A stretch of DNA of 64,000 nt from Bacteroidota bacterium (GTDB taxonomy: Bacteria; Bacteroidota; Bacteroidia; Chitinophagales; Saprospiraceae). The DNA lies in assembly GCA_017858735.1 (NCBI GenBank), contig JAFMBH010000001.1, positions 124,001 to 188,000 on the forward strand, written 5' to 3'. Under the pieces are notes generated by a model that had not been told where the DNA came from, did not search any database, and saw only the letters and a list, made by a program, of their open reading frames with translations. Positions 1-64,000 of the stretch are shown piece by piece. Position numbers and translations under genes: made by a program. Position 1 is the stretch's first letter. Each line of letters opens with the position of its first letter.

Positions 1-431
1 TCCATTTTCCTTATGGCGGTGACACGACAACTAAGTTTAACCTCCACATGATGCTTTTTACAAATTTTCATGAAGCAGTCTATGATAGTTTCAGAAGAAT
101 CTGTGATGGGAAACATTCTACCGTCTGCCTCTGTTTTTAAGGCAACACCGTTTTTAGAAAACCATTCAATGGTATCTTTGGGTTGGAATTGTAAGAAAGG
201 GGCATAAAATTCCTTTTCTCCTCTCGGATAAAACTTCACAAGGTCTCTAGGATCAAAACAAGCATGAGTAACATTACATCGACCACCTCCAGAAATACGA
301 ACCTTTTTTAATACCTCCTTATCTTTTTCCAGTATTGTAATTTTTATATTACTATCTTTTTGAGCGAGTAAACAGGCTGAAAAAAAACCTGCTGCGCCTC
401 CCCCAATAATTAAAACAGTAGGTTTACTCAT
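1..431 (-). CDS. NAD(P)/FAD-dependent oxidoreductase, HI0933/aminoacetone oxidase-like family (N-terminal part, truncated by window edge)
   Basis: Reverse-strand reading from ATG at 431 gives MSKPTVLIIGGGAAGFFSACLLAQKDSNIKITILEKDKEVLKKVRISGGGRCNVTHA: Rossmann GGGAAG plus the ISGGGRCNVTH motif of this family. Confidence 0.85.
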   Translation of the reverse strand, partial: MSKPTVLIIGGGAAGFFSACLLAQKDSNIKITILEKDKEVLKKVRISGGGRCNVTHACFDPRDLVKFYPRGEKEFYAPFLQFQPKDTIEWFSKNGVALKTEADGRMFPITDSSETIIDCFMKICKKHHVEVKLSCRVTAIRKM

Positions 432-2074
432 GGAAAGGTAGGGTGTTGCCTGTGGTGCTCTGTTCTCGATTGGATAAAATGGGCCAGGGCAATAACTTGA
501 GCTTCCTGATATAAATTTCCCGTTATGGTTATACTGGTTGGTTTACCATTTATAAAGCCGTTAGGTATTACAATACATGGATGTCCCGTATAATTGGTAA
601 TGGTCAAACTTGTTCCTCCCCAGGACGGATTAAGGTAAAGATCAATTGTCGAAAAAACCTTTTCCTTCATCTCTTCCATGAGTATTTTACGTTTTCTATT
701 GGCCTGAATGTATTCTACCGCTGGGATAAATCTTGACTCTCTAAACTTATTTGGCCAGGCATTTTTAATTTGCCTTACTAATAAATCATCTTGATTATTT
801 CTGGTTAATTCATCGAAGGCAGCGGCTGATTCTGCTGATAAAATGGGAGTTAAATAGGGGAGTTCGGGTAATTCAACGGGAATTAAATTTATCCCTTCTT
901 TTTTTAAAAGGACTAAAATGAGGCTATCTTGCTTTTTGAACGGATAATTTCGGTCAAAAGAACTTTTCAAGTAGCCTATTTTAAGTGATTTTATATTTAA
1001 CGCTGCATTATAGTTGAACGGAAATTCCTGCACAGACAAATCTTTATTGTCTTTTCCCTGTATAACAGAAAACACCAGAGCACAATCTTCTGCAGTCCTT
1101 GATATCGGGCCTATTTTGTCCAGTGTCCAACTCAATGCCATTGCTCCATGCCTGCTTACCCTGCCAAAGGTGGGTCTTAGTCCTGTAGTACCGCAAACGG
1201 TGGAGGGGGAAACAATACTTCCCAATGTTTCTGTACCTATGGCAAAAGGCATTAATCCAGCGGAAACGGCTGATGCACTGCCCGCCGAGGAGCCACTTGA
1301 TCCGCTTTCTATATCCCATGGATTTTTAGTAGTACCTCCAAACCATACATCTCCCCACGCCAACGCTCCCATAGATGTTTTAGCCATTAGAACCGCGCCT
1401 GCAGCATTCAGCTTTTGAATTACTGTCGCGTTTTCATTAATCACCTGATCCTTATATGGGGTTGCTCCCCAGGTAGTTTTATATCCTTCTGTGGCCAATA
1501 AATCTTTAGCACCATAAGGTATACCGTGTAATAATCCACGATAGTTACCAGCAGCTATTTCTTCATCTGCCTTTTTTGCTTGCCGAAGGGCCAGCTCTTC
1601 TGTTAACGTTATAACACAAAATAAACTACTATTGTATTTTTTTATCCTTGATATAAAATATTGAGTGAGCTCTACGGAGCTGATTTGCTTAGATTTAATT
1701 AGATAGGCTAGCTCTAAAATGGAATACCAGGGTATTTTTGCCTTATCAATAATAAAAGGCTTTACCATACTTGGTGTTAATCCGGAGGCACCAGATGGCG
1801 CCTCAAATCCAGATGGTCTGGGATCAAAAACGAAGGCAGGTGACACGCCATTGTCAATGTCCTTTTCTCTGTTTTTACTAAATCCTTTGTTTAATTCTGA
1901 TACACCAGGCAGTAAAGAATCTATCTCTTGTTCAGAAAAATGCAGCCCCATAATATTTGCAGCTTCCTTTATGGAATCACTCGTGATGATTGGTTCTATC
2001 ATTTTTTCAAAAAAAGCGCCAAAAATAAAAGTGAAAACTAAAATTAAAGCCGTTGAAATGCCTGATTTTTTCAT
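428..2074 (-). CDS. Amidase (amidase signature family)
   Basis: 548 aa; contains GSSGSSAGSASAVSAGLMPFAIGTETLGSIVSPS Ser-Gly-rich amidase signature; N-terminal hydrophobic segment. Confidence 0.9.
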   Translation of the reverse strand: MKKSGISTALILVFTFIFGAFFEKMIEPIITSDSIKEAANIMGLHFSEQEIDSLLPGVSELNKGFSKNREKDIDNGVSPAFVFDPRPSGFEAPSGASGLTPSMVKPFIIDKAKIPWYSILELAYLIKSKQISSVELTQYFISRIKKYNSSLFCVITLTEELALRQAKKADEEIAAGNYRGLLHGIPYGAKDLLATEGYKTTWGATPYKDQVINENATVIQKLNAAGAVLMAKTSMGALAWGDVWFGGTTKNPWDIESGSSGSSAGSASAVSAGLMPFAIGTETLGSIVSPSTVCGTTGLRPTFGRVSRHGAMALSWTLDKIGPISRTAEDCALVFSVIQGKDNKDLSVQEFPFNYNAALNIKSLKIGYLKSSFDRNYPFKKQDSLILVLLKKEGINLIPVELPELPYLTPILSAESAAAFDELTRNNQDDLLVRQIKNAWPNKFRESRFIPAVEYIQANRKRKILMEEMKEKVFSTIDLYLNPSWGGTSLTITNYTGHPCIVIPNGFINGKPTSITITGNLYQEAQVIALAHFIQSRTEHHRQHPTFP

Positions 2075-2159
2075 AGTGTTTGAGTTAATTTACAAAATTA
2101 AAAAACTAATTCCATTTTTTCATTTTACTTTTGTTTATCCTAAATTAAATAATGATAGA

Positions 2160-3434
2160 ATGAATTTGGAATTAAAGGTTTTTAAATTTGGTGGCGCATC
2201 GCTAAAAGATACCGCTTCATTTTTAAATGTGGCAAATATTCTCAAAACTCAAACAGCTGACGTAGTCGTTCTCTCTGCCTCTGGAAAAATTACAGATAAA
2301 CTTGAATCCTTAATACAGGCATATCATAAAAAATCAGCGACACAGCAAGAAATTTGGAATGAAATTAAATCTTATCACCTTGCACTGGCTACTACTCTTT
2401 TAGATCAGACAGACGAAGTTTTTGACGTTATCAATGATTTATTTGTTGAAATAGATTGGGTCTTAGACGAAGAGCCTGGTGCAGATTTTAACTACTCTTA
2501 TGACCAGATTATTGGCATCGGAGAATTATTATCTACCAGAATCATGCATGCATTGTTACTCAAGTTAAATATGAAAGCTGTTTGGATAGATGCGCGTGAT
2601 ATAATTACTACCGATGATAATTACAGAGAAGGTTGGGTGTATTGGAACGAAACGGATGTGAAATGTAAAAAGGTAATTGAACCTCATATTTCTAACGGTT
2701 CTTTAGTTATTATACCTGGTTTTATTGGTTCTACTATAGATAATAACACTGTTTCTTTAGGTAGAGAAGGCTCTGATTATTCTGCGGCTATTTTGAGTCA
2801 TTGTTTGAACGCTGATAGTTTGACTATCTGGAAAGATGTTGCAGGAGTATATAATGCCGATCCAAGGTATTTTACAGATGCCGTTTTATTACCTGTTATT
2901 TCCTATAAGGAAGCAATTGAAATGACCTATTATGGAGCCAAGGTAATTCACCTTAAAACCATTAAACCCTTACAAGCTAAAAATATACCTCTAAAAGTTA
3001 AATCTTTTATTCACCCAGAGCTTGAAGGTACTTTTTTTGGTGGGGATGAAAATGTTAATTATCCTCCCATAATTATTAAAGAATCAAGTCAGATTCTATT
3101 GACCATTGAACCCAAAGATTTTTCTTTTATAGCAGAAAAGGATTTAGCATTTATTTTTAATGTTTTTCATGAAATTGGTTTTCAGGTTAATTTTATGCAA
3201 AATACAGGCCTACATCTTAGTGTCTGCGGAAGTTGTCCTTTTTTTGATGCCAATCAACTAGAGCAGATTCTTCAACCAAATTTTGCCGCAAGTATTCAAA
3301 GTAATTGTAACTTAATGATCATTAGGCATTATACGAATGAATTAAAAATCAAAATGATGGAAAATGTGCAGGTTTTAGTCGTAGGCGATGTAAATGGTAC
3401 TTTTCAAATGATTTACATGGATATTGCAAAGTGA
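2160..3434 (+). CDS. Aspartate kinase
   Basis: MNLELKVFKFGGASLKD start (ORF track starts too early at 1719); IGIGELLSTRI, GFIGST...VSLGREGSDYSAA motifs. Confidence 0.9.
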   Translation: MNLELKVFKFGGASLKDTASFLNVANILKTQTADVVVLSASGKITDKLESLIQAYHKKSATQQEIWNEIKSYHLALATTLLDQTDEVFDVINDLFVEIDWVLDEEPGADFNYSYDQIIGIGELLSTRIMHALLLKLNMKAVWIDARDIITTDDNYREGWVYWNETDVKCKKVIEPHISNGSLVIIPGFIGSTIDNNTVSLGREGSDYSAAILSHCLNADSLTIWKDVAGVYNADPRYFTDAVLLPVISYKEAIEMTYYGAKVIHLKTIKPLQAKNIPLKVKSFIHPELEGTFFGGDENVNYPPIIIKESSQILLTIEPKDFSFIAEKDLAFIFNVFHEIGFQVNFMQNTGLHLSVCGSCPFFDANQLEQILQPNFAASIQSNCNLMIIRHYTNELKIKMMENVQVLVVGDVNGTFQMIYMDIAK

Positions 3435-4798
3435 GAAAGTTACTGCTGGAGTCTTCTTTTTTAGATCGTCTTAAACAGCTTGTAAGGGTTGATTTATCTA
3501 AAAAATCTTTCCTTTTAGGGGTTAGTGGTGGAAGTGATTCAATGTGCCTCGCCAATTTGTTCCTAAAATCAGGCCTTAAATTTGGTGTCATCCATATAAA
3601 TTATTCACTTCGGGGGAGTGAATCTGAGGAGGATATGAATTTTGTAACCACCTGGGCTAAAAATCATGATATCGAGTATTTTGTTAAGGTCATAGACACA
3701 CCTTTTATCCTTTCTAATCAGGGGGGGAATGTGCAACAAATGGCAAGAGATTTTCGCTATTCCTTTTTCGAAGAAATCAGATTAAAATATCATTTTGATT
3801 TTATTTGTACCGCTCATCATGCCTCCGATTGGTTAGAAACGGTCATTTTTAATGTCTTAAGAGGAGGCTTTCTACATGCCCTTATCGGCATACCTGCTAT
3901 AAATGGAGTTATTTTGCGTCCTCTTTTATCGTTCCCTAAGAAGGAAATTAATGATTATCTCATTCAAAATGATATACCTTATCGCACCGATTCAAGTAAT
4001 AACAAACTTTTATATCATAGAAATTTAATCAGGCATGAAATTATTCCCGCATTAAACAAAATCAATCCTTCCTTATTACCTACTTTTTTAAAAAATAAAA
4101 GGGTTTGGTCAGAATTAATCCAAATTAAAAATGAATTCGTGGCCGTTGAATCTAAAAAATTAGTTACTCATTTATCCGAAAACGAATTTCTTATAGATAT
4201 TGAAGGATTAAATGCGAGTTTAGCACCCGTCACTTTTTTGTATGAAATTTTAAGTCCTTTAGGCTTTACTTCAAAAATGATATATGAGATCGTTGAAATG
4301 AAGGAAAAGTCAATATCAATTGGTTCTGCTTTTACACTTAATAATTTAAAAATCATTAAGTTGGAAAAGTATCTGAGGTTAATAAAGGAAATTGAATCTC
4401 CTTTAGTTACAACAGACATAGAGATACCCCAAAATGGAAAGGTTGAATATGCCAAGGGTAGAAGTATTTCTATAAAGAATAATAGTGTTATTCCTGAAAA
4501 TTTAAATCAGGGCCCAGAAATAATTTTCGTGGATGCAAAAAAAATAATTTTTCCATTGTATGTAAGAAAATGGAGATATGGAGATTTTTTTTACCCAATA
4601 AACATGAATAATCAACGTAAAAAACTTCAAGATTATCTCACTGACAAAAAGATTGATAAATTTAAAAAAGAAGAGGTTTATCTTCTGGTTGATGCCAATA
4701 ATCAAATTATTTGGGTCATTGGTTTAAGACAAGATAATAGGTATAAGATTGATTCAAATACCGAACATATCCTTATATTTGAGCATAAAATAAATTAA
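3431..4798 (+). CDS. tilS: tRNA(Ile)-lysidine synthase
   Basis: PP-loop motif GVSGGSDSMCLANL, HHASDWLETVIFNVLRG; 4-bp overlap with aspartate kinase, GTG start. Confidence 0.92.
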   Translation: MRKLLLESSFLDRLKQLVRVDLSKKSFLLGVSGGSDSMCLANLFLKSGLKFGVIHINYSLRGSESEEDMNFVTTWAKNHDIEYFVKVIDTPFILSNQGGNVQQMARDFRYSFFEEIRLKYHFDFICTAHHASDWLETVIFNVLRGGFLHALIGIPAINGVILRPLLSFPKKEINDYLIQNDIPYRTDSSNNKLLYHRNLIRHEIIPALNKINPSLLPTFLKNKRVWSELIQIKNEFVAVESKKLVTHLSENEFLIDIEGLNASLAPVTFLYEILSPLGFTSKMIYEIVEMKEKSISIGSAFTLNNLKIIKLEKYLRLIKEIESPLVTTDIEIPQNGKVEYAKGRSISIKNNSVIPENLNQGPEIIFVDAKKIIFPLYVRKWRYGDFFYPINMNNQRKKLQDYLTDKKIDKFKKEEVYLLVDANNQIIWVIGLRQDNRYKIDSNTEHILIFEHKIN

Positions 4799-4799
4799 C

Positions 4800-5849
4800 A
4801 TGAGAATTATTATCCTTTCAATCATTATAACATTATTCTATACAAATCCTATGTCTGCCCAAGGTAGTGACACCAAGCAAAACGGTTTAGTGGTTAAATT
4901 ATCAGCTACCTGGTGTCCGGTTTGTTCTGGTGCAGCCTGGAATTCTTATAACTGGCTATTAAATAATGTGAAAAATAATGCCTTTTACTTTACAGCACAT
5001 TCAAGTTCAACTTCAAGACTTTTCTCTCAGACTGGCTCTGATATCATAAGAAATTTTGATCAATCTGCTTATCAACCTGCTTTTTATCTAAATGGCTTAA
5101 ATAAGGGTTCAGGGGGATCTGTAACAGAAAGGGAAATTAAAAATGCTATTGAAGATGATGTAAGTAAAGGGCCTTCGGCGCTGATGAAAACAGTAGCAAG
5201 AGCGTCGGGAAATACAAGTATTAAAGCACAGGTTACCCTTACTTTCCCAAAGTTGATGACAGGGAACTATACCATGGGTCTGTATTTGGTTGAAAAGGTG
5301 GTTAAAGAAATTCAAGCAGGGTTATCAGGCACCGTTGAACACAAAAATGTACTTAGAAATTCATTTTTTACTCAAAGTTTTGGTGAAGATCTTCCCGGTG
5401 CTTCTTTTGCAGCAGGGTATTCTAAAACTATTTCCGCTACCATTAATCTACCTGCTAACTCATCTGCTGCCAATTTTGAAGTAATAGCTGTGTTATGGAA
5501 AAAAAATGGGGTGAAATATGAGTTTGTTAATGTCCACGGAACTTCTGACATGGCGGGGGTTTTAACAAATATTTCTGAAAAGGTAGATGAAAACTTTAAT
5601 TTCATAGTGACAAACGCTACATTAAACGACATTGAGTTTCAGTTCTCCAGCCTTTCTTTGCCTTTAAATGGGGTTACTGTGCAGTTAAGAGATATATTAG
5701 GTAGAACGGTTAAACAAGAAAGAGGTATTCAGTTTTCAAATGATTTTCAAAAAATGCATTTTTCAAACCTGAATTTAACTCCGGGAACCTACATTATTTC
5801 TTTTGAATCACGCGAATTTCTTATTTCAAGAAAGGTGGTGATTAAATAA
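4800..5849 (+). CDS. Omp28-like thioredoxin-fold protein with T9SS type A sorting domain
   Basis: Signal peptide, ATWCPVCSGAAW CxxC motif, C-terminal VQLRDILGRTVKQ...LTPGTYIISFESREFLISRKVVIK. Confidence 0.75.
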   Translation: MRIIILSIIITLFYTNPMSAQGSDTKQNGLVVKLSATWCPVCSGAAWNSYNWLLNNVKNNAFYFTAHSSSTSRLFSQTGSDIIRNFDQSAYQPAFYLNGLNKGSGGSVTEREIKNAIEDDVSKGPSALMKTVARASGNTSIKAQVTLTFPKLMTGNYTMGLYLVEKVVKEIQAGLSGTVEHKNVLRNSFFTQSFGEDLPGASFAAGYSKTISATINLPANSSAANFEVIAVLWKKNGVKYEFVNVHGTSDMAGVLTNISEKVDENFNFIVTNATLNDIEFQFSSLSLPLNGVTVQLRDILGRTVKQERGIQFSNDFQKMHFSNLNLTPGTYIISFESREFLISRKVVIK

Positions 5850-5851
5850 AT

Positions 5852-6310
5852 ATGTTGCTAGATATAGATTTACTTCAGGTTCAGCCCTTTATTAAAATTA
5901 GGAAAAAACCACAGGGAAATGAAATTTTTGATACTGTAAGAAAAAAATGGCTTATTCTCCAACCAGAAGAATGGGTTAGGCAGTTAATGGTGTTGTATTT
6001 ATCTAAAGTGCTTCATTTTCCATTAAACCATTTTTCTATTGAAAAAGGAGTATCTATAGGTCTCAAAAAGGGTAGGTGGGATATATTAATTTTTGACTAT
6101 TCCATGAAGCCATTTTTGTTGATAGAATGTAAATCTCCCAATATCTTTTTATCAGAAAATGTTATTTATCAAGCTGCAGTATATAATATTGAGTTAAAAG
6201 CACCATATATTGCTGTTACAAATGGTTCAAAGACTAGTTGTTTTATGATAGATAAAGAAAATAATGGCTTTACTTTTCTTACCGGCTTTCCTGTTTATCC
6301 TGTCATGTAA
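5852..6310 (+). CDS. Stand-alone type I restriction enzyme R N-terminal (HSDR_N-like, PD-(D/E)XK) domain protein
   Basis: 152 aa; GRWDILIF...KPFLLIECKSP matches D-x(n)-ExK nuclease-fold core. Confidence 0.75.
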   Translation: MLLDIDLLQVQPFIKIRKKPQGNEIFDTVRKKWLILQPEEWVRQLMVLYLSKVLHFPLNHFSIEKGVSIGLKKGRWDILIFDYSMKPFLLIECKSPNIFLSENVIYQAAVYNIELKAPYIAVTNGSKTSCFMIDKENNGFTFLTGFPVYPVM

Positions 6311-6319
6311 TGTTACTTT

Positions 6320-7510
6320 ATGAATGTGCAAATTGAAAAGTTATACAAAATAGCTGCCTCAGATAAAAAATGGATTATAGGCCTAATGTCAGGGACTTCC
6401 TTAGATGGTTTGGATATTGCTCTTTGTCAGATTACCGGCGCAGGGATACAAACTAAAGTTGAAGTTAAGCACTTCAAAACCGTTAATTACTCCAATGAAA
6501 TTAAGGAAAATATCCTTGCTGTTTTTGCGAAAAAAAATATTTCATTTGAGGTATTAACGCTTATAAATCCATGGTTAGCAAAAATTCATTCTGCTATGAT
6601 TTTAGACACCCTCAAGGAATGGAAAATAAAACCGTCTGAAATAGATATTATAGCCAGTCATGGTCAAACTGTTTTTCATTCGCCTTTCAGACTTCATAAA
6701 AACAAGGAATTTGGGAATGCAACTTTCCAAATAGGTGATGGGGATCATATTGCCGTTCATACGGGTATTATCACTGTTAGTGACTTTAGACAAAAGCATA
6801 TTGCTGCTGGGGGAGAAGGGGCGCCTTTGGCGCTGTATGGTGATTGTTTGCTTTTCAATGAACCTGGATTTCCTACTATTTTGTTAAATATTGGCGGTAT
6901 TTCCAATTTTACTTATTTACCCGGTACAGATAATTTTGATGGGGCTTTAGTAACAGATACTGGTCCTGGAAATACATTGTTAGATGCTGTTGTGAAAAAC
7001 TTTTATCCTCATCTGGCCTTTGATGTGGATGGAGAAATTGCTTCATCAGGAAAAATAAATTATGAAGTACTTAAGCTTTGGAAAAGTTTGCCCTTTTTTA
7101 ATGAAGCTATACCAAAAACAACGGGGCCGGAACTATTTGAGTGGTCCTCTCTAATGACTATGAGTAAAGAAAATTTAGGCATTGTTTTAAATCCTCAAGA
7201 CTTATTAGCTACATTAACCCTGCTAAGTGCTGAAACAATCACTGATTGCATAAAAAGGGAAGTGCCAAATTGGAAAGAATCCAGAAAATTTGCCAGCGGA
7301 GGTGGGTGTCATAACAAGCTCCTTATGTCTTATATACACAGACTTTTACCTGGATCAAATTTTATGAATCCCTCTATTTTAGGTATTCCCGGCGATGCCA
7401 AGGAGGCAGTTCTTTTCGCTGTATTAGCTAATGAAACGCTGTCCGGTGGCAACACTCGTTATGGTGATAATCCCTCCGTTTGTATGGGTAAAATAAGCTT
7501 TCCTTCCTAA
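6320..7510 (+). CDS. anmK: Anhydro-N-acetylmuramic acid kinase
   Basis: GLMSGTSLDGLDIALC; ASHGQTVFHSP; NIGGISNFTYL; FDTGPGN-like VTDTGPGNTLLD. Confidence 0.92.
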   Translation: MNVQIEKLYKIAASDKKWIIGLMSGTSLDGLDIALCQITGAGIQTKVEVKHFKTVNYSNEIKENILAVFAKKNISFEVLTLINPWLAKIHSAMILDTLKEWKIKPSEIDIIASHGQTVFHSPFRLHKNKEFGNATFQIGDGDHIAVHTGIITVSDFRQKHIAAGGEGAPLALYGDCLLFNEPGFPTILLNIGGISNFTYLPGTDNFDGALVTDTGPGNTLLDAVVKNFYPHLAFDVDGEIASSGKINYEVLKLWKSLPFFNEAIPKTTGPELFEWSSLMTMSKENLGIVLNPQDLLATLTLLSAETITDCIKREVPNWKESRKFASGGGCHNKLLMSYIHRLLPGSNFMNPSILGIPGDAKEAVLFAVLANETLSGGNTRYGDNPSVCMGKISFPS

Positions 7511-7511
7511 T

Positions 7512-9071
7512 TTATCGTTGTAAAACTACCTGCATGGTTTTGTGTTGCAAGCCTTGTCTTATGTGCATAAAATATATACCGTTTGACAAATCACTCAAAT
7601 CCATTTGTAAATTTTGTTCCCCAGAAAACATGCCATTCCACTTTTGTTGCTTGATGGTTTGTCCCTGTCCATTCATTAAATGAAGGTAGCAATCTCCTCC
7701 CACAGATTGAAAAGTAAGATTTATTGGTCCCCAGGTAGGATTAGGATAAAATTCAACAAACATAGGTAACAGAACCTCCTTTACTGGTGTGGCCGTTAAA
7801 CAATTTTTAATAATTGGTAACTTAACAAAATCATTAAATATCAATTGTTTAACCTCATTTTCTTTAACCCCAAACCAATCTACCAATATAGAACCATAGA
7901 TATTCCTAAAATCAATCTGCATAGAAACACCCGCTTGAGAGGGAATTGGATTTGGAATCTGGACATTCTCACCTGTTATTCTATTTTGGACGCAAGTACC
8001 AAATAAAAATAAAGGGGCTGCATTACCGTGATCGGTTCCACCACTATTATTAGACTGAATTTGTCTTCCAAATTCAGAATAGGTCATTCCTACTACTCTA
8101 TTAGAAAGATTTAATAGTTCGAGATCTTTCTGGAATGCTTCAATAGCCGTCGATAAACTACCCAGTAATTCAGCATGGGTACCTGTAGTGTTATCAGAAG
8201 AAATAGTTTGATTTGCATGAGTATCAAACCCACCAATTCTAGCTATATATACCTTACTTTTTAATCCTCCTGAAATTAGTAAAGCGATGGATTTTAATTG
8301 AGTAGCCAGGCTATTATTAGTAGGATATGTAGCTAAATTTTTTCCCTTTTCTGCCGCTTTTTGAATTAATTTCGAATAGGCATTTGTCTGAAGAATTGAC
8401 TTTTGCAGATATTTCAACTCTTCACCATAAGATATTGATTCAAAGTTTTCAGCGTCATTTTCCGCTAATGCCCTTAGGTTTTTAGGATCATTTACAGCGA
8501 TGCCAAAATTTCCAGAGGCACCTTCACAAGTTTGAGAAACAGTACTACCAATAGTTAATGCAAATGGATCAGGATATTCAATCGAGGGATATTTTTCTGG
8601 AAATCCTGGATATTTTGAATCTAGGAATCTACCAATCCAACCGGAGTTTATATACTCATTTGATGTGGAGGCACTATTCCAAATATCTGTTGACCTAAAG
8701 TGAGATCTATTTTGATTAGGATACCCTACGCTTTGTAAAATACCAAGTTTCTCCTCCTTATATAAATTAGCAAGGCCTGTCATTCTGCTATGTAGTCCTA
8801 ATTTATCTGTAAGTTTAAGAACTTTAGCTTCTGGTAAAGCAATATTTGATCTTACGCGCATAAGTCCATCATATTGATCGATAGGAATGACCATGTTCAA
8901 ACCATCGTTTCCGCCATTCATCTGAATCAATATCAATATTTTATCATCAAAAGGATCCATTCCTGATAAAAAAGGCGACTCAGCTTGTGCGAATATATCC
9001 AGGCCATTGAGTAAGAATGGAATAGTCAAACTAACGCCTGACTTTTTTATAAAATGTCTTCTGTTCATCAT
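7512..9071 (-). CDS. DUF1501 domain protein with T9SS C-terminal sorting domain
   Basis: MNRRHFIKKSGVSLTIPFLL leader; QMNGGNDGLNMVIP; GGTDHGNAAPLFLFG; C-terminal MFVEFYPNPTWGPINLTF...GIYFMHIRQGLQHKTMQVVLQR. Confidence 0.9.
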   Translation of the reverse strand: MMNRRHFIKKSGVSLTIPFLLNGLDIFAQAESPFLSGMDPFDDKILILIQMNGGNDGLNMVIPIDQYDGLMRVRSNIALPEAKVLKLTDKLGLHSRMTGLANLYKEEKLGILQSVGYPNQNRSHFRSTDIWNSASTSNEYINSGWIGRFLDSKYPGFPEKYPSIEYPDPFALTIGSTVSQTCEGASGNFGIAVNDPKNLRALAENDAENFESISYGEELKYLQKSILQTNAYSKLIQKAAEKGKNLATYPTNNSLATQLKSIALLISGGLKSKVYIARIGGFDTHANQTISSDNTTGTHAELLGSLSTAIEAFQKDLELLNLSNRVVGMTYSEFGRQIQSNNSGGTDHGNAAPLFLFGTCVQNRITGENVQIPNPIPSQAGVSMQIDFRNIYGSILVDWFGVKENEVKQLIFNDFVKLPIIKNCLTATPVKEVLLPMFVEFYPNPTWGPINLTFQSVGGDCYLHLMNGQGQTIKQQKWNGMFSGEQNLQMDLSDLSNGIYFMHIRQGLQHKTMQVVLQR

Positions 9072-9075
9072 CGTA

Positions 9076-10686
9076 CTAGCTTAAATAATTTTCAGGCATA
9101 GTTAACATGGCCTTAATGAGATTCCTTACTTTCCTTTCTAATGCTGCCTTAATGGGCACATTCGTTGGATTTTTTAAATAGGCTTCATATTGTTCCTCCC
9201 ATTCGTAGTCAGGTGCCCCAGGTAGAATGAGAGTTTTAAGATCATTGATCTGATTTTGTGTTAACCCGAAAGGAAATAAAAACTCTCCCAGTTCCTTGAT
9301 TAGAAGATTGGGGTCTTTTACCTTTTTCATACTTCCAATAAGTTTCAAAACATCTATTTGATATTTTATGGTATTATACGTTAACCCATTTCCTGCCAAT
9401 GAATTGGTATAATTCATTCTGGCATTCAAAGTGGTAGCGTTAATCCAAATTCTATAAAAACTAGGTTCCTGGTAATAAGCTTTCCAACCTGAAACATCTG
9501 GCGGATAAAAATATTCCATTTGTTGACCACCAATATTTCGAATGATAGATTGAAGTGAAAGGGTCCTTTTATTATTATCTGTAGGTAAGACAAATTGAGT
9601 TTGTCTCAGTAAACCAATACTAAAATCTATGGGGTTTTTAATCATATTTCCCCGGTTTGCCATATCGAAGAAATGCTCACTGTTTAACAATGCCCTTAAT
9701 ACCGGTTTAATTTCAAATTTTTCTCTTATGAATAATTCCGACAGAGGTTGGATTATATTCATTTCTACATCAGGACTAATTTTGTAATAAACAAAATATC
9801 TGTATAGTTTTCGACAGATAAATTTAGCTACTTCTGGTTTTGTGAAAATAATATTAATGAGGGTTTTATACTCATTTTCGTTTTCATTAACAATTTTTAT
9901 TGAATTAAATCTATTGGATAGCTGTTTTGTAGTAGAATCATGTCTATTGACATTAAAACCACTTTTTATAACCGTAGCTGTCCTTGAATAATATCCTTGA
10001 TCTGTCCAGCCAGTTAAGCATTTTGCCATTTCCTTGATGTCAACTTCTGTGTAATTAGTGTAATCTCCCGGTCCTGCTATTGGACCTTTTCCAATGGTAA
10101 ATAATTCTAATAGTTCTCGAGCAAAATTTTCATTAGGTGAACCTTTTGAGTTCTGATTACCATTTAAATACCTTAACATTGCCGGATTAGTAGTCATCAG
10201 ATATACCAGATTTTTGAAATTCTTCAGACCATTATTTCTCAATAATCGAATATAATCATACATGTATTTAGGATCTGAAACAGTGGCCAGATCTATAGGA
10301 AAGTGATTGTGCCAAAATAGGGTTATTTTTTCCCTTATTGATATTCCCTCTGTTAAAAGAACCTCAGCATTCCAAGAACGAAGACTTGAGGTTCTATAAT
10401 TTATACTATCACGGGTATCGTTATATGGTGCATTGACCCAAGAAGAGCCCATGGGAACATGAGGGTCATTTTCAAAAATATAATTAATCGGTTGTGGAAC
10501 ATCTGGCAGTTCCTCGAAAAGTAAATCTAAAGTCCTTCTTAATCCTTTTGAAATAACGGTATTCATTGACTCAACGTTAGGTCCAATAGTAGCTCTTCTG
10601 AGTAAATGTAAGGCTTCTCCCTTTCCCCATTTTCCTGAATACGGGTTCAATGAAGCACCTGAATCTTCTTCCTGTGTGGATTTCAT
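9076..10686 (-). CDS. DUF1800 domain protein
   Basis: LLRRATIGP...; FWHNHFP; NFARELLELFTIG; VKEMAKCLTGWT-like KEMAKCLTGWTDQGY. Confidence 0.9.
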   Translation of the reverse strand: MKSTQEEDSGASLNPYSGKWGKGEALHLLRRATIGPNVESMNTVISKGLRRTLDLLFEELPDVPQPINYIFENDPHVPMGSSWVNAPYNDTRDSINYRTSSLRSWNAEVLLTEGISIREKITLFWHNHFPIDLATVSDPKYMYDYIRLLRNNGLKNFKNLVYLMTTNPAMLRYLNGNQNSKGSPNENFARELLELFTIGKGPIAGPGDYTNYTEVDIKEMAKCLTGWTDQGYYSRTATVIKSGFNVNRHDSTTKQLSNRFNSIKIVNENENEYKTLINIIFTKPEVAKFICRKLYRYFVYYKISPDVEMNIIQPLSELFIREKFEIKPVLRALLNSEHFFDMANRGNMIKNPIDFSIGLLRQTQFVLPTDNNKRTLSLQSIIRNIGGQQMEYFYPPDVSGWKAYYQEPSFYRIWINATTLNARMNYTNSLAGNGLTYNTIKYQIDVLKLIGSMKKVKDPNLLIKELGEFLFPFGLTQNQINDLKTLILPGAPDYEWEEQYEAYLKNPTNVPIKAALERKVRNLIKAMLTMPENYLS

Positions 10687-10844
10687 CTGGCTTAATTTAT
10701 TAAAAAATTTGAGTGCAACGTATAAATTACCTAAATTAAGAGTAGTATTAACATTAAAAACATAAATTCTACTTTTAATTGCATAAAATTAGATATATTT
10801 TATAATAGTTTTGATATATTTCGGGGAACAATAAATTATTTTTT

Positions 10845-11336
10845 ATGATAAAAGGATGTATTTTTAATTTAATCGATGTTGTATTAAAAGAAGTTTCAAA
10901 GGAAGATGACTTGGTCCCTAAATTAGTTACACCAGACCATTTAATAGATGGTTTTTTAGTTTTTTTGAAGGAGTTGAAAAACAAGGGAATCCAAATTGCT
11001 GTTGTTTCCCAAAATCCTTTATTAAAGGAAATTTTAGACAGACTTAGAATTACTCATTTAATAAACAATTACTTCATTGTTAATAACAATGAAAGATTAA
11101 GTACAGCAACAAATATTTATACGTTCGCTGCGACTTCTCTTCAATTAAACCCAAAAGAGGTATTGGTTTTTATATCATCTGAAACATCAGAAGATTTAAA
11201 TTTGCTTGAAACATTTAAGGTGGTTTGTGTCGGTTCAAAAGGGATAAAAAATGCATTATTATATCAAATTAATGATTTTTCTTCCCTTAAATTTAATCAA
11301 TTGATTACCTCCGTTACAAATTATAGTCAAAATTAG
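10845..11336 (+). CDS. HAD-superfamily-like protein with substituted catalytic motifs
   Basis: 163 aa; IKGCIFNLIDVV aligned to HAD motif I IKGVIFDLDGVL; IAVVSQN motif II region. Confidence 0.6.
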   Translation: MIKGCIFNLIDVVLKEVSKEDDLVPKLVTPDHLIDGFLVFLKELKNKGIQIAVVSQNPLLKEILDRLRITHLINNYFIVNNNERLSTATNIYTFAATSLQLNPKEVLVFISSETSEDLNLLETFKVVCVGSKGIKNALLYQINDFSSLKFNQLITSVTNYSQN

Positions 11337-11363
11337 CCTAATTTTGTGATAAAATAATGATTT

Positions 11364-11909
11364 ATGAACATGACCAAATTTCTACTGCAGCTTTCTCTTA
11401 TTCTTATGGTAACATTTTCTTGTCAACCAAATAGTAAGGTAAGTAAGAGCGGTGATTCCTCTGTTGACGCAAAACCTTCATTAGGCAGTATTGGAACACC
11501 AGCTATTCCGGAAAAATTTAAAGAAACAGATTTACTTCTCACAGATTATTGGGTATATGAGTTTTATGTAATTCCAGAAAAGGTAGGTGTTGGACCAAAT
11601 TTTGTTGGCACATGGTACAAATTTAACCCGAATGGCACTTATTCAAAAGGGCAGTTCCAAGAAACTTTTGATAATGGAAACTGGTATATTTCAAGTCGTC
11701 CCAGTGAACATCAGCCTGGCAAAGTATTTAAATACATTTATTTTGATTCAGCTGTAAACGATCTATGGGATGTTGGTTTTGAAATTCAGGGAACAAGCGG
11801 CTATAATATGTCCTGGGTGAAGCAATTAGATTCGCCCGATGGTGAATCAGGTTTAGCTAAGGTTATGAAAATGCTTACCAAACCTACCCGTGAACAGATG
11901 GGTCGATAG
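11364..11909 (+). CDS. Hypothetical lipoprotein
   Basis: Lipobox-like signal LSLILMVTFSCQPN; no recognised family. Confidence 0.6.
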   Translation: MNMTKFLLQLSLILMVTFSCQPNSKVSKSGDSSVDAKPSLGSIGTPAIPEKFKETDLLLTDYWVYEFYVIPEKVGVGPNFVGTWYKFNPNGTYSKGQFQETFDNGNWYISSRPSEHQPGKVFKYIYFDSAVNDLWDVGFEIQGTSGYNMSWVKQLDSPDGESGLAKVMKMLTKPTREQMGR

Positions 11910-11954
11910 TCAGCTTATCGATATAAGGTAAGAAATAAATTATAAAATTAAGTT

Positions 11955-12014
11955 ACATTTTTTTAGCAAATGCTCAAAGTTTAAAGAACTTCGGGTATTT
12001 GCTAAAAAAAAATG
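11955..12014. terminator. Inverted repeat, probable bidirectional terminator between convergent genes
   Basis: ACAT(7)AGCAAATGC ... GTATTTGCTA(9)TGT: T-run/stem on both strands, located between convergent 11364-11909(+) and 12045-13010(-). Confidence 0.75.
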
Positions 12015-12044
12015 TCTTCTGTTTTGACTGGATATTTATGAAAA

Positions 12045-13010
12045 TCAAGCGTTTAATGCTTCATTTATTACATGGTCAAGCAACACTGATACCGTCATTC
12101 CCTGTGATTTGACTTGTTGGGGAATAATACTTGCATTAGACATTCCTGGAATGGTGTTTACTTCAAGAAAATAAAAAGTACCATCCACACAAATTGAATC
12201 TACACGTACAACCCCTTTACAACCCAATACCTCGTAAATTAGCTTAGTTTGAGCTTTACATTTAGCTGTTAAATCCTCCGTAAGTCTGGCTGGAGTAATT
12301 TCCTGACTTTGGTTTTCATATTTTGCCTTGTAATCAAAAAACTCATTTTCAGAAATTATTTCCGTAATAGGTAAAACCTCAACGCCGTTATCTTTTCTGA
12401 AAACCCCGTTTGAAAACTCAGGGCCCGAAAGAAATGCTTCCACAACTACCTCGTCATCGTATTGAAAGGCCAAGGAAATGGCTTCAGAAAGTTCATTTTT
12501 AAATTTAACTTTACTTACACCAAAACTACTTCCATTTTTATTGGGTTTAACAAATAAAGGTAAACCTAAGGATAATAATTCTTCTTCATTCCATGCAGTA
12601 TTTTGCGTTAATAAAATGGAATTTGCCATAGGAATATGATACTTTTTAAGTATGTCCTTGGTTGCTTGTTTACCAAAAGTTATGGCGCTGGTAAAAAGGT
12701 TACAACCAGTAAAAGGCATTCCAATCAAATTAAAGTAACCTTGCAAATTTCCATCTTCTGCCGGATGACCATGCAGCATTAAATAAACTAAATCAAAGGT
12801 TCTATGATTCGTTTCCATCCTCAATGAAAAATCATTCAAATCAATCAGATGATCTGTTCCCTGTAAGGTAAACTTTCCTTTATTTAACTCAATAATGAAT
12901 AGGTTATATTTGTTTTTATCCATTTCAAGTGCGATATTTTTAGCACTTTGTAATGAAACATTTCGTTCTGCAACATCTCCACCGGTTACAATAGCAATAT
13001 TTTTCTTCAT
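12045..13010 (-). CDS. ddl: D-alanine--D-alanine ligase
   Basis: VTGGDVAERNVSLQSA; MLHGHPAEDGNLQGYFNLIGMPFTGC; FVKPNKNGSSFGV; EVNTIPGMSNASIIPQQ. Confidence 0.93.
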   Translation of the reverse strand: MKKNIAIVTGGDVAERNVSLQSAKNIALEMDKNKYNLFIIELNKGKFTLQGTDHLIDLNDFSLRMETNHRTFDLVYLMLHGHPAEDGNLQGYFNLIGMPFTGCNLFTSAITFGKQATKDILKKYHIPMANSILLTQNTAWNEEELLSLGLPLFVKPNKNGSSFGVSKVKFKNELSEAISLAFQYDDEVVVEAFLSGPEFSNGVFRKDNGVEVLPITEIISENEFFDYKAKYENQSQEITPARLTEDLTAKCKAQTKLIYEVLGCKGVVRVDSICVDGTFYFLEVNTIPGMSNASIIPQQVKSQGMTVSVLLDHVINEALNA

Positions 13011-13020
13011 TTTAATAACT

Positions 13021-14052
13021 TTATCTAAGGCCTCTGCGAATTAAATTATCTCTGTATATCCTGGCATTTCGATTATGCTCAGATAAGTCGGTGGCAAACG
13101 AATGTAAACCGGATTCATCACCCACCGCACAAAAATATAAATAATTATGTTTTTCGTAATTTAAAACAGCGTCTATACTTGAGATGCTACTCATAGTTAT
13201 AGGTCCCGGAGGAAGCCCTGTGTATTTATAGGTATTATATGGGGAATCAAACTTGGTATGAAAATCAGTAACTCGTCGGGCTAAGAAATCTTTTCTGGCA
13301 AAGACGGCTGTGGGATCAGCTTGTAAGGGCATTCCAATTTTGAGTCTGTTCAGATAAACGCCGGCAATCCTCTTTTTTTCAATATTCTGTTGTGTTTCTT
13401 TTTCTACTATAGAGGCAAGGGTATATACCTCTTGAGGTGTTAATGCGAGGGATGCTGCCTTTTTTAAACGTTGATTTGATGCCCAAAATTTATCATATTC
13501 TGACTTCATACGGCTTAGAAATGCCGGGGCAGAGGTATTCCAATACATCTGATAAGTATTTGGAATAAATAAACTTTGGAAATTCTCTTTGGTAAATCCG
13601 TCTTTTCCTATGATTTCATTTGCGCTAAAAATATCATTTAATAAAATGGAATCAGGCTCTATAAATGATGAAACTTTCGCTGCAACATTTTCAGGCATTC
13701 GTTCGGTGGTTAAAACGACATTGACAGGTTCCTGATTGCCACTACGCAATTTTCTTATTAATTGAATCAAATTAATGCCCCTGTTTATTTTATATTGTCC
13801 AGATTTAACTTTACCCTCTTTAAAATTCATTTTTTCTGAAAGGATAGAAAAAACGGTAGTGTTCGCAAGGACTTTCTCCTCTTCCAACAATATTAATAAA
13901 CTTTTGAAGTCTGTACCTGAAGGAATTCTTATAGTTTTACTTTGCAATGAGCCTGGTAAAACGGGTGAATACACTAGTTGATACATTAGTAACATACCAC
14001 TTAAAGTGGCGGTAAGTAGTAAACCCCAGAAGAAGTAATTTTTTTTAATCAT
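13021..14052 (-). CDS. mltG: Endolytic transglycosylase MltG
   Basis: YTLASIVEKETQ, VYLNRLKIGMPLQADPTA, YNTYKYTGLPPGPI. Confidence 0.93.
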   Translation of the reverse strand: MIKKNYFFWGLLLTATLSGMLLMYQLVYSPVLPGSLQSKTIRIPSGTDFKSLLILLEEEKVLANTTVFSILSEKMNFKEGKVKSGQYKINRGINLIQLIRKLRSGNQEPVNVVLTTERMPENVAAKVSSFIEPDSILLNDIFSANEIIGKDGFTKENFQSLFIPNTYQMYWNTSAPAFLSRMKSEYDKFWASNQRLKKAASLALTPQEVYTLASIVEKETQQNIEKKRIAGVYLNRLKIGMPLQADPTAVFARKDFLARRVTDFHTKFDSPYNTYKYTGLPPGPITMSSISSIDAVLNYEKHNYLYFCAVGDESGLHSFATDLSEHNRNARIYRDNLIRRGLR

Positions 14053-14113
14053 CTAATCCAAATTTGGCTCAATTTAGTGATAAATGATTTAGTATTAAAA
14101 TCATTTAAAGCTA

Positions 14114-14140
14114 TTTGTTTATAATCTTTCTCTAACTTTG
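14114..14140 (+). promoter_or_regulatory. Putative Bacteroidetes-type promoter (TTTG ... TAACTTTG)
   Basis: TTTG at 14114 and TAACTTTG at 14133-14140, just upstream of ATG 14146. Confidence 0.4.
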
Positions 14141-14145
14141 TGCGT

Positions 14146-15141
14146 ATGAAAAAAGTATTTGAAGCTATAATAATCCTGTTAATTGTTTCCAGTTGTGAAA
14201 CGGACTTTAACATTGAAGCCAGTGAAAAGGAAATTCCAGTGGTTTACGGGGTTTTAAATGTCTCTGAACCAAAACAGTATATTAGGGTACAGAGAGCTTT
14301 TCTCTCGAAAGGTGGCAACGTAGCAGACCTTTCCAAGGATCCAGATATATTGTATTATTCCGAAGGCAGAGCCATTTTAACTGTCACCGGCACAGGAAGA
14401 ACCATTTTAGGTAAAAGAATAAATACAGAAGATATTGGAATAAAAAGAGACAGTGGTTTTTTTGCTGAATCACCAAACATACTGTATGAATTTGAAACCA
14501 AAGAATGGTTGCTTACACCTCCTGCGAAAGTTAATTTTACTTTTGAAAATGAATCCTTATTTAAAGGGGTTTCAGCCCAAATTTCATTAGTAAAAGATCT
14601 TCAATTGAGAGAAGGAGTTCCCTCTGCTCCTTTAAATTTAGGGTACGATCGGGTAATCACAATAGGTTGGAACCATTCCACGGAAACTAAGTTATTTGAC
14701 TTAATTATGAGAATTAATTACCTGGAAAAGAGTAATAAATCGAATGGTATCTTTTTAGATAAATCAGTAGATTGGGTATTAAAAGACCATCTTGAAGTTG
14801 GTTCAGATCCAACAAAAGGTAGCTTTTCATTCAAAGGCATTGAATTTTTTAAATTCTTGGGCAGTGCACTTCCAATTTCTTCAGATATTCAAAGGAACTT
14901 GAAATCAGTAGATATTTTACTAACGGCCGGGGGCACCGAATTTAAGGAAATACTAAATTTAAATCAGGCCAATTTTGGATTAACTGGATCTAACAGTATT
15001 CCAAGGTATAATAATATCGAAAATGGTATTGGATTTTTATCATCCAGAATGAAGGTTAGCAGGACTGACATTCCTTTATCATCTGTTACCCTCGATTCTT
15101 TAAGGTTGGGTGCACATACCAGGTCATTACAATTCAAATAA
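14146..15141 (+). CDS. DUF4249-like lipoprotein
   Basis: MKKVFEAIIILLIVSSCETDF lipobox; EIPVVYGVLNVSEPKQYIRVQRAFLS typical N-terminus of this family. Confidence 0.65.
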   Translation: MKKVFEAIIILLIVSSCETDFNIEASEKEIPVVYGVLNVSEPKQYIRVQRAFLSKGGNVADLSKDPDILYYSEGRAILTVTGTGRTILGKRINTEDIGIKRDSGFFAESPNILYEFETKEWLLTPPAKVNFTFENESLFKGVSAQISLVKDLQLREGVPSAPLNLGYDRVITIGWNHSTETKLFDLIMRINYLEKSNKSNGIFLDKSVDWVLKDHLEVGSDPTKGSFSFKGIEFFKFLGSALPISSDIQRNLKSVDILLTAGGTEFKEILNLNQANFGLTGSNSIPRYNNIENGIGFLSSRMKVSRTDIPLSSVTLDSLRLGAHTRSLQFK

Positions 15142-15198
15142 TGCCAATTTGTCAGTTTTTCAAAGTCCATTTTAACATTTAAGCTATTTAGTAACATA

Positions 15199-15232
15199 AA
15201 ATCTGCCTAATATAGACAAAAAAGGCAGATTT
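15199..15232. other. Perfect 10-bp inverted repeat upstream of dnaK (hairpin)
   Basis: AAATCTGCCT (15199-15208) and AGGCAGATTT (15223-15232), 14-nt loop. Confidence 0.5.
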
Positions 15233-15303
15233 ATTGAGTTGGCATATAGCTTGATAATGAAAGATGAATGTTAAACACTTGAAAAATTTAAAAACAAATT
15301 ATC

Positions 15304-17223
15304 ATGGGTAAAATTATCGGAATTGACCTCGGTACCACAAATTCTTGTGTGTCAGTTATGGAAGGAAACGAACCGGTGGTTATTCCAAATGAGGAGGGAA
15401 GAAGAACTACGCCGTCAGTTGTTGCTTTTATGGATAGTGGGGAGAGAAAAATTGGCGATCCGGCCAAGCGTCAGGCAATTACAAATCCTCAAAGGACAAT
15501 CGCTTCTATTAAAAGGTTCATGGGACGTCGCTTTTCTGAATCTGCAAGTGATATAAGTGCATCACCTTACAAAGTTGTTAAAGGAGATAACGATACTATC
15601 AAAGTGGATATTGACGGTCGCTTTTATACAGCTCAAGAGCTTTCTGCAATGATTCTTCAGAAGATGAAAAAGGTAGCTGAAGATTATCTTGGTCATGAAG
15701 TTACTGAAGCAGTAGTGACCGTACCAGCTTATTTTAATGATTCTCAGCGTCAAGCTACGAAGGAAGCAGGTGAAATCGCAGGCCTTAATATTAGAAGGAT
15801 TATTAACGAACCTACTGCTGCAGCTTTGGCCTACGGTTTAGATAAGCGAAATAAGGAAATGACCATTGCAGTGTATGATTTGGGTGGAGGTACCTTCGAT
15901 ATCTCTATTTTGGATCTCGGTGATGGGGTTTTTGAGGTAAAATCTACAAACGGTGATACTCATCTGGGTGGTGATGATTTTGATATGGTTATTATCGATT
16001 GGCTCGCAGGAACCTTCAAAGAACAAGAGAATATGGATCTCAAAAAAGACCCAATTGCTCTTCAAAGATTGAAGGATGCTGCTGAGAAAGCTAAAATTGA
16101 ACTGTCGTCTTCCTCAGAAACTGAAATAAATTTGCCTTATATTACCGCAATGGATGGTGTGCCTAAACACTTGGTAACTAAACTTTCCAGAGCAAAGTTT
16201 GAGCAAATGATCGAGCCACTGGTAGAGCGCAGTCTGGAACCTTGTAGAAAAGCATTGGCTGATTCAGGTCTTTCACTTTCCCAGATTTCTGAAGTAATAT
16301 TGGTAGGTGGCTCAACCAGAATCCCAAAAATACAGCAAGCCGTTGAAAACTTCTTTGGTAAAAAACCAAATAAAGGAGTAAATCCAGATGAAGTTGTAGC
16401 TGTTGGTGCCTCAATTCAAGGTGGTGTCCTCAGTGGTGACGTGCAAGATGTTCTTTTACTTGACGTAACACCTCTTTCTTTAGGTATAGAAACTATGGGT
16501 GGTGTGTATGATGTTGTTATTGAAGCAAATTGTACTATTCCAACCAGAAAGTCAAAAGTTTATTCTACCGCAGCAGATAATCAACCAAGTGTTGAAATTC
16601 ACGTGCTTCAAGGTGAAAGACCTATGGCTAAAGATAATAGACCTATCGGTAAGTTTATTCTCGACGGAATACCTCCTTCACCAAGGGGTGTACCTCAAAT
16701 TGAAGTTTCCTTCGATATTGACGCCAATGGAATCCTAAGTGTAGGTGCTAAAGATAAAGGTACTGGTAAAGAGCAATCTATAAGAATTGAAGCTTCTACA
16801 GGTTTATCTAAAGAGGAAGTAGAAAGAATGAAGGCCGAAGCTGCCGCTAATTCTGAAACAGACAAATTAGCACGTGAAAAAGTAGAAAAATTAAATGAAG
16901 CTGATAATTTGATTTTCCAAACAGAAAAACAAATTAAAGAATTTGGCGATAAGATTCCGGCAGATAAAAAACCTGAATTGGAAAGTGCTTTAAATGCATT
17001 AAAAGACGCTCACAAAGCTCAGGATGTTCCTTCTATCGACACTGCAATTGCTAGCTTAAATGCAATCTGGCAGGCAGCAACGCAGGAAATGTATCAAGGC
17101 GGTCAGGCGGGTGATCCTAACGCAGGCCAAGATCCAAATGCAGGTGGACAAACCGGAAATACTTCTAATAATAATGGTGATGTCACTGACGTAGAATACG
17201 AAGAGGTAAATGACAAAAAATAA
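15304..17223 (+). CDS. dnaK: Molecular chaperone DnaK (Hsp70)
   Basis: [48 protein letters not shown]; acidic C-terminus [13 protein letters not shown]. Confidence 0.98.
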
Positions 17224-17242
17224 ATTAGGTTAATTAGCTAAA

Positions 17243-17281
17243 AGAGCGGGGTTATTGTCCAATAACCCCGCTTATTTTTTT
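17243..17281 (+). terminator. Rho-independent terminator after dnaK
   Basis: AGCGGGGTTATT-GTCC-AATAACCCCGCT perfect stem followed by TATTTTTTTT; overlaps the stop codon of the convergent minus-strand gene. Confidence 0.9.
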
Positions 17282-18556
17282 CCATATCCAAGCATACTCA
17301 TCCAAATATTTAAGTTCCTCTAACTCATTTATCGAAATGAAATTCAATTCTTTTTCAAATATTATTTCCCGGCTGGTAAAATGCGGAAGGTAAGTTTGAA
17401 TGCCTATTAAATTTCCCTCATAAAATATCGGTGCTCCTGACATTCCGGAAACCTTCCAATAGTTCCCCCTTATTTTTTCAATGATTTGAAGCTTCCCATT
17501 TCCCTCTAAAACAGTATCTTGTTGATTCCAAACAGGATATTTAGAAGAAATTTTTGTCTCAACTGAATGTATGTTTCTAATGGATAAGTTTATTTTATTT
17601 AATATCTCAGGATGATTAATTAAAAAACGCGCGCTGGCATAATAGTCTTTTTGAAAGGTTAAAATAATCTCATTTCCTGTTTCAGGAAGTACATACTTGG
17701 GTAAAATAGAAAAAGTAATGAACAATCGTGTTGCCAATCCATTGATTTCATCTACTATGTTCATTTTTTGAGTTAATTCATTTATTATTCTATCTCTTTC
17801 CGTGCTCTTTTCAAAGGACGATAAGGTGGCTAATCTATTTAGGATAAATCGATTGTCTGTCCATTTCTTAATGCAAAATTCAATGGATTTTTGTAAGGTA
17901 TATGATTTTAAAACATCAGCATCAGATTTTCTAATATCTATCATATAACTTTTACCATGGGCTTTGATCTCCTCTAATAGCTTCATGTTATTAGCAAAAA
18001 TTACTTGATTTTTAATGGACTGACCCCTTATGGTAAAGGTATCAAACTGATTTTGCCATTGGGGAAGAAGTAACCAATCAACATAATTTTTAACAGCATC
18101 TGCTTTGTATTCTGTAACCACAGGGTATCCCAAAGAAATTGTATCAACCAAAGAGGACAATACCGTGGAATATTGTGATTTATTACCTTGAAAATCAACA
18201 GGCAAATCTACGCTCAATAAAACCCAATCATTATTTTTATAAATAATAATAGGATTTTGGAGCGTATCTACTTGAATGCTTGCATTTTGCATTCCAAAAC
18301 CTGATAACAATAAATGATTTTTTTGAACGGTAATTATACTTTTAATGGTGATTTTACCCTGAGCATTTCCATATTCCAAGCATTGATTTAGCGTCCATAT
18401 ATAATTAGTTTCGGGAAACAAGAACCCAGTACAATTACTACCTACACGGACTGTAATAGCCGATGAAAGAAATGAATGTGAACTTAAACTTAAAGGAGTG
18501 GAAAGACAAAAGATATAAAAACAAACAAGAAAATTAAATCTTAACCTGCTTTTCAT
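17252..18556 (-). CDS. Secreted trypsin-like/S46-like protein, probably degenerate protease
   Basis: Signal peptide; NCTGFLFPETNYIWTLNQC resembles S46 CTGxFV..LVxTNHHC with His replaced; KVSGMSGAPIFYEGNLIGIQT resembles the G-S-G-x-P serine motif. Confidence 0.5.
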   Translation of the reverse strand: MKSRLRFNFLVCFYIFCLSTPLSLSSHSFLSSAITVRVGSNCTGFLFPETNYIWTLNQCLEYGNAQGKITIKSIITVQKNHLLLSGFGMQNASIQVDTLQNPIIIYKNNDWVLLSVDLPVDFQGNKSQYSTVLSSLVDTISLGYPVVTEYKADAVKNYVDWLLLPQWQNQFDTFTIRGQSIKNQVIFANNMKLLEEIKAHGKSYMIDIRKSDADVLKSYTLQKSIEFCIKKWTDNRFILNRLATLSSFEKSTERDRIINELTQKMNIVDEINGLATRLFITFSILPKYVLPETGNEIILTFQKDYYASARFLINHPEILNKINLSIRNIHSVETKISSKYPVWNQQDTVLEGNGKLQIIEKIRGNYWKVSGMSGAPIFYEGNLIGIQTYLPHFTSREIIFEKELNFISINELEELKYLDEYAWIWKKISGVIGQ

Positions 18557-19112
18557 ACAAGGGTTTTAAAGAAAAACCAGAAACCTTTGTAGCCCCGAAT
18601 AATATGACCAGGTAACATATATCTCCTAACAAGGTGTTTTGAAAAAAAGGCAAACCAGCCATGTAAGATGTAAGTAATCCTGAAAAATTTTGTGGATAGA
18701 TTGGATTGTTTAACCAGCTACCAAAATTTGTCACAAGAAAAAATAAACTTGCCGTTGAGAATCCTGTAAGAGCTAATTTGGGTAAAGTAAATGTGGAAAG
18801 GAGTACCCAGGCGAGTGGAATCATTAGTAAGAATGAACCGTAAACCCAAAATGAGCCAAATAAATTGAATCCTTCATAAAATTGTGGATACTGAATTGGA
18901 TAAATAACATTATTTATAAATAAATCACTTAACCAAAGTGAAAACAAAGGAACCAAAAAGGCCCAAATTTTCCTACCTAAAAAATAGCTGCCAAATACAG
19001 CTATGCCACCTACCGGTGTGAAGTTGTGAGGGTGAGGTATAATACGACTGAATGCGGCCAATAAAATTAGTACCAACACAAATTTTAAAGTATTTTGTTT
19101 CTCGTGAATCAT
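18534..19112 (-). CDS. DUF6580-like integral membrane protein (ECF-transporter-S-component-like)
   Basis: Multiple TM helices; RIIPHPHNFTPVGGIAVFGSYFLG motif; 23-bp overlap with following gene. Confidence 0.7.
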   Translation of the reverse strand: MIHEKQNTLKFVLVLILLAAFSRIIPHPHNFTPVGGIAVFGSYFLGRKIWAFLVPLFSLWLSDLFINNVIYPIQYPQFYEGFNLFGSFWVYGSFLLMIPLAWVLLSTFTLPKLALTGFSTASLFFLVTNFGSWLNNPIYPQNFSGLLTSYMAGLPFFQNTLLGDICYLVILFGATKVSGFSLKPLYEKQVKI

Positions 19113-19237
19113 TTCTCGTTGTGTAATTAAGAATGTAAATTTAAAAAGATTTACTTATTTTAGGGTTTTATTTCGAACATTCATTCATTGCTGAATTATT
19201 TTTAATTGTTTAAAATTATTTCAATAAAACCTAAACC

Positions 19238-21106
19238 ATGAAAAAAGGTTTCGTATTTTCTTTTTTTTTACTTCTTTCTATTCAATTTGTTATTGCCCAA
19301 CCGGAAAGATGGCAGCAACGAGTTCAATATAAAATGGATATTGATTTTGATGTAAAAAAACACCAATTTAATGGTAATCAAATTATTAAGTACACAAATA
19401 ATTCTCCTGATACTTTAGATAGGATTTTTTATCACCTTTATTTTAATGCATTTCAACCTGGAAGTATGATGGATGTTCGCTCCAGGACTATTTCTGATCC
19501 TGATCCAAGAGTTGACGATCGTATTTTCAATTTAACCCCGGAAGAAATTGGATACCATAAGATTTCTGCTTTAAGTCAGGATGGGATTCCATTAAATTTT
19601 GAAATGGTTGAAACTATTTTAGAAGTAAAGCTGGCAAAACCAATACTTCCTGGTAAAACAACTTCCCTGGAAATGTCTTTTTCAAGCCAGGTACCTTTAC
19701 AAATTAGACGTTCAGGTAGAAATAATGCTGAAGGTATTGATTATTCCATGGCTCAGTGGTATCCAAAATTATGTGAATATGATTATCAAGGCTGGCATGC
19801 AAATCCTTATATCGGTAGAGAATTTTATGGTGTTTGGGGTGATTTCGATGTGACTTTACACATTGATGCTAAATATATGGTAGGTGGAACAGGTTATCTT
19901 CAAAATCCAGAACAAATTGGAAAAGGGTACACCCAAAATACGGTGATACCAAAACCAGATAAAAATGGAAAGCTTTCCTGGCACTTTATTGCGCCAAACG
20001 TTCATGATTTTTTATGGGCTGCTGATCCGGATTATACTCATACCTCTTTAAAAAGAGCTGACGGACTAACCCTTCATTTTTATTATCAATCTAATGATAA
20101 AACGAAAGATAATTGGGAGGCTTTACCCGCTATTATGGATAAAGCTTTTGATTATATTAATAAAAATTTTGGACAATACGATTACAAACAATACTCTTTT
20201 ATTCAAGGTGGCGATGGTGGAATGGAATATCCAATGGCCACCTTAATTACTGGAGAAAGAAATATTGGTAGTCTTGCAGGTGTGGCTGTGCATGAATTAA
20301 TGCATTCCTGGTATCAAATGATGCTGGCTACCAATGAAAGTTTGTATGCATGGATGGATGAAGGCTTTACGTCTTATGCCAGTTCAAGAGTAATGCAACA
20401 TCTCATTGAAAATAAAATTTTAATGCCGGGTAGGGTAGCAGCTAATCCTCAGGCAGGCAATTACGCTGGTTATTTCAATCTGGCCAAATCCGGATTTGAA
20501 GAACCTTTGTCAACGCATGCCGATCATTTTCAGACGAACAGAGCTTATGGACTAGCTGCGTATTCAAAGGGGGCAGTCTTTCTTGCACAATTGGAATATA
20601 TTCTTGGAAAAACAATATTCGATCAGGCCTTACTTAAATATTTTTACACCTGGAAAGGAAAACACCCTAATGTAAATGATTTTATCAGGGTTTTTGAAAA
20701 ATCCAGTCAGCTGGAATTAGATTGGTACAAAGAATATTTCTATCACACTACCTTAACAGTTGATTATGCTATATATAATGTCTCTTCAAAGGAAAACAAT
20801 ACTTTGGTGATCTTAGAAAGGAAGGGTAAAGTTCCTATGCCTGTAGATGTCGTAATAACTAAAAAAGATGGTACTAAAATGGGTTATACTATTCCTCTAC
20901 AAATAATGAGAGGAGCAAAAGGAGCAGATTTATCAGATATCAATTGGATCGTCAGTCCTGATTGGGCCTGGACAAATCCTCAATATTCTTTGAATTTGCC
21001 TGTGAAACTGGAGGACATTTTAAGTATAGCGATTGATCCTTCTGAGCGCATGGCAGATATTGAAAAATTAAATAATGTTTGGAATAATCCGGCAAATGCC
21101 AAATAA
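19238..21106 (+). CDS. M1 family metallopeptidase, secreted
   Basis: VAVHELMHSWYQ...DEGFTSYASS (HExxH-x18-E); GGDGGMEYPMATLI. Confidence 0.9.
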   Translation: MKKGFVFSFFLLLSIQFVIAQPERWQQRVQYKMDIDFDVKKHQFNGNQIIKYTNNSPDTLDRIFYHLYFNAFQPGSMMDVRSRTISDPDPRVDDRIFNLTPEEIGYHKISALSQDGIPLNFEMVETILEVKLAKPILPGKTTSLEMSFSSQVPLQIRRSGRNNAEGIDYSMAQWYPKLCEYDYQGWHANPYIGREFYGVWGDFDVTLHIDAKYMVGGTGYLQNPEQIGKGYTQNTVIPKPDKNGKLSWHFIAPNVHDFLWAADPDYTHTSLKRADGLTLHFYYQSNDKTKDNWEALPAIMDKAFDYINKNFGQYDYKQYSFIQGGDGGMEYPMATLITGERNIGSLAGVAVHELMHSWYQMMLATNESLYAWMDEGFTSYASSRVMQHLIENKILMPGRVAANPQAGNYAGYFNLAKSGFEEPLSTHADHFQTNRAYGLAAYSKGAVFLAQLEYILGKTIFDQALLKYFYTWKGKHPNVNDFIRVFEKSSQLELDWYKEYFYHTTLTVDYAIYNVSSKENNTLVILERKGKVPMPVDVVITKKDGTKMGYTIPLQIMRGAKGADLSDINWIVSPDWAWTNPQYSLNLPVKLEDILSIAIDPSERMADIEKLNNVWNNPANAK

Positions 21107-21133
21107 TATTTAAAATTGGGTGTTTCACCTGCG

Positions 21134-22342
21134 ATGCGTGTTTTACAGTTAACTAAAAAAGTTCCTTTCCCGTCGAAAGATGGCGAATCTATGGCTATTC
21201 GTTCCCTAGCGAGTTCCTTAATATCGAATGGTGTATCTGTCGACTTATTGTCTTTAAGCACTAACAAACATAGATTTTCAAGTCAATTAGATGATTTAGA
21301 TTCAACTTTATATCGCTCCATTAATATGGTGGATATCAATACAAATTTTCATCCTATTGCATTTCTCATTAACTTATTGTCCAATATTCCTTATCAAATT
21401 AGCAGGTTTGTTAAGAAGGACTATGAGGTTAAACTGATTTCACTTTTAAACCAAAACAAGTATGATTATATCCTACTTGAAACTGTTTATTTGACGCCTT
21501 ATATTCCTGTTCTAAAAAGATATTCATCGGCAAAGATTCTTTTAAGAACACACAATATGGAATATGAAATATGGGATAGACTATATAATAGAGCAGATTG
21601 GGGAGTTTCTAAATTATTATATAAATGGCTGGCGTCCCAGATGTTTAGGTATGAATCTTTTCGACTACACGCTATCGATTATCTAATTGCCATTTCAGAG
21701 CGTGAACTATTAATGTTTAAGGCTTTCTATCCTTCTTTAAGTGGTAGTGTTGTTCCCATTACTTGGAATGCTTCAATAGAATGCTATCAAAAAACCTTAA
21801 AAAGGAGTAATCAATATATCAGCTTGTTTTTTATTGGTTCTTTAGACTGGAAGCCTAATCAGGAAGGTCTTCTTTGGTTTTTACATAAAGTCTGGCCAAT
21901 ATGTCATGCTAAATTTCCTAACCTATCATTTTATGTGGCAGGACGAAATATGCCCGATAAAATAAAGAAGATAACTTTAGACGGCGTGATTATGATGGGT
22001 GAGGTAGATGATGCCGTCGCATTTGTAAACCAACATGATATTGCTATTGTTCCATTGCTTTCGGGAAGTGGTATGCGTGCTAAAATAATAGAAGCCATGG
22101 CTTTAGGAAAAGTTGTTATTACTACATCCATCGGATTGGAAGGAATAGAAGCAAAAGATACCTACGATGTCTGTCTGGCTGATTCACCAGAAGAGTACGT
22201 AAACGTTATTCAGTTTTTATTAACTCATCCGGATCAAATGATGCAGATTGGTATAAATGCACATCATAATATAATGAATAATTATGAAAGTCTAACGATG
22301 GGGAAGAAATTACTTGATTCTTTAGATTATCATTTTAATTGA
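21134..22342 (+). CDS. Glycosyltransferase (GT4-like)
   Basis: MRVLQLTKKVPFPSKDGESMAIRSLASSL; FIGSLDWKPNQEGLLWFL; GSGMRAKIIEAMALGKVVITTSIGLEGI. Confidence 0.88.
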   Translation: MRVLQLTKKVPFPSKDGESMAIRSLASSLISNGVSVDLLSLSTNKHRFSSQLDDLDSTLYRSINMVDINTNFHPIAFLINLLSNIPYQISRFVKKDYEVKLISLLNQNKYDYILLETVYLTPYIPVLKRYSSAKILLRTHNMEYEIWDRLYNRADWGVSKLLYKWLASQMFRYESFRLHAIDYLIAISERELLMFKAFYPSLSGSVVPITWNASIECYQKTLKRSNQYISLFFIGSLDWKPNQEGLLWFLHKVWPICHAKFPNLSFYVAGRNMPDKIKKITLDGVIMMGEVDDAVAFVNQHDIAIVPLLSGSGMRAKIIEAMALGKVVITTSIGLEGIEAKDTYDVCLADSPEEYVNVIQFLLTHPDQMMQIGINAHHNIMNNYESLTMGKKLLDSLDYHFN

Positions 22343-23532
22343 TACCAGTGGTAATAATTAGTTCCATTTTTCTTGTCTTACTCCCTGCTCTAATGGTTTA
22401 TAGCTACTTAATTTTTCCTTTTATAATGAAAAGGTTAAGTAAAAAAAGACATGTTATTTTAGGAAATTCCTTCCTTCCCAAAGTAGCTGTCATCATGTCA
22501 GCTTATCAGGAGGAGTTTATTTTAAGAGATAAGTTAAATAGTTTAAAGGAACAAAATTATCCTATTGATTTACTTACGTTTTGGATAGCCTCAGACGGAA
22601 GTGTGGATAGAACGAATCAGATTATACAAGATGAATGTAAAAATATGTCCAATTGCCATGTTTTTATATACGATAAGAGGAGAGGAAAACCAACGGTGAT
22701 TAATGATTTGGTATCAAAAGCTAAAGCGTTTTACAACGATACTGAATTTATAATCATACTTACAGATGCTAATGTTATTTTTAAAAATGATTTGGTCACC
22801 TTTTTGGCTAAACCATTTATATTACCTGAGATTTCCCTGGTTGATTCAAAAATTGAACCACTTAACAAAGTATCAAAGGGAATTTCAATTCCCGAGAATT
22901 TTTATCTTAGCAGGGAAACTTTATTAAAACAAAACGAAGGAAAATGGAGGGGCTTATCAATGGGAGCCTCAGGAGGCTGTTATGCTATTAGATCAAATGA
23001 TTATGTTCCAGTACCAAAGGATTTTCTTGTGGACGATTTTTTTATATCTTTCCATATATTACTAAAAGGAAAAAAGGCTATTTTAAATCCTTTGGCTATC
23101 TGTTACGAAGAAGTTTCTTCTTCCATCGGCACAGAATTTAAAAGAAGAAGACGCATATCTGCAGGAAATTTTCAAAATTTAGTTTATTTTCTTCCCTTAT
23201 TTTCAATGAAACAATTACCTCTTTGGTTTGTATTTTTTTCACATAAAGTAATTCGATGGCTTGGCCCTGTGTTTGTAATAATTTCATTTTTGTCCTTGTT
23301 TTATTTAGCTTTTTATCAAGTTATTATATATAATGCTATCATTATTTTATCATTATTTTTAGTTGCTGTTTTAATTTTTGATAAATTTTTTGAGAACATT
23401 AACATACATTTGCCGTTTCTAAGAGGAGTACGATATTTTATAATAATTAACGCAGCTATATTATTAGGTTGCTTTGATTTTTTAAAAGGAATTAAAAATA
23501 ATGTCTGGGAACCAACAAAAAGAAATCAGTAA
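22339..23532 (+). CDS. Membrane glycosyltransferase family 2
   Basis: VAVIMSAYQEEFILRDKLNSLKEQNYP; IASDGSVDRT; EFKRRRRISAGNFQN; C-terminal TM segments. Confidence 0.85.
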   Translation: MIPVVIISSIFLVLLPALMVYSYLIFPFIMKRLSKKRHVILGNSFLPKVAVIMSAYQEEFILRDKLNSLKEQNYPIDLLTFWIASDGSVDRTNQIIQDECKNMSNCHVFIYDKRRGKPTVINDLVSKAKAFYNDTEFIIILTDANVIFKNDLVTFLAKPFILPEISLVDSKIEPLNKVSKGISIPENFYLSRETLLKQNEGKWRGLSMGASGGCYAIRSNDYVPVPKDFLVDDFFISFHILLKGKKAILNPLAICYEEVSSSIGTEFKRRRRISAGNFQNLVYFLPLFSMKQLPLWFVFFSHKVIRWLGPVFVIISFLSLFYLAFYQVIIYNAIIILSLFLVAVLIFDKFFENINIHLPFLRGVRYFIIINAAILLGCFDFLKGIKNNVWEPTKRNQ

Positions 23533-24658
23533 TTTTCAACTTGATAAGATTGAAGATGCAATAATTGATATCCGTGAGGGTAAAATAATTATTGTGGTTG
23601 ATGATGAAGATCGTGAAAATGAGGGAGATTTTATTTGTGCTGCTGAAACTGTTACCCCTGAAATTATTAATTTCATGGCTACTCATGGCAGAGGTCTGAT
23701 TTGTGCACCATTAGATGAAAGAAGGGTAGAAGAATTAGAACTTAACATGATGGTTTCTAATAATACTGCTTTACATGAAACTGCATTTACTGTTTCAATA
23801 GATTTAATGGGATTTGACTGTTCAACGGGAATTTCTGCTTATGATAGGGCTACAGGTATTAAAAAGTTAACCGATCCATCCATTGTTGCCAAAGATTATG
23901 CCAGACCAGGTCATATTTTTCCACTTAAAGCAAGACAAGGTGGGGTGTTAAGAAGAACAGGTCATACTGAGGCGGCCATAGATTTAGCAAGACTTGCTGG
24001 ATTTTATCCAGCGGGAGTACTCGTGGAAATTCTTAATCCGGATGGAACGATGGCGCGTTTACCCGAACTTTTTGAAATAGCTGAAAAATTTGAACTTAAA
24101 ATAGTGGCTATTCGTGATTTAGTTGCCTACCGATTAAAGATGGAAAGCTTAATTAAAAAAGAATTATCTTTTCCAGTGGATTCTCCTCATGGCAATTTTT
24201 TAATTACTGCTTACACACAAATATATTCCGGGGAAGTTCATTTGGCAGTAACCATCGGTAAGTGGTCAATTGATGAACCCGTTTTGGTGAGAGTTCATTC
24301 TTCAGTAACTCCTAATGATATTTTCGCTTCTTTATTCTCTGATAATTCAAGTCTTATTCACAAAGCCTTAAAACAAATTGCCAGAGAAGGAAAAGGGGTT
24401 TTTCTCTTTATGAGACCTAATGTTAAATCAGAGGAAGATTTTCTTGAAGATCTAAAAAATCTTGCTTCCCAACCAAATTATTTATCTGAAAATATATGGA
24501 AACAGGATATGAATCCAAGAGAATTTGGAGTAGGTGCCCAAATATTAAAAGATTTGGGTGTCTCAAAAATTAAACTGCTTACCAATAATCCTAAAAAGAG
24601 GGTGGCATTAGACGGATATGGCTTAGAAATTATTGAAAATATTGATATTGCAGATTAA
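23501..24658 (+). CDS. ribB: 3,4-dihydroxy-2-butanone 4-phosphate synthase fused to a degenerate GTP cyclohydrolase II-like domain
   Basis: RibB motif [39 protein letters not shown]-terminal half aligns to RibA but lacks its Zn cysteines. Confidence 0.85.
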
Positions 24659-25725
24659 AATTTAGGACAAAAATTATCATCGTTATTATATCTTCCCATG
24701 TAGGTTACCGTCAATTCAATGGCATTTCTTCTTCCTGAAATGCTATTAAAAAGATTAGATATTCCTGCGTCGTAAGAAATTCCAATTAATAATTCGTTCA
24801 GTTCTAAACCTAACAATAGAATTAAAGATTCAATTTTGGGATTATTGCCAATTACTATGGTTGGTCTCGCTGAAGCACCAAAATGAAGAGAGGTATTAGA
24901 AACATCATTCACTATCGTTCTAACATTCATCCCGGCCATACCAGTAAGATGGCTGCCTTGCTTTTGTGCTAAAACCCTGGGGTGAATCTGTAATTTTTCT
25001 GTAACAGGAATTTGAAAACCCCCGTGAACAGTATATTTTATCGGTAAAGGACTATTCGTAATGGAATTTACGAATAATAGGTTATTTTGGTAAAAACTCT
25101 GATTTGGTTTGTTAAAATGTGAAATTGAAGCACCTAAAAATCCACCCAGCTGATTATTTGTCATAAAGGAATATTGTATTCCTGCATTTAAATCGGAAAA
25201 GGCAAAATTATTTGAAGGCAATAACTCATTTGTTGAATCGCTGTAACCATCGGTCCCATTAAACTGATCATTAAAGGTAACATTACTATATCCTACACTT
25301 TTTTGGATAATACCCATCTGAAATCCAGCACTTATAAATTGATTAGTAGTGGGATCTAAACTTTTATGATATGCACCGGAAATATATATATTCTGTGTAT
25401 TCCAGCCAATGCTGGAATTTTTATCCTGCATAAACATAACACCTACTCCGGCTGCATCATTCAATACTTTACCATCATATCGAATAGGTAAACGTAAATC
25501 AAAACTACTATATAACGAAACAAAGGGTTCATTAAACTGATTATTACCTTGATTTCTATGTGCTACAGTGGCTCTGTAACTTCCTTCGAAACTACCGCTT
25601 AAACTTGGATTTAGAAAAATAGGTACATTATTATACTGAGAAAAATTTGGATCCTGACCCCAAAGGAACGTAATGATTAAACAGAATACGCTGGTAAATA
25701 TGTTAGCTTTTGTTAATGCCTGCAT
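24655..25725 (-). CDS. PorP/SprF family type IX secretion membrane protein
   Basis: QDPNFSQYNNVPIFLNPSLSGSFEGSYRATVAHRNQG signature; signal peptide. Confidence 0.9.
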   Translation of the reverse strand: MQALTKANIFTSVFCLIITFLWGQDPNFSQYNNVPIFLNPSLSGSFEGSYRATVAHRNQGNNQFNEPFVSLYSSFDLRLPIRYDGKVLNDAAGVGVMFMQDKNSSIGWNTQNIYISGAYHKSLDPTTNQFISAGFQMGIIQKSVGYSNVTFNDQFNGTDGYSDSTNELLPSNNFAFSDLNAGIQYSFMTNNQLGGFLGASISHFNKPNQSFYQNNLLFVNSITNSPLPIKYTVHGGFQIPVTEKLQIHPRVLAQKQGSHLTGMAGMNVRTIVNDVSNTSLHFGASARPTIVIGNNPKIESLILLLGLELNELLIGISYDAGISNLFNSISGRRNAIELTVTYMGRYNNDDNFCPKF

Positions 25726-25798
25726 GAAATATATTTGAAAAGCGCTAAAATAATGTTTAATTTTAATATTTGCATAACGGTAAAAATATAACTTTTAG

Positions 25799-25806
25799 TA
25801 TTTTTG
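25799..25806 (+). promoter_or_regulatory. Putative -7 element TATTTTTG
   Basis: TAnnTTTG match 7 bp upstream of ATG 25814. Confidence 0.35.
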
Positions 25807-25813
25807 TCCTATC

Positions 25814-26710
25814 ATGTCGCAACCCTCAGAAATTAAGAATTTTACCGGTAAAATTGAATTTGGAATTTGTCCATTAAGTGTTATTCCAATTCGCATTTCT
25901 CCCTCTCACAGGAGTGAGCTTATTTCTCAAATGCTTTTTGGAGAAATGGCAGAAGTTCTTGAATCCAAAGGTAATCATTGGCTAAGGATAATCTGTGAAT
26001 CTGATGGTTTTATTGGATGGGTAGAGAAAGACCAAATTCTACCTTTATCTGAAAGTACCTATTTGAAATATAAAAATAATTATGCTTATTGTTTAGAATT
26101 AATGCAGCCCGCAGTTGGTCCTGATTCTTTTGTTTCGATTACCCTTGCAGCACGTTTACCCGAATATGATGGTTTACGGTTTTCTCTTAATAAAGCAAAG
26201 TTTTCATTTACCGGTCAGGCTTTACCTTTCAATAAATTTAATCCGACACCAGAAATGATAGTTAAATTAGCAAGAAAATACCTTAATACACCTTTTTTAT
26301 GGGGAGGTCGGACTCCTTTTGGCATAGATAGCTCAGGTCTTGTGCAAATAGTATATCAAATGGTAGGAATTTCGCTTCCACGTGACCCCTTAGAACAAGT
26401 TAAAATGGGTTCGTCTGTTGAGTTTATAGAATTGGTACAACCTGGTGATATCGCATTTTTTGAAAATAGATTTGGTAGAATTGTCCATTCTGGTATTATT
26501 TTATCTGATAATCAACTACTTCATTCACTTGGTCAGGTAAAAATTGATGTGATGGATCATTATGGTGTTTTTGATATTAACAAAAACCATTACCTTAAAT
26601 CTTTGCGTATTATTAAAAGATTACTTCCTACTATTACTAAAAAAGACCCTATACCCAAAAGTGAAAACTTATTGAATGCTAATCAGTTATCCCTTGAGAT
26701 TATTCTATAG
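25814..26710 (+). CDS. SH3-NlpC/P60 (C40-like) protein with catalytic Cys replaced by Ser
   Basis: TPFLWGGRTPFGIDSSGLVQIVYQ; LVQPGDIAFFENRFGRIVHSGIIL. Confidence 0.85.
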   Translation: MSQPSEIKNFTGKIEFGICPLSVIPIRISPSHRSELISQMLFGEMAEVLESKGNHWLRIICESDGFIGWVEKDQILPLSESTYLKYKNNYAYCLELMQPAVGPDSFVSITLAARLPEYDGLRFSLNKAKFSFTGQALPFNKFNPTPEMIVKLARKYLNTPFLWGGRTPFGIDSSGLVQIVYQMVGISLPRDPLEQVKMGSSVEFIELVQPGDIAFFENRFGRIVHSGIILSDNQLLHSLGQVKIDVMDHYGVFDINKNHYLKSLRIIKRLLPTITKKDPIPKSENLLNANQLSLEIIL

Positions 26711-26750
26711 TAACTTAATTTCGGTGTGGACATTCAAATTACTTTTACAA

Positions 26751-28889
26751 TCAAATAGCGTGATAATAATAATCTTTAGATTTTTCTATTAAGATATTAC
26801 CATACATTTTAACCCAATGATAACTTAACCATGCACCGGGAACAAGATTTAAATCTACATGCCAGCCTAAATCGTCTACCCAATAACAGGTTATGTTCCT
26901 TGTTTTTTCACCTTTTGATACGGTACTGTCATTTTCAATAAAGTACAATGATTCCCCTGGGACTGTTTGGGCTTCTATTTTTAACCGATATTCCTTAGAT
27001 TGAGGTAATGTCCCTGGCATTTCAGTTAACCAGAAAATACCATAAGGAGGTATTATCAACGTATCGCCCTGATAAATATATGATGCTGATCCTAATACAT
27101 CTCTAAAATATTTTCCCTGCCATTTCTCAGGCAATTCCATTTTAATAATCATTTGAAAATCAGAACTAAAATTAGCCACTAATAGAAGATTTTTCTCTTT
27201 TAATGTTTTTTCTACACAAAACAGGCTATTGCTTTTTAAAGAGATTATCGTTTCTATCGCATTTCCATGAAGACAGTGGGTTTCTTTTCTTCGATTAGAC
27301 AGATTGGAGATAATGTTAAATAAAGCATTTTCAACAGTTCCTGCTTCCTCTCTTAATAAGGCTTTATCCCAGTCCATGAAAGGTCTGTGCAGCCAACGAT
27401 TATCTTCTCTTTTTTCGTCGTCTTTGAGATAATCAAAATTATTTAAGTGTCCAATTTCATCCCCTGCATATACTAAAGGAATACCTCTCATAAAAAAGAT
27501 TACGCCGTGTAATAGTTTAAAGCGATTTATTGCTTGAGATAATTCTTCTTTTTTATTCTCTATAAATGACTTTTGAATACCAATTAACGCGGCTGTACTT
27601 CCAGAGATTCTAGATTCACCATTCGATTTATCTATTTGAAAGGAGTAACCCTGAGCAAAACTATCTTTCCAAACTCCTGTGTAAAATGAAGAGCAGAATA
27701 ATCGTGTTTCGTGGCCATTCTGACCAACATCGGCGGCGTTCTGGTCGGATATTCCCCAACCTATGTCGTCATGACAACGTATATAATTAATCCAGGTAGA
27801 AGAATTAGGTATCGTTGGAAGTTTTGATAGGGTAGTACTTAACAAAACTGTATTTTCACAAGCTAATGCATGCCATAAGTGATTCATTAAAGTAGCATTG
27901 TAACCAATTTCGCAGGCTTTTCCCTCATAACCACCTGCTCCTAAGTATCTAATGATATCATTAGGTGCTACAATTGCTTCAGATTTGAAAAGGACACCGG
28001 GAGCTACTAAGTGTATCAAATATTTGTATGCCACTAAAAGCATGACCGCTTCTTCTTGATTCTGGCAATTTGTACCCATTTTTTTCCATAAAAAAGGTAC
28101 GGCATCCAGTCTTAAAACATCCACTCCCAAATTGGCAAGAAATAACATTTCCCCAAGCATTGCATTAAATACTTTAGGTTCACTGTAATTTAAATCCCAT
28201 TGATATTCGTTAAATGTAGTCCAAACCCATTGTCCAATTTCCTTTTGATACGTAAAATTTCCAGGCGCAAAGTCTGGAAAAACTTCCGGTAGCGTTCTCT
28301 CAAATTGATCAGGAATAGAGCGATCCGGATATAAATAATAATAATCCTTGAAACGACTTTCTCCTTTCAAAATACTCTGTGCCCATTCATGTTCCTTTGC
28401 CGTGTGATTCATAACAAAATCAATAGCAACGATTTGGTCTTCAGCATGCATTTTATCTATAAGAGCTATTAAATCATTATTATTTCCTAATTTGGCATTG
28501 ACTTTTCTGAAGTTTTTAACTGCATAACCACCGTCTGCCTGACCTTCCCTCTGTTCCAACAAGGGCATTAAATGAACATAATTAATCCCCAACTCTTTTA
28601 AATAGGGAAGGTGATTTTCCATTTTCTTAATATTACCTGCATATAAATCAACATAAAGCATAGTGGCAACCCATTTCTGATCCAAATGCCAATCTTTTAC
28701 TAACTCTCTCTTTTTGTCTATTTCTTTTAACGAATCCTTCCTATTTACATAAGCCGCATTTATGGTTTCTATAATGTCGTGTAAATCGCCTTCTGCTGAG
28801 TTTGGATAGAGTGTCTTGAAAATATATTGGAAATCTGACCAATATTCATTAGCTTTATTTCTAAGTGCTGGGTTTATTTTTTCTATCAT
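26751..28889 (-). CDS. GH13 alpha-glucanotransferase/amylosucrase-like enzyme
   Basis: VDLYAGNIKKMENHLPYLKELGINYVHLMPLLEQREGQADGGYAV; VDVLRLDAVPFLWKK; FKSEAIVAP; IRCHDDIGWGI. Confidence 0.88.
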   Translation of the reverse strand: MIEKINPALRNKANEYWSDFQYIFKTLYPNSAEGDLHDIIETINAAYVNRKDSLKEIDKKRELVKDWHLDQKWVATMLYVDLYAGNIKKMENHLPYLKELGINYVHLMPLLEQREGQADGGYAVKNFRKVNAKLGNNNDLIALIDKMHAEDQIVAIDFVMNHTAKEHEWAQSILKGESRFKDYYYLYPDRSIPDQFERTLPEVFPDFAPGNFTYQKEIGQWVWTTFNEYQWDLNYSEPKVFNAMLGEMLFLANLGVDVLRLDAVPFLWKKMGTNCQNQEEAVMLLVAYKYLIHLVAPGVLFKSEAIVAPNDIIRYLGAGGYEGKACEIGYNATLMNHLWHALACENTVLLSTTLSKLPTIPNSSTWINYIRCHDDIGWGISDQNAADVGQNGHETRLFCSSFYTGVWKDSFAQGYSFQIDKSNGESRISGSTAALIGIQKSFIENKKEELSQAINRFKLLHGVIFFMRGIPLVYAGDEIGHLNNFDYLKDDEKREDNRWLHRPFMDWDKALLREEAGTVENALFNIISNLSNRRKETHCLHGNAIETIISLKSNSLFCVEKTLKEKNLLLVANFSSDFQMIIKMELPEKWQGKYFRDVLGSASYIYQGDTLIIPPYGIFWLTEMPGTLPQSKEYRLKIEAQTVPGESLYFIENDSTVSKGEKTRNITCYWVDDLGWHVDLNLVPGAWLSYHWVKMYGNILIEKSKDYYYHAI

Positions 28890-28999
28890 GACGTGTGATG
28901 ATTCCTAATTTTTGTACAAAATACCATTTTTTAATTTAGCGGACAAATCGTAAATCAACTAGTAAATGAAAATAAAAAAAAATTAACTTTGACGAAAAA

Positions 29000-30019
29000 A
29001 TGTGCTATCGATTACCTGCGGAATGGGAAAAACAAGACGCCATTCAATTTACTTTTCCCCATGCTGATTCAGATTGGAAATTAATTTTAGAAGACGCTAT
29101 TCAAGTCTTTGTTGACGTTATAACCGCCATTTTACCTTTCGAAAAGGTAATTGTTGTTACTAAGGATATCACTAATACAAAAAGTTATTTCAAAGATTAT
29201 TCTTCACCAAATTTATTTTTTTTTGACATGGATAGCAATGATACCTGGGCAAGAGATCACGGAGGTATTACTGTTTCTAATGGTATGGATATAAAAATAT
29301 TAGATTTTACTTTCAATGGTTGGGGCCTAAAATTCGATGCAGAAAAGGATAATCTGATTACTGAAAAGTTACACTTATCCAATGCATTTAAAGTACCTAT
29401 GGAGAAAATTAATTTTGTTCTGGAGGGTGGTGCCATAGAAACCGATGGATTGGGTACTCTTATTACCACCCGTCATTGTATGCAGTCACCCTATAGAAAT
29501 CCTTCTTTTTCTGAGGAACAAATTAATAATTTGTTGTTTAAAAGTTTTGGAACATCCAATATTTATTGGCTTAATCATGGATATTTGGCAGGAGATGACA
29601 CAGATTCACACATTGATACCTTAGTACGTTTTTGTAATCCCTCCACTCTTGCTTATGTAAAATGTGATGACCAACAAGATGAACATTACGAGGCTTTGTC
29701 GAAAATGGAAGCAGAGCTGAAAAATCTGGTCGATATCAATGGGAATCCTTTTCATTTAGTTCCATTGCCATGGCCTGATGCTTGTTTTGCTGACGACGGT
29801 CACAGATTACCTGCTACTTATGCTAATTTTTTAATAATCAATGATGCGGTGATACTCCCTATTTATAATGTAAAACAAGATCAGGAAGCAGTTAATGTAT
29901 TAACCAGTATTTTTCCCGGGAGAAAAATTATTCCTGTGCTTTGCCGTACCTTAATTGAACAACACGGATCTTTACATTGCATTACTATGCAGTATCCAGA
30001 AGGATCTATCAATCTATAA
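29000..30019 (+). CDS. aguA: Agmatine deiminase
   Basis: MCYRLPAEWEKQDAIQFTFPHADSDW; NDTWARDHG; EGGAIETDG; EQHGSLHCITMQYP catalytic Cys. Confidence 0.93.
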   Translation: MCYRLPAEWEKQDAIQFTFPHADSDWKLILEDAIQVFVDVITAILPFEKVIVVTKDITNTKSYFKDYSSPNLFFFDMDSNDTWARDHGGITVSNGMDIKILDFTFNGWGLKFDAEKDNLITEKLHLSNAFKVPMEKINFVLEGGAIETDGLGTLITTRHCMQSPYRNPSFSEEQINNLLFKSFGTSNIYWLNHGYLAGDDTDSHIDTLVRFCNPSTLAYVKCDDQQDEHYEALSKMEAELKNLVDINGNPFHLVPLPWPDACFADDGHRLPATYANFLIINDAVILPIYNVKQDQEAVNVLTSIFPGRKIIPVLCRTLIEQHGSLHCITMQYPEGSINL

Positions 30020-30029
30020 TATCGAAACT

Positions 30030-30920
30030 ATGAAAAAAAATAGTATCAAAGTTGGCCTCATTCAACAAGCATCCAGCCATAAGTCTGGTGAAAATTTAGA
30101 TAAAATCATTCCAGAAATAAAACGACTGGCAGGCATGGGGGCAGAACTTATAACGTTGCAAGAGTTGCATAATAGCATTTATTTTTGTCAGGCTGAAGAT
30201 CCATCCATTTTTGATTTAGCAGAAACCATCCCAGGTACATCGACAGAAATACTAAGTAAAGTTGCCGCTGATAATAAAGTGGTCATAGTTTCTTCACTTT
30301 TTGAAAAAAGAGCACCCGGCCTTTACCATAATACCGCTGTGGTTTTTGAAAGTGATGGCAGTATTGCTGGTAAGTATAGAAAAATGCATATTCCGGATGA
30401 TCCCGCCTACTATGAGAAATTTTATTTTACGCCGGGTGATATGGGTTTTGAACCTATTCAAACAAGTGTAGGTAAATTGGGTATTTTAGTTTGTTGGGAT
30501 CAGTGGTATCCCGAAGCTGCCAGGCTGATGGCCTTAAAAGGGGCAGAAATTTTGATCTATCCAACGGCTATTGGTTGGGAATATACCGACGCTGAGGAGG
30601 AAAAAGAAAGACAATATGATGCCTGGTTTACCATACAAAGAGGTCACGCTATCGCCAATGGCTTACCCCTAGTTGCCATTAACCGATGTGGATTTGAACC
30701 AGATTGGACGGGAAATACAAATGGTATAACCTTTTGGGGTCAAAGCTTCGTATGTGGACCTCAAGGGGAAATCCTTTTTAAAGCGGATAGTACCTCATCA
30801 AATGGCTTTTTAGTGGAGATAAATAAAAACAGGACGGAAGAAGTTCGCAGAATGTGGCCCTTTTTTAGAGATCGCCGCATTGATGCTTATGGTGAAATTA
30901 CAAAACGTTACATCGACTAA
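30030..30920 (+). CDS. aguB: N-carbamoylputrescine amidase (nitrilase family)
   Basis: MKKNSIKVGLIQQASS; LQELHNSIYFCQ; KYRKMHIPDDPAYYEKFYFTPGD; ILVCWDQWYPEAARL. Confidence 0.93.
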   Translation: MKKNSIKVGLIQQASSHKSGENLDKIIPEIKRLAGMGAELITLQELHNSIYFCQAEDPSIFDLAETIPGTSTEILSKVAADNKVVIVSSLFEKRAPGLYHNTAVVFESDGSIAGKYRKMHIPDDPAYYEKFYFTPGDMGFEPIQTSVGKLGILVCWDQWYPEAARLMALKGAEILIYPTAIGWEYTDAEEEKERQYDAWFTIQRGHAIANGLPLVAINRCGFEPDWTGNTNGITFWGQSFVCGPQGEILFKADSTSSNGFLVEINKNRTEEVRRMWPFFRDRRIDAYGEITKRYID

Positions 30921-30929
30921 TTTCAACTG

Positions 30930-32282
30930 CTATAAACTTTGTATTAAGTCATATTGAGAAATAATCTGGAAATCACCTGCTGTTTTTTTGACAATAACAG
31001 CGGGTGTTTGTCGTGATATTATCTTACTTAATTGTGAAACCGTAATGTCTTCACTAACTACCGGTAAAGCGGGAGCCATGATGTCTCTTACCGATGAATT
31101 CTGTGTACGATTTTCAGAAAGAGCACTTATCACTTGTTGTTCCCCAACAGAGCCTACCCATTCGTCTTTTTCCATCACCGGTAATTGAGATATATCAAAG
31201 TCGCGCATCAATCTTAAAACATCCTGGATAGCTGTATCAGGATTAATACTAATAAATTCCTTTTTATGCTTTTTAGCCAAAATATCTTTTGCTCTCAATT
31301 CACTTTCTAGAAATCCACGTTCCCTCATCCAATCATCGTTATATATTTTGCCTACATATCGACTACCGTGGTCATGTATTATAACAACTACAACATCGTC
31401 TTCTTTAAGTTCAGCCTTCATTTGCCAAAGCCCTGCTACGGCTGAACCAGCGGAATAGCCTAAAAGCATACCTTCTTCTCTGGCTATTTTTCTTGCCATT
31501 AAAGCTCCGTCTTTGTCTGAAACTTTTTCAAAATGGTCTATCAAGGTAAAATCTACGTTCTTAGGGAGTATATCTTCACCGATACCTTCTGTTATATAAG
31601 GATAAATTTCTTGTTCGTCGAAAATACCTGTTTCGTGGTATTTTTTAAAAACAGATCCATAAGTATCTATTCCCCAAACTTTTATATCTTTATTCTGCTC
31701 CTTTAAAAATCTAGCCGTACCCGAAATAGTCCCTCCTGTTCCAACACCTGTTATGATATGTGTTACTTTACCGTCAGTTTGTTCCCAAATTTCAGGACCT
31801 GTCGATTCATAGTGAGCCTGCCTGTTTGACAGGTTGTCGTATTGATTAAACCAAAATGAATTAGGAATTTCTGTACTTATTCTTTTCGCCACAGAATAAT
31901 ATGAACCAGGGTCATCAGGATGAACATTGGTAGGACATACAATTACGTCAGCTCCCAAAGCTTTTAGTAAATCAATTTTCTCTTTAGACTGTTTGTCTGT
32001 CGTGGTAAAGATACATTTGTATCCTCTTACTGCAGCTGCAATGGCCAATCCCATTCCTGTATTACCAGAGGTACATTCTATAATCGTTCCACCAGGCTTC
32101 AGGTTACCATTGGCTTCTGCATCTAATAACATTTTTAGAGCCATTCGATCTTTTATGGAATTACCCGGATTAAATGTTTCTACTTTTATAAGTACCGTTG
32201 CTTTAATACCGGGTATAATTTTCTTGATTTGAACTAATGGTGTATTTCCAATAGTTTCTAAAATAGTTTCACAATATTTCAT
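30930..32282 (-). CDS. Cystathionine beta-synthase-type PLP enzyme with CBS domain pair
   Basis: MKYCETILETIGNTPLVQIKKI; NPGNSIKDRMA; ECTSGNTGMGLA; GVGTGGTISG; C-terminal CBS domains. Confidence 0.9.
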   Translation of the reverse strand: MKYCETILETIGNTPLVQIKKIIPGIKATVLIKVETFNPGNSIKDRMALKMLLDAEANGNLKPGGTIIECTSGNTGMGLAIAAAVRGYKCIFTTTDKQSKEKIDLLKALGADVIVCPTNVHPDDPGSYYSVAKRISTEIPNSFWFNQYDNLSNRQAHYESTGPEIWEQTDGKVTHIITGVGTGGTISGTARFLKEQNKDIKVWGIDTYGSVFKKYHETGIFDEQEIYPYITEGIGEDILPKNVDFTLIDHFEKVSDKDGALMARKIAREEGMLLGYSAGSAVAGLWQMKAELKEDDVVVVIIHDHGSRYVGKIYNDDWMRERGFLESELRAKDILAKKHKKEFISINPDTAIQDVLRLMRDFDISQLPVMEKDEWVGSVGEQQVISALSENRTQNSSVRDIMAPALPVVSEDITVSQLSKIISRQTPAVIVKKTAGDFQIISQYDLIQSL

Positions 32283-32283
32283 A

Positions 32284-33186
32284 CTATTTATAATATTTGA
32301 CAGATACAAAAAATTTTAAATCCAGAAACCCTAAATCCGAGGCATCATTTTTAGATAACAAAAGTAAAATATCTAAAGGGTATTTTCCTGGAGGAATTTT
32401 ACCTATTACTTTTCCTGTTATTTTTTTATTAGACATCGGATTTGTTATTTCAATAACAGAATGTTCTGGTATTTTGTTGGATAAAACATACGGATATTCT
32501 GTTTTTTCAAAGGGTGAATCAAATGTTTTGGCTGCTCCCGATACTGAAACTAATACAACTTTAGATTTATCGGAAGTGAGTGAAAGAGTATCCTTATTCC
32601 TTTTAAGTTGCAATGTATTGTCTATAGAAGATTTAATATTAAGTTGAACAGGAAAATAACCTATTAACAATTTAGAATCTGTCTCTACTATGTTATTTTT
32701 TATTAAATTAATTTTCTTAATTTCATTAGAATCTCTGGGGAAATAAATTCTAAATAGTCGATATACCGTATCTCCTTTTTTAACTTTATAAAATAAAGGG
32801 ATATAATTATTTTTTTCGGACGAGGTTAGCTGTACGGGACTCTTAACACTGTTGTACGATATAGGAATTTTAATTATTTTTTTTTCTCTCATTTGAGAAG
32901 CTGTCATACCATTTATCTCTCTGATTGCCGCAAAAGTCGTCCCATAATATGAAGCCACACTAATCAAATTATCTTCTTTTTTTATTAGATGAGACAAGTA
33001 ATACTTTCCCTCGTTATAACCAATAAAAACCGTATCCTTTATATTTCTTACAGGTAAAGATGATAGCTGACTTTTTGCCTCAGTCAGAAAAAATAACGTA
33101 ATAAATGATAAAAAAAGTAAATTATTATTCAATTTTGACAAAATGAATGAAACAAAGGTATTTCGAATGAAAAAAAATATTGTCAT
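32284..33186 (-). CDS. LysM-domain secreted protein
   Basis: YYLSHLIKKEDNLISVASYYGTTFAAIREING and VKKGDTVYRLFRIYF LysM-like repeats; signal-peptide-like N-terminus. Annotated start overlaps kdsB; a downstream TTG start near 33134 is plausible. Confidence 0.65.
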   Translation of the reverse strand: MTIFFFIRNTFVSFILSKLNNNLLFLSFITLFFLTEAKSQLSSLPVRNIKDTVFIGYNEGKYYLSHLIKKEDNLISVASYYGTTFAAIREINGMTASQMREKKIIKIPISYNSVKSPVQLTSSEKNNYIPLFYKVKKGDTVYRLFRIYFPRDSNEIKKINLIKNNIVETDSKLLIGYFPVQLNIKSSIDNTLQLKRNKDTLSLTSDKSKVVLVSVSGAAKTFDSPFEKTEYPYVLSNKIPEHSVIEITNPMSNKKITGKVIGKIPPGKYPLDILLLLSKNDASDLGFLDLKFFVSVKYYK

Positions 33187-33913
33187 AATTCCTGCAAGAT
33201 ATAAATCAATTCGTTTCCCGGGAAAGCCTCTTGCAAAAATTTCTGATAAATCAATGATACAATATATTTACGATAGTATTAAAAATTATTCATTTATAGA
33301 CAAAATAATTGTTGCCACAGACGACCTAAGAATAGTAAACCATTGTATTGAAATGGATATTCCTTATGCTTTAACCAATGAAAATCATCAAAGTGGTACG
33401 GATAGGGTGGCAGAGGTGGCAAAAAATTATCCTGCCTCCTACAATATTATTAATTTGCAAGGCGATGAACCTTTTATTAAAGGAACGGATATTAAAAAGT
33501 TGATAGAAACACTTGATGAAGCAACAGATGGAATAGCTACTTTAGCCTGTCATATAACAGATAAAGTCCAAAGAATGAATCCTAATAGAGTGAAGGTGGT
33601 TTTTAACAAAAAAAGGGAAGCTATGTATTTCAGCAGGTTTGATATACCCTATCAAAAAGGTGATTTTTCGATCGCAAAAACCTACCAGCATATCGGAATT
33701 TACGGATTTAAAAATGAGGTACTACAAACGATATCTAAACTTCCTCCAGGAATGTACGAAAGAATTGAATCCTTAGAGCAACTGCGCTGGTTAGAGGAAG
33801 GTTTAACGGTTAATCTGGGATTTGTAGAAGAAGCGTTATTTAGTATAGATACGCCGGAAGATCTTATTGAAGCAAATAAAAAGATAAACTTTAATAAAGA
33901 TGAACAATTATAA
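33143..33913 (+). CDS. kdsB: 3-deoxy-manno-octulosonate cytidylyltransferase
   Basis: IIPARYKSIRFPGKPLAKI; NLQGDEPFI; HIGIYGFKNEVL (start could be 33167). Confidence 0.93.
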   Translation: MNETKVFRMKKNIVIIPARYKSIRFPGKPLAKISDKSMIQYIYDSIKNYSFIDKIIVATDDLRIVNHCIEMDIPYALTNENHQSGTDRVAEVAKNYPASYNIINLQGDEPFIKGTDIKKLIETLDEATDGIATLACHITDKVQRMNPNRVKVVFNKKREAMYFSRFDIPYQKGDFSIAKTYQHIGIYGFKNEVLQTISKLPPGMYERIESLEQLRWLEEGLTVNLGFVEEALFSIDTPEDLIEANKKINFNKDEQL

Positions 33914-34115
33914 AAAATTAATGCTACCCGGGCTTAGCCTCGCACTAACAGGTATGGGATTGTCCATTTCCATTGAAGCCGGTTTTTGGAAATGGAACGG
34001 CACCTCAACCTGGGAGTGGATCCTCATGGGAACGGTTGGTCTTATTATTTTTAACACCGGTTTAAGCCTTTTTGGAGAAGCTGTAATTAGAGCTTCAAAA
34101 GAAAAGAAAAACTAA
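33900..34115 (+). CDS. Small two-TM membrane protein
   Basis: 71 aa, two hydrophobic segments, overlaps kdsB end by 14 bp in operon order. Confidence 0.6.
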   Translation: MNNYKKLMLPGLSLALTGMGLSISIEAGFWKWNGTSTWEWILMGTVGLIIFNTGLSLFGEAVIRASKEKKN

Positions 34116-34582
34116 GGTAGTGAATCAGCAGAAAAACTAAATGGCAAAATGGAGGCAATACTGTCTAATAGATAGTAACTACCTTCTTCGCCTTGAAAAA
34201 TTATTTCAATAGGGCTCTTTTGCCTTGTCTCCATTTCAATAAGGACCTGCCGACATGCACCGCAAGGGCTGACGAGTGCATCTTTATTATCTGCAACCAC
34301 AGCAATTATTTTTATTTTTTGAATGGCTCCTTCAAAAGATAATTTGGCAACAGCATTTCTTTCCGCACACATACATAATGGATAAGAGGCATTTTCAATA
34401 TTTGTACCTAATATCTTATGACCATTATCCAATAATAAGCAGGCACCCACTCTAAATCTTGAGTAGGGAGCATAAGAATTATGAAATGCGAGGCGGGCGG
34501 AGTCTAATAATTCTTTATATTTGTCCGGAACTTCATCAATACCCTGAAATCTTGTGAAGTGAATTTGTATGGTTTTTTCCAA
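34112..34582 (-). CDS. cdd: Cytidine deaminase
   Basis: CMCAERNAVAKL and SPCGACRQVLIEM Zn motifs. Confidence 0.95.
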   Translation of the reverse strand: MEKTIQIHFTRFQGIDEVPDKYKELLDSARLAFHNSYAPYSRFRVGACLLLDNGHKILGTNIENASYPLCMCAERNAVAKLSFEGAIQKIKIIAVVADNKDALVSPCGACRQVLIEMETRQKSPIEIIFQGEEGSYYLLDSIASILPFSFSADSLP

Positions 34583-34614
34583 TTTTTTTTTCTCTTTACA
34601 TAAAGATAATAAAA

Positions 34615-35952
34615 ATGCATAATATACTTATTATCGGTGCCGGACTTTCTTCAAGTGCACTCATTCATTACGTTCTGAAAAATGCGGAAATAAAAGGTTG
34701 GAATGTTACCGTAGCTGACGCAGACCCATTAAAAGCGGAAAAACTTATAGCTGGTCATGTAATGGCCAGAGCTGCCTGGCTCGATGTGATGAAAGTGAAT
34801 GACCGTCGTGAACTGATAAGCAGAGCAGATGTTGTTGTTTCCCTCATTCCAGCCCATCTGCATTTAGAAGTGGCTCACGATTGTATAAAGTTGAAAAAGC
34901 ACTTAATTACCGCTTCTTATGTTTCCCAGGAAATGTATAGACTAGGTGACGAAGCGCGCGATAGAGAACTTATCTTTATGGGCGAGATGGGTCTCGACCC
35001 TGGTATTGATCACATGTCTGCTATGCGGCTTATCGACGGAATCAAAGAAGATGGCGGACAAATTACCTCCTTTCGTTCCTATACAGGTGGTTTAATTTCT
35101 CCGGAAAGTGATGATAATCCATGGCATTACAAGTTTACCTGGAATCCAAGAAATGTAGTTCTTTCCGGTCAGGGTACAGCTCAGTTTATCGAAAATAGTA
35201 AATTAAAATACGTTCCTTATCATAGATTGTTTCGCGAAAAGAAAATTGTAAATATCTTAAATGAAGGTCCCTTTGAGATGTATGCCAATAGAGATTCTCT
35301 CCTTTATATGGATGTTTACGGATTATCAAAAATTCCAAATATTATCAGAGGAACGCTTCGTGCCGTTGGTTTTTGTGAAGCCTGGGATGCATTAATTCAA
35401 ATTGGTTTAACTGATGCTGATTTTCCAATACTGGATTCAGGCAACATAACTTATCACGAACTTTTAGATGCTTATGTCGATCAGTACAATGGTGGTACTT
35501 TGCGCGAAAGAGTAGCACAACTATTAAATAAACCAGCTAATTCATTGGTTATGGATCAATTAGAATGGCTCGGATTATTTAGAAAGATAAAAATTAAACA
35601 TAATTTTGCCACCCCAGCTTTAATCCTGGAAAATCTGCTAAGAGAAAAATGGGCTTTACAACCTGAGGATAAAGACATGATAATCATGCAACATGAGGTG
35701 GAATATAGAAAGGAGGGTAAAAAATTCTTGAAAATATCCAGTATGAAATTACTGGGGGAAGATAGTCAGGATACCGCCATGTCAAAAACAGTTGGTCTCC
35801 CGTTAGGAATATTTGTGAAATTGGTTTTGGAAGGTAAAATTTCAGCGAGAGGGGTACAAATCCCAGTGATGCGTGAAGTTTACGAACCTGTTTTAAGAGA
35901 GTTAGAGGAAGATTATTCTGTTGTATTTAATGAGAAGCTTATTGAGCTATAA
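34615..35952 (+). CDS. Saccharopine dehydrogenase family protein
   Basis: NILIIGAGLSSSALIHYVL; GEMGLDPGIDHMSAM; SFRSYTGGLISPESDDNPWHYKFTWNPRNVVL. Confidence 0.88.
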   Translation: MHNILIIGAGLSSSALIHYVLKNAEIKGWNVTVADADPLKAEKLIAGHVMARAAWLDVMKVNDRRELISRADVVVSLIPAHLHLEVAHDCIKLKKHLITASYVSQEMYRLGDEARDRELIFMGEMGLDPGIDHMSAMRLIDGIKEDGGQITSFRSYTGGLISPESDDNPWHYKFTWNPRNVVLSGQGTAQFIENSKLKYVPYHRLFREKKIVNILNEGPFEMYANRDSLLYMDVYGLSKIPNIIRGTLRAVGFCEAWDALIQIGLTDADFPILDSGNITYHELLDAYVDQYNGGTLRERVAQLLNKPANSLVMDQLEWLGLFRKIKIKHNFATPALILENLLREKWALQPEDKDMIIMQHEVEYRKEGKKFLKISSMKLLGEDSQDTAMSKTVGLPLGIFVKLVLEGKISARGVQIPVMREVYEPVLRELEEDYSVVFNEKLIEL

Positions 35953-37235
35953 TGTTTACACCAATTCGTTTGCTTCAGTTCTTTCATCTTAGCAGACAAG
36001 TAAGTGTCCTCTTTTATGCCTTCTTACTTCCCTTTTTAAACTTTTCCAACGATGAAATTGGTTCTTTTGAGCTTTTACAAATACTAGCTTATTCGCTGAG
36101 TTTTTTCTGGATTTCAGGTCTTATTCAAGGCCTCATGCATATTTTTCCTACTTTACCTGCCCACAGTAAACAAAAAATGCTTTCCGCAGCTTTTTTGTTT
36201 TTCAGCTTGATTACCATTTTTTTTGTAGTTTTTGTTGGATTAAGCATTTATTTTAATTTCCCCGTTTCTCAAACTTTTTCAACTATTCCATTTGTATGGA
36301 TCTTTTTACTTTATTTCTTATTTAATACACCAGCTCAATTACTCGAATATTCCTTATTCCTGGAAGAAAAGTATCAATGGCTTAAGATATTCTGCTTAGT
36401 TTCATTTCCCTTACAGATAATACTATTCTCTGTACCTTTATTTTGGTTTGATAACATTAGTTTAGGAATAACGGGACTTACTTTATGGGCTTTTTTAAGG
36501 TTTTTAATTCTTATATTTCATTCCTTTTCTTTACCTATTCATTTCGACAAAAAAATTATATATACATGGATTACCTATTCATTACCCTTAATATTTTCAG
36601 CTTTAGTCGGCGGATTAGCATCAGTAATTAATGCATCATTAGTTCAGTATTACTATCATGGTAGTACAGCTATTTTTGCCGTTTATCGCTACGGAGCGAG
36701 AGAGTTACCCTTTGTTAATGGATTATTTGAAGGTCTTGGTTTGGGAATTATTCCCTCGCTGATTAAAAATATAGAAGATGGATTGTTTCAATTAAGAAAA
36801 AATACACTCCATCTATTGCATATTGTTTTTCCTATTACTATCCTGTTAATGTTTTTTGTGCATAGCTGGTTTCCTCTTTTGTTCTCTGAACAATTTTTGG
36901 ATAGTATTCCTATTTTCAAAATATTCCTTTTTTTGGTTATTAGCAGGACCATTCCAACCAATACAGTGATCAATGCTTTAGGTCATTCCCAGATATTAGC
37001 CGTTATTGGTCTTTTGGAATTGGCTATTCATCTTATTGCAAGTTATTTTGGGTTACATTGGTTTGGTTTAATCGGCATAGCCTACGCCACATTTTTTGCC
37101 TATTCCTTCGAAAAAATAGCGGGACTCATTTATTTATGGTGGAAAAAGGGAATTCTTATAACTCAATTAATACCTTTTTATTGGTGGTTATTTTATTCAA
37201 TCCTTTTAATAGTCAGTTATTTTATTATCGGGTAA
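35952..37235 (+). CDS. Polysaccharide biosynthesis/flippase-like multi-TM membrane protein
   Basis: 427 aa, about 12 TM segments; MATE/MurJ-like layout. Confidence 0.6.
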   Translation: MFTPIRLLQFFHLSRQVSVLFYAFLLPFLNFSNDEIGSFELLQILAYSLSFFWISGLIQGLMHIFPTLPAHSKQKMLSAAFLFFSLITIFFVVFVGLSIYFNFPVSQTFSTIPFVWIFLLYFLFNTPAQLLEYSLFLEEKYQWLKIFCLVSFPLQIILFSVPLFWFDNISLGITGLTLWAFLRFLILIFHSFSLPIHFDKKIIYTWITYSLPLIFSALVGGLASVINASLVQYYYHGSTAIFAVYRYGARELPFVNGLFEGLGLGIIPSLIKNIEDGLFQLRKNTLHLLHIVFPITILLMFFVHSWFPLLFSEQFLDSIPIFKIFLFLVISRTIPTNTVINALGHSQILAVIGLLELAIHLIASYFGLHWFGLIGIAYATFFAYSFEKIAGLIYLWWKKGILITQLIPFYWWLFYSILLIVSYFIIG

Positions 37236-37275
37236 TGCTGTATATTTGGCCACATTTTAAAATAAAAATATTGTT

Positions 37276-38493
37276 ATGTCAAGGATAATGATTATTGGAG
37301 CAGGTGGAGTTGGAAGGGTGGTTGCCTTTAAATGTGCTCAGGACCCAGCGGTTTTTTCTGAAATTTTACTAGCCAGTAGAACCGTTTCTAAGTGTGACCG
37401 TATCGCCGACGATATTAAATTACAACTTGGATATAATTCGATGTCAACAGCAAAGGTCGATGCTGATAATGTTCCGGAATTGGTTAAACTGATAAATCTT
37501 TTTAAACCTAAAATGATTATCAATGTAGCATTACCTTATCAAGATTTAACCATCATGGAGGCTTGTTTACAAACTGGCGTTCATTATCTTGACACTGCGA
37601 ATTATGAACCTAAAGATGAAGCTAAATTTGAGTATAGCTGGCAATGGGCCTACAGAGAGCGGTTTAAACAGGCTAATTTAACAGCCATATTAGGATGCGG
37701 TTTTGACCCTGGCGTTACCGGTGTGTTTTCAGCTTATGCAGCAAAACATTATTTCGATGAAATGATCTATCTAGATATCATTGACGCCAATGCTGGAAGT
37801 CATGGTAAAGCTTTTGCAACAAATTTTAATCCTGAAATTAATATTCGGGAAGTAACACAAAAGGGTAAATATTGGGAAAATGGTGATTGGGTTATAACAG
37901 AACCCCATGAGATTAAAATGGATATTGATTATCCTAATATTGGTCCAAAATCTTCTTATCTCATTTATCACGAGGAACTTGAATCCTTAGTTCAAAATTT
38001 TCCATCGTTAAAAAGAGCTAGATTTTGGATGACCTTCAGCGAGGAATATCTGACCCATTTACGGGTCATTCAAAACATTGGAATGGCTAATATTGAACCT
38101 GTTATGTTTCAAGGTAGAGAAATCATTCCTTTGGAGTTTCTAAAAGCTGTTTTGCCTGATCCTGGTGAGCTGGGTGAAAATTATACAGGTCAAACAAGTA
38201 TTGGGGTTAGAATAAGAGGTAAAAAAGACGGTAAGTGGGTAAATTATTATATCTGGAATAATTGCCAACACGCCGATGCTTATAAAGAAACAGGCACCCA
38301 GGGCGTTTCCTATACCACAGGGGTTCCTGCAATGGTTGGAGCAAAAATGTTCTTAACAGGTCAATGGTCGAAACCAGGTGTTTTTAATGTCGAAGAATTT
38401 AATCCTGATCCGTTCCTGGAGGCATTAGGCATCGCTGGTTTACCATGGCATGAACAGGTGAATGGAAATCTTCAGTTCGATTATCCAGCATAG
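37276..38493 (+). CDS. Carboxynorspermidine/carboxyspermidine dehydrogenase (saccharopine dehydrogenase family)
   Basis: MSRIMIIGAGGVGRVVAFKCAQ; ILGCGFDPGVTGVFSAYA; IDANAGSHGKAFATNFNPEINIREV; immediately upstream of nspC. Confidence 0.9.
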   Translation: MSRIMIIGAGGVGRVVAFKCAQDPAVFSEILLASRTVSKCDRIADDIKLQLGYNSMSTAKVDADNVPELVKLINLFKPKMIINVALPYQDLTIMEACLQTGVHYLDTANYEPKDEAKFEYSWQWAYRERFKQANLTAILGCGFDPGVTGVFSAYAAKHYFDEMIYLDIIDANAGSHGKAFATNFNPEINIREVTQKGKYWENGDWVITEPHEIKMDIDYPNIGPKSSYLIYHEELESLVQNFPSLKRARFWMTFSEEYLTHLRVIQNIGMANIEPVMFQGREIIPLEFLKAVLPDPGELGENYTGQTSIGVRIRGKKDGKWVNYYIWNNCQHADAYKETGTQGVSYTTGVPAMVGAKMFLTGQWSKPGVFNVEEFNPDPFLEALGIAGLPWHEQVNGNLQFDYPA

Positions 38494-38529
38494 TTTGTCG
38501 ATTTTGTTAATGCTTAATACCCACATGCT

Positions 38530-39684
38530 ATGAACCTTTCAGATTATAATCAAATTCCTTCTCCCGCTTTTGTTTTGGATCTAAAAAGGTTCACACGCAA
38601 CCTTGATTTGCTGAGGGAAATTCAAGAAAAAGCGGATATTAACATTATTTTAGCCCTAAAAGGTTTTTCACTTTGGCATGTTTTTCCCTTTATCAAAAAA
38701 TATCTAGCCGGTGCAACAGCCAGTTCTTTTCATGAAGCATTATTGATATTTAATGAAATGGGGACCAAAGCTCATACTTATTCCCCAGCTTATATTCCCG
38801 CCGATTTTGATAAAGTTGTTCAACACAGCAGTCATATTACATTCAACTCTTGTGCTGAGTATATAAGATACCTTCCATTTATTTCCTCTGAAAATCCTTT
38901 GTTTTCTCCCGGAATAAGAGTTAATCCTGGATATTCTCCCGTGGATGTTGCCTTGTATAATCCCGCTGCTGAAGGCTCAAGGTTAGGTGTTACCGTCGAT
39001 AGAATAAATGAGTTAAAGCAATTACCTAATTTGGAAGGTTTACATATTCATACATTATGTGAATCAGATTCTTATCATCTGGAGAAATTAATTGACGCGG
39101 TAATACTTAATTTTGGGGAATTATTACCTAAGTTAAAATGGATAAATTTTGGCGGTGGACACCTCATGACTAAATCTGATTATGATGTACCCCATCTCAT
39201 CTCAGTGCTTCAAACGTTCAAAGTAAAATACCCAAATTTAAGTGTTATTCTTGAACCTGGCAGTGCCGTAGTTTGGGAAACAGGGGAGTTGGTTTCAACG
39301 GTTTTAGATATTGTAGATAATAACGGTATTAAAACAGCCATATTGGATGTATCTTTTACCGCCCACATGCCTGATACCTTAGAAATGCCTTACAGGCCAA
39401 ATATTTTAAACGCATCCAGGGAAATAAATTCAGATTTTCAAAATGCCTACAGACTGGGTGGTGTGAGTTGCCTGGCTGGTGATTTCCTAGAAGAATACTT
39501 TTTTTCATCCCCTTTACAGGTTGGTCAAAAGTTAATTTTTCTGGACATGATGCATTACACGATGGTTAAAACAACGATGTTCAATGGTGTTGGTCATCCG
39601 GAAATAGGATGTTGGTCTGAAGATGATGGCTATAAACAATGGAAAAAATTTGAATATTCAGATTTCAAAAATAGATTAGGTTAG
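38530..39684 (+). CDS. nspC: Carboxynorspermidine/carboxyspermidine decarboxylase
   Basis: PSPAFVLDLKRFTRNL; ILALKGFSLW; GLHIHTLCE; NFGGGHLMTKSDYD. Confidence 0.92.
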   Translation: MNLSDYNQIPSPAFVLDLKRFTRNLDLLREIQEKADINIILALKGFSLWHVFPFIKKYLAGATASSFHEALLIFNEMGTKAHTYSPAYIPADFDKVVQHSSHITFNSCAEYIRYLPFISSENPLFSPGIRVNPGYSPVDVALYNPAAEGSRLGVTVDRINELKQLPNLEGLHIHTLCESDSYHLEKLIDAVILNFGELLPKLKWINFGGGHLMTKSDYDVPHLISVLQTFKVKYPNLSVILEPGSAVVWETGELVSTVLDIVDNNGIKTAILDVSFTAHMPDTLEMPYRPNILNASREINSDFQNAYRLGGVSCLAGDFLEEYFFSSPLQVGQKLIFLDMMHYTMVKTTMFNGVGHPEIGCWSEDDGYKQWKKFEYSDFKNRLG

Positions 39685-39689
39685 TGTTT

Positions 39690-40529
39690 ATGAAGAATGG
39701 TGAAGATTTGTTTCAACACATCTTGGTTAACCTGAATGATGATTTTGATGCTTATGAAAAAAGAGCCATAGCTAAGTCCATACTATATGATATTGCCCAT
39801 TTTAAAATGCCATGGATCGCTGAGACAAATTTATCCGAAGAATTAGTTTTTAATATAAATCATTCAATTAGTAGAATAAATGCGGGTGAACCAACACAAT
39901 ATGTCTGTGGCGTTGCTCCTTTTAGAAATTATTTGCTAAAAGTAGATAAAAATGTGCTTATCCCCAGACCAGAAACGGAAGAGTTGGTTTCTCTGGTTTT
40001 AGCTAATTTAACTGTATTACCGGCTGGGAAGGGTATTGATATTGGTACTGGTTCCGGAGCTATCGCACTGTCTATTGCACTGGAAAGCAAACGGGAAATG
40101 AATGCATTGGACATTAGTCAGGAAGCATTAAAAATTGCTGCGTCGAATATTGATAAATATTCAGCCAGTGTCAATTTAATTCATAGTGATATTTTAAATT
40201 CTCCTTTATCAGAAAATTACTCATTCATCGTAAGCAATCCTCCATATATTCCAATAATGGATAAAAAAGACATGTTGGATTCCGTGTTAAACTATGAACC
40301 TAAAGAGGCATTGTTTGTACCCGATGATTCTCCTCTTTTATTTTATGAAAGAATAGTAGAACTTTCCACAAAATCTATAATACCAAAGGGAGGTTTGTTC
40401 TTTGAATGTCACCATGAATTTATTACAGGCGTCGCTAATCTCTTAAGAGCAAATGGATTCGAAAATGTGCAAATACTGAGCGATTTAAGTGGCAAACAAA
40501 GAATGGTGCAGGGATTTATGCCCGAATAG
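39690..40529 (+). CDS. prmC: Peptide chain release factor N5-glutamine methyltransferase
   Basis: VLIPRPETEELV; DIGTGSGAIAL; IVSNPPYIP. Confidence 0.93.
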   Translation: MKNGEDLFQHILVNLNDDFDAYEKRAIAKSILYDIAHFKMPWIAETNLSEELVFNINHSISRINAGEPTQYVCGVAPFRNYLLKVDKNVLIPRPETEELVSLVLANLTVLPAGKGIDIGTGSGAIALSIALESKREMNALDISQEALKIAASNIDKYSASVNLIHSDILNSPLSENYSFIVSNPPYIPIMDKKDMLDSVLNYEPKEALFVPDDSPLLFYERIVELSTKSIIPKGGLFFECHHEFITGVANLLRANGFENVQILSDLSGKQRMVQGFMPE

Positions 40530-40531
40530 CT

Positions 40532-41215
40532 CTACATCTCCTTCATAATATCAAATAATTCTGCTAAGGTGTTATTCAAAGATTCAATGGCATCTATCAT
40601 TTTCCAATTTTCTTTATTCCTGTTCTCCACATAATTTGAAATACTCCTTATGGACATGAATGGAATCTTTTCTTTTAGACATACATAAAAAAATGATGCA
40701 CCTTCCATGTTTTCAATCTCAACCTCAGGGTATTTTATAATTATTTTATCCGCATTACTTTGAGTACCTGTCACTGTATTCAATGTAATTCCGTGGGCCA
40801 GAGGAAGAAATTTAGTCAACGAAGCTTCCGGATTTATCAAAACGCCATCTTGAAAAGGAAATGAATTCTTATCTATAAGGGGTGTTTCAAAAATAGAAGT
40901 AAAACTACCATTCTTTTCCTCCATACCTATATCTCCAAATCTTTCTGTGGCCATATAATAAACCTTTCCCAATGACTTATTCTTTTGATATGCCCCACCA
41001 ATGCCCGCTTGAATGATTAATGAATAAGAAAATTGGTTTAATCTATTTTTTAATTCATACAAAGTATTAAAAGCACCTACGCCTGTGACGAGAAGATGAA
41101 TTTCATGGTTTCCTGATTTCCATGTTCCCTCTTCGCATTTATGCCAGTATTTATCTAAATAGTCTATGGTTTGGTTAACTTCTAAATAGGTTGCACTCGT
41201 TAATAATAGGTTCAT
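40532..41215 (-). CDS. mqnB: Futalosine hydrolase
   Basis: Nucleosidase family: VTGVGAFNTLYEL, QAGIGGAY, VEIENMEGASFFYVCL, IRSISNYVE. Confidence 0.85.
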   Translation of the reverse strand: MNLLLTSATYLEVNQTIDYLDKYWHKCEEGTWKSGNHEIHLLVTGVGAFNTLYELKNRLNQFSYSLIIQAGIGGAYQKNKSLGKVYYMATERFGDIGMEEKNGSFTSIFETPLIDKNSFPFQDGVLINPEASLTKFLPLAHGITLNTVTGTQSNADKIIIKYPEVEIENMEGASFFYVCLKEKIPFMSIRSISNYVENRNKENWKMIDAIESLNNTLAELFDIMKEM

Positions 41216-42003
41216 TTTGTTTTATAATTCCAATGTTTTTGAAAAAAGACAGAAGTTAAAATGCCCAACCATTGATGCTGTCTTACTTTTAAACCAAATC
41301 TAATACTTTTTGGTAGGTTATATGCTAATCCAAAGGTAAAAGAATAGGGTAGAGGTTCCCACCCTATCTCACCCTCAAATAACTTAAACTGACTGGTAAT
41401 ATTTCCCCTGATTCCATTAAAAATCTGATGACCTTGATAGATGTAAAAAATATTTATATGATTATACTTTCCAATTTTGTTGTCGATACCTAACAAAATG
41501 AAATCGATCTTATCCAATGGAGCCGAATATAAGTCTCTGGTATATTTAATATACAAGTGATGGTTCTCATGCATCCTGGCCATTGCGTGAACCCCAATAG
41601 ATAATATATGACTCATTTTATTTTCTGGAAATGATTGTGTTTTATACTCAATCTCTGTGCCCAATATAAAATTATGATGAATTAATTTATGATAATTAAA
41701 AACTATTTCTCTATGTTTTGAATAGGGGGAAGAATATGAAAACGAAGTATATTGATTTTTGTCCTTAAAAAATAAGATTAAATCTAATGATTGTCTTGAT
41801 TTTACTCCTAACCATTGTGATTCCTGACCTAAAATACCCCAGACTTTATCCTGATTAATTATGTTGGTCTGACTTTTTTCAAAGAAATTTCTTCCCAAAA
41901 GTGGTTGTATTTCGTTACCTAACCTCGCAAAATCAATAGTTTGGCCATAAACTATGGTATATTTTAGTACCATAGTTACTAAAAGCATTAATTTGTTTTT
42001 CAT
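41212..42003 (-). CDS. Putative outer-membrane beta-barrel protein, unassigned
   Basis: Signal peptide; alternating hydrophobic/aromatic strands; 4-bp overlap with mqnB. Confidence 0.5.
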   Translation of the reverse strand: MKNKLMLLVTMVLKYTIVYGQTIDFARLGNEIQPLLGRNFFEKSQTNIINQDKVWGILGQESQWLGVKSRQSLDLILFFKDKNQYTSFSYSSPYSKHREIVFNYHKLIHHNFILGTEIEYKTQSFPENKMSHILSIGVHAMARMHENHHLYIKYTRDLYSAPLDKIDFILLGIDNKIGKYNHINIFYIYQGHQIFNGIRGNITSQFKLFEGEIGWEPLPYSFTFGLAYNLPKSIRFGLKVRQHQWLGILTSVFFQKHWNYKTK

Positions 42004-42062
42004 ACCTCCGACATTTTTCTTTAATATAATTGGAAAGTAAGAGTTTCTTATATCGGTGATTT

Positions 42063-42092
42063 TTTGATAATGATAGATTTATCCTAACTTTG
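42063..42092 (+). promoter_or_regulatory. Putative Bacteroidetes promoter TTTG-N18-TAACTTTG
   Basis: TTTG 42063-42066, TAACTTTG 42085-42092, upstream of lipB ATG 42104. Confidence 0.5.
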
Positions 42093-42103
42093 TCCAAAAA
42101 TAA

Positions 42104-42790
42104 ATGCGTCAAAAGGTTATCTTCCAGGATTTAGGATTAACGGATTATTTTGATACCTGGCAGTACCAAACAGAAATTCATCAAAAACTTAAGGAAGAAA
42201 AAAAAATTATTAATAATCCTAACCCATCACATACGCTAATTTTTTGTGAACATCATGCTGTTTTTACATTGGGTCGAAGCGGATCACAAGAAAATTTAAT
42301 CGTTTCACCAGAATATTTAGCAGAAAATAGTATTCAGTTTTATAAAATAAATCGTGGGGGTGATATTACCTATCACGGTCCGGGGCAAATTGTTGGCTAT
42401 CCGATTTTTGATTTAGATCTCTTTTTTAATGATGTTCACAAATATGTTAGATTGCTTGAGGAATCTGTAATCCAAACGCTGGAACATTATAATATTATAG
42501 GTTACAGAGAACCAGCGTACACTGGTGTTTGGATCAATAGAGGACACGAAAAGCGAAAAATTTGTGCTATTGGAGTTCATTTGAGTCGATGGATTTCATT
42601 ACATGGTTTTGCATTTAATATCAATACAAATCTTGACCACTTCAACTATATTATACCTTGTGGCATTAAAGATGAAGGTAAATCAGTTACTTCCTTAGAA
42701 AAAGAGTTAGGTGCAAAACAAAATATAGAAGAGGTTAAGTACATTTTAAAAAATAAAATTTCATCTATTTTTGAATTTGATATGTTATAA
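42104..42790 (+). CDS. lipB: Octanoyltransferase
   Basis: RGGDITYHGPGQIVGYPIFDL; ICAIGVHLSRWISLHGFAFNIN; IIPCGI. Confidence 0.95.
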   Translation: MRQKVIFQDLGLTDYFDTWQYQTEIHQKLKEEKKIINNPNPSHTLIFCEHHAVFTLGRSGSQENLIVSPEYLAENSIQFYKINRGGDITYHGPGQIVGYPIFDLDLFFNDVHKYVRLLEESVIQTLEHYNIIGYREPAYTGVWINRGHEKRKICAIGVHLSRWISLHGFAFNINTNLDHFNYIIPCGIKDEGKSVTSLEKELGAKQNIEEVKYILKNKISSIFEFDML

Positions 42791-42795
42791 TTTCT

Positions 42796-43278
42796 ATGAG
42801 TGTGGAAAATAAAGCTAAAAGAGTCGCTGAATCAAAATCTGTCATGACAGAAATGGTCATGCCGAATGATGCAAATCCTATGGGTAATCTCATGGGGGGA
42901 AATTTATTGAGATGGATGGATATTATCTCCAGTATTTGTGCAGGAAAACATTGTGAAAACCAGGTAGTTACTGTATCTGTGGATAATGTTGCTTTTAAAA
43001 AACCTATTCATGTAGGTGATATAGTGACCATTGAGGCAATGGTTACCCGCTCATTTAATACCTCCGTAGAAGTTTATGTGGAAGTTTATGCAGCAGATAT
43101 CAAAGGACATAATTATAGACGATGTAATCATGCTTATTACACCTTTGTTGCCCTGAGTACACCAGAGGGTAAACCTGTTCCCGTTCCTATGGTAATACCA
43201 CTCACAGACAATGAAAATAAGTTATTTGATTCAGCGCCTCAAAGAAGAGACATGAGATTATTATTAGGAGGCAGGTAA
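42796..43278 (+). CDS. Acyl-CoA thioesterase (hotdog fold)
   Basis: VMPNDANPMGNLMGGNLLRWMDIISSICAGKHC; VDNVAFKKPIHVGDIV. Confidence 0.9.
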   Translation: MSVENKAKRVAESKSVMTEMVMPNDANPMGNLMGGNLLRWMDIISSICAGKHCENQVVTVSVDNVAFKKPIHVGDIVTIEAMVTRSFNTSVEVYVEVYAADIKGHNYRRCNHAYYTFVALSTPEGKPVPVPMVIPLTDNENKLFDSAPQRRDMRLLLGGR

Positions 43279-43291
43279 AATATTGTGGGAA

Positions 43292-46200
43292 ATGAAGAAG
43301 GTACAAATGTTTAAAAAGGTATGGTCTATTGTGGAGAAAATTAAATTTTATTGGATTTTTCTATTGTTTTTAGTAGCTGTTTCAGACATTCGGCATTCTT
43401 CAAATTTTAATTCTTTTAAACCTATTGAAAATTTCTTCCTGATACGACAATTTTTTAATGACGAATCAACGACAAATAAATACATTGAATCACTAAAAAA
43501 TATATCCAATTCACCAAATTTAAGATCGGTACCCAATGGATTTGATGAAACCTGGACGCTTAGAGGTCCAAATAAAATTGGAGCCAGAGTTAATGTGATA
43601 AAACCCGATCCAAAAAATAATCAAATTGTTTACCTTGGATTTTCATCGGGTGGTTTATGGAAAACATTAGATGGTGGTCTAACCTGGAATCCTATTTTCG
43701 ATAATTTCCCCTGGTTAGCCATAGCTGACATAAATATTGATCCGACAAATAGTAAAATTATTTATGTTGCCACAGGAGATCCTAATATTTCCGGCTATCC
43801 TTTTGTGGGCGACGGGGTATATAAAAGTGTTGACGGTGGTCAAACCTGGAAAAATATAGGGCCAGCAGGCACACAGGTTATCTCTAAAATACTAATAAAT
43901 CCCGTTAATCCTCTCATTATATATGCCTCCAGTATGGGTTTACCATTCAAAAGAGACAAACTAAGAGGTATTTATAAAAGTATAAATGGTGGAATTACCT
44001 GGGAAAAAGTTTGGCATGTCGCTGATGATACGGGTATTATTGATTTGATTTTAGACCCATTTAATGCTAATATTATCTATGCTGCTTCCTGGCCGAGAGT
44101 TAGAAATAATAGAGAAAGTTTATTGTCAGGTATAAATGCAACTATCTTCAAAAGTGTTGATGGTGGTACTACCTGGAATAAATCTGATAACGGATTAAAA
44201 TTGGGTCCAAAGGGTAGAATTGGTCTTGTGGCCAGTAAACTAACCTCTAATTTGCTATTTTCAATAGTTATTGGTGAAAATAATGAATGGGAAGGTTTCT
44301 ATAAATCAGTAAATGGTGGAGCTAATTGGGTAAATCTTTTAACTAATACAGGTAGTAATGCTTTACCCGATAATGCTATGGGCGGCTTTGGTTGGTATTT
44401 TGGTAAAATTGAAATTAATCCTAAAAATGACAAGGATTTATTTATTCTGGGTGTTGATCTTTGGCGATCTAACGATGGCGGAGTTACCTGGTTTTTAGGC
44501 GCTCCTCCATGGTATGAAAATAAAGTACATGCCGATAAACATGATTTAGTTTTTATAAATGAATCTGATTTATTACTCGCATCAGATGGAGGGGTATATC
44601 AATCAAAAGATAATGGGTCGAGTTGGAGTGATTACGAGGAGGTTCCCGCTACTCAATTTTATAGAATTGCTTCAAATCCACATGAAACAGATGTCTATTA
44701 TGGAGGGGCACAGGACCACGGTACACTGAAAGGTGAAAATCCACAAAATTGGGTTAGATTATATGGTGGTGATGGTTTTCAACAAGTTTTCGATCCTAAA
44801 AATGATAATATCTTCTATACCCTTACCCAAAACGGAAATATTCTGGTTACTACCAATAAAGGATTGTCGTTTAATACAGCAATGAATGGCATTGATAAAT
44901 TTGAGCCAGTAGCCTGGGATGCCCCTTTAATTAGAAGTCATTTTAATGCAAATACATTATATACAGGTACCTCCAGAGTATATAAAAACACCGAAGGTGC
45001 TAATGCTTCCTGGAAAGCAATAAGTGATGATTTAACAGATGGAAATATTTATGGTGCACGCTTCCATAATATTACTACCATTAACGAATCAACTAAACTA
45101 CAAGGGTTACTTTATACTGGTACCTCAGATGCTAATTGTTGGAGATTTGATCCTGAATCAAAAATTTGGACGAATATTACAAATGGCTTACCTGAAAGAT
45201 ATATAACTTCCGTGCAAGCATCGCCCTCTTTTACTGATAATGTATATGTTACGCTCTCCGGTTATAAAGATAATGATTGGCAATCTCACCTTTTTTTATC
45301 AAAAGAACGAGGGGATAAATGGAGATCTATAAAAGGTGATTTACCTTATATTTCTATTAATGACCTGGTCATTATTCCCAATCATTCAGATTCTTTGTTA
45401 TTCGTAGCTACCGATGCAGGGGTATATGGGTCTGTTAATGGTGGAATTAACTGGCATAAGTTAGGTACAAATCTTCCCATGGTAGCTGTTTATGATTTAC
45501 ATTACGTACCTGAAAAAATGGAATTAATTGCAGGCACTTTTGGGAGGTCTATTCATACCTATAATTTAAAAACATTACTCGAAAAAAAATATTCCCTAAC
45601 GGTATCACCTATCAATCTTTCAATACCTTCAATAGGAGGGAATTATCCTTTAAATATTGTATCAAATACGCAATGGTCCATTTATAAAACTAACTCATTT
45701 ATTCGAATTACCCCCACTTCGGGTGTCGATAATAGTTTTGTTAGTGTCATTTGTGAACCCAATAATAGCGTATTACCCAGAACAGATAAAATTGTGATAA
45801 AAGGAACAGGCGTTGATTCAACAGTTGTGTCAATAACTCAAAGTGGAGTATTACCCACTTTTACCGTTTCACCTCAAAATATAAGTTTTACATCAGGTAA
45901 TCAAAGTCAAAAAATATCAATAATAACGAACACAACCTGGCGGGTATTCAAAAATATGGATTTTATTAATACCAATGTTACCGCCGGTTCGGGTAATGCG
46001 TCTATTGATGTAACAAGTTCTCTTAATACTACTGCTACCGCAAGAACAGGATTATTGAAATTTCTTCCAAATGGAATGGATACTATTTTTGTAAAAATAA
46101 CACAGGCGGGAAATGCGGTATCTGCTATTAATCAAGTAAGTAAAAAATATTCTCCTTTTCAGGTATTTCCCAACCCAATGCTAAATGATTTGATAACCTT

Positions 46201-46402
46201 AAGAAAGACCCATAGTTTATTTGAGGAATCTACCACCGTTTCACTGTATCAGGTGAACGGACATTTGATTAAAAGTTATCAAGTACCCATATTTAGTGAC
46301 GAGCTAGTCTTGAGATTACCTCAATTATCTAAAGGTATTTATCTTTTGGTCGTTCGAAACGGTAAAAATCAAATAGTTCAGTCAGAAAAATTAGTGAAAT
46401 AA
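43292..46402 (+). CDS. Large secreted beta-propeller (BNR/VPS10-like) protein with two BACON-like domains and T9SS sorting domain
   Basis: Repeated KSVDGGQTWKN, KSINGGITWEK, KSVDGGTTWNK; two LTVSP...ITQSG / FTVSP...ITQAG modules; C-terminal YSPFQVFPNPMLNDL...GIYLLVVRNGKNQIVQSEKLVK. Confidence 0.88.
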   Translation: MKKVQMFKKVWSIVEKIKFYWIFLLFLVAVSDIRHSSNFNSFKPIENFFLIRQFFNDESTTNKYIESLKNISNSPNLRSVPNGFDETWTLRGPNKIGARVNVIKPDPKNNQIVYLGFSSGGLWKTLDGGLTWNPIFDNFPWLAIADINIDPTNSKIIYVATGDPNISGYPFVGDGVYKSVDGGQTWKNIGPAGTQVISKILINPVNPLIIYASSMGLPFKRDKLRGIYKSINGGITWEKVWHVADDTGIIDLILDPFNANIIYAASWPRVRNNRESLLSGINATIFKSVDGGTTWNKSDNGLKLGPKGRIGLVASKLTSNLLFSIVIGENNEWEGFYKSVNGGANWVNLLTNTGSNALPDNAMGGFGWYFGKIEINPKNDKDLFILGVDLWRSNDGGVTWFLGAPPWYENKVHADKHDLVFINESDLLLASDGGVYQSKDNGSSWSDYEEVPATQFYRIASNPHETDVYYGGAQDHGTLKGENPQNWVRLYGGDGFQQVFDPKNDNIFYTLTQNGNILVTTNKGLSFNTAMNGIDKFEPVAWDAPLIRSHFNANTLYTGTSRVYKNTEGANASWKAISDDLTDGNIYGARFHNITTINESTKLQGLLYTGTSDANCWRFDPESKIWTNITNGLPERYITSVQASPSFTDNVYVTLSGYKDNDWQSHLFLSKERGDKWRSIKGDLPYISINDLVIIPNHSDSLLFVATDAGVYGSVNGGINWHKLGTNLPMVAVYDLHYVPEKMELIAGTFGRSIHTYNLKTLLEKKYSLTVSPINLSIPSIGGNYPLNIVSNTQWSIYKTNSFIRITPTSGVDNSFVSVICEPNNSVLPRTDKIVIKGTGVDSTVVSITQSGVLPTFTVSPQNISFTSGNQSQKISIITNTTWRVFKNMDFINTNVTAGSGNASIDVTSSLNTTATARTGLLKFLPNGMDTIFVKITQAGNAVSAINQVSKKYSPFQVFPNPMLNDLITLRKTHSLFEESTTVSLYQVNGHLIKSYQVPIFSDELVLRLPQLSKGIYLLVVRNGKNQIVQSEKLVK

Positions 46403-46403
46403 A

Positions 46404-47210
46404 TTAATCTATTCTGCCATTTCTATTTACAATCGTTGCGGTAGGTTGCTGGGTTCCCATAATAATGACATCTTGAATATTTACATGATTTGGTCTTGAT
46501 GCCATAAAATAAATTGTTTCGGCAATATCAAACGCTGTTAATGGATTAAAATCACTATAAATATTGGCTCTTTCTTTATCTCCATCAAATCTAACCATTG
46601 CAAATTCAGTATCTTCAACATGGCCAGGTGAGATAGAAGCTACTCTGATATTGTGGGTATGTAAATCAATTCTCATGCCTTCAGTTAGTGCAAGCACTGC
46701 CGCTTTACTTGCACAATATACATTACCATTAGGGTAAGTTTGTTTGCCTGCTATGGATCCCAAATTGATAATAAAGCCTCTTTTTTCTTTCATCATTAGC
46801 GGAATAACAGCTCTTGATACATAAATAAGACCTTTAACATTGGTATCAATCATCTCTTCCCAATGAGCTAAGTTTCCTTCCTGGAAAGGGGCAAATCCTT
46901 TTGCCTTACCCGCATTATTCAGCAGAAAGTCAATCTTATTCCATGCTTCCGGTAAAGTTGAAAATGATTTACTAACCTCCACTTCATTTTTAACATCCAC
47001 CGTTATCAATAAAATATCAATAGGATAGATTGATTTAATCTGATGAGCAACCTCTTCTAATTTTTCTTTTCTTCTGGCTAATAAAATTAAAGAATAACCT
47101 TTACTGGCAAAATAATAAGCCGTAGCAAGTCCAATACCAGCGTTGGCACCAGTGATACAGGCAATTTTTCCTTGGTTTAAGTTATCGAAAGGTAGTATTA
47201 CGTTCAACAT
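46404..47210 (-). CDS. SDR family NAD(P)-dependent oxidoreductase
   Basis: CITGANAGIGLATAYYFA; LNNAGKAKG; NLGSIAG...YCASKAAV. Confidence 0.93.
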   Translation of the reverse strand: MLNVILPFDNLNQGKIACITGANAGIGLATAYYFASKGYSLILLARRKEKLEEVAHQIKSIYPIDILLITVDVKNEVEVSKSFSTLPEAWNKIDFLLNNAGKAKGFAPFQEGNLAHWEEMIDTNVKGLIYVSRAVIPLMMKEKRGFIINLGSIAGKQTYPNGNVYCASKAAVLALTEGMRIDLHTHNIRVASISPGHVEDTEFAMVRFDGDKERANIYSDFNPLTAFDIAETIYFMASRPNHVNIQDVIIMGTQQPTATIVNRNGRID

Positions 47211-47218
47211 GTTAAAGT

Positions 47219-48907
47219 TTATATATCATCTACTTCAAATGCCAGATCATTATCTCTTATTTTTAATTCAGGGTTATTTTGAATGGCTTTCAAATAAAAC
47301 TCTTTGGCAATTTTTTTCTCTCCCTCATTAAAATAAAAGGTAGCCAAATCATAATAAGCAAACTTATGATTTGGTAAAACCTCAATGGTTTTTAAGTAAT
47401 ATTCTAAAGCCTTATAAGGTTTATAAGAAATATTACTCAAATATATAGCGTAGGTATATAAAGCTTCTTTAGGAAATGAGGATTGCTTTATGCACTGTTT
47501 TAACAAATTACCAGCTCTTTCCATTTTTTCCGGGAAATGGGAAATTATGATAATTGCCAATTCATACAATGATTCTCCATGATTTGGATCAATGAGCAAT
47601 AATTCCTCTAAAACAGATTTTGCCTCATCCCACTTATTTTGACTAAGTAAAATCTTAGATAAAGCTAATTTTGCCTCTGTTTGATGCCCATTTCTTTCAA
47701 TAAAATGCTGAAGAAAACTAATTTTTTGATGCTCATTTTCAGCTTCCCTCAATACAAGTTTTAAATGAAAATATTGTCGTTCAACATCTGTAGGATATTG
47801 ATTTTCAATTTGTTTGTACAATGAGGTAGCTGCTTCTAAGGAAGATTCCGTTTCCACAGTAGGTAAAACTTGCTCTGCTACTTCCTGTTCTTCTTGTTCT
47901 TCCTCCTCTTCCTTTATCGTAATTTCTTCTTGTTCTTCCTCCTCTTCCTTTATTATTTCTTCTTCTTTAATAACTGATGTTTCAAAAGTAAACGAAACCT
48001 CAGGTGCAGCTTGTTCAGTGCGAGGCAGTGTTAAATCAGTTGTTCCAATGGGTAAGGTTTGTATTGGTTCAGTGATTTCATCACTAACTAAATGATCAAC
48101 GTTTACGATTTCTTCGTACTCATTGTTTGTCAAAATGGTTGAATCCTCGTTTGATGAACTCGTAAAATTGAACTCTCCGCTATCAATATCAGAGGAGGGG
48201 GCTACTTCAATTACCTCCTCTTCAAACTCAATATATTCGGTTAACGGAATAGGTGGAGGAAAACTAAGATCATCTTCTATGATTTGCTCTGGTTCATCCT
48301 CTAAAAATAAATTATCCTGAAAAGGGAACTCAATCAATTGGTCTTGAAGTAATTGATATTTATTTTTTAATGACCTGCATTCTACGAGAGATGGTGGCAA
48401 AAACTTTCTTAAGTGCCTCAATGTTTCACCCGCTTCCGAGGAAAGCATTCTTAATAAATTAGAATGATTTTCAAAAGCCATTTTATCAGACTCATCAGCT
48501 CTTATTTCGGTTTTTCGACTTCTGGCTTCTAAATATTGACTTTGCCAATAGTTTATGTATGGGATGATATCTCCAATTTTATCAATCATTGTTGGAACTT
48601 CCTTAATTTCACCAGTCATAGGATCGGCATCGGTTCCGCTTACCAATATTGGCACCAAATTATTAGCCTTCCTGGTGACTAAAGATAAGGTGTTTTGCAT
48701 GCACGAAATGGATCGTAAAAAATTTACACTAATCAAAAGAACGATAGGGCCATCAAAATCTTCCAACTGATTATAAATCGAAGGCTCTGCATGGCTATTT
48801 GAGCTGACCAATTTAAACTGGATACTGGTATTTTTAAAATCCTGTAGGATTTTATTAACGGATGATTGATTTTCCTGACAATATGCTAAGGCTACCATTT
48901 GATTCAT
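47219..48907 (-). CDS. TIR-like N-terminal domain, Glu-rich linker, TPR C-terminal protein
   Basis: N-term MVALAYCQENQSSVNKIL...DGPIVLLISVNFLRSISCMQNTLS...LVPILVSG resembles TIR fold; acidic repeat linker; TPR helices LSKILLSQNKWDEAKSVLEELLLIDPNHGESLYELA. Confidence 0.6.
   Translation of the reverse strand: MNQMVALAYCQENQSSVNKILQDFKNTSIQFKLVSSNSHAEPSIYNQLEDFDGPIVLLISVNFLRSISCMQNTLSLVTRKANNLVPILVSGTDADPMTGEIKEVPTMIDKIGDIIPYINYWQSQYLEARSRKTEIRADESDKMAFENHSNLLRMLSSEAGETLRHLRKFLPPSLVECRSLKNKYQLLQDQLIEFPFQDNLFLEDEPEQIIEDDLSFPPPIPLTEYIEFEEEVIEVAPSSDIDSGEFNFTSSSNEDSTILTNNEYEEIVNVDHLVSDEITEPIQTLPIGTTDLTLPRTEQAAPEVSFTFETSVIKEEEIIKEEEEEQEEITIKEEEEEQEEQEVAEQVLPTVETESSLEAATSLYKQIENQYPTDVERQYFHLKLVLREAENEHQKISFLQHFIERNGHQTEAKLALSKILLSQNKWDEAKSVLEELLLIDPNHGESLYELAIIIISHFPEKMERAGNLLKQCIKQSSFPKEALYTYAIYLSNISYKPYKALEYYLKTIEVLPNHKFAYYDLATFYFNEGEKKIAKEFYLKAIQNNPELKIRDNDLAFEVDDI
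47891..47953. repeat. Short tandem repeat, 36-bp period, encoding Glu-rich (EEEEEQEE) segment
   Basis: Identical 27-mers ttcttgttcttcctcctcttcctttat at 47891 and 47927. Confidence 0.85.
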
Positions 48908-48919
48908 GTTATTTATAAT

Positions 48920-50257
48920 TTATTTATTGGAAATATTAAGTAATTTTTCAATGGATAATTCAAAATCTTTTTTGAAAGATTCATATTGACTTGTGGCCGG
49001 TCCATTAAAACCAGTGTGAATTTTAAAAACTCTATTATTTTCATCCAAAATCAATAAGGTTGGAAAAGCAGTTATGCCGTTTAACATAGGTAAAACTTTC
49101 GATGCTTCCTTTTTATTATAAGATCCAGCCCACAATATTGGATAAGGAATCTTTAATCTTGTCTTATAAGAAGATAAAATGGATAGTACTTTTTCCCTTT
49201 CTGGATAGCGTTCAAAAGCTAATCCTAAGACAGTTATATCTTTCTTTTTATTATTTGAAAGATATTCTAATAAAAAATTAGTTTCGTCCAAACAATTGGG
49301 ACACCACGTTCCAAATAATTGAATAATTTTAACTTTACCTTTGATGTCATTTAATGAAACAAGATTTCCATTAATATCAGGAAACTCAAAAGATAGTGGG
49401 TTATCATTCACAGAGGTGGTTATAGCATTTGGATCACGTAAGGTACTGGTTTTTTGTGGCTTGGCCTTCCAGATTGTTTGATAATGTTTACCTGACCTGA
49501 AAATACCATTTATAGTAGAATCAGTATTAATTTTTCCCTCAAATAGGAAAGCATGAGATCCATCAAAAACAGAAAGATACAGTTTGTTAAGTTGAACGGT
49601 ACCCTCTAAGTACCTATAATCTCCTGTTTCTGTTAAAAAAGTTCCCGTTAAATGATTCCCAATTTGTTTTAATTCAGCCAATCCCGGATAAGGTTCTTCA
49701 CCCTCTACCAGACCAAATTCAGTTTCCCATGAACCGGTTAAATTCATGATCGGTTCTTTTTTAAGCTGAGTAAATCTATGGTTCTGTCCAAATTTTGCAA
49801 CAAATGGAATCCTATTAAATTCGGTTCTATAATTGATAACCCATTCACCTTCCATTACATTTTCCTCATATAAACCATGCAAATAGGTATCATAAATCGG
49901 AAAATTGATTCTAAAGGTATCTTTTGCTAAATATTTATCCCTTCCAAAATATATCTCCGAAGCTCTGATTTTTTCATTTCCATTTATGAGATCCATAACA
50001 AAACTGTCTTCCGTAATATAAGTAATCTCAAAGGTAAATGGTAACTCACCATCTGTAACTTCATCAAAAGTAAGATTTAACTTTTCAGGGAGTGGTTCAC
50101 CTTTAGGATTTGCACTAACAGGTCTTGAATCTAGTTTCAAAACGCCTCTCCAATAACCATTAGGTAATCTTGAAAAATGATCGTCTGTCACTAAGCAGGA
50201 TGTGCAAAGCAATAAAATATTGAGGAAAGAAAATAAATTAAATGTGATTAATCTCAT
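48920..50257 (-). CDS. TlpA-family thioredoxin-like lipoprotein
   Basis: Lipobox LLLCTSCLV; KVKIIQLFGTWCPNCLDETNFLLEYL. Confidence 0.88.
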   Translation of the reverse strand: MRLITFNLFSFLNILLLCTSCLVTDDHFSRLPNGYWRGVLKLDSRPVSANPKGEPLPEKLNLTFDEVTDGELPFTFEITYITEDSFVMDLINGNEKIRASEIYFGRDKYLAKDTFRINFPIYDTYLHGLYEENVMEGEWVINYRTEFNRIPFVAKFGQNHRFTQLKKEPIMNLTGSWETEFGLVEGEEPYPGLAELKQIGNHLTGTFLTETGDYRYLEGTVQLNKLYLSVFDGSHAFLFEGKINTDSTINGIFRSGKHYQTIWKAKPQKTSTLRDPNAITTSVNDNPLSFEFPDINGNLVSLNDIKGKVKIIQLFGTWCPNCLDETNFLLEYLSNNKKKDITVLGLAFERYPEREKVLSILSSYKTRLKIPYPILWAGSYNKKEASKVLPMLNGITAFPTLLILDENNRVFKIHTGFNGPATSQYESFKKDFELSIEKLLNISNK

Positions 50258-50501
50258 GTAAGTATCTCAATTATATGATGTTCAGTAATCTTGCAAAAAT
50301 ATACTCTTTTTACCTAAATATACTTACATTGGGAAGTAAATAAAATAGAAATTTTAATAACCCGTTACGAGAAATTCAATGTCAAGTCAATGTTATTGAT
50401 ATCTATGTTTAATCATTTCAATTAATGCTGAATATTTAACATTAAAAAAATTATCTGTTTATTGTAAAAGAGAATATCATCTTTAGGCGGGAAAAGATGC
50501 G

Positions 50502-51035
50502 TTAAGCACCTTTTTCGCCAACGAAATAATGCTCCTTTTTGTCAAACAGGATGTTGAATGTTGTTAAACTGCCATAAATTTTTGTTATATATTGCTGAAG
50601 AATAATTTTATCCTCTTCACTTAATATTGCATGGTTATTAATTTTTTGTTCCATAACTCTCAACCTTTCTCTGGTCATAATAATTTTCTGGAAAAAAGTT
50701 TCGATGGGAATTTCTTTACTCTTGAGGCTTTTGTCGAATGGTTGTAAAATAAGCATTCCACTTTTCCATCTATCACCTAAATCAGGATTATCCTGTATTA
50801 AATTATAGTTCTTCAAAATCTTGAGTAAACTTTTTTCTGCTTCAGAATACGTAATGGCTTCCTCAGCAGGAATATGTTCTATCACCTCCCATTTATCGTA
50901 ATCCTTACCAACTTGTTTTATTCCATAGAGCATAAAACAAACATCGTAAGAAATGGCGTATAATTTTATAATTACACCATCGCCAAAAGCAGAGTGATTA
51001 ACCCTTGAGCCAACACCAAGATAATTTTTTTCCAT
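50502..51035 (-). CDS. Hypothetical protein with N-terminal Tudor/CarD-like segment
   Basis: MEKNYLGVGSRVNHSAFGDGVIIKLYAISYDVCF; start at MEKN rather than the ORF-track start. Confidence 0.6.
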   Translation of the reverse strand: MEKNYLGVGSRVNHSAFGDGVIIKLYAISYDVCFMLYGIKQVGKDYDKWEVIEHIPAEEAITYSEAEKSLLKILKNYNLIQDNPDLGDRWKSGMLILQPFDKSLKSKEIPIETFFQKIIMTRERLRVMEQKINNHAILSEEDKIILQQYITKIYGSLTTFNILFDKKEHYFVGEKGA

Positions 51036-51107
51036 TTTTAACGTTTTTAAAAAGCAAAAATAGGAAGGTAATTTCAATAAATTACATAGAGAATGTTCAG
51101 AAATAGG

Positions 51108-51185
51108 AAATATTTAATCTATTTTGATAAATTTGCATGATAAATAAAAAGACATTATTCTTAAGAACGATTAAGAAATATTTTG
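51108..51185 (+). repeat. Left copy of 78-bp direct repeat (hemE 5' end)
   Basis: AAATATTTAATCTATTTTGATAAATTTGCATGATAAATAAAAAGACATTATTCTTAAGAACGATTAAGAAATATTTTG matches 60675-60752 with 7 mismatches and no gap. Confidence 0.95.
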
Positions 51186-51190
51186 CTTAA
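51137..51190 (+). pseudogene. Truncated hemE N-terminal remnant (MINKKTLFLRTIKKYFA*)
   Basis: Aligns codon by codon with hemE MMKKNTLFLRTINKDF at 60704. Confidence 0.8.
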
Positions 51191-53816
51191 CATATCCGTT
51201 TAATTGATCTTCACTATTTATAACAGCCATTATATCATTACTATATTCTTTGTAATGATGCAGTATCATTTTGTATAACGGCATATTTGTGATTTTAAAT
51301 TCTTGATCTAAACAAAACCATAAATATGATTTTATTTCATTGGGAAAGTTAAGAAAGATTAATTTTTCAATTATCTGATAAGCATTATCTATAGTTGATT
51401 TTGAAGGATAATTCCTTTTTGATCGATATAATATATCTTCCAATTGATCAGGATATAAGTTTCCGAAGTGAAAAAGCGCTAATTCATATATGAATCGTTC
51501 TTTTGAAAAACAAGCACTTGACAATTGATTATAGGTTATTTTCTTATCCTTGATGAGCTCCGAAATTGATAAATATCTTGTTATCAAATTTAATCTACCA
51601 GGATGGTGGAATCCTAAATGACTAATAGTTTCTATTAAATTCAACTTTAGAACAGGAACAAAAGGTTCTAATTTCCTAAGTATAGTAATTGTCGCTGATT
51701 CTTGATAGATTGGTAATAATAAAGCTTTTTCTTGTTCATCTAAAATTAATTCAAGAATTTCTAGAGCCATAACTTGATTATCCTGCTCTTTAGAATTGAT
51801 TAAAGCATTGATATTATTTAATATTTTACTATCATTTTTGAGCCCTAAAAGATGGAATATATTTTTTATAATTTGATTTGATTCTTCTTTCACTACCAAT
51901 TTTAATAAAACTAAAGAACTTTGTTCCAATGTTTGTAAAATAGATAATAACTGACAATACTCCTTTAGATTTTCTTTTAATTGATGATAATAATACGAAT
52001 CTTTAGTCTCTATATTTATATGGTATTTAAGCTTTGTAGCTAATAGGGTAGAATAAAGTTCTCTATCTTCTTTATTAGGTATTAAATACGTTTTATCCGA
52101 ATTTTCTATCGTTCTTTTTTTTGCATAAAGCGTCCACAAAGCATTTAATGCTATTTTGGCTTCTGGTCTTTCAAGTTTTAAATGATTAAAAAAATCCTTT
52201 GTATTCTTTACTAAATCTTCGATAGTATCTATCTTATACTTTTCTAACTGATAAAAAATGAATGGATAAACTTCTGGTATCATTAACCAGAATACCTTAA
52301 TTTTAGGATTTAAATGTTCTAAATTAGGGTTTATTCTTAATTCATTTATCAATTCTTCAATTTTTTGAGGATTTTGATTTACAGCTAATTCTTTAGCATT
52401 TTCCTGACTATATTGGTCAATTTGATTATTTACACACGAAATATCCCTATTATTATCCAATGTTTTGGTTTCATTATCTTGAATAATATTAGAGGTTAAC
52501 TCTTCTTTATTAAAAACAATTTTTGATATACGTTTTTTTAATTCATCTCTATAATGTGGTAATAATTTTTTAGCTATATTTAGCAGAAATAAACTGGATA
52601 GAATTAATAAAGAATTTATAAAAAATATTTTCAGTGTAAAAGATGGTAATAATGATATAAGGAAAAGAAGGAAACCTGCTATAAATTGACCGTAAGTTTT
52701 ACCTTGTCCATCAGCAAAATTCTGAGCTATACCCTGCATTTTACCGGTATATACCTGAAATAATACGCTTAAAGTCGGTGTATAAATAGATCTTACCAAG
52801 GATCTCTCCATTATTTTATTCAATAAAGTAGCTATAAATAAAAAGGTAATGGCACCCACGGCATGCGACACAAGTCCAAAGAGAGAAATTATACCAATAA
52901 CTATGGAAAAAGTTATTATTCCTGCTTGAACTCCATAGTTCTTCAGTAATTTATTTGATATGGTAGTTTTAAGAATAAGTTCAAATACCTTGGCGCTACC
53001 AAATATAAAACCAAAGAAAGAAGCCAAGGTTTTGGTGTCTTTGATTACTTCCTTTGTAACGATCATTAAGCTAAAATCAACCGTTGATTGTATTATAACG
53101 GCAATCACCACGGAGAAAAATAAAAACTTGATTAATGGAATATTTAGTAAAGTTTTAAATGAAAAAGTTATTTCAATTTCTACTTCATTTTCATTTTTAA
53201 TTTCGTTTGTATATTTGTATTCAGAAAATTTATAATTTAAGATCATAAAGAAACCCCAAAATAATAAAATACCAGAAAAAGATATCAATAATAAATAGGA
53301 CTCTTTTACGATAATACCCTGACTTAATAATATGGGAATAGATAAATAAGCTAATATCGCTGAAATTACTTCCCCAGAACTTATGATGCCATTTAATTTT
53401 TTATTTTGTCCAAAACTTAGAAACTTACCAGGAAGCTTCCAAAATAATAATAAGATGAAATTTCCAATGACCCAAAACCATGCGTAGGAAAAAAATATAA
53501 CTAATTTATTGGTTCCAAAATTTGTGCAGCAATACCATACCAAAAATACACTGGCAGCTATTATAGGCAGCAGAATTTTTGTAATTCCTTTTAAACTATA
53601 TTTTAATTCAAATTTATTAAAAATACTGGTTAACAACATTCCACCTAAACCTGAAACGATATAGGCTAAAGGTAAATTATCAACTCCTGCTATTTTAACG
53701 AATACGGCAGATATATAAGAAACATAATAAGAAATAAATATTCCTGAAAAAAAGGACATCATTACCAATATAGTGATGATGCGTTTTTCTTCAGAGGATA
53801 ATTTATTTAACATCAT
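51171..53816 (-). CDS. MFS/NTT (ATP/ADP translocase)-like transporter with helical C-terminal domain
   Basis: 881 aa; about 12 TM segments in first ~420 aa, then a soluble Leu-rich helical (HEAT-like) region; stop codon lies inside the left direct repeat. Confidence 0.65.
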   Translation of the reverse strand: MMLNKLSSEEKRIITILVMMSFFSGIFISYYVSYISAVFVKIAGVDNLPLAYIVSGLGGMLLTSIFNKFELKYSLKGITKILLPIIAASVFLVWYCCTNFGTNKLVIFFSYAWFWVIGNFILLLFWKLPGKFLSFGQNKKLNGIISSGEVISAILAYLSIPILLSQGIIVKESYLLLISFSGILLFWGFFMILNYKFSEYKYTNEIKNENEVEIEITFSFKTLLNIPLIKFLFFSVVIAVIIQSTVDFSLMIVTKEVIKDTKTLASFFGFIFGSAKVFELILKTTISNKLLKNYGVQAGIITFSIVIGIISLFGLVSHAVGAITFLFIATLLNKIMERSLVRSIYTPTLSVLFQVYTGKMQGIAQNFADGQGKTYGQFIAGFLLFLISLLPSFTLKIFFINSLLILSSLFLLNIAKKLLPHYRDELKKRISKIVFNKEELTSNIIQDNETKTLDNNRDISCVNNQIDQYSQENAKELAVNQNPQKIEELINELRINPNLEHLNPKIKVFWLMIPEVYPFIFYQLEKYKIDTIEDLVKNTKDFFNHLKLERPEAKIALNALWTLYAKKRTIENSDKTYLIPNKEDRELYSTLLATKLKYHINIETKDSYYYHQLKENLKEYCQLLSILQTLEQSSLVLLKLVVKEESNQIIKNIFHLLGLKNDSKILNNINALINSKEQDNQVMALEILELILDEQEKALLLPIYQESATITILRKLEPFVPVLKLNLIETISHLGFHHPGRLNLITRYLSISELIKDKKITYNQLSSACFSKERFIYELALFHFGNLYPDQLEDILYRSKRNYPSKSTIDNAYQIIEKLIFLNFPNEIKSYLWFCLDQEFKITNMPLYKMILHHYKEYSNDIMAVINSEDQLNGYVKQNIS

Positions 53817-53819
53817 AAT

Positions 53820-54626
53820 TTATTTATATTGGTAAATGGCTCTTTGAAAATTTATATAAATTCCTTTATCTCCTTTAATTAATTTAACTTGATTTTTAAG
53901 AGCGTTAGTTTCATTATAATAAATTTCTTGAATAAATTCAAGCCATTCTTTATATAAAGATGTATTTCCATGCAATTCCGATTCAAATCTTCTATAGGTA
54001 TCAAAAAGATATTCAAAAATAAAAACGGGCTCTACAGGTTTTATTCCAGCTTCAAATAATAACGAATTAAATTGATCTTCAGAATCAAAATATCGGGTTT
54101 TTTGCATGGTATTGAAACCCGCAAGTTCGTCTTTCTTTAAAATTACTGCTGAAAAAAAATTTCTTATATAACTTGGAAGATAAGGACGCCATATCGTTAG
54201 TATGCCATTATCATTGAGTAGTAGCTTTGCCTTTTTTAGGGCATTTTTTTTATTTTCTAACGAAAATTCATGCAATACCATTTTAAATATAACGTGATCA
54301 TATTTTTTTTCTGTAGTAAATGACATTAAATCTGAATCTATGAATTGGATATATTTTTGAACTGCATCAAAACTTAAATCTTTTAAAAATTTTTCTTTCC
54401 CTTTGTTTAATTGTAAATTAGAGGGTTCCAGTAAATCATAATAAAAATTAATATTAGCATTTCTTTTTCTCAATTCTAATAAAATTTCTCCATATCCACC
54501 GCCAACATCAATTACCTTTTGATTGTCAGAAATATTTAATATTTCAAAAAATATATCAAAATGTACATTACTTGTAGCATGAATATGATGATAATCCACC
54601 TTTCTACGATTGTAATCTTCCTGCAT
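53820..54626 (-). CDS. Class I SAM-dependent methyltransferase
   Basis: KVIDVGGGYGEILLEL motif I; IFKMVLHEFSLENKKNALKKAKLLLNDNGIL. Confidence 0.85.
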   Translation of the reverse strand: MQEDYNRRKVDYHHIHATSNVHFDIFFEILNISDNQKVIDVGGGYGEILLELRKRNANINFYYDLLEPSNLQLNKGKEKFLKDLSFDAVQKYIQFIDSDLMSFTTEKKYDHVIFKMVLHEFSLENKKNALKKAKLLLNDNGILTIWRPYLPSYIRNFFSAVILKKDELAGFNTMQKTRYFDSEDQFNSLLFEAGIKPVEPVFIFEYLFDTYRRFESELHGNTSLYKEWLEFIQEIYYNETNALKNQVKLIKGDKGIYINFQRAIYQYK

Positions 54627-54630
54627 AAAA

Positions 54631-57462
54631 TTAATAATTTAAAGTTACCCTTACCATAAGAAATCTGGGCCGTTGGGGCACAAATGGCACAAATCCTGAA
54701 ACATTTGAAAATGAACCAGATGCAGTACGAGGTCCAGGATGATAAAATCTTTTATCCCCTGCATTAAGAATGTTGTTATTTAATAAGTTATTTCCAAGAA
54801 TAGAAACCCTCATCCAGGATATATTTTTATGTGTAAAATTAATTGCACCATTAAAAATTAAATAAGCTTCTACCGTATTATTAGGTATAGCCAAATTGCC
54901 TGATTGGGTAGTACCAGGTCCAACCTTTTTATCACTTACATAATTAGCCCTTAAATCTATATTTGTATAGATATTATTAAGCATAAAATCTAAATTACCT
55001 CCTGCATTAAAATGATGTGCAGCGATATCACCAATCCTTAAAGGCATAAAATCTTTCGTGACTCCATCAGCTACCTGATTTGGTAATATAAAGGTATGAT
55101 TTAAATAGGCTTTAAAAAAACCATTCAATGCCTGATACCTTAAATTAGTCATCGTTCCAAAAATCTGATATGAACCTATATTTCGATTTTGCGTAATTCC
55201 TTTTGCATCTGTGCTAGACGCTACAGCATCTTTAATAAAACTATTATAACCCATTATTTCCCATTCGAATTTTTTCTGGAAAAAATGACCCAAGATGGAA
55301 AGGTTTAGAAAATCTACTTTTTCCGTTTCAAGAGATGGGTTTGGTGTTCTTCCTCCTCCAGTTGAAAATTTAGTCCATTGGGAAACATTTTGAATACCCC
55401 TGGAATAAATAGCTTTTATTGTAAATGAAGATATTCTATAAACAAGGACAACACGTGGAGAAACCTCATATCCAAATCCTCCATTTGCTCTAATACGGTT
55501 ATAGTCTAACCTTGCTCCTGTATTCAAAATTAATTTTTTAGGAATAAGGTTAATATTTAATTGAGAATAAATACCTAAATCAAATATTGAAAATAAATTA
55601 CTTCCTTTTTCTTGATTTTTTACTGTTCCTAATTCCTGAGCAAAGGAAATATCATTTTGATTAATCGTATTTTTGTAATCAAAATTGGTAAAATTTAAAT
55701 AATCTCCTTGCATGTAACTGGACCTAAATTCAATACCACTTGAAAAATTAAACTGGTTGCCGGAATAAAATATTCTAAAGTCGTTTCTAAGCTGTTTTGC
55801 CTGATAATAAAAATAGGTATTTGCAAATCCTTGTTTATGAAAGGCTGTACCTGAATTATTTATAATGAGTGAATCTTGATTTAGAAGATGTGCCAGGTGT
55901 AAACCGCTAGCAGGAAGTCCATAGGGATAAAAATTAACTCTGTTGGTAGATTTATCAACACTATGGTCATGAAAAGTTGTTAGATTTGTAATGGATAAAC
56001 GTTCAAAGGTTTGTTCATACTTAGAATAAATTGTCAAATTTTTGGGAATCCACAAATTACCATTTCTTGATCCTGGTGAATAAATATCCTGATAATAATT
56101 AAAACCTTCTTCATTTCTCCAGGTACTTAGACCTAGTACAAAATTATTCATACTTAATTTGGCACTTAAAAAATAATCTTTGGTATGATTTGAAAATCCA
56201 TTTGGATTACCATTGACATTTCCGGCATAAGCCTCTTTGTCTTTTAATCTTGCTTTTTCAATTCCTTCCTGTGTCAAAATGATACTGTCAACCCCATTGT
56301 TTTTATTATAAAAAATCTGATAAAAAGGACTGGTTTTTGGAATGTTAAACGTACTTACATATTCACTTAATGGAATTATTTTTTTAACTCCATTGACATT
56401 ACTTACCGTAAAATTTCCTTTTAAATTTAAAGCAGTATATTTAAATTTATCTATATCTGTTGGAGAGTAATTATAAAATTCAGCAAAGGAAAGGTCATCT
56501 TCATCTGAGGAAAAATATCTTCCAGTTACAGATAATTTAAAATTTTTGGTATTCAATCCAATGGTTATGTCCGCATCTTTTGTTCGAAAAGAAGCATTAC
56601 TAAAATTGGCATTTACATAGATTGGATTTAATTTTTCGTCTTCTTTGTTTCCTTTATCAAATTTCGTTGATGGGTTCTCACCTGCACCTAGCGTTAGAAT
56701 ATTTATTGCTCCCACAAATGCTCGAGGTCCATACATAGTTGAGGAAGGTCCATACAATACCTCCACGGCTTTTATATTTGAAAGTGGATACTGTCTTGAC
56801 AAATAAGCTATATTTGACCAAATGTCATTTTCTTCAACGCCGTCAATCATTAAAAGTGTCCTTTCAGTATTCTCTTGTCGGAATCCTAATTGGAATACAT
56901 TGGCATAGGTGGCAGAAAATATTTTGCTAATTTCAAATCCTGGCAAATCTTGTAATATATCAATGATATCTACATATCCTCTTCTTATTATTTCTTCTCG
57001 GGTTATTAAAATAACCGATGCAGGCGCTGTTTCAATATCTTCTGCATTTTTAGAAACGGAATATACTTTAACCACTTGATTGGTTAATTTTATTTCATTG
57101 AACAGTTGGTCAAAAACAATATGTGGGTCGGAACTGAAAGATGGATCATTTAAAACAATAGTTTTAATGAATGATTTAGCAAGTATTATACTATCTTCTG
57201 CAATAGCTATTAGTGCTAATAATCGGAGAGCCCTACTATTATCCTGATTTCTTGAAAATCCTTCGTCCTTTAAACAGGAATTTATCAATAATTTAGATTC
57301 TTCAAATTTTCCAATCTTATATAATTCCGTTGCATTATTTATATTAATAAAATCACACTGCGCATCTAGCTGACTATTTAACGCAAATATTATTATAATA
57401 TAAAGCCATTTTAAACGGCGTATGTGTTTTAATAATTTATTAGTCCGGCTTTTAAACATCAT
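54631..57462 (-). CDS. TonB-dependent receptor with N-terminal TPR-like domain
   Basis: Signal peptide; N-term CDFININNATELYKIGKFEESKLLINSCL; plug domain APASVILITREEIIRRGYVDIIDILQDLPGFEI...VEVLYGPSSTMYGPRAFVGAINI; terminal strand RFLMVRVTLNY. Confidence 0.88.
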   Translation of the reverse strand: MMFKSRTNKLLKHIRRLKWLYIIIIFALNSQLDAQCDFININNATELYKIGKFEESKLLINSCLKDEGFSRNQDNSRALRLLALIAIAEDSIILAKSFIKTIVLNDPSFSSDPHIVFDQLFNEIKLTNQVVKVYSVSKNAEDIETAPASVILITREEIIRRGYVDIIDILQDLPGFEISKIFSATYANVFQLGFRQENTERTLLMIDGVEENDIWSNIAYLSRQYPLSNIKAVEVLYGPSSTMYGPRAFVGAINILTLGAGENPSTKFDKGNKEDEKLNPIYVNANFSNASFRTKDADITIGLNTKNFKLSVTGRYFSSDEDDLSFAEFYNYSPTDIDKFKYTALNLKGNFTVSNVNGVKKIIPLSEYVSTFNIPKTSPFYQIFYNKNNGVDSIILTQEGIEKARLKDKEAYAGNVNGNPNGFSNHTKDYFLSAKLSMNNFVLGLSTWRNEEGFNYYQDIYSPGSRNGNLWIPKNLTIYSKYEQTFERLSITNLTTFHDHSVDKSTNRVNFYPYGLPASGLHLAHLLNQDSLIINNSGTAFHKQGFANTYFYYQAKQLRNDFRIFYSGNQFNFSSGIEFRSSYMQGDYLNFTNFDYKNTINQNDISFAQELGTVKNQEKGSNLFSIFDLGIYSQLNINLIPKKLILNTGARLDYNRIRANGGFGYEVSPRVVLVYRISSFTIKAIYSRGIQNVSQWTKFSTGGGRTPNPSLETEKVDFLNLSILGHFFQKKFEWEIMGYNSFIKDAVASSTDAKGITQNRNIGSYQIFGTMTNLRYQALNGFFKAYLNHTFILPNQVADGVTKDFMPLRIGDIAAHHFNAGGNLDFMLNNIYTNIDLRANYVSDKKVGPGTTQSGNLAIPNNTVEAYLIFNGAINFTHKNISWMRVSILGNNLLNNNILNAGDKRFYHPGPRTASGSFSNVSGFVPFVPQRPRFLMVRVTLNY

Positions 57463-57470
57463 AATCTTTA

Positions 57471-60400
57471 TTATTTACCTTTTTCATTTAAAAATATCTG
57501 CGCCATATTATAAATTTCATTTGGATCAAAAAACCATTTTCGAATATTCATATCATCACTGCAACTATAGTAAACTCCTGTATTAGCATCAAAAACCATA
57601 TCTGTAACCCAGCCAGAATGTAAATCAAAATCAATTGTTGATTTTGATATAAAAGGTTCATTTTTATTTCTAAATATATAATCTACTATTATCTTATGGT
57701 CTAATCCACTGCTTATCAATAAAAGATCATCTTTAACAATATCTAAGTTACAGTAAGTAATACTGGATTGATGAGCTTTTTTATTAAAAATAATTTTACC
57801 CGTCAAATTATTAATTAAATAAATATTACCTTTAATATCACCAAGTAATAAATAATCTTCATTTTGATATGCTTTAATGGCTATAGTACTAATCTGATTA
57901 GGAACCTCCAATAATTTTTCCCAGTTACTTGATGATGTAAATTTGTTTATTTTCATTGTATAAACAGAGTTACCCAAAGTAACATAAATAAAATTTGAAG
58001 AATTTCCCTTTATTATTTTAGTTAAAGGTTTTTCAACAGGTAGTTTATACTTTTGAAAGGGAGAATCCTGCGACAAACCATTCAAAATAAAAATATCATT
58101 TAATGAGCTAAATAAGTAATTATCTTCATTTAAGTGCAAAACAGATTTTACGGGTTCTCCGGAAATTAATCTGCTCCATTTTAAGGTTCCACTTGACAGG
58201 TCATATAAATGAATATAACCATCTGTAGCACCAACTAATAAGTCATTATTTTTCGTAAAGCAAAAAGACTCAAATTTTTGAAAGGGAATTTTAATATTTA
58301 TAATTTTAACAAAATTAGGTTGAAAAATAGTTATAATTCCTCCGATACTATATGCTGCAATTAATTTCCCATTACCACTTATAGCCATATTTTTCAAAGG
58401 TTGTTTTAATTTTAAGCTAAAAGTATTGGGAATGCTGGCATTTAAACCATAAACAAGCGATTTATATATTTCAGGTTCGTAGGGATTTCCCTCATTTTGT
58501 GTATTAACAACATAAGCAATTGCTGACAATTTGAGACCTTCTTTTATTTGATTATTCAGATAAAACCGAAAAGAATTTAAGGCATCTGCCCTGGCTTCCT
58601 GTTGTTTTCTTAATTTTTCTGCACGTTTAAAGTTATTTGACGCTTGTAACAAAGCCTTATCCACTTCTAATCGGGCAGCAATGGCGTTTTGTCTTTCTTT
58701 TTCAGCAACATCCTTTGCCGAAATGGCTATTGTTCTGTCAAGTTCTGCTTGTTCCTTAGCAATACTTTCTGCTTTTGTAGCTATCAAGGCTTTAACTTTC
58801 TCTTGGTTTGCTTCATCCCTAGCTACAATAGCTTGTAGTCTTTCATTTTCGGCTAATTGTTTAGCAATACTTTCTGCCTTTGTAGCTATCAGCGCTTTTT
58901 TACGCTCCAGATCGGCAAATTCCTTGGCATCTAAAGCCTGTTCCTTTGCTGTAATGGCTATTTTTCTCTCTGATTCTGCATTCTTTTTGGCTAATAAGGC
59001 ATTATTTCTTTCTATACCTGCTAATATAGCGGCAAGTGAAGATAAAATAAAGGCACCCCCGACCACAAAGGCTATTCCTCTAGATATTTTAAGCAATCGT
59101 TTACTTCTTCGCTGACTTGCCTCCAAAGCCGCTTTTTTATTAGATATTGAATTTTCAATAAAATGAATAGTTAATTCATATTCGGGTGCATAAAAACGAG
59201 CCCAGTGCAAATTATGATTAGTTTCATTTAACCATATTACAGCTTCTTCTAAAAAAGAACCTGTTAATAAATCAGCATTTCCATTTAGGTGCAAAACGGC
59301 TTGAGAATTTAAATCCAGATAGGAGTTTATTTTAGAAAGTTCTTCCATTTTCCATTGTTCCATTTCTTCCCAATGTGAAAGAAAATCTGGAGAAATAATG
59401 GTGTAATATTCTTCAACTTTTTTTATAAATTTAAAAGAGTTGGAATCTAAATCATGAATAATAATTTTTATTTGTGTTAAAGGTAAGTTTGAAATATCCT
59501 TTATATTGTCAATAGTTAGATTTCTAAATGAAAAATCATTTTTATTATTTTTAATTAGAAAACACTGAAAAAAACTTTGGTATACTTTATTCATTGAAGA
59601 TAAAGATATACCCTCTTGATTTTTCATTATCAAATATGATTTATTTTTAAATAAATCATATTGCTTTTGTATCAGATTATTAAAGCCACCTGTTTCATCA
59701 AAATGTTCTGATAAAACGATTCTTTGTGTATCACTTTTATCCTTTAATAACAAGTTTATTTGTTGAATACAACTTGCTACAATAGATAAAGAGATATTAT
59801 TTTTAGATATTTCCCCAAGCATTAATTCCTGACAGGAAGAACTTAAACTTAAGTAATAAATTGAACATACTTCTTCCAGAAATACCTTTATGCCCTCAGA
59901 TGTCGCTTCGGGAATAAACTGACCTACTTTATTCAACAAGAGAGCCAAATTGGAATAGGAGTTAACCATACCCATTGTTTTAAAATAGAATATGGTATAA
60001 ATGCCTCTTTTATTAATTTCTTTAATAAAAGCTAATTCGTTATCAATCTCTTTATTTGACAACGAATCGAAATAAGCCTGAGCATTATCTATAACAAAAA
60101 GGTATGGAGTATCATTATTATTAGTATTCTCAGATGGTAAATCAATATCAGGGTTATTTTTAAATATCTGCACTAATGATTCATTTAGATATAAGGAATG
60201 ACCCTTTAATGAAGTTATAGAACCTAATTTATTTAATAAATTTTTAATTAGTGTATTAATATAAATATTGTCTTTTGAATATTCATTTAAATCTTTATTT
60301 CCATTAGTACCAAATAAAAATAAAGACTTATGCTCTATTAATAAATTAACAGTATATTCAATTAAAACAGATGATGTTCCTTCAAACAAACTAGAATGAA

Positions 60401-60491
60401 AAACATTGTTTATTCCTTTTAAAGGAATATTATTATCGGTTCCCAATTTTTTTAAAAAATTTTGATTTGCAAATATAATAGTAATACTCAT
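57471..60491 (-). CDS. STAND/nSTAND-like membrane protein: degenerate NTPase region, single TM, coiled coil and WD40-like propeller
   Basis: SKRLLKISRGIAFVVGGAFILSSLAAILAGIERNNALLAKKNAESERKIA junction typical of WD40-nSTAND proteins; C-terminal propeller blades; no GxxxxGK[ST]. Confidence 0.6.
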   Translation of the reverse strand: MSITIIFANQNFLKKLGTDNNIPLKGINNVFHSSLFEGTSSVLIEYTVNLLIEHKSLFLFGTNGNKDLNEYSKDNIYINTLIKNLLNKLGSITSLKGHSLYLNESLVQIFKNNPDIDLPSENTNNNDTPYLFVIDNAQAYFDSLSNKEIDNELAFIKEINKRGIYTIFYFKTMGMVNSYSNLALLLNKVGQFIPEATSEGIKVFLEEVCSIYYLSLSSSCQELMLGEISKNNISLSIVASCIQQINLLLKDKSDTQRIVLSEHFDETGGFNNLIQKQYDLFKNKSYLIMKNQEGISLSSMNKVYQSFFQCFLIKNNKNDFSFRNLTIDNIKDISNLPLTQIKIIIHDLDSNSFKFIKKVEEYYTIISPDFLSHWEEMEQWKMEELSKINSYLDLNSQAVLHLNGNADLLTGSFLEEAVIWLNETNHNLHWARFYAPEYELTIHFIENSISNKKAALEASQRRSKRLLKISRGIAFVVGGAFILSSLAAILAGIERNNALLAKKNAESERKIAITAKEQALDAKEFADLERKKALIATKAESIAKQLAENERLQAIVARDEANQEKVKALIATKAESIAKEQAELDRTIAISAKDVAEKERQNAIAARLEVDKALLQASNNFKRAEKLRKQQEARADALNSFRFYLNNQIKEGLKLSAIAYVVNTQNEGNPYEPEIYKSLVYGLNASIPNTFSLKLKQPLKNMAISGNGKLIAAYSIGGIITIFQPNFVKIINIKIPFQKFESFCFTKNNDLLVGATDGYIHLYDLSSGTLKWSRLISGEPVKSVLHLNEDNYLFSSLNDIFILNGLSQDSPFQKYKLPVEKPLTKIIKGNSSNFIYVTLGNSVYTMKINKFTSSSNWEKLLEVPNQISTIAIKAYQNEDYLLLGDIKGNIYLINNLTGKIIFNKKAHQSSITYCNLDIVKDDLLLISSGLDHKIIVDYIFRNKNEPFISKSTIDFDLHSGWVTDMVFDANTGVYYSCSDDMNIRKWFFDPNEIYNMAQIFLNEKGK
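58756..58900. repeat. In-frame internal repeat (105-bp/35-aa period) in coiled-coil region
   Basis: KALIATKAESIAKQLAENER and KALIATKAESIAKEQAELDR; nucleotide matches starting at 58756 and 58861. Confidence 0.8.
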
Positions 60492-60674
60492 ATATAATAT
60501 ATTGAATGTCAATTAAAATTTTTTTTTCTATCAAAACTTTTTTTCACCTAAATGGTAGATTAATATTTTTTTCATATTATTTTTCAAGGAATCAATACCC
60601 TTAATCATTCTCTTGACAATATTATTTTCATGTATAATGCCGCAAAAAATCCATTATATCTGTAATAAAATGGT

Positions 60675-60752
60675 AAATATTTAGTCTATTTTGATAAATT
60701 TGCATGATGAAAAAGAACACATTATTCTTAAGAACGATTAATAAAGATTTTG
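60675..60752 (+). repeat. Right copy of 78-bp direct repeat (promoter box plus hemE start)
   Basis: Matches 51108-51185; contains TAAATTTG (60695-60702) and hemE ATG (60704). Confidence 0.95.
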
Positions 60753-61738
60753 TAGAAAGGCCACCTGTCTGGTTAATGCGGCAAGCTGGAAGAATATTAC
60801 CTGAATATAAAGCAATTAGAGCGAAACTAACCGGTTTCAAAGAATTGGTGAAATCACCTAAGTTAGCTGCAGAGGTAACTTTGCAACCTGTTGATTTGCT
60901 CAAGGTAGATGCTGCTATATTATTCAGTGATATTTTGGTCATACCCGAAGCGATGGGTTTAGATTATGAAATGATTGAAGCAAGAGGTCCTTTTTTTCCA
61001 AAAACGATTCAATCAAAAAGCGATATTGATCAACTTTTAACGGGTGAGAAAGCGGCTGATAGGCTCGATTACGTCTATAATACTATCACTGAAATTAATA
61101 AGTATATTCCTGGAAACATTCCTTTAATAGGTTTTGCAGGTGCACCATGGACTATTTTAGCCTATATGATAGAGGGAAAGGGGAGTAAGACCTTTTCTGT
61201 AGCCAAAAAATTTCTTTATGCTGAACCTGAATGGTCTCATTATTTATTGGATAAAATTACGGATAGTACCATTCATTATTTAAGGAATCAAGTTAATGCG
61301 GGTGTTCAAACTTTGCAATTGTTTGATTCCTGGGCCGGCCTTCTAAGTATGGAGCAATTTAATACGTTTTCTCTACCGTACATGCAACGAATAAAGGAGG
61401 CCATTTCGGAAGTACCTCTTACTATTTTTGCAAAAGGAGCAATGCTTCAATTACAGGATATTGCTGAGATAAAACCAGAAGTTATTGGTATTGATTGGAA
61501 TATCTCTCCGTTAAAGGTGAGACAATGGCTGGGTACAGAAACTATTTTACAAGGTAATATGGATCCCTGTTTGTTATATGCAACACCTGAATATGTTTTT
61601 GAAGAAACAGTCAAAATGTGCAAGGAATTTGGACGAAACCATATTGCCAATTTAGGGCACGGCGTTTATCCTGATACTCCTTTAGAGGGTGTTAAAGCTT
61701 TTATTGCCGCGGTTAAAAGCATCAGATACTTAGAATAA
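60704..61738 (+). CDS. hemE: Uroporphyrinogen decarboxylase
   Basis: RPPVWLMRQAGRILPEYKAIRA; FSDILVIPEAMGL; GFAGAPWTILAYMIEG; NLGHGVYPDTPLEGVKAFI. Confidence 0.96.
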   Translation: MMKKNTLFLRTINKDFVERPPVWLMRQAGRILPEYKAIRAKLTGFKELVKSPKLAAEVTLQPVDLLKVDAAILFSDILVIPEAMGLDYEMIEARGPFFPKTIQSKSDIDQLLTGEKAADRLDYVYNTITEINKYIPGNIPLIGFAGAPWTILAYMIEGKGSKTFSVAKKFLYAEPEWSHYLLDKITDSTIHYLRNQVNAGVQTLQLFDSWAGLLSMEQFNTFSLPYMQRIKEAISEVPLTIFAKGAMLQLQDIAEIKPEVIGIDWNISPLKVRQWLGTETILQGNMDPCLLYATPEYVFEETVKMCKEFGRNHIANLGHGVYPDTPLEGVKAFIAAVKSIRYLE

Positions 61739-61798
61739 TGGGAATTTTATATAAATTTGCAAGATTTTAAATTTCTTCCGGTATTAATATTATGATTT

Positions 61799-62644
61799 AT
61801 GAGTTGGTTCAAAAGATTGAAGGAAGGCATACAAACTGCCACTAGAAATAAGAAGGAAGCACCGGAGGGACTTTGGTATAAATGCGACCGATGTAAAGAA
61901 ACTTCCACAGCAAAGGAGTTGAGGGAGAATTTTCATAAATGTCCAAAATGCAATTACCACACAAGAATTGGTTCGGATGATTATTTTGAAATTATTTTCG
62001 ATGCTGAATATCAACTTTTACATGAAGAATTAAAATCAAAAGATGCTCTTTCCTTCGAAGATGTAAAATCTTATCCGCAAAGGTTAGAAGAAGCCTACAA
62101 GAAAAATAGTGTTTCTGATGCTATTACTGTTGCTCTTGGAAATATTGACGATAATAAATTGGTTATTGCCTGTATGGATTTCAGTTTTATTGGAGGTTCT
62201 ATGGGTTCAGTAGTTGGCGAACGTATTTCTCGGGCTATTGATTCCGCTATTGCTTCGCAATGTCCTTTATTGATTATTAGTAAATCTGGAGGTGCGCGAA
62301 TGATGGAATCAGCATATTCTTTAATGCAGATGGCTAAAACTTCAGCAAAACTTACCCTGCTTGCCCGTGCAGGCTATCCCTTTTTTAGTTTGATGACGGA
62401 CCCTACTACAGGTGGTGTTACTGCATCATTTGCTATGCTTGGTGATATTAATATGGCAGAACCTGAATGTTTAATAGGATTTGCCGGACCAAGAGTTATT
62501 AAAGAAACCATAAAACGCGAACTACCTGAAGGATTTCAAACTGCAGAATTTCTACTGGAAAAAGGTTTTCTGGATTTTATTGTAGATAGAAAAAATCTGA
62601 AGGAAACTATGAGGGACTTATTAGTCCTTTTTGCTAAAAGTTAA
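61799..62644 (+). CDS. accD: Acetyl-CoA carboxylase carboxyltransferase subunit beta
   Basis: Zn ribbon CDRCKETSTAKELRENFHKCPKCNYH; GGSMGSVVGERI; SKSGGARMMES. Confidence 0.96.
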   Translation: MSWFKRLKEGIQTATRNKKEAPEGLWYKCDRCKETSTAKELRENFHKCPKCNYHTRIGSDDYFEIIFDAEYQLLHEELKSKDALSFEDVKSYPQRLEEAYKKNSVSDAITVALGNIDDNKLVIACMDFSFIGGSMGSVVGERISRAIDSAIASQCPLLIISKSGGARMMESAYSLMQMAKTSAKLTLLARAGYPFFSLMTDPTTGGVTASFAMLGDINMAEPECLIGFAGPRVIKETIKRELPEGFQTAEFLLEKGFLDFIVDRKNLKETMRDLLVLFAKS

Positions 62645-62648
62645 ATCT

Positions 62649-63743
62649 TTATTTTTTTATTGCTTCTAAGCCGCCTTTCAGGGAGTATGCTTTTTTGTTG
62701 CCATCTGTAAGTTGTTGAAAAATTTGAGCCGCTTGTTTGCTTCTCTTTCCTGACTGACAATAAAAAAGTATTTCCTTTTGGTTGTAGTTTATTTTGTGAT
62801 ATTCTTCTTTTATTTTGGGTAATGGGATATGAATCCCTCCAATGTGCATTATATTTCTCTCTTCCTCGGTTCGTACGTCAATTAATTGAAATTTTTTGAA
62901 GTTCTCTTCCCAATTTTCAGAATATTCAATTTCGTTTATCAAAGTGGGAATGCAATAGTTTTGGATGGGAATAATTTCGTTGATTTCGAACGGTACAGGT
63001 TTAGCTATATAAATTTTATGACTGTCCATAGACAATGCATCAAAAATCCAGGTTGAATTTACAATAAGTTCACCCAAACCTGTGATTAGCTTTATTACTT
63101 CTAATGCTTGAACACAACCGATGATTCCTGGCAGTACACCCAACACTCCGCCTTCTGCACATGAGGGTATAACGCCTGCTTCCGGTGGTTCAGGATATAT
63201 ATTCCTGTAATTACAGCTCCTCTTGTTGTCCAAAAGTACATTGAAGCTTGAAACCTGACCTTCATACTGAAAAACAGCACCATAGATATAAGGTTTATCC
63301 ATGATAACACAAGCGTCATTTAATAAATATCTCGTTGCAAAATTGTCGGAACCATCAACAATCACATCATAATCAAAAAGAATTGATTTCACATTTTCAT
63401 AATCAATGGCCGTATTAAAAACTTCCACATTGACAAAAGGATGGAGTTTTTTAATTTTTTCACCTGCCACGATAGCTTTTAGTCTGCCAACATCAGATTC
63501 ATCAAACAGAATCTGTCTGTGCAAATTTTCAATATTAATAATATCAAAATCTACTATACCTAATTTGCCAATCCCCGCTGCTCCAAGATATAAAAGAATA
63601 GGACAACCAAGCCCTCCGGCCCCAACTACTAAAACGTTAGATTTTTTTAGCGCCATTTGAGCTTTTTCGTCAAATCCAGGTAATTGTAAATGACGTTTAT
63701 ATCTTAACCATTCAGTTTGTGATAAAATATCATGGGACATCAT
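62649..63743 (-). CDS. MoeB/ThiF-type adenylyltransferase with C-terminal rhodanese domain
   Basis: VLVVGAGGLGCPILLYLGAAGIGKLGIVDFD; DGSDNFATRYLLND; FYCQSGKRSKQAAQIF. Confidence 0.92.
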   Translation of the reverse strand: MMSHDILSQTEWLRYKRHLQLPGFDEKAQMALKKSNVLVVGAGGLGCPILLYLGAAGIGKLGIVDFDIINIENLHRQILFDESDVGRLKAIVAGEKIKKLHPFVNVEVFNTAIDYENVKSILFDYDVIVDGSDNFATRYLLNDACVIMDKPYIYGAVFQYEGQVSSFNVLLDNKRSCNYRNIYPEPPEAGVIPSCAEGGVLGVLPGIIGCVQALEVIKLITGLGELIVNSTWIFDALSMDSHKIYIAKPVPFEINEIIPIQNYCIPTLINEIEYSENWEENFKKFQLIDVRTEEERNIMHIGGIHIPLPKIKEEYHKINYNQKEILFYCQSGKRSKQAAQIFQQLTDGNKKAYSLKGGLEAIKK

Positions 63744-64000
63744 TGCCAGTTAATTACAGGTTTATTCAGAATTTTTTCTAAATGCAACTGGGTTATTTCT
63801 CCCATAGTTACTGCTTGTTTAAATGCAATATCGCCATGTAATTGAAATAATTCATTACCTAGTTGACTGGTTTTCTCTATCGTTGAAATTTGATCCATTC
63901 TAAAAATCCTGAACAAACTATTTACTCTGTCCTGCTCGGTTCTAATTCTTTCCGAAATGAGACTTCTCTCCTCCAGTTGATATTGTTTTACCGACTGAGG
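63740..64000 (-). CDS. Partial CDS (C-terminal 86 aa), unassigned
   Basis: Open frame on minus strand from window end, ...LHLEKILNKPVINWQ*, stop TGA overlapping moeB/thiF ATG by 4 bp; not in ORF track because truncated. Confidence 0.6.
   Translation of the reverse strand, partial: PQSVKQYQLEERSLISERIRTEQDRVNSLFRIFRMDQISTIEKTSQLGNELFQLHGDIAFKQAVTMGEITQLHLEKILNKPVINWQ

Follow-up and report, generated by a model that had tools for sequence, protein, structure and literature searches.

The nSTAND1 NTPases (Pfam PF20703) were named in PMC8195603. Inactive STANDs are also known: iSTAND, iSTAND2 and the eroded STAND of the GT4/HEPN two-STAND operon (PMC8195603, PMC7159879). With inactive STANDs already described, one of them in an operon beside an active copy (PMC8195603), a dead STAND is no novelty in itself. 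Among contractile injection systems (CIS), CisA of Streptomyces is a bitopic membrane protein that is needed for firing (PMC12237407). AlgoCIS of Algoriphagus machipongonensis is an extracellular CIS (eCIS) from a genus of Bacteroidota (PMC8894135).

The stretch of 64,000 nucleotides analysed here (the window) encodes a putative pseudo-STAND. It shares with nSTAND1 NTPases the AAA+/STAND fold, as predicted by modelling, the order nSTAND, winged helix, transmembrane (TM) helix, coiled coil and WD40, and the syntenic site before a TonB receptor. Unlike them, it has no P-loop, arginine box, sensor-1, winged-helix histidine or N-domain Pfam match. Eroded NTP-binding motifs also characterise iSTAND, iSTAND2 and the GT4/HEPN STAND, and the one active and one eroded copy of the GT4/HEPN operon resemble the tandem relatives of the pseudo-STAND. 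Those proteins lie in MoxR-vWA ternary or GT4/HEPN systems, whereas the pseudo-STAND is of the nSTAND1-WD40 type, spans the membrane and is linked to a TonB-like receptor. The scanned neighbours in the operon include no MoxR AAA+ or vWA gene, and the window protein contains no EAD. Catalytically dead subunits of ORC and clamp loaders keep the AAA+ fold for ring assembly with active partners. ORC and clamp-loader chains are among the top structural matches; the homology is at fold level only. CisA is comparable as a CIS-linked bitopic membrane protein with a cytosolic N-terminus and as a possible firing anchor or sensor (PMC12237407). It is unrelated in sequence and domains, Gram-positive, and its function was tested by deletion (PMC12237407). 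In relatives of the AlgoCIS genus, eCIS genes are followed downstream by a tandem STAND pair; the text of the AlgoCIS paper mentions neither TonB nor WD40 (PMC8894135).

The protein appears to be a natural, old and selectively maintained case of a STAND switch that is kept without its switch. It opens to testing the long-standing question of the role of inactive STANDs, and of whether they join an active STAND assembly as pseudo-subunits; the two copies are encoded side by side in five genomes. An envelope module of TonB-like receptor, STAND-WD40 and MFS-like protein that is linked to eCIS could, if real, be the missing signal input of these injection machines.

Gene and domain layout

The longest open reading frame covers 57471..60512 on the minus strand (1013 aa) and opens at a TTG. 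The first-pass annotation had used this frame with the ATG at 60491 as start. The frame holds, but a TTG at 60446 is the likelier start. The orthologue from another species of the same genus (G200, locus L019) is 91% identical. It lacks the ATG of the window gene and has an in-frame TAA just 5' of a TTG that is common to both genomes, which makes the TTG at 60446 the likeliest start. The TAA was considered as the mark of a pseudogene in G200 and ruled out, since it lies upstream of the conserved TTG start. The octamer TATATTTG (60470-60477, minus strand), 23 nt before the conserved TTG, is kept in G200 within an AT-rich stretch; it is a candidate for a Bacteroidota -7 element of the TAnnTTTG type. 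An antisense reading frame (58681-59115, plus strand) was dismissed as a shadow of the repetitive coiled coil. Rfam gave no match on the locus. The gene and its parts are as follows.

57471..60446, minus strand: pseudo-nSTAND1-WD40 gene, likeliest start TTG at 60446
59103..60425, minus strand: degenerate nSTAND1 domain with winged-helix/helical part, residues 30-470 of the 1013-aa reading frame, predicted cytosolic
60276..60311, minus strand: degenerate Walker A position GTNGNKDLNEYS, residues 68-79, a low-confidence loop in the model and not conserved in orthologues
60066..60107, minus strand: vestigial Walker B PYLFVIDNAQAYFD, residues 136-149
59013..59075, minus strand: single TM helix, residues 480-500, positive side N-terminal
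58443..59012, minus strand: Ala/Glu-rich coiled coil, residues 501-690, the slowest-evolving part (dN/dS 0.07)
57474..58442, minus strand: WD40-type beta-propeller, residues 691-1013, predicted periplasmic

The earlier description of the C-terminal half (TM helix, Ala/Glu-rich coiled coil, propeller) was confirmed by a single TM helix and a WD40 Pfam model above the cut-off. Pfam matched the protein with beta-propeller models only. The N-terminal third had no significant match in Pfam, NCBIfam or PADLOC, so that family-level annotation would miss its nSTAND origin. The PADLOC defence-system library gave no match. Six lysine or arginine residues precede the TM helix of the window protein and three follow it. 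The same polarity, with 5-10 before and 1-5 after, was seen in all relatives examined, 11/11 without P-loop and 20/20 intact ones. It predicts a cytosolic N-domain and a periplasmic coiled coil and propeller.

Fold, nucleotide site and descent of the N-domain

The origin of the N-domain was approached by profile alignment and modelling. With hhalign, five window-type N-domains aligned with 13 intact nSTAND1 domains over 304 collinear columns (E 5e-4, score 36). Control scores were at most 26 in 60 column shuffles and 13.5 with the reversed profile. A hidden Markov model of intact proteins, winged helix included, matched the window N-domain at E 3e-22. PF20703 itself had no match above the cut-off in the window protein, whereas it matched the intact nSTAND1-WD40 protein of the distant relative L016 at E 1e-95. 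A PDB sequence search with the intact domains was dominated by P-loop matches to proteins of the ABC and UvrA kinds; SSO1545 (2fna) was also returned, and no nSTAND1-type protein appeared among the 60 chains listed.

An AlphaFold (AF2) model computed from an alignment of P-loop-less proteins only showed the AAA+/STAND fold (pLDDT 81.5, pTM 0.75). The ASCE beta-alpha core and the helical and winged-helix parts were thus predicted without intact sequences in the input. The model of an intact relative (pLDDT 88.6) has the same order of strands and helices. Best Foldseek matches of the P-loop-less model in the PDB were Orc1/Cdc6, RFC, RuvB and SSO1545 (prob 1.00, E ~1e-5). Their TM-scores were modest, ~0.2-0.56 depending on the length used, and therefore indicate a match of fold class and not a close one. 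The intact model matched Orc1, Apaf-1, CED-4 and Avs4.

Structure prediction hence gave an AAA+/STAND fold and not an unrelated one. Together, profile alignment, fold, motif table and tree provide good support for the earlier suggestion of an origin from a STAND NTPase and for the loss of its nucleotide site. Judged by collinear homology, the common TM helix, coiled coil and propeller, and the operon position, the window protein is by descent a member of the nSTAND1-WD40 lineage. For clade-II P-loop-less proteins (L024 type), hhalign found no match between their N-domains and intact ones, and the N-domain is identified there by position only. Clade-II homology to intact proteins rests on the part from the winged helix to WD40.

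The winged helix that is kept in the model allows another reading, in which the inactive STAND would serve as receptor for nucleic acid, a role suggested before for iSTAND and iSTAND2. The winged helix would bind nucleic acid, and the TM helix and WD40 propeller would relay the signal. The structural relatives Orc1, RFC and RuvB bind DNA, and the proposal was made for inactive STANDs in general (PMC8195603). The N-domain of the window protein has, however, a net charge of -13. With 22-23% identity between genera, the winged helix is one of the least conserved parts of this domain, and the segment between the winged helix and the TM helix is best conserved. A nucleic-acid receptor is improbable on these grounds.

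The missing P-loop was noted on first reading of the sequence, and comparison with relatives bears this out. The motif G....GK[ST] is absent from the first 250 residues of the window protein and present in 40/40 distinct full-length, TonB-linked, intact nSTAND1-WD40 relatives. Two further intact relatives (L029, L074) carry GKT variants. Counting these two, Walker A is found in 42/42 full-length intact relatives and in 0/11 P-loop-less proteins. The segment proposed as closest, LFGTNGNKDLNEYS, sits exactly at the P-loop position, directly after strand beta-1. Orthologues read GTNGNSKD, GTQELELD and GTKYPELN at this position, a variation that speaks against a common constraint. The loop also ranks with the least confidently modelled parts of the core (pLDDT <50 at model residues 64-66).

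Further motifs of the site have disappeared as well. In the joint alignment, 11/11 P-loop-less relatives lack the arginine box (GRE box), the lysine of the P-loop, the sensor-1 arginine and the histidine of the winged helix. The Walker-B-like stretch of the first-pass annotation, PYLFVIDNAQAYFD, is indeed located at the Walker B position. It is no conserved feature: only one sister species has it in common with the window protein, which marks it as a remnant. Of the canonical Walker B (D-QFEE), the aspartate is kept in the window protein and G200 only, and the acidic residues after it are lost.

By sequence, the nucleotide site of the N-domain is gone; motif loss and the loop model make the protein a putative inactive STAND. 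A non-canonical working site would still bind nucleotide by GTNGNKD at the P-loop position and the remaining Walker B aspartate. The window protein and G200 do keep the glycine-rich turn, a lysine and the aspartate. Yet the would-be site varies between orthologues, which read GTQELELD/SFGGCS and GTKYPELN/LNFLNF at the two positions; the loop has the lowest confidence of the model core, and arginine box, sensor-1 arginine and winged-helix histidine are lost too. An intact site of this kind is very improbable.

The gene is maintained by selection. Values of dN/dS were calculated by the Nei-Gojobori method with an own script. The comparison of the window gene with G200 gave 0.23 overall, with 0.31 for the N-domain, 0.07 for the coiled coil and 0.26 for the propeller. 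Overall values of other P-loop-less genes were 0.16 (L021/L022) and 0.14 (L024/L026); the intact tandem partner in L024/L026 had 0.06. These values indicate purifying selection on the pseudo-STAND, with an N-domain that is relaxed but constrained. Conservation within the N-domain is highest in the segment between winged helix and TM helix (39-57% between genera) and lowest in the winged helix and in the core that surrounds the lost site. A gene in decay, with a lost NTPase and a protein drifting to a pseudogene, might account for the N-domain value of 0.31, compared with 0.07 for the N-domain of an intact partner in another species pair, and for the TAA in G200. But all dN/dS values are well below 1, full-length frames occur in several families and the TAA precedes the conserved TTG start. 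Decay is barely probable at all.

In a tree of the part from winged helix to WD40, ten P-loop-less proteins formed one clade (support 100/100) apart from all intact proteins, although long branches meet in this tree and call for caution. The clade spans several Bacteroidota families. The simplest reading of these sequences is a single loss of the NTP site after a duplication. Nucleotide binding would thus have been lost once, in the ancestor of a Bacteroidota clade, while the AAA+/STAND fold, the winged-helix region, one inner-membrane TM helix, the coiled coil and the WD40 propeller were presumably retained.

Receptor operon and proposed intact partner

The pseudo-STAND gene starts a tight operon, followed by genes for a receptor, a methyltransferase and an MFS-like protein:

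54631..57462, minus strand: TonB-dependent-receptor-like protein with a TPR-like N-terminal segment (by eye) and a Plug domain, starting 8 nt after the pseudo-STAND stop
53820..54626, minus strand: SAM-dependent methyltransferase of the same operon, 4 nt after the receptor
51171..53816, minus strand: MFS-like membrane protein with a long C-terminal part (881 aa), 3 nt after the methyltransferase

The Plug domain of the window receptor was matched at E 7e-16. The barrel model PF00593 matched only the receptor homologue in L016 and not the window copy. The MFS-like protein of the window had no Pfam match; HEAT_2 was matched in its homologue at L016:12396-15308. The MFS-like protein was considered as a nucleotide transporter with HEAT repeats, a reading not retained since the window copy lacks Pfam support.

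A receptor-alignment scan of ~85,000 species genomes yielded 80 loci. Where a locus reaches far enough upstream, the gene next to the receptor on that side mostly encodes an nSTAND1-WD40 protein. Downstream of the receptor, a methyltransferase or other small gene is frequent, with an MFS-like gene after it. A fuller version is found in G157 (L016), a distant member of the family, with the order EAD1-containing protein, intact nSTAND1-WD40, receptor, small gene and MFS-like/HEAT protein.

The genes around this core vary. In the sister lineage, an EAD1 or TIR-like protein is encoded directly upstream of the intact STAND (L016:4001-5821 on the plus strand, L040, L042, L062, L069, L070, L081, L093 and L094). 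Small genes take this place in L051, L078 and L096, and they are STAS and anti-sigma-kinase-like in L051. These upstream genes seem to give one and the same receptor-STAND core different outputs. A CHAT-domain fragment follows a receptor paralogue in G128 (L011:4024-4560, plus strand), with a Pfam E-value of 1.7e-4 just under the cut-off. A TPR protein in the window (47219-48907, minus strand) has a TIR-type-like N-terminal part by eye, which finds no support in Pfam; its gene is kept downstream of the operon within the genus. After the MFS gene, a 191-aa protein is encoded (50502-51077, minus strand) with a weak PcrA/UvrD-tudor match. Its homologue in G048 (L020) lies upstream of the pseudo-STAND gene instead, so the operon has moved relative to this gene.

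An intact copy accompanies the P-loop-less protein in several relatives. Five loci (L024, L026, L029, L033, L091) have the tandem order intact nSTAND1-WD40, P-loop-less protein and receptor; their hosts are Cyclobacteriaceae and a Sphingobacteriales bin. No intact gene is located immediately upstream of the P-loop-less gene in the window, G048, L021 and L022. Owenweeksia (L077:8408-9994 and L086:8407-9999, both plus strand) has versions with only the TM helix, coiled coil and WD40 propeller. The NTPase domain is wholly absent from these proteins, which are still encoded directly upstream of the receptor. What stays constant is thus the membrane-periplasm half.

The assembly of the window's genome yielded no nSTAND1. 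Among other genus members, 6/6 have an nSTAND1 match, several of them on a contig that also carries eCIS genes, and fragments are present in G048 and G201. In the regions read of G148, G200 and G202, the nSTAND1 gene is complete and located ~6 kb from the Pvc16-family cap gene of an eCIS cluster. The eCIS cluster of the window's genome is on contig C144 (L106, first 15 kb). This contig begins inside a 337-aa gene which, in G200, is divergent from the intact nSTAND1 gene. The break beside the expected site suggests that the absence from the assembly is probably a gap; with the matches in the genus, it speaks against a true absence from the genome.

On balance, the window protein is probably a pseudo-STAND that is anchored in the inner membrane and works independently of nucleotide. 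Its periplasmic propeller would serve the TonB-like outer-membrane receptor, and the protein would act as scaffold or regulator of an active nSTAND partner. Coiled coil and propeller may contact the periplasmic N-terminal domain of the receptor, to read or to hold it. The inert cytosolic domain would work by protein contact and not by ATP turnover. Its likeliest contact would be the intact nSTAND1-WD40 paralogue, which the pseudo-STAND may anchor, nucleate or hold back. Its most likely role towards this paralogue would be that of an anchor or pseudo-subunit.

The working copy paired with it in relatives and the adjoining phage-tail-like injection machines suggest a scaffold or sensor rather than an enzyme. 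The first-pass annotation had proposed a non-ATP-hydrolysing scaffold or sensor derived from a STAND NTPase. The STAND origin and the loss of the site stand, and the role as scaffold or sensor is plausible. The TonB-type receptor in the operon, the preceding intact paralogue in related genomes and the link to eCIS were not part of that proposal.

Possible link to contractile injection systems

The receptor of the window belongs to a clade of 26 loci (support 100). Core genes of eCIS were found in the fetched flanks of 14/26 loci of this clade and 1/58 others (Fisher 4e-8, with shared ancestry ignored). Pvc16_N, of the Pvc16-family gene, was detected in 11/11 tested genomes with a P-loop-less STAND, one of them weakly (E 3e-4), compared with 32/120 genomes in the window's family. 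The window locus has no eCIS genes nearby; the eCIS of the same genome is located on another contig.

Several loci combine both gene sets. In G205 (Algoriphagus-type), genes for cap, spike, baseplate, tape measure and AAA+ protein are followed on one strand by a four-gene set, which includes DUF4407 and GH18 proteins, and then by intact STAND, P-loop-less STAND and receptor. In L024, the MFS-like gene comes next after the intact, P-loop-less and receptor genes. L021 has P-loop-less STAND, receptor, methyltransferase and MFS genes, and then the same four-gene set as G205. The receptor operon runs directly into Pvc16-like and sheath genes in L027, L035, L041 and L074. A setting of nSTAND1-WD40, TonB and eCIS was not found in the open-access literature searched.

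The output of the envelope module may concern contractile injection, that is, deployment, release or firing; this step is more speculative still. It is possible, if rather unlikely, that many Bacteroidota contractile injection systems have a dedicated trans-envelope control module. A TPR-TonB-like receptor in the outer membrane would be read by the periplasmic WD40 propellers of two inner-membrane STANDs, an active and a catalytically dead one, and the module would decide on the release or firing of particles. In the lineage of the window, the dead STAND and the receptor would have moved to a separate locus.

An ordinary TonB-linked relay without a role in eCIS is a possible, if somewhat unlikely, alternative. 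The pseudo-STAND would only couple a nutrient receptor to an inner-membrane transporter, and eCIS proximity would result from clustering in genome islands. Sister-clade modules of STAND, TonB and MFS genes are consistent with this, as they are accompanied by EAD1/TIR-like, STAS/anti-sigma or two-component propeller genes and not by eCIS; so is the window locus, which is free of eCIS genes. The repeated adjacency of eCIS core genes, in different arrangements, and the Pvc16 distribution given above argue against it.

Receptors of this TonB-like family directly adjoin eCIS genes in L014, L015, L025, L027, L028, L035, L036, L038, L039, L041, L045, L054 and L074. Their neighbours there are genes for AAA+ ATPase, tape measure, Pvc16-like cap and sheath, with or without STAND, in several Bacteroidota families. 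On contig C13 of G205 (L112:11601-13022), the sheath and first tube genes are absent from the position that they have in other clusters, and a 173-aa gene follows directly after the cap-adaptor gene.
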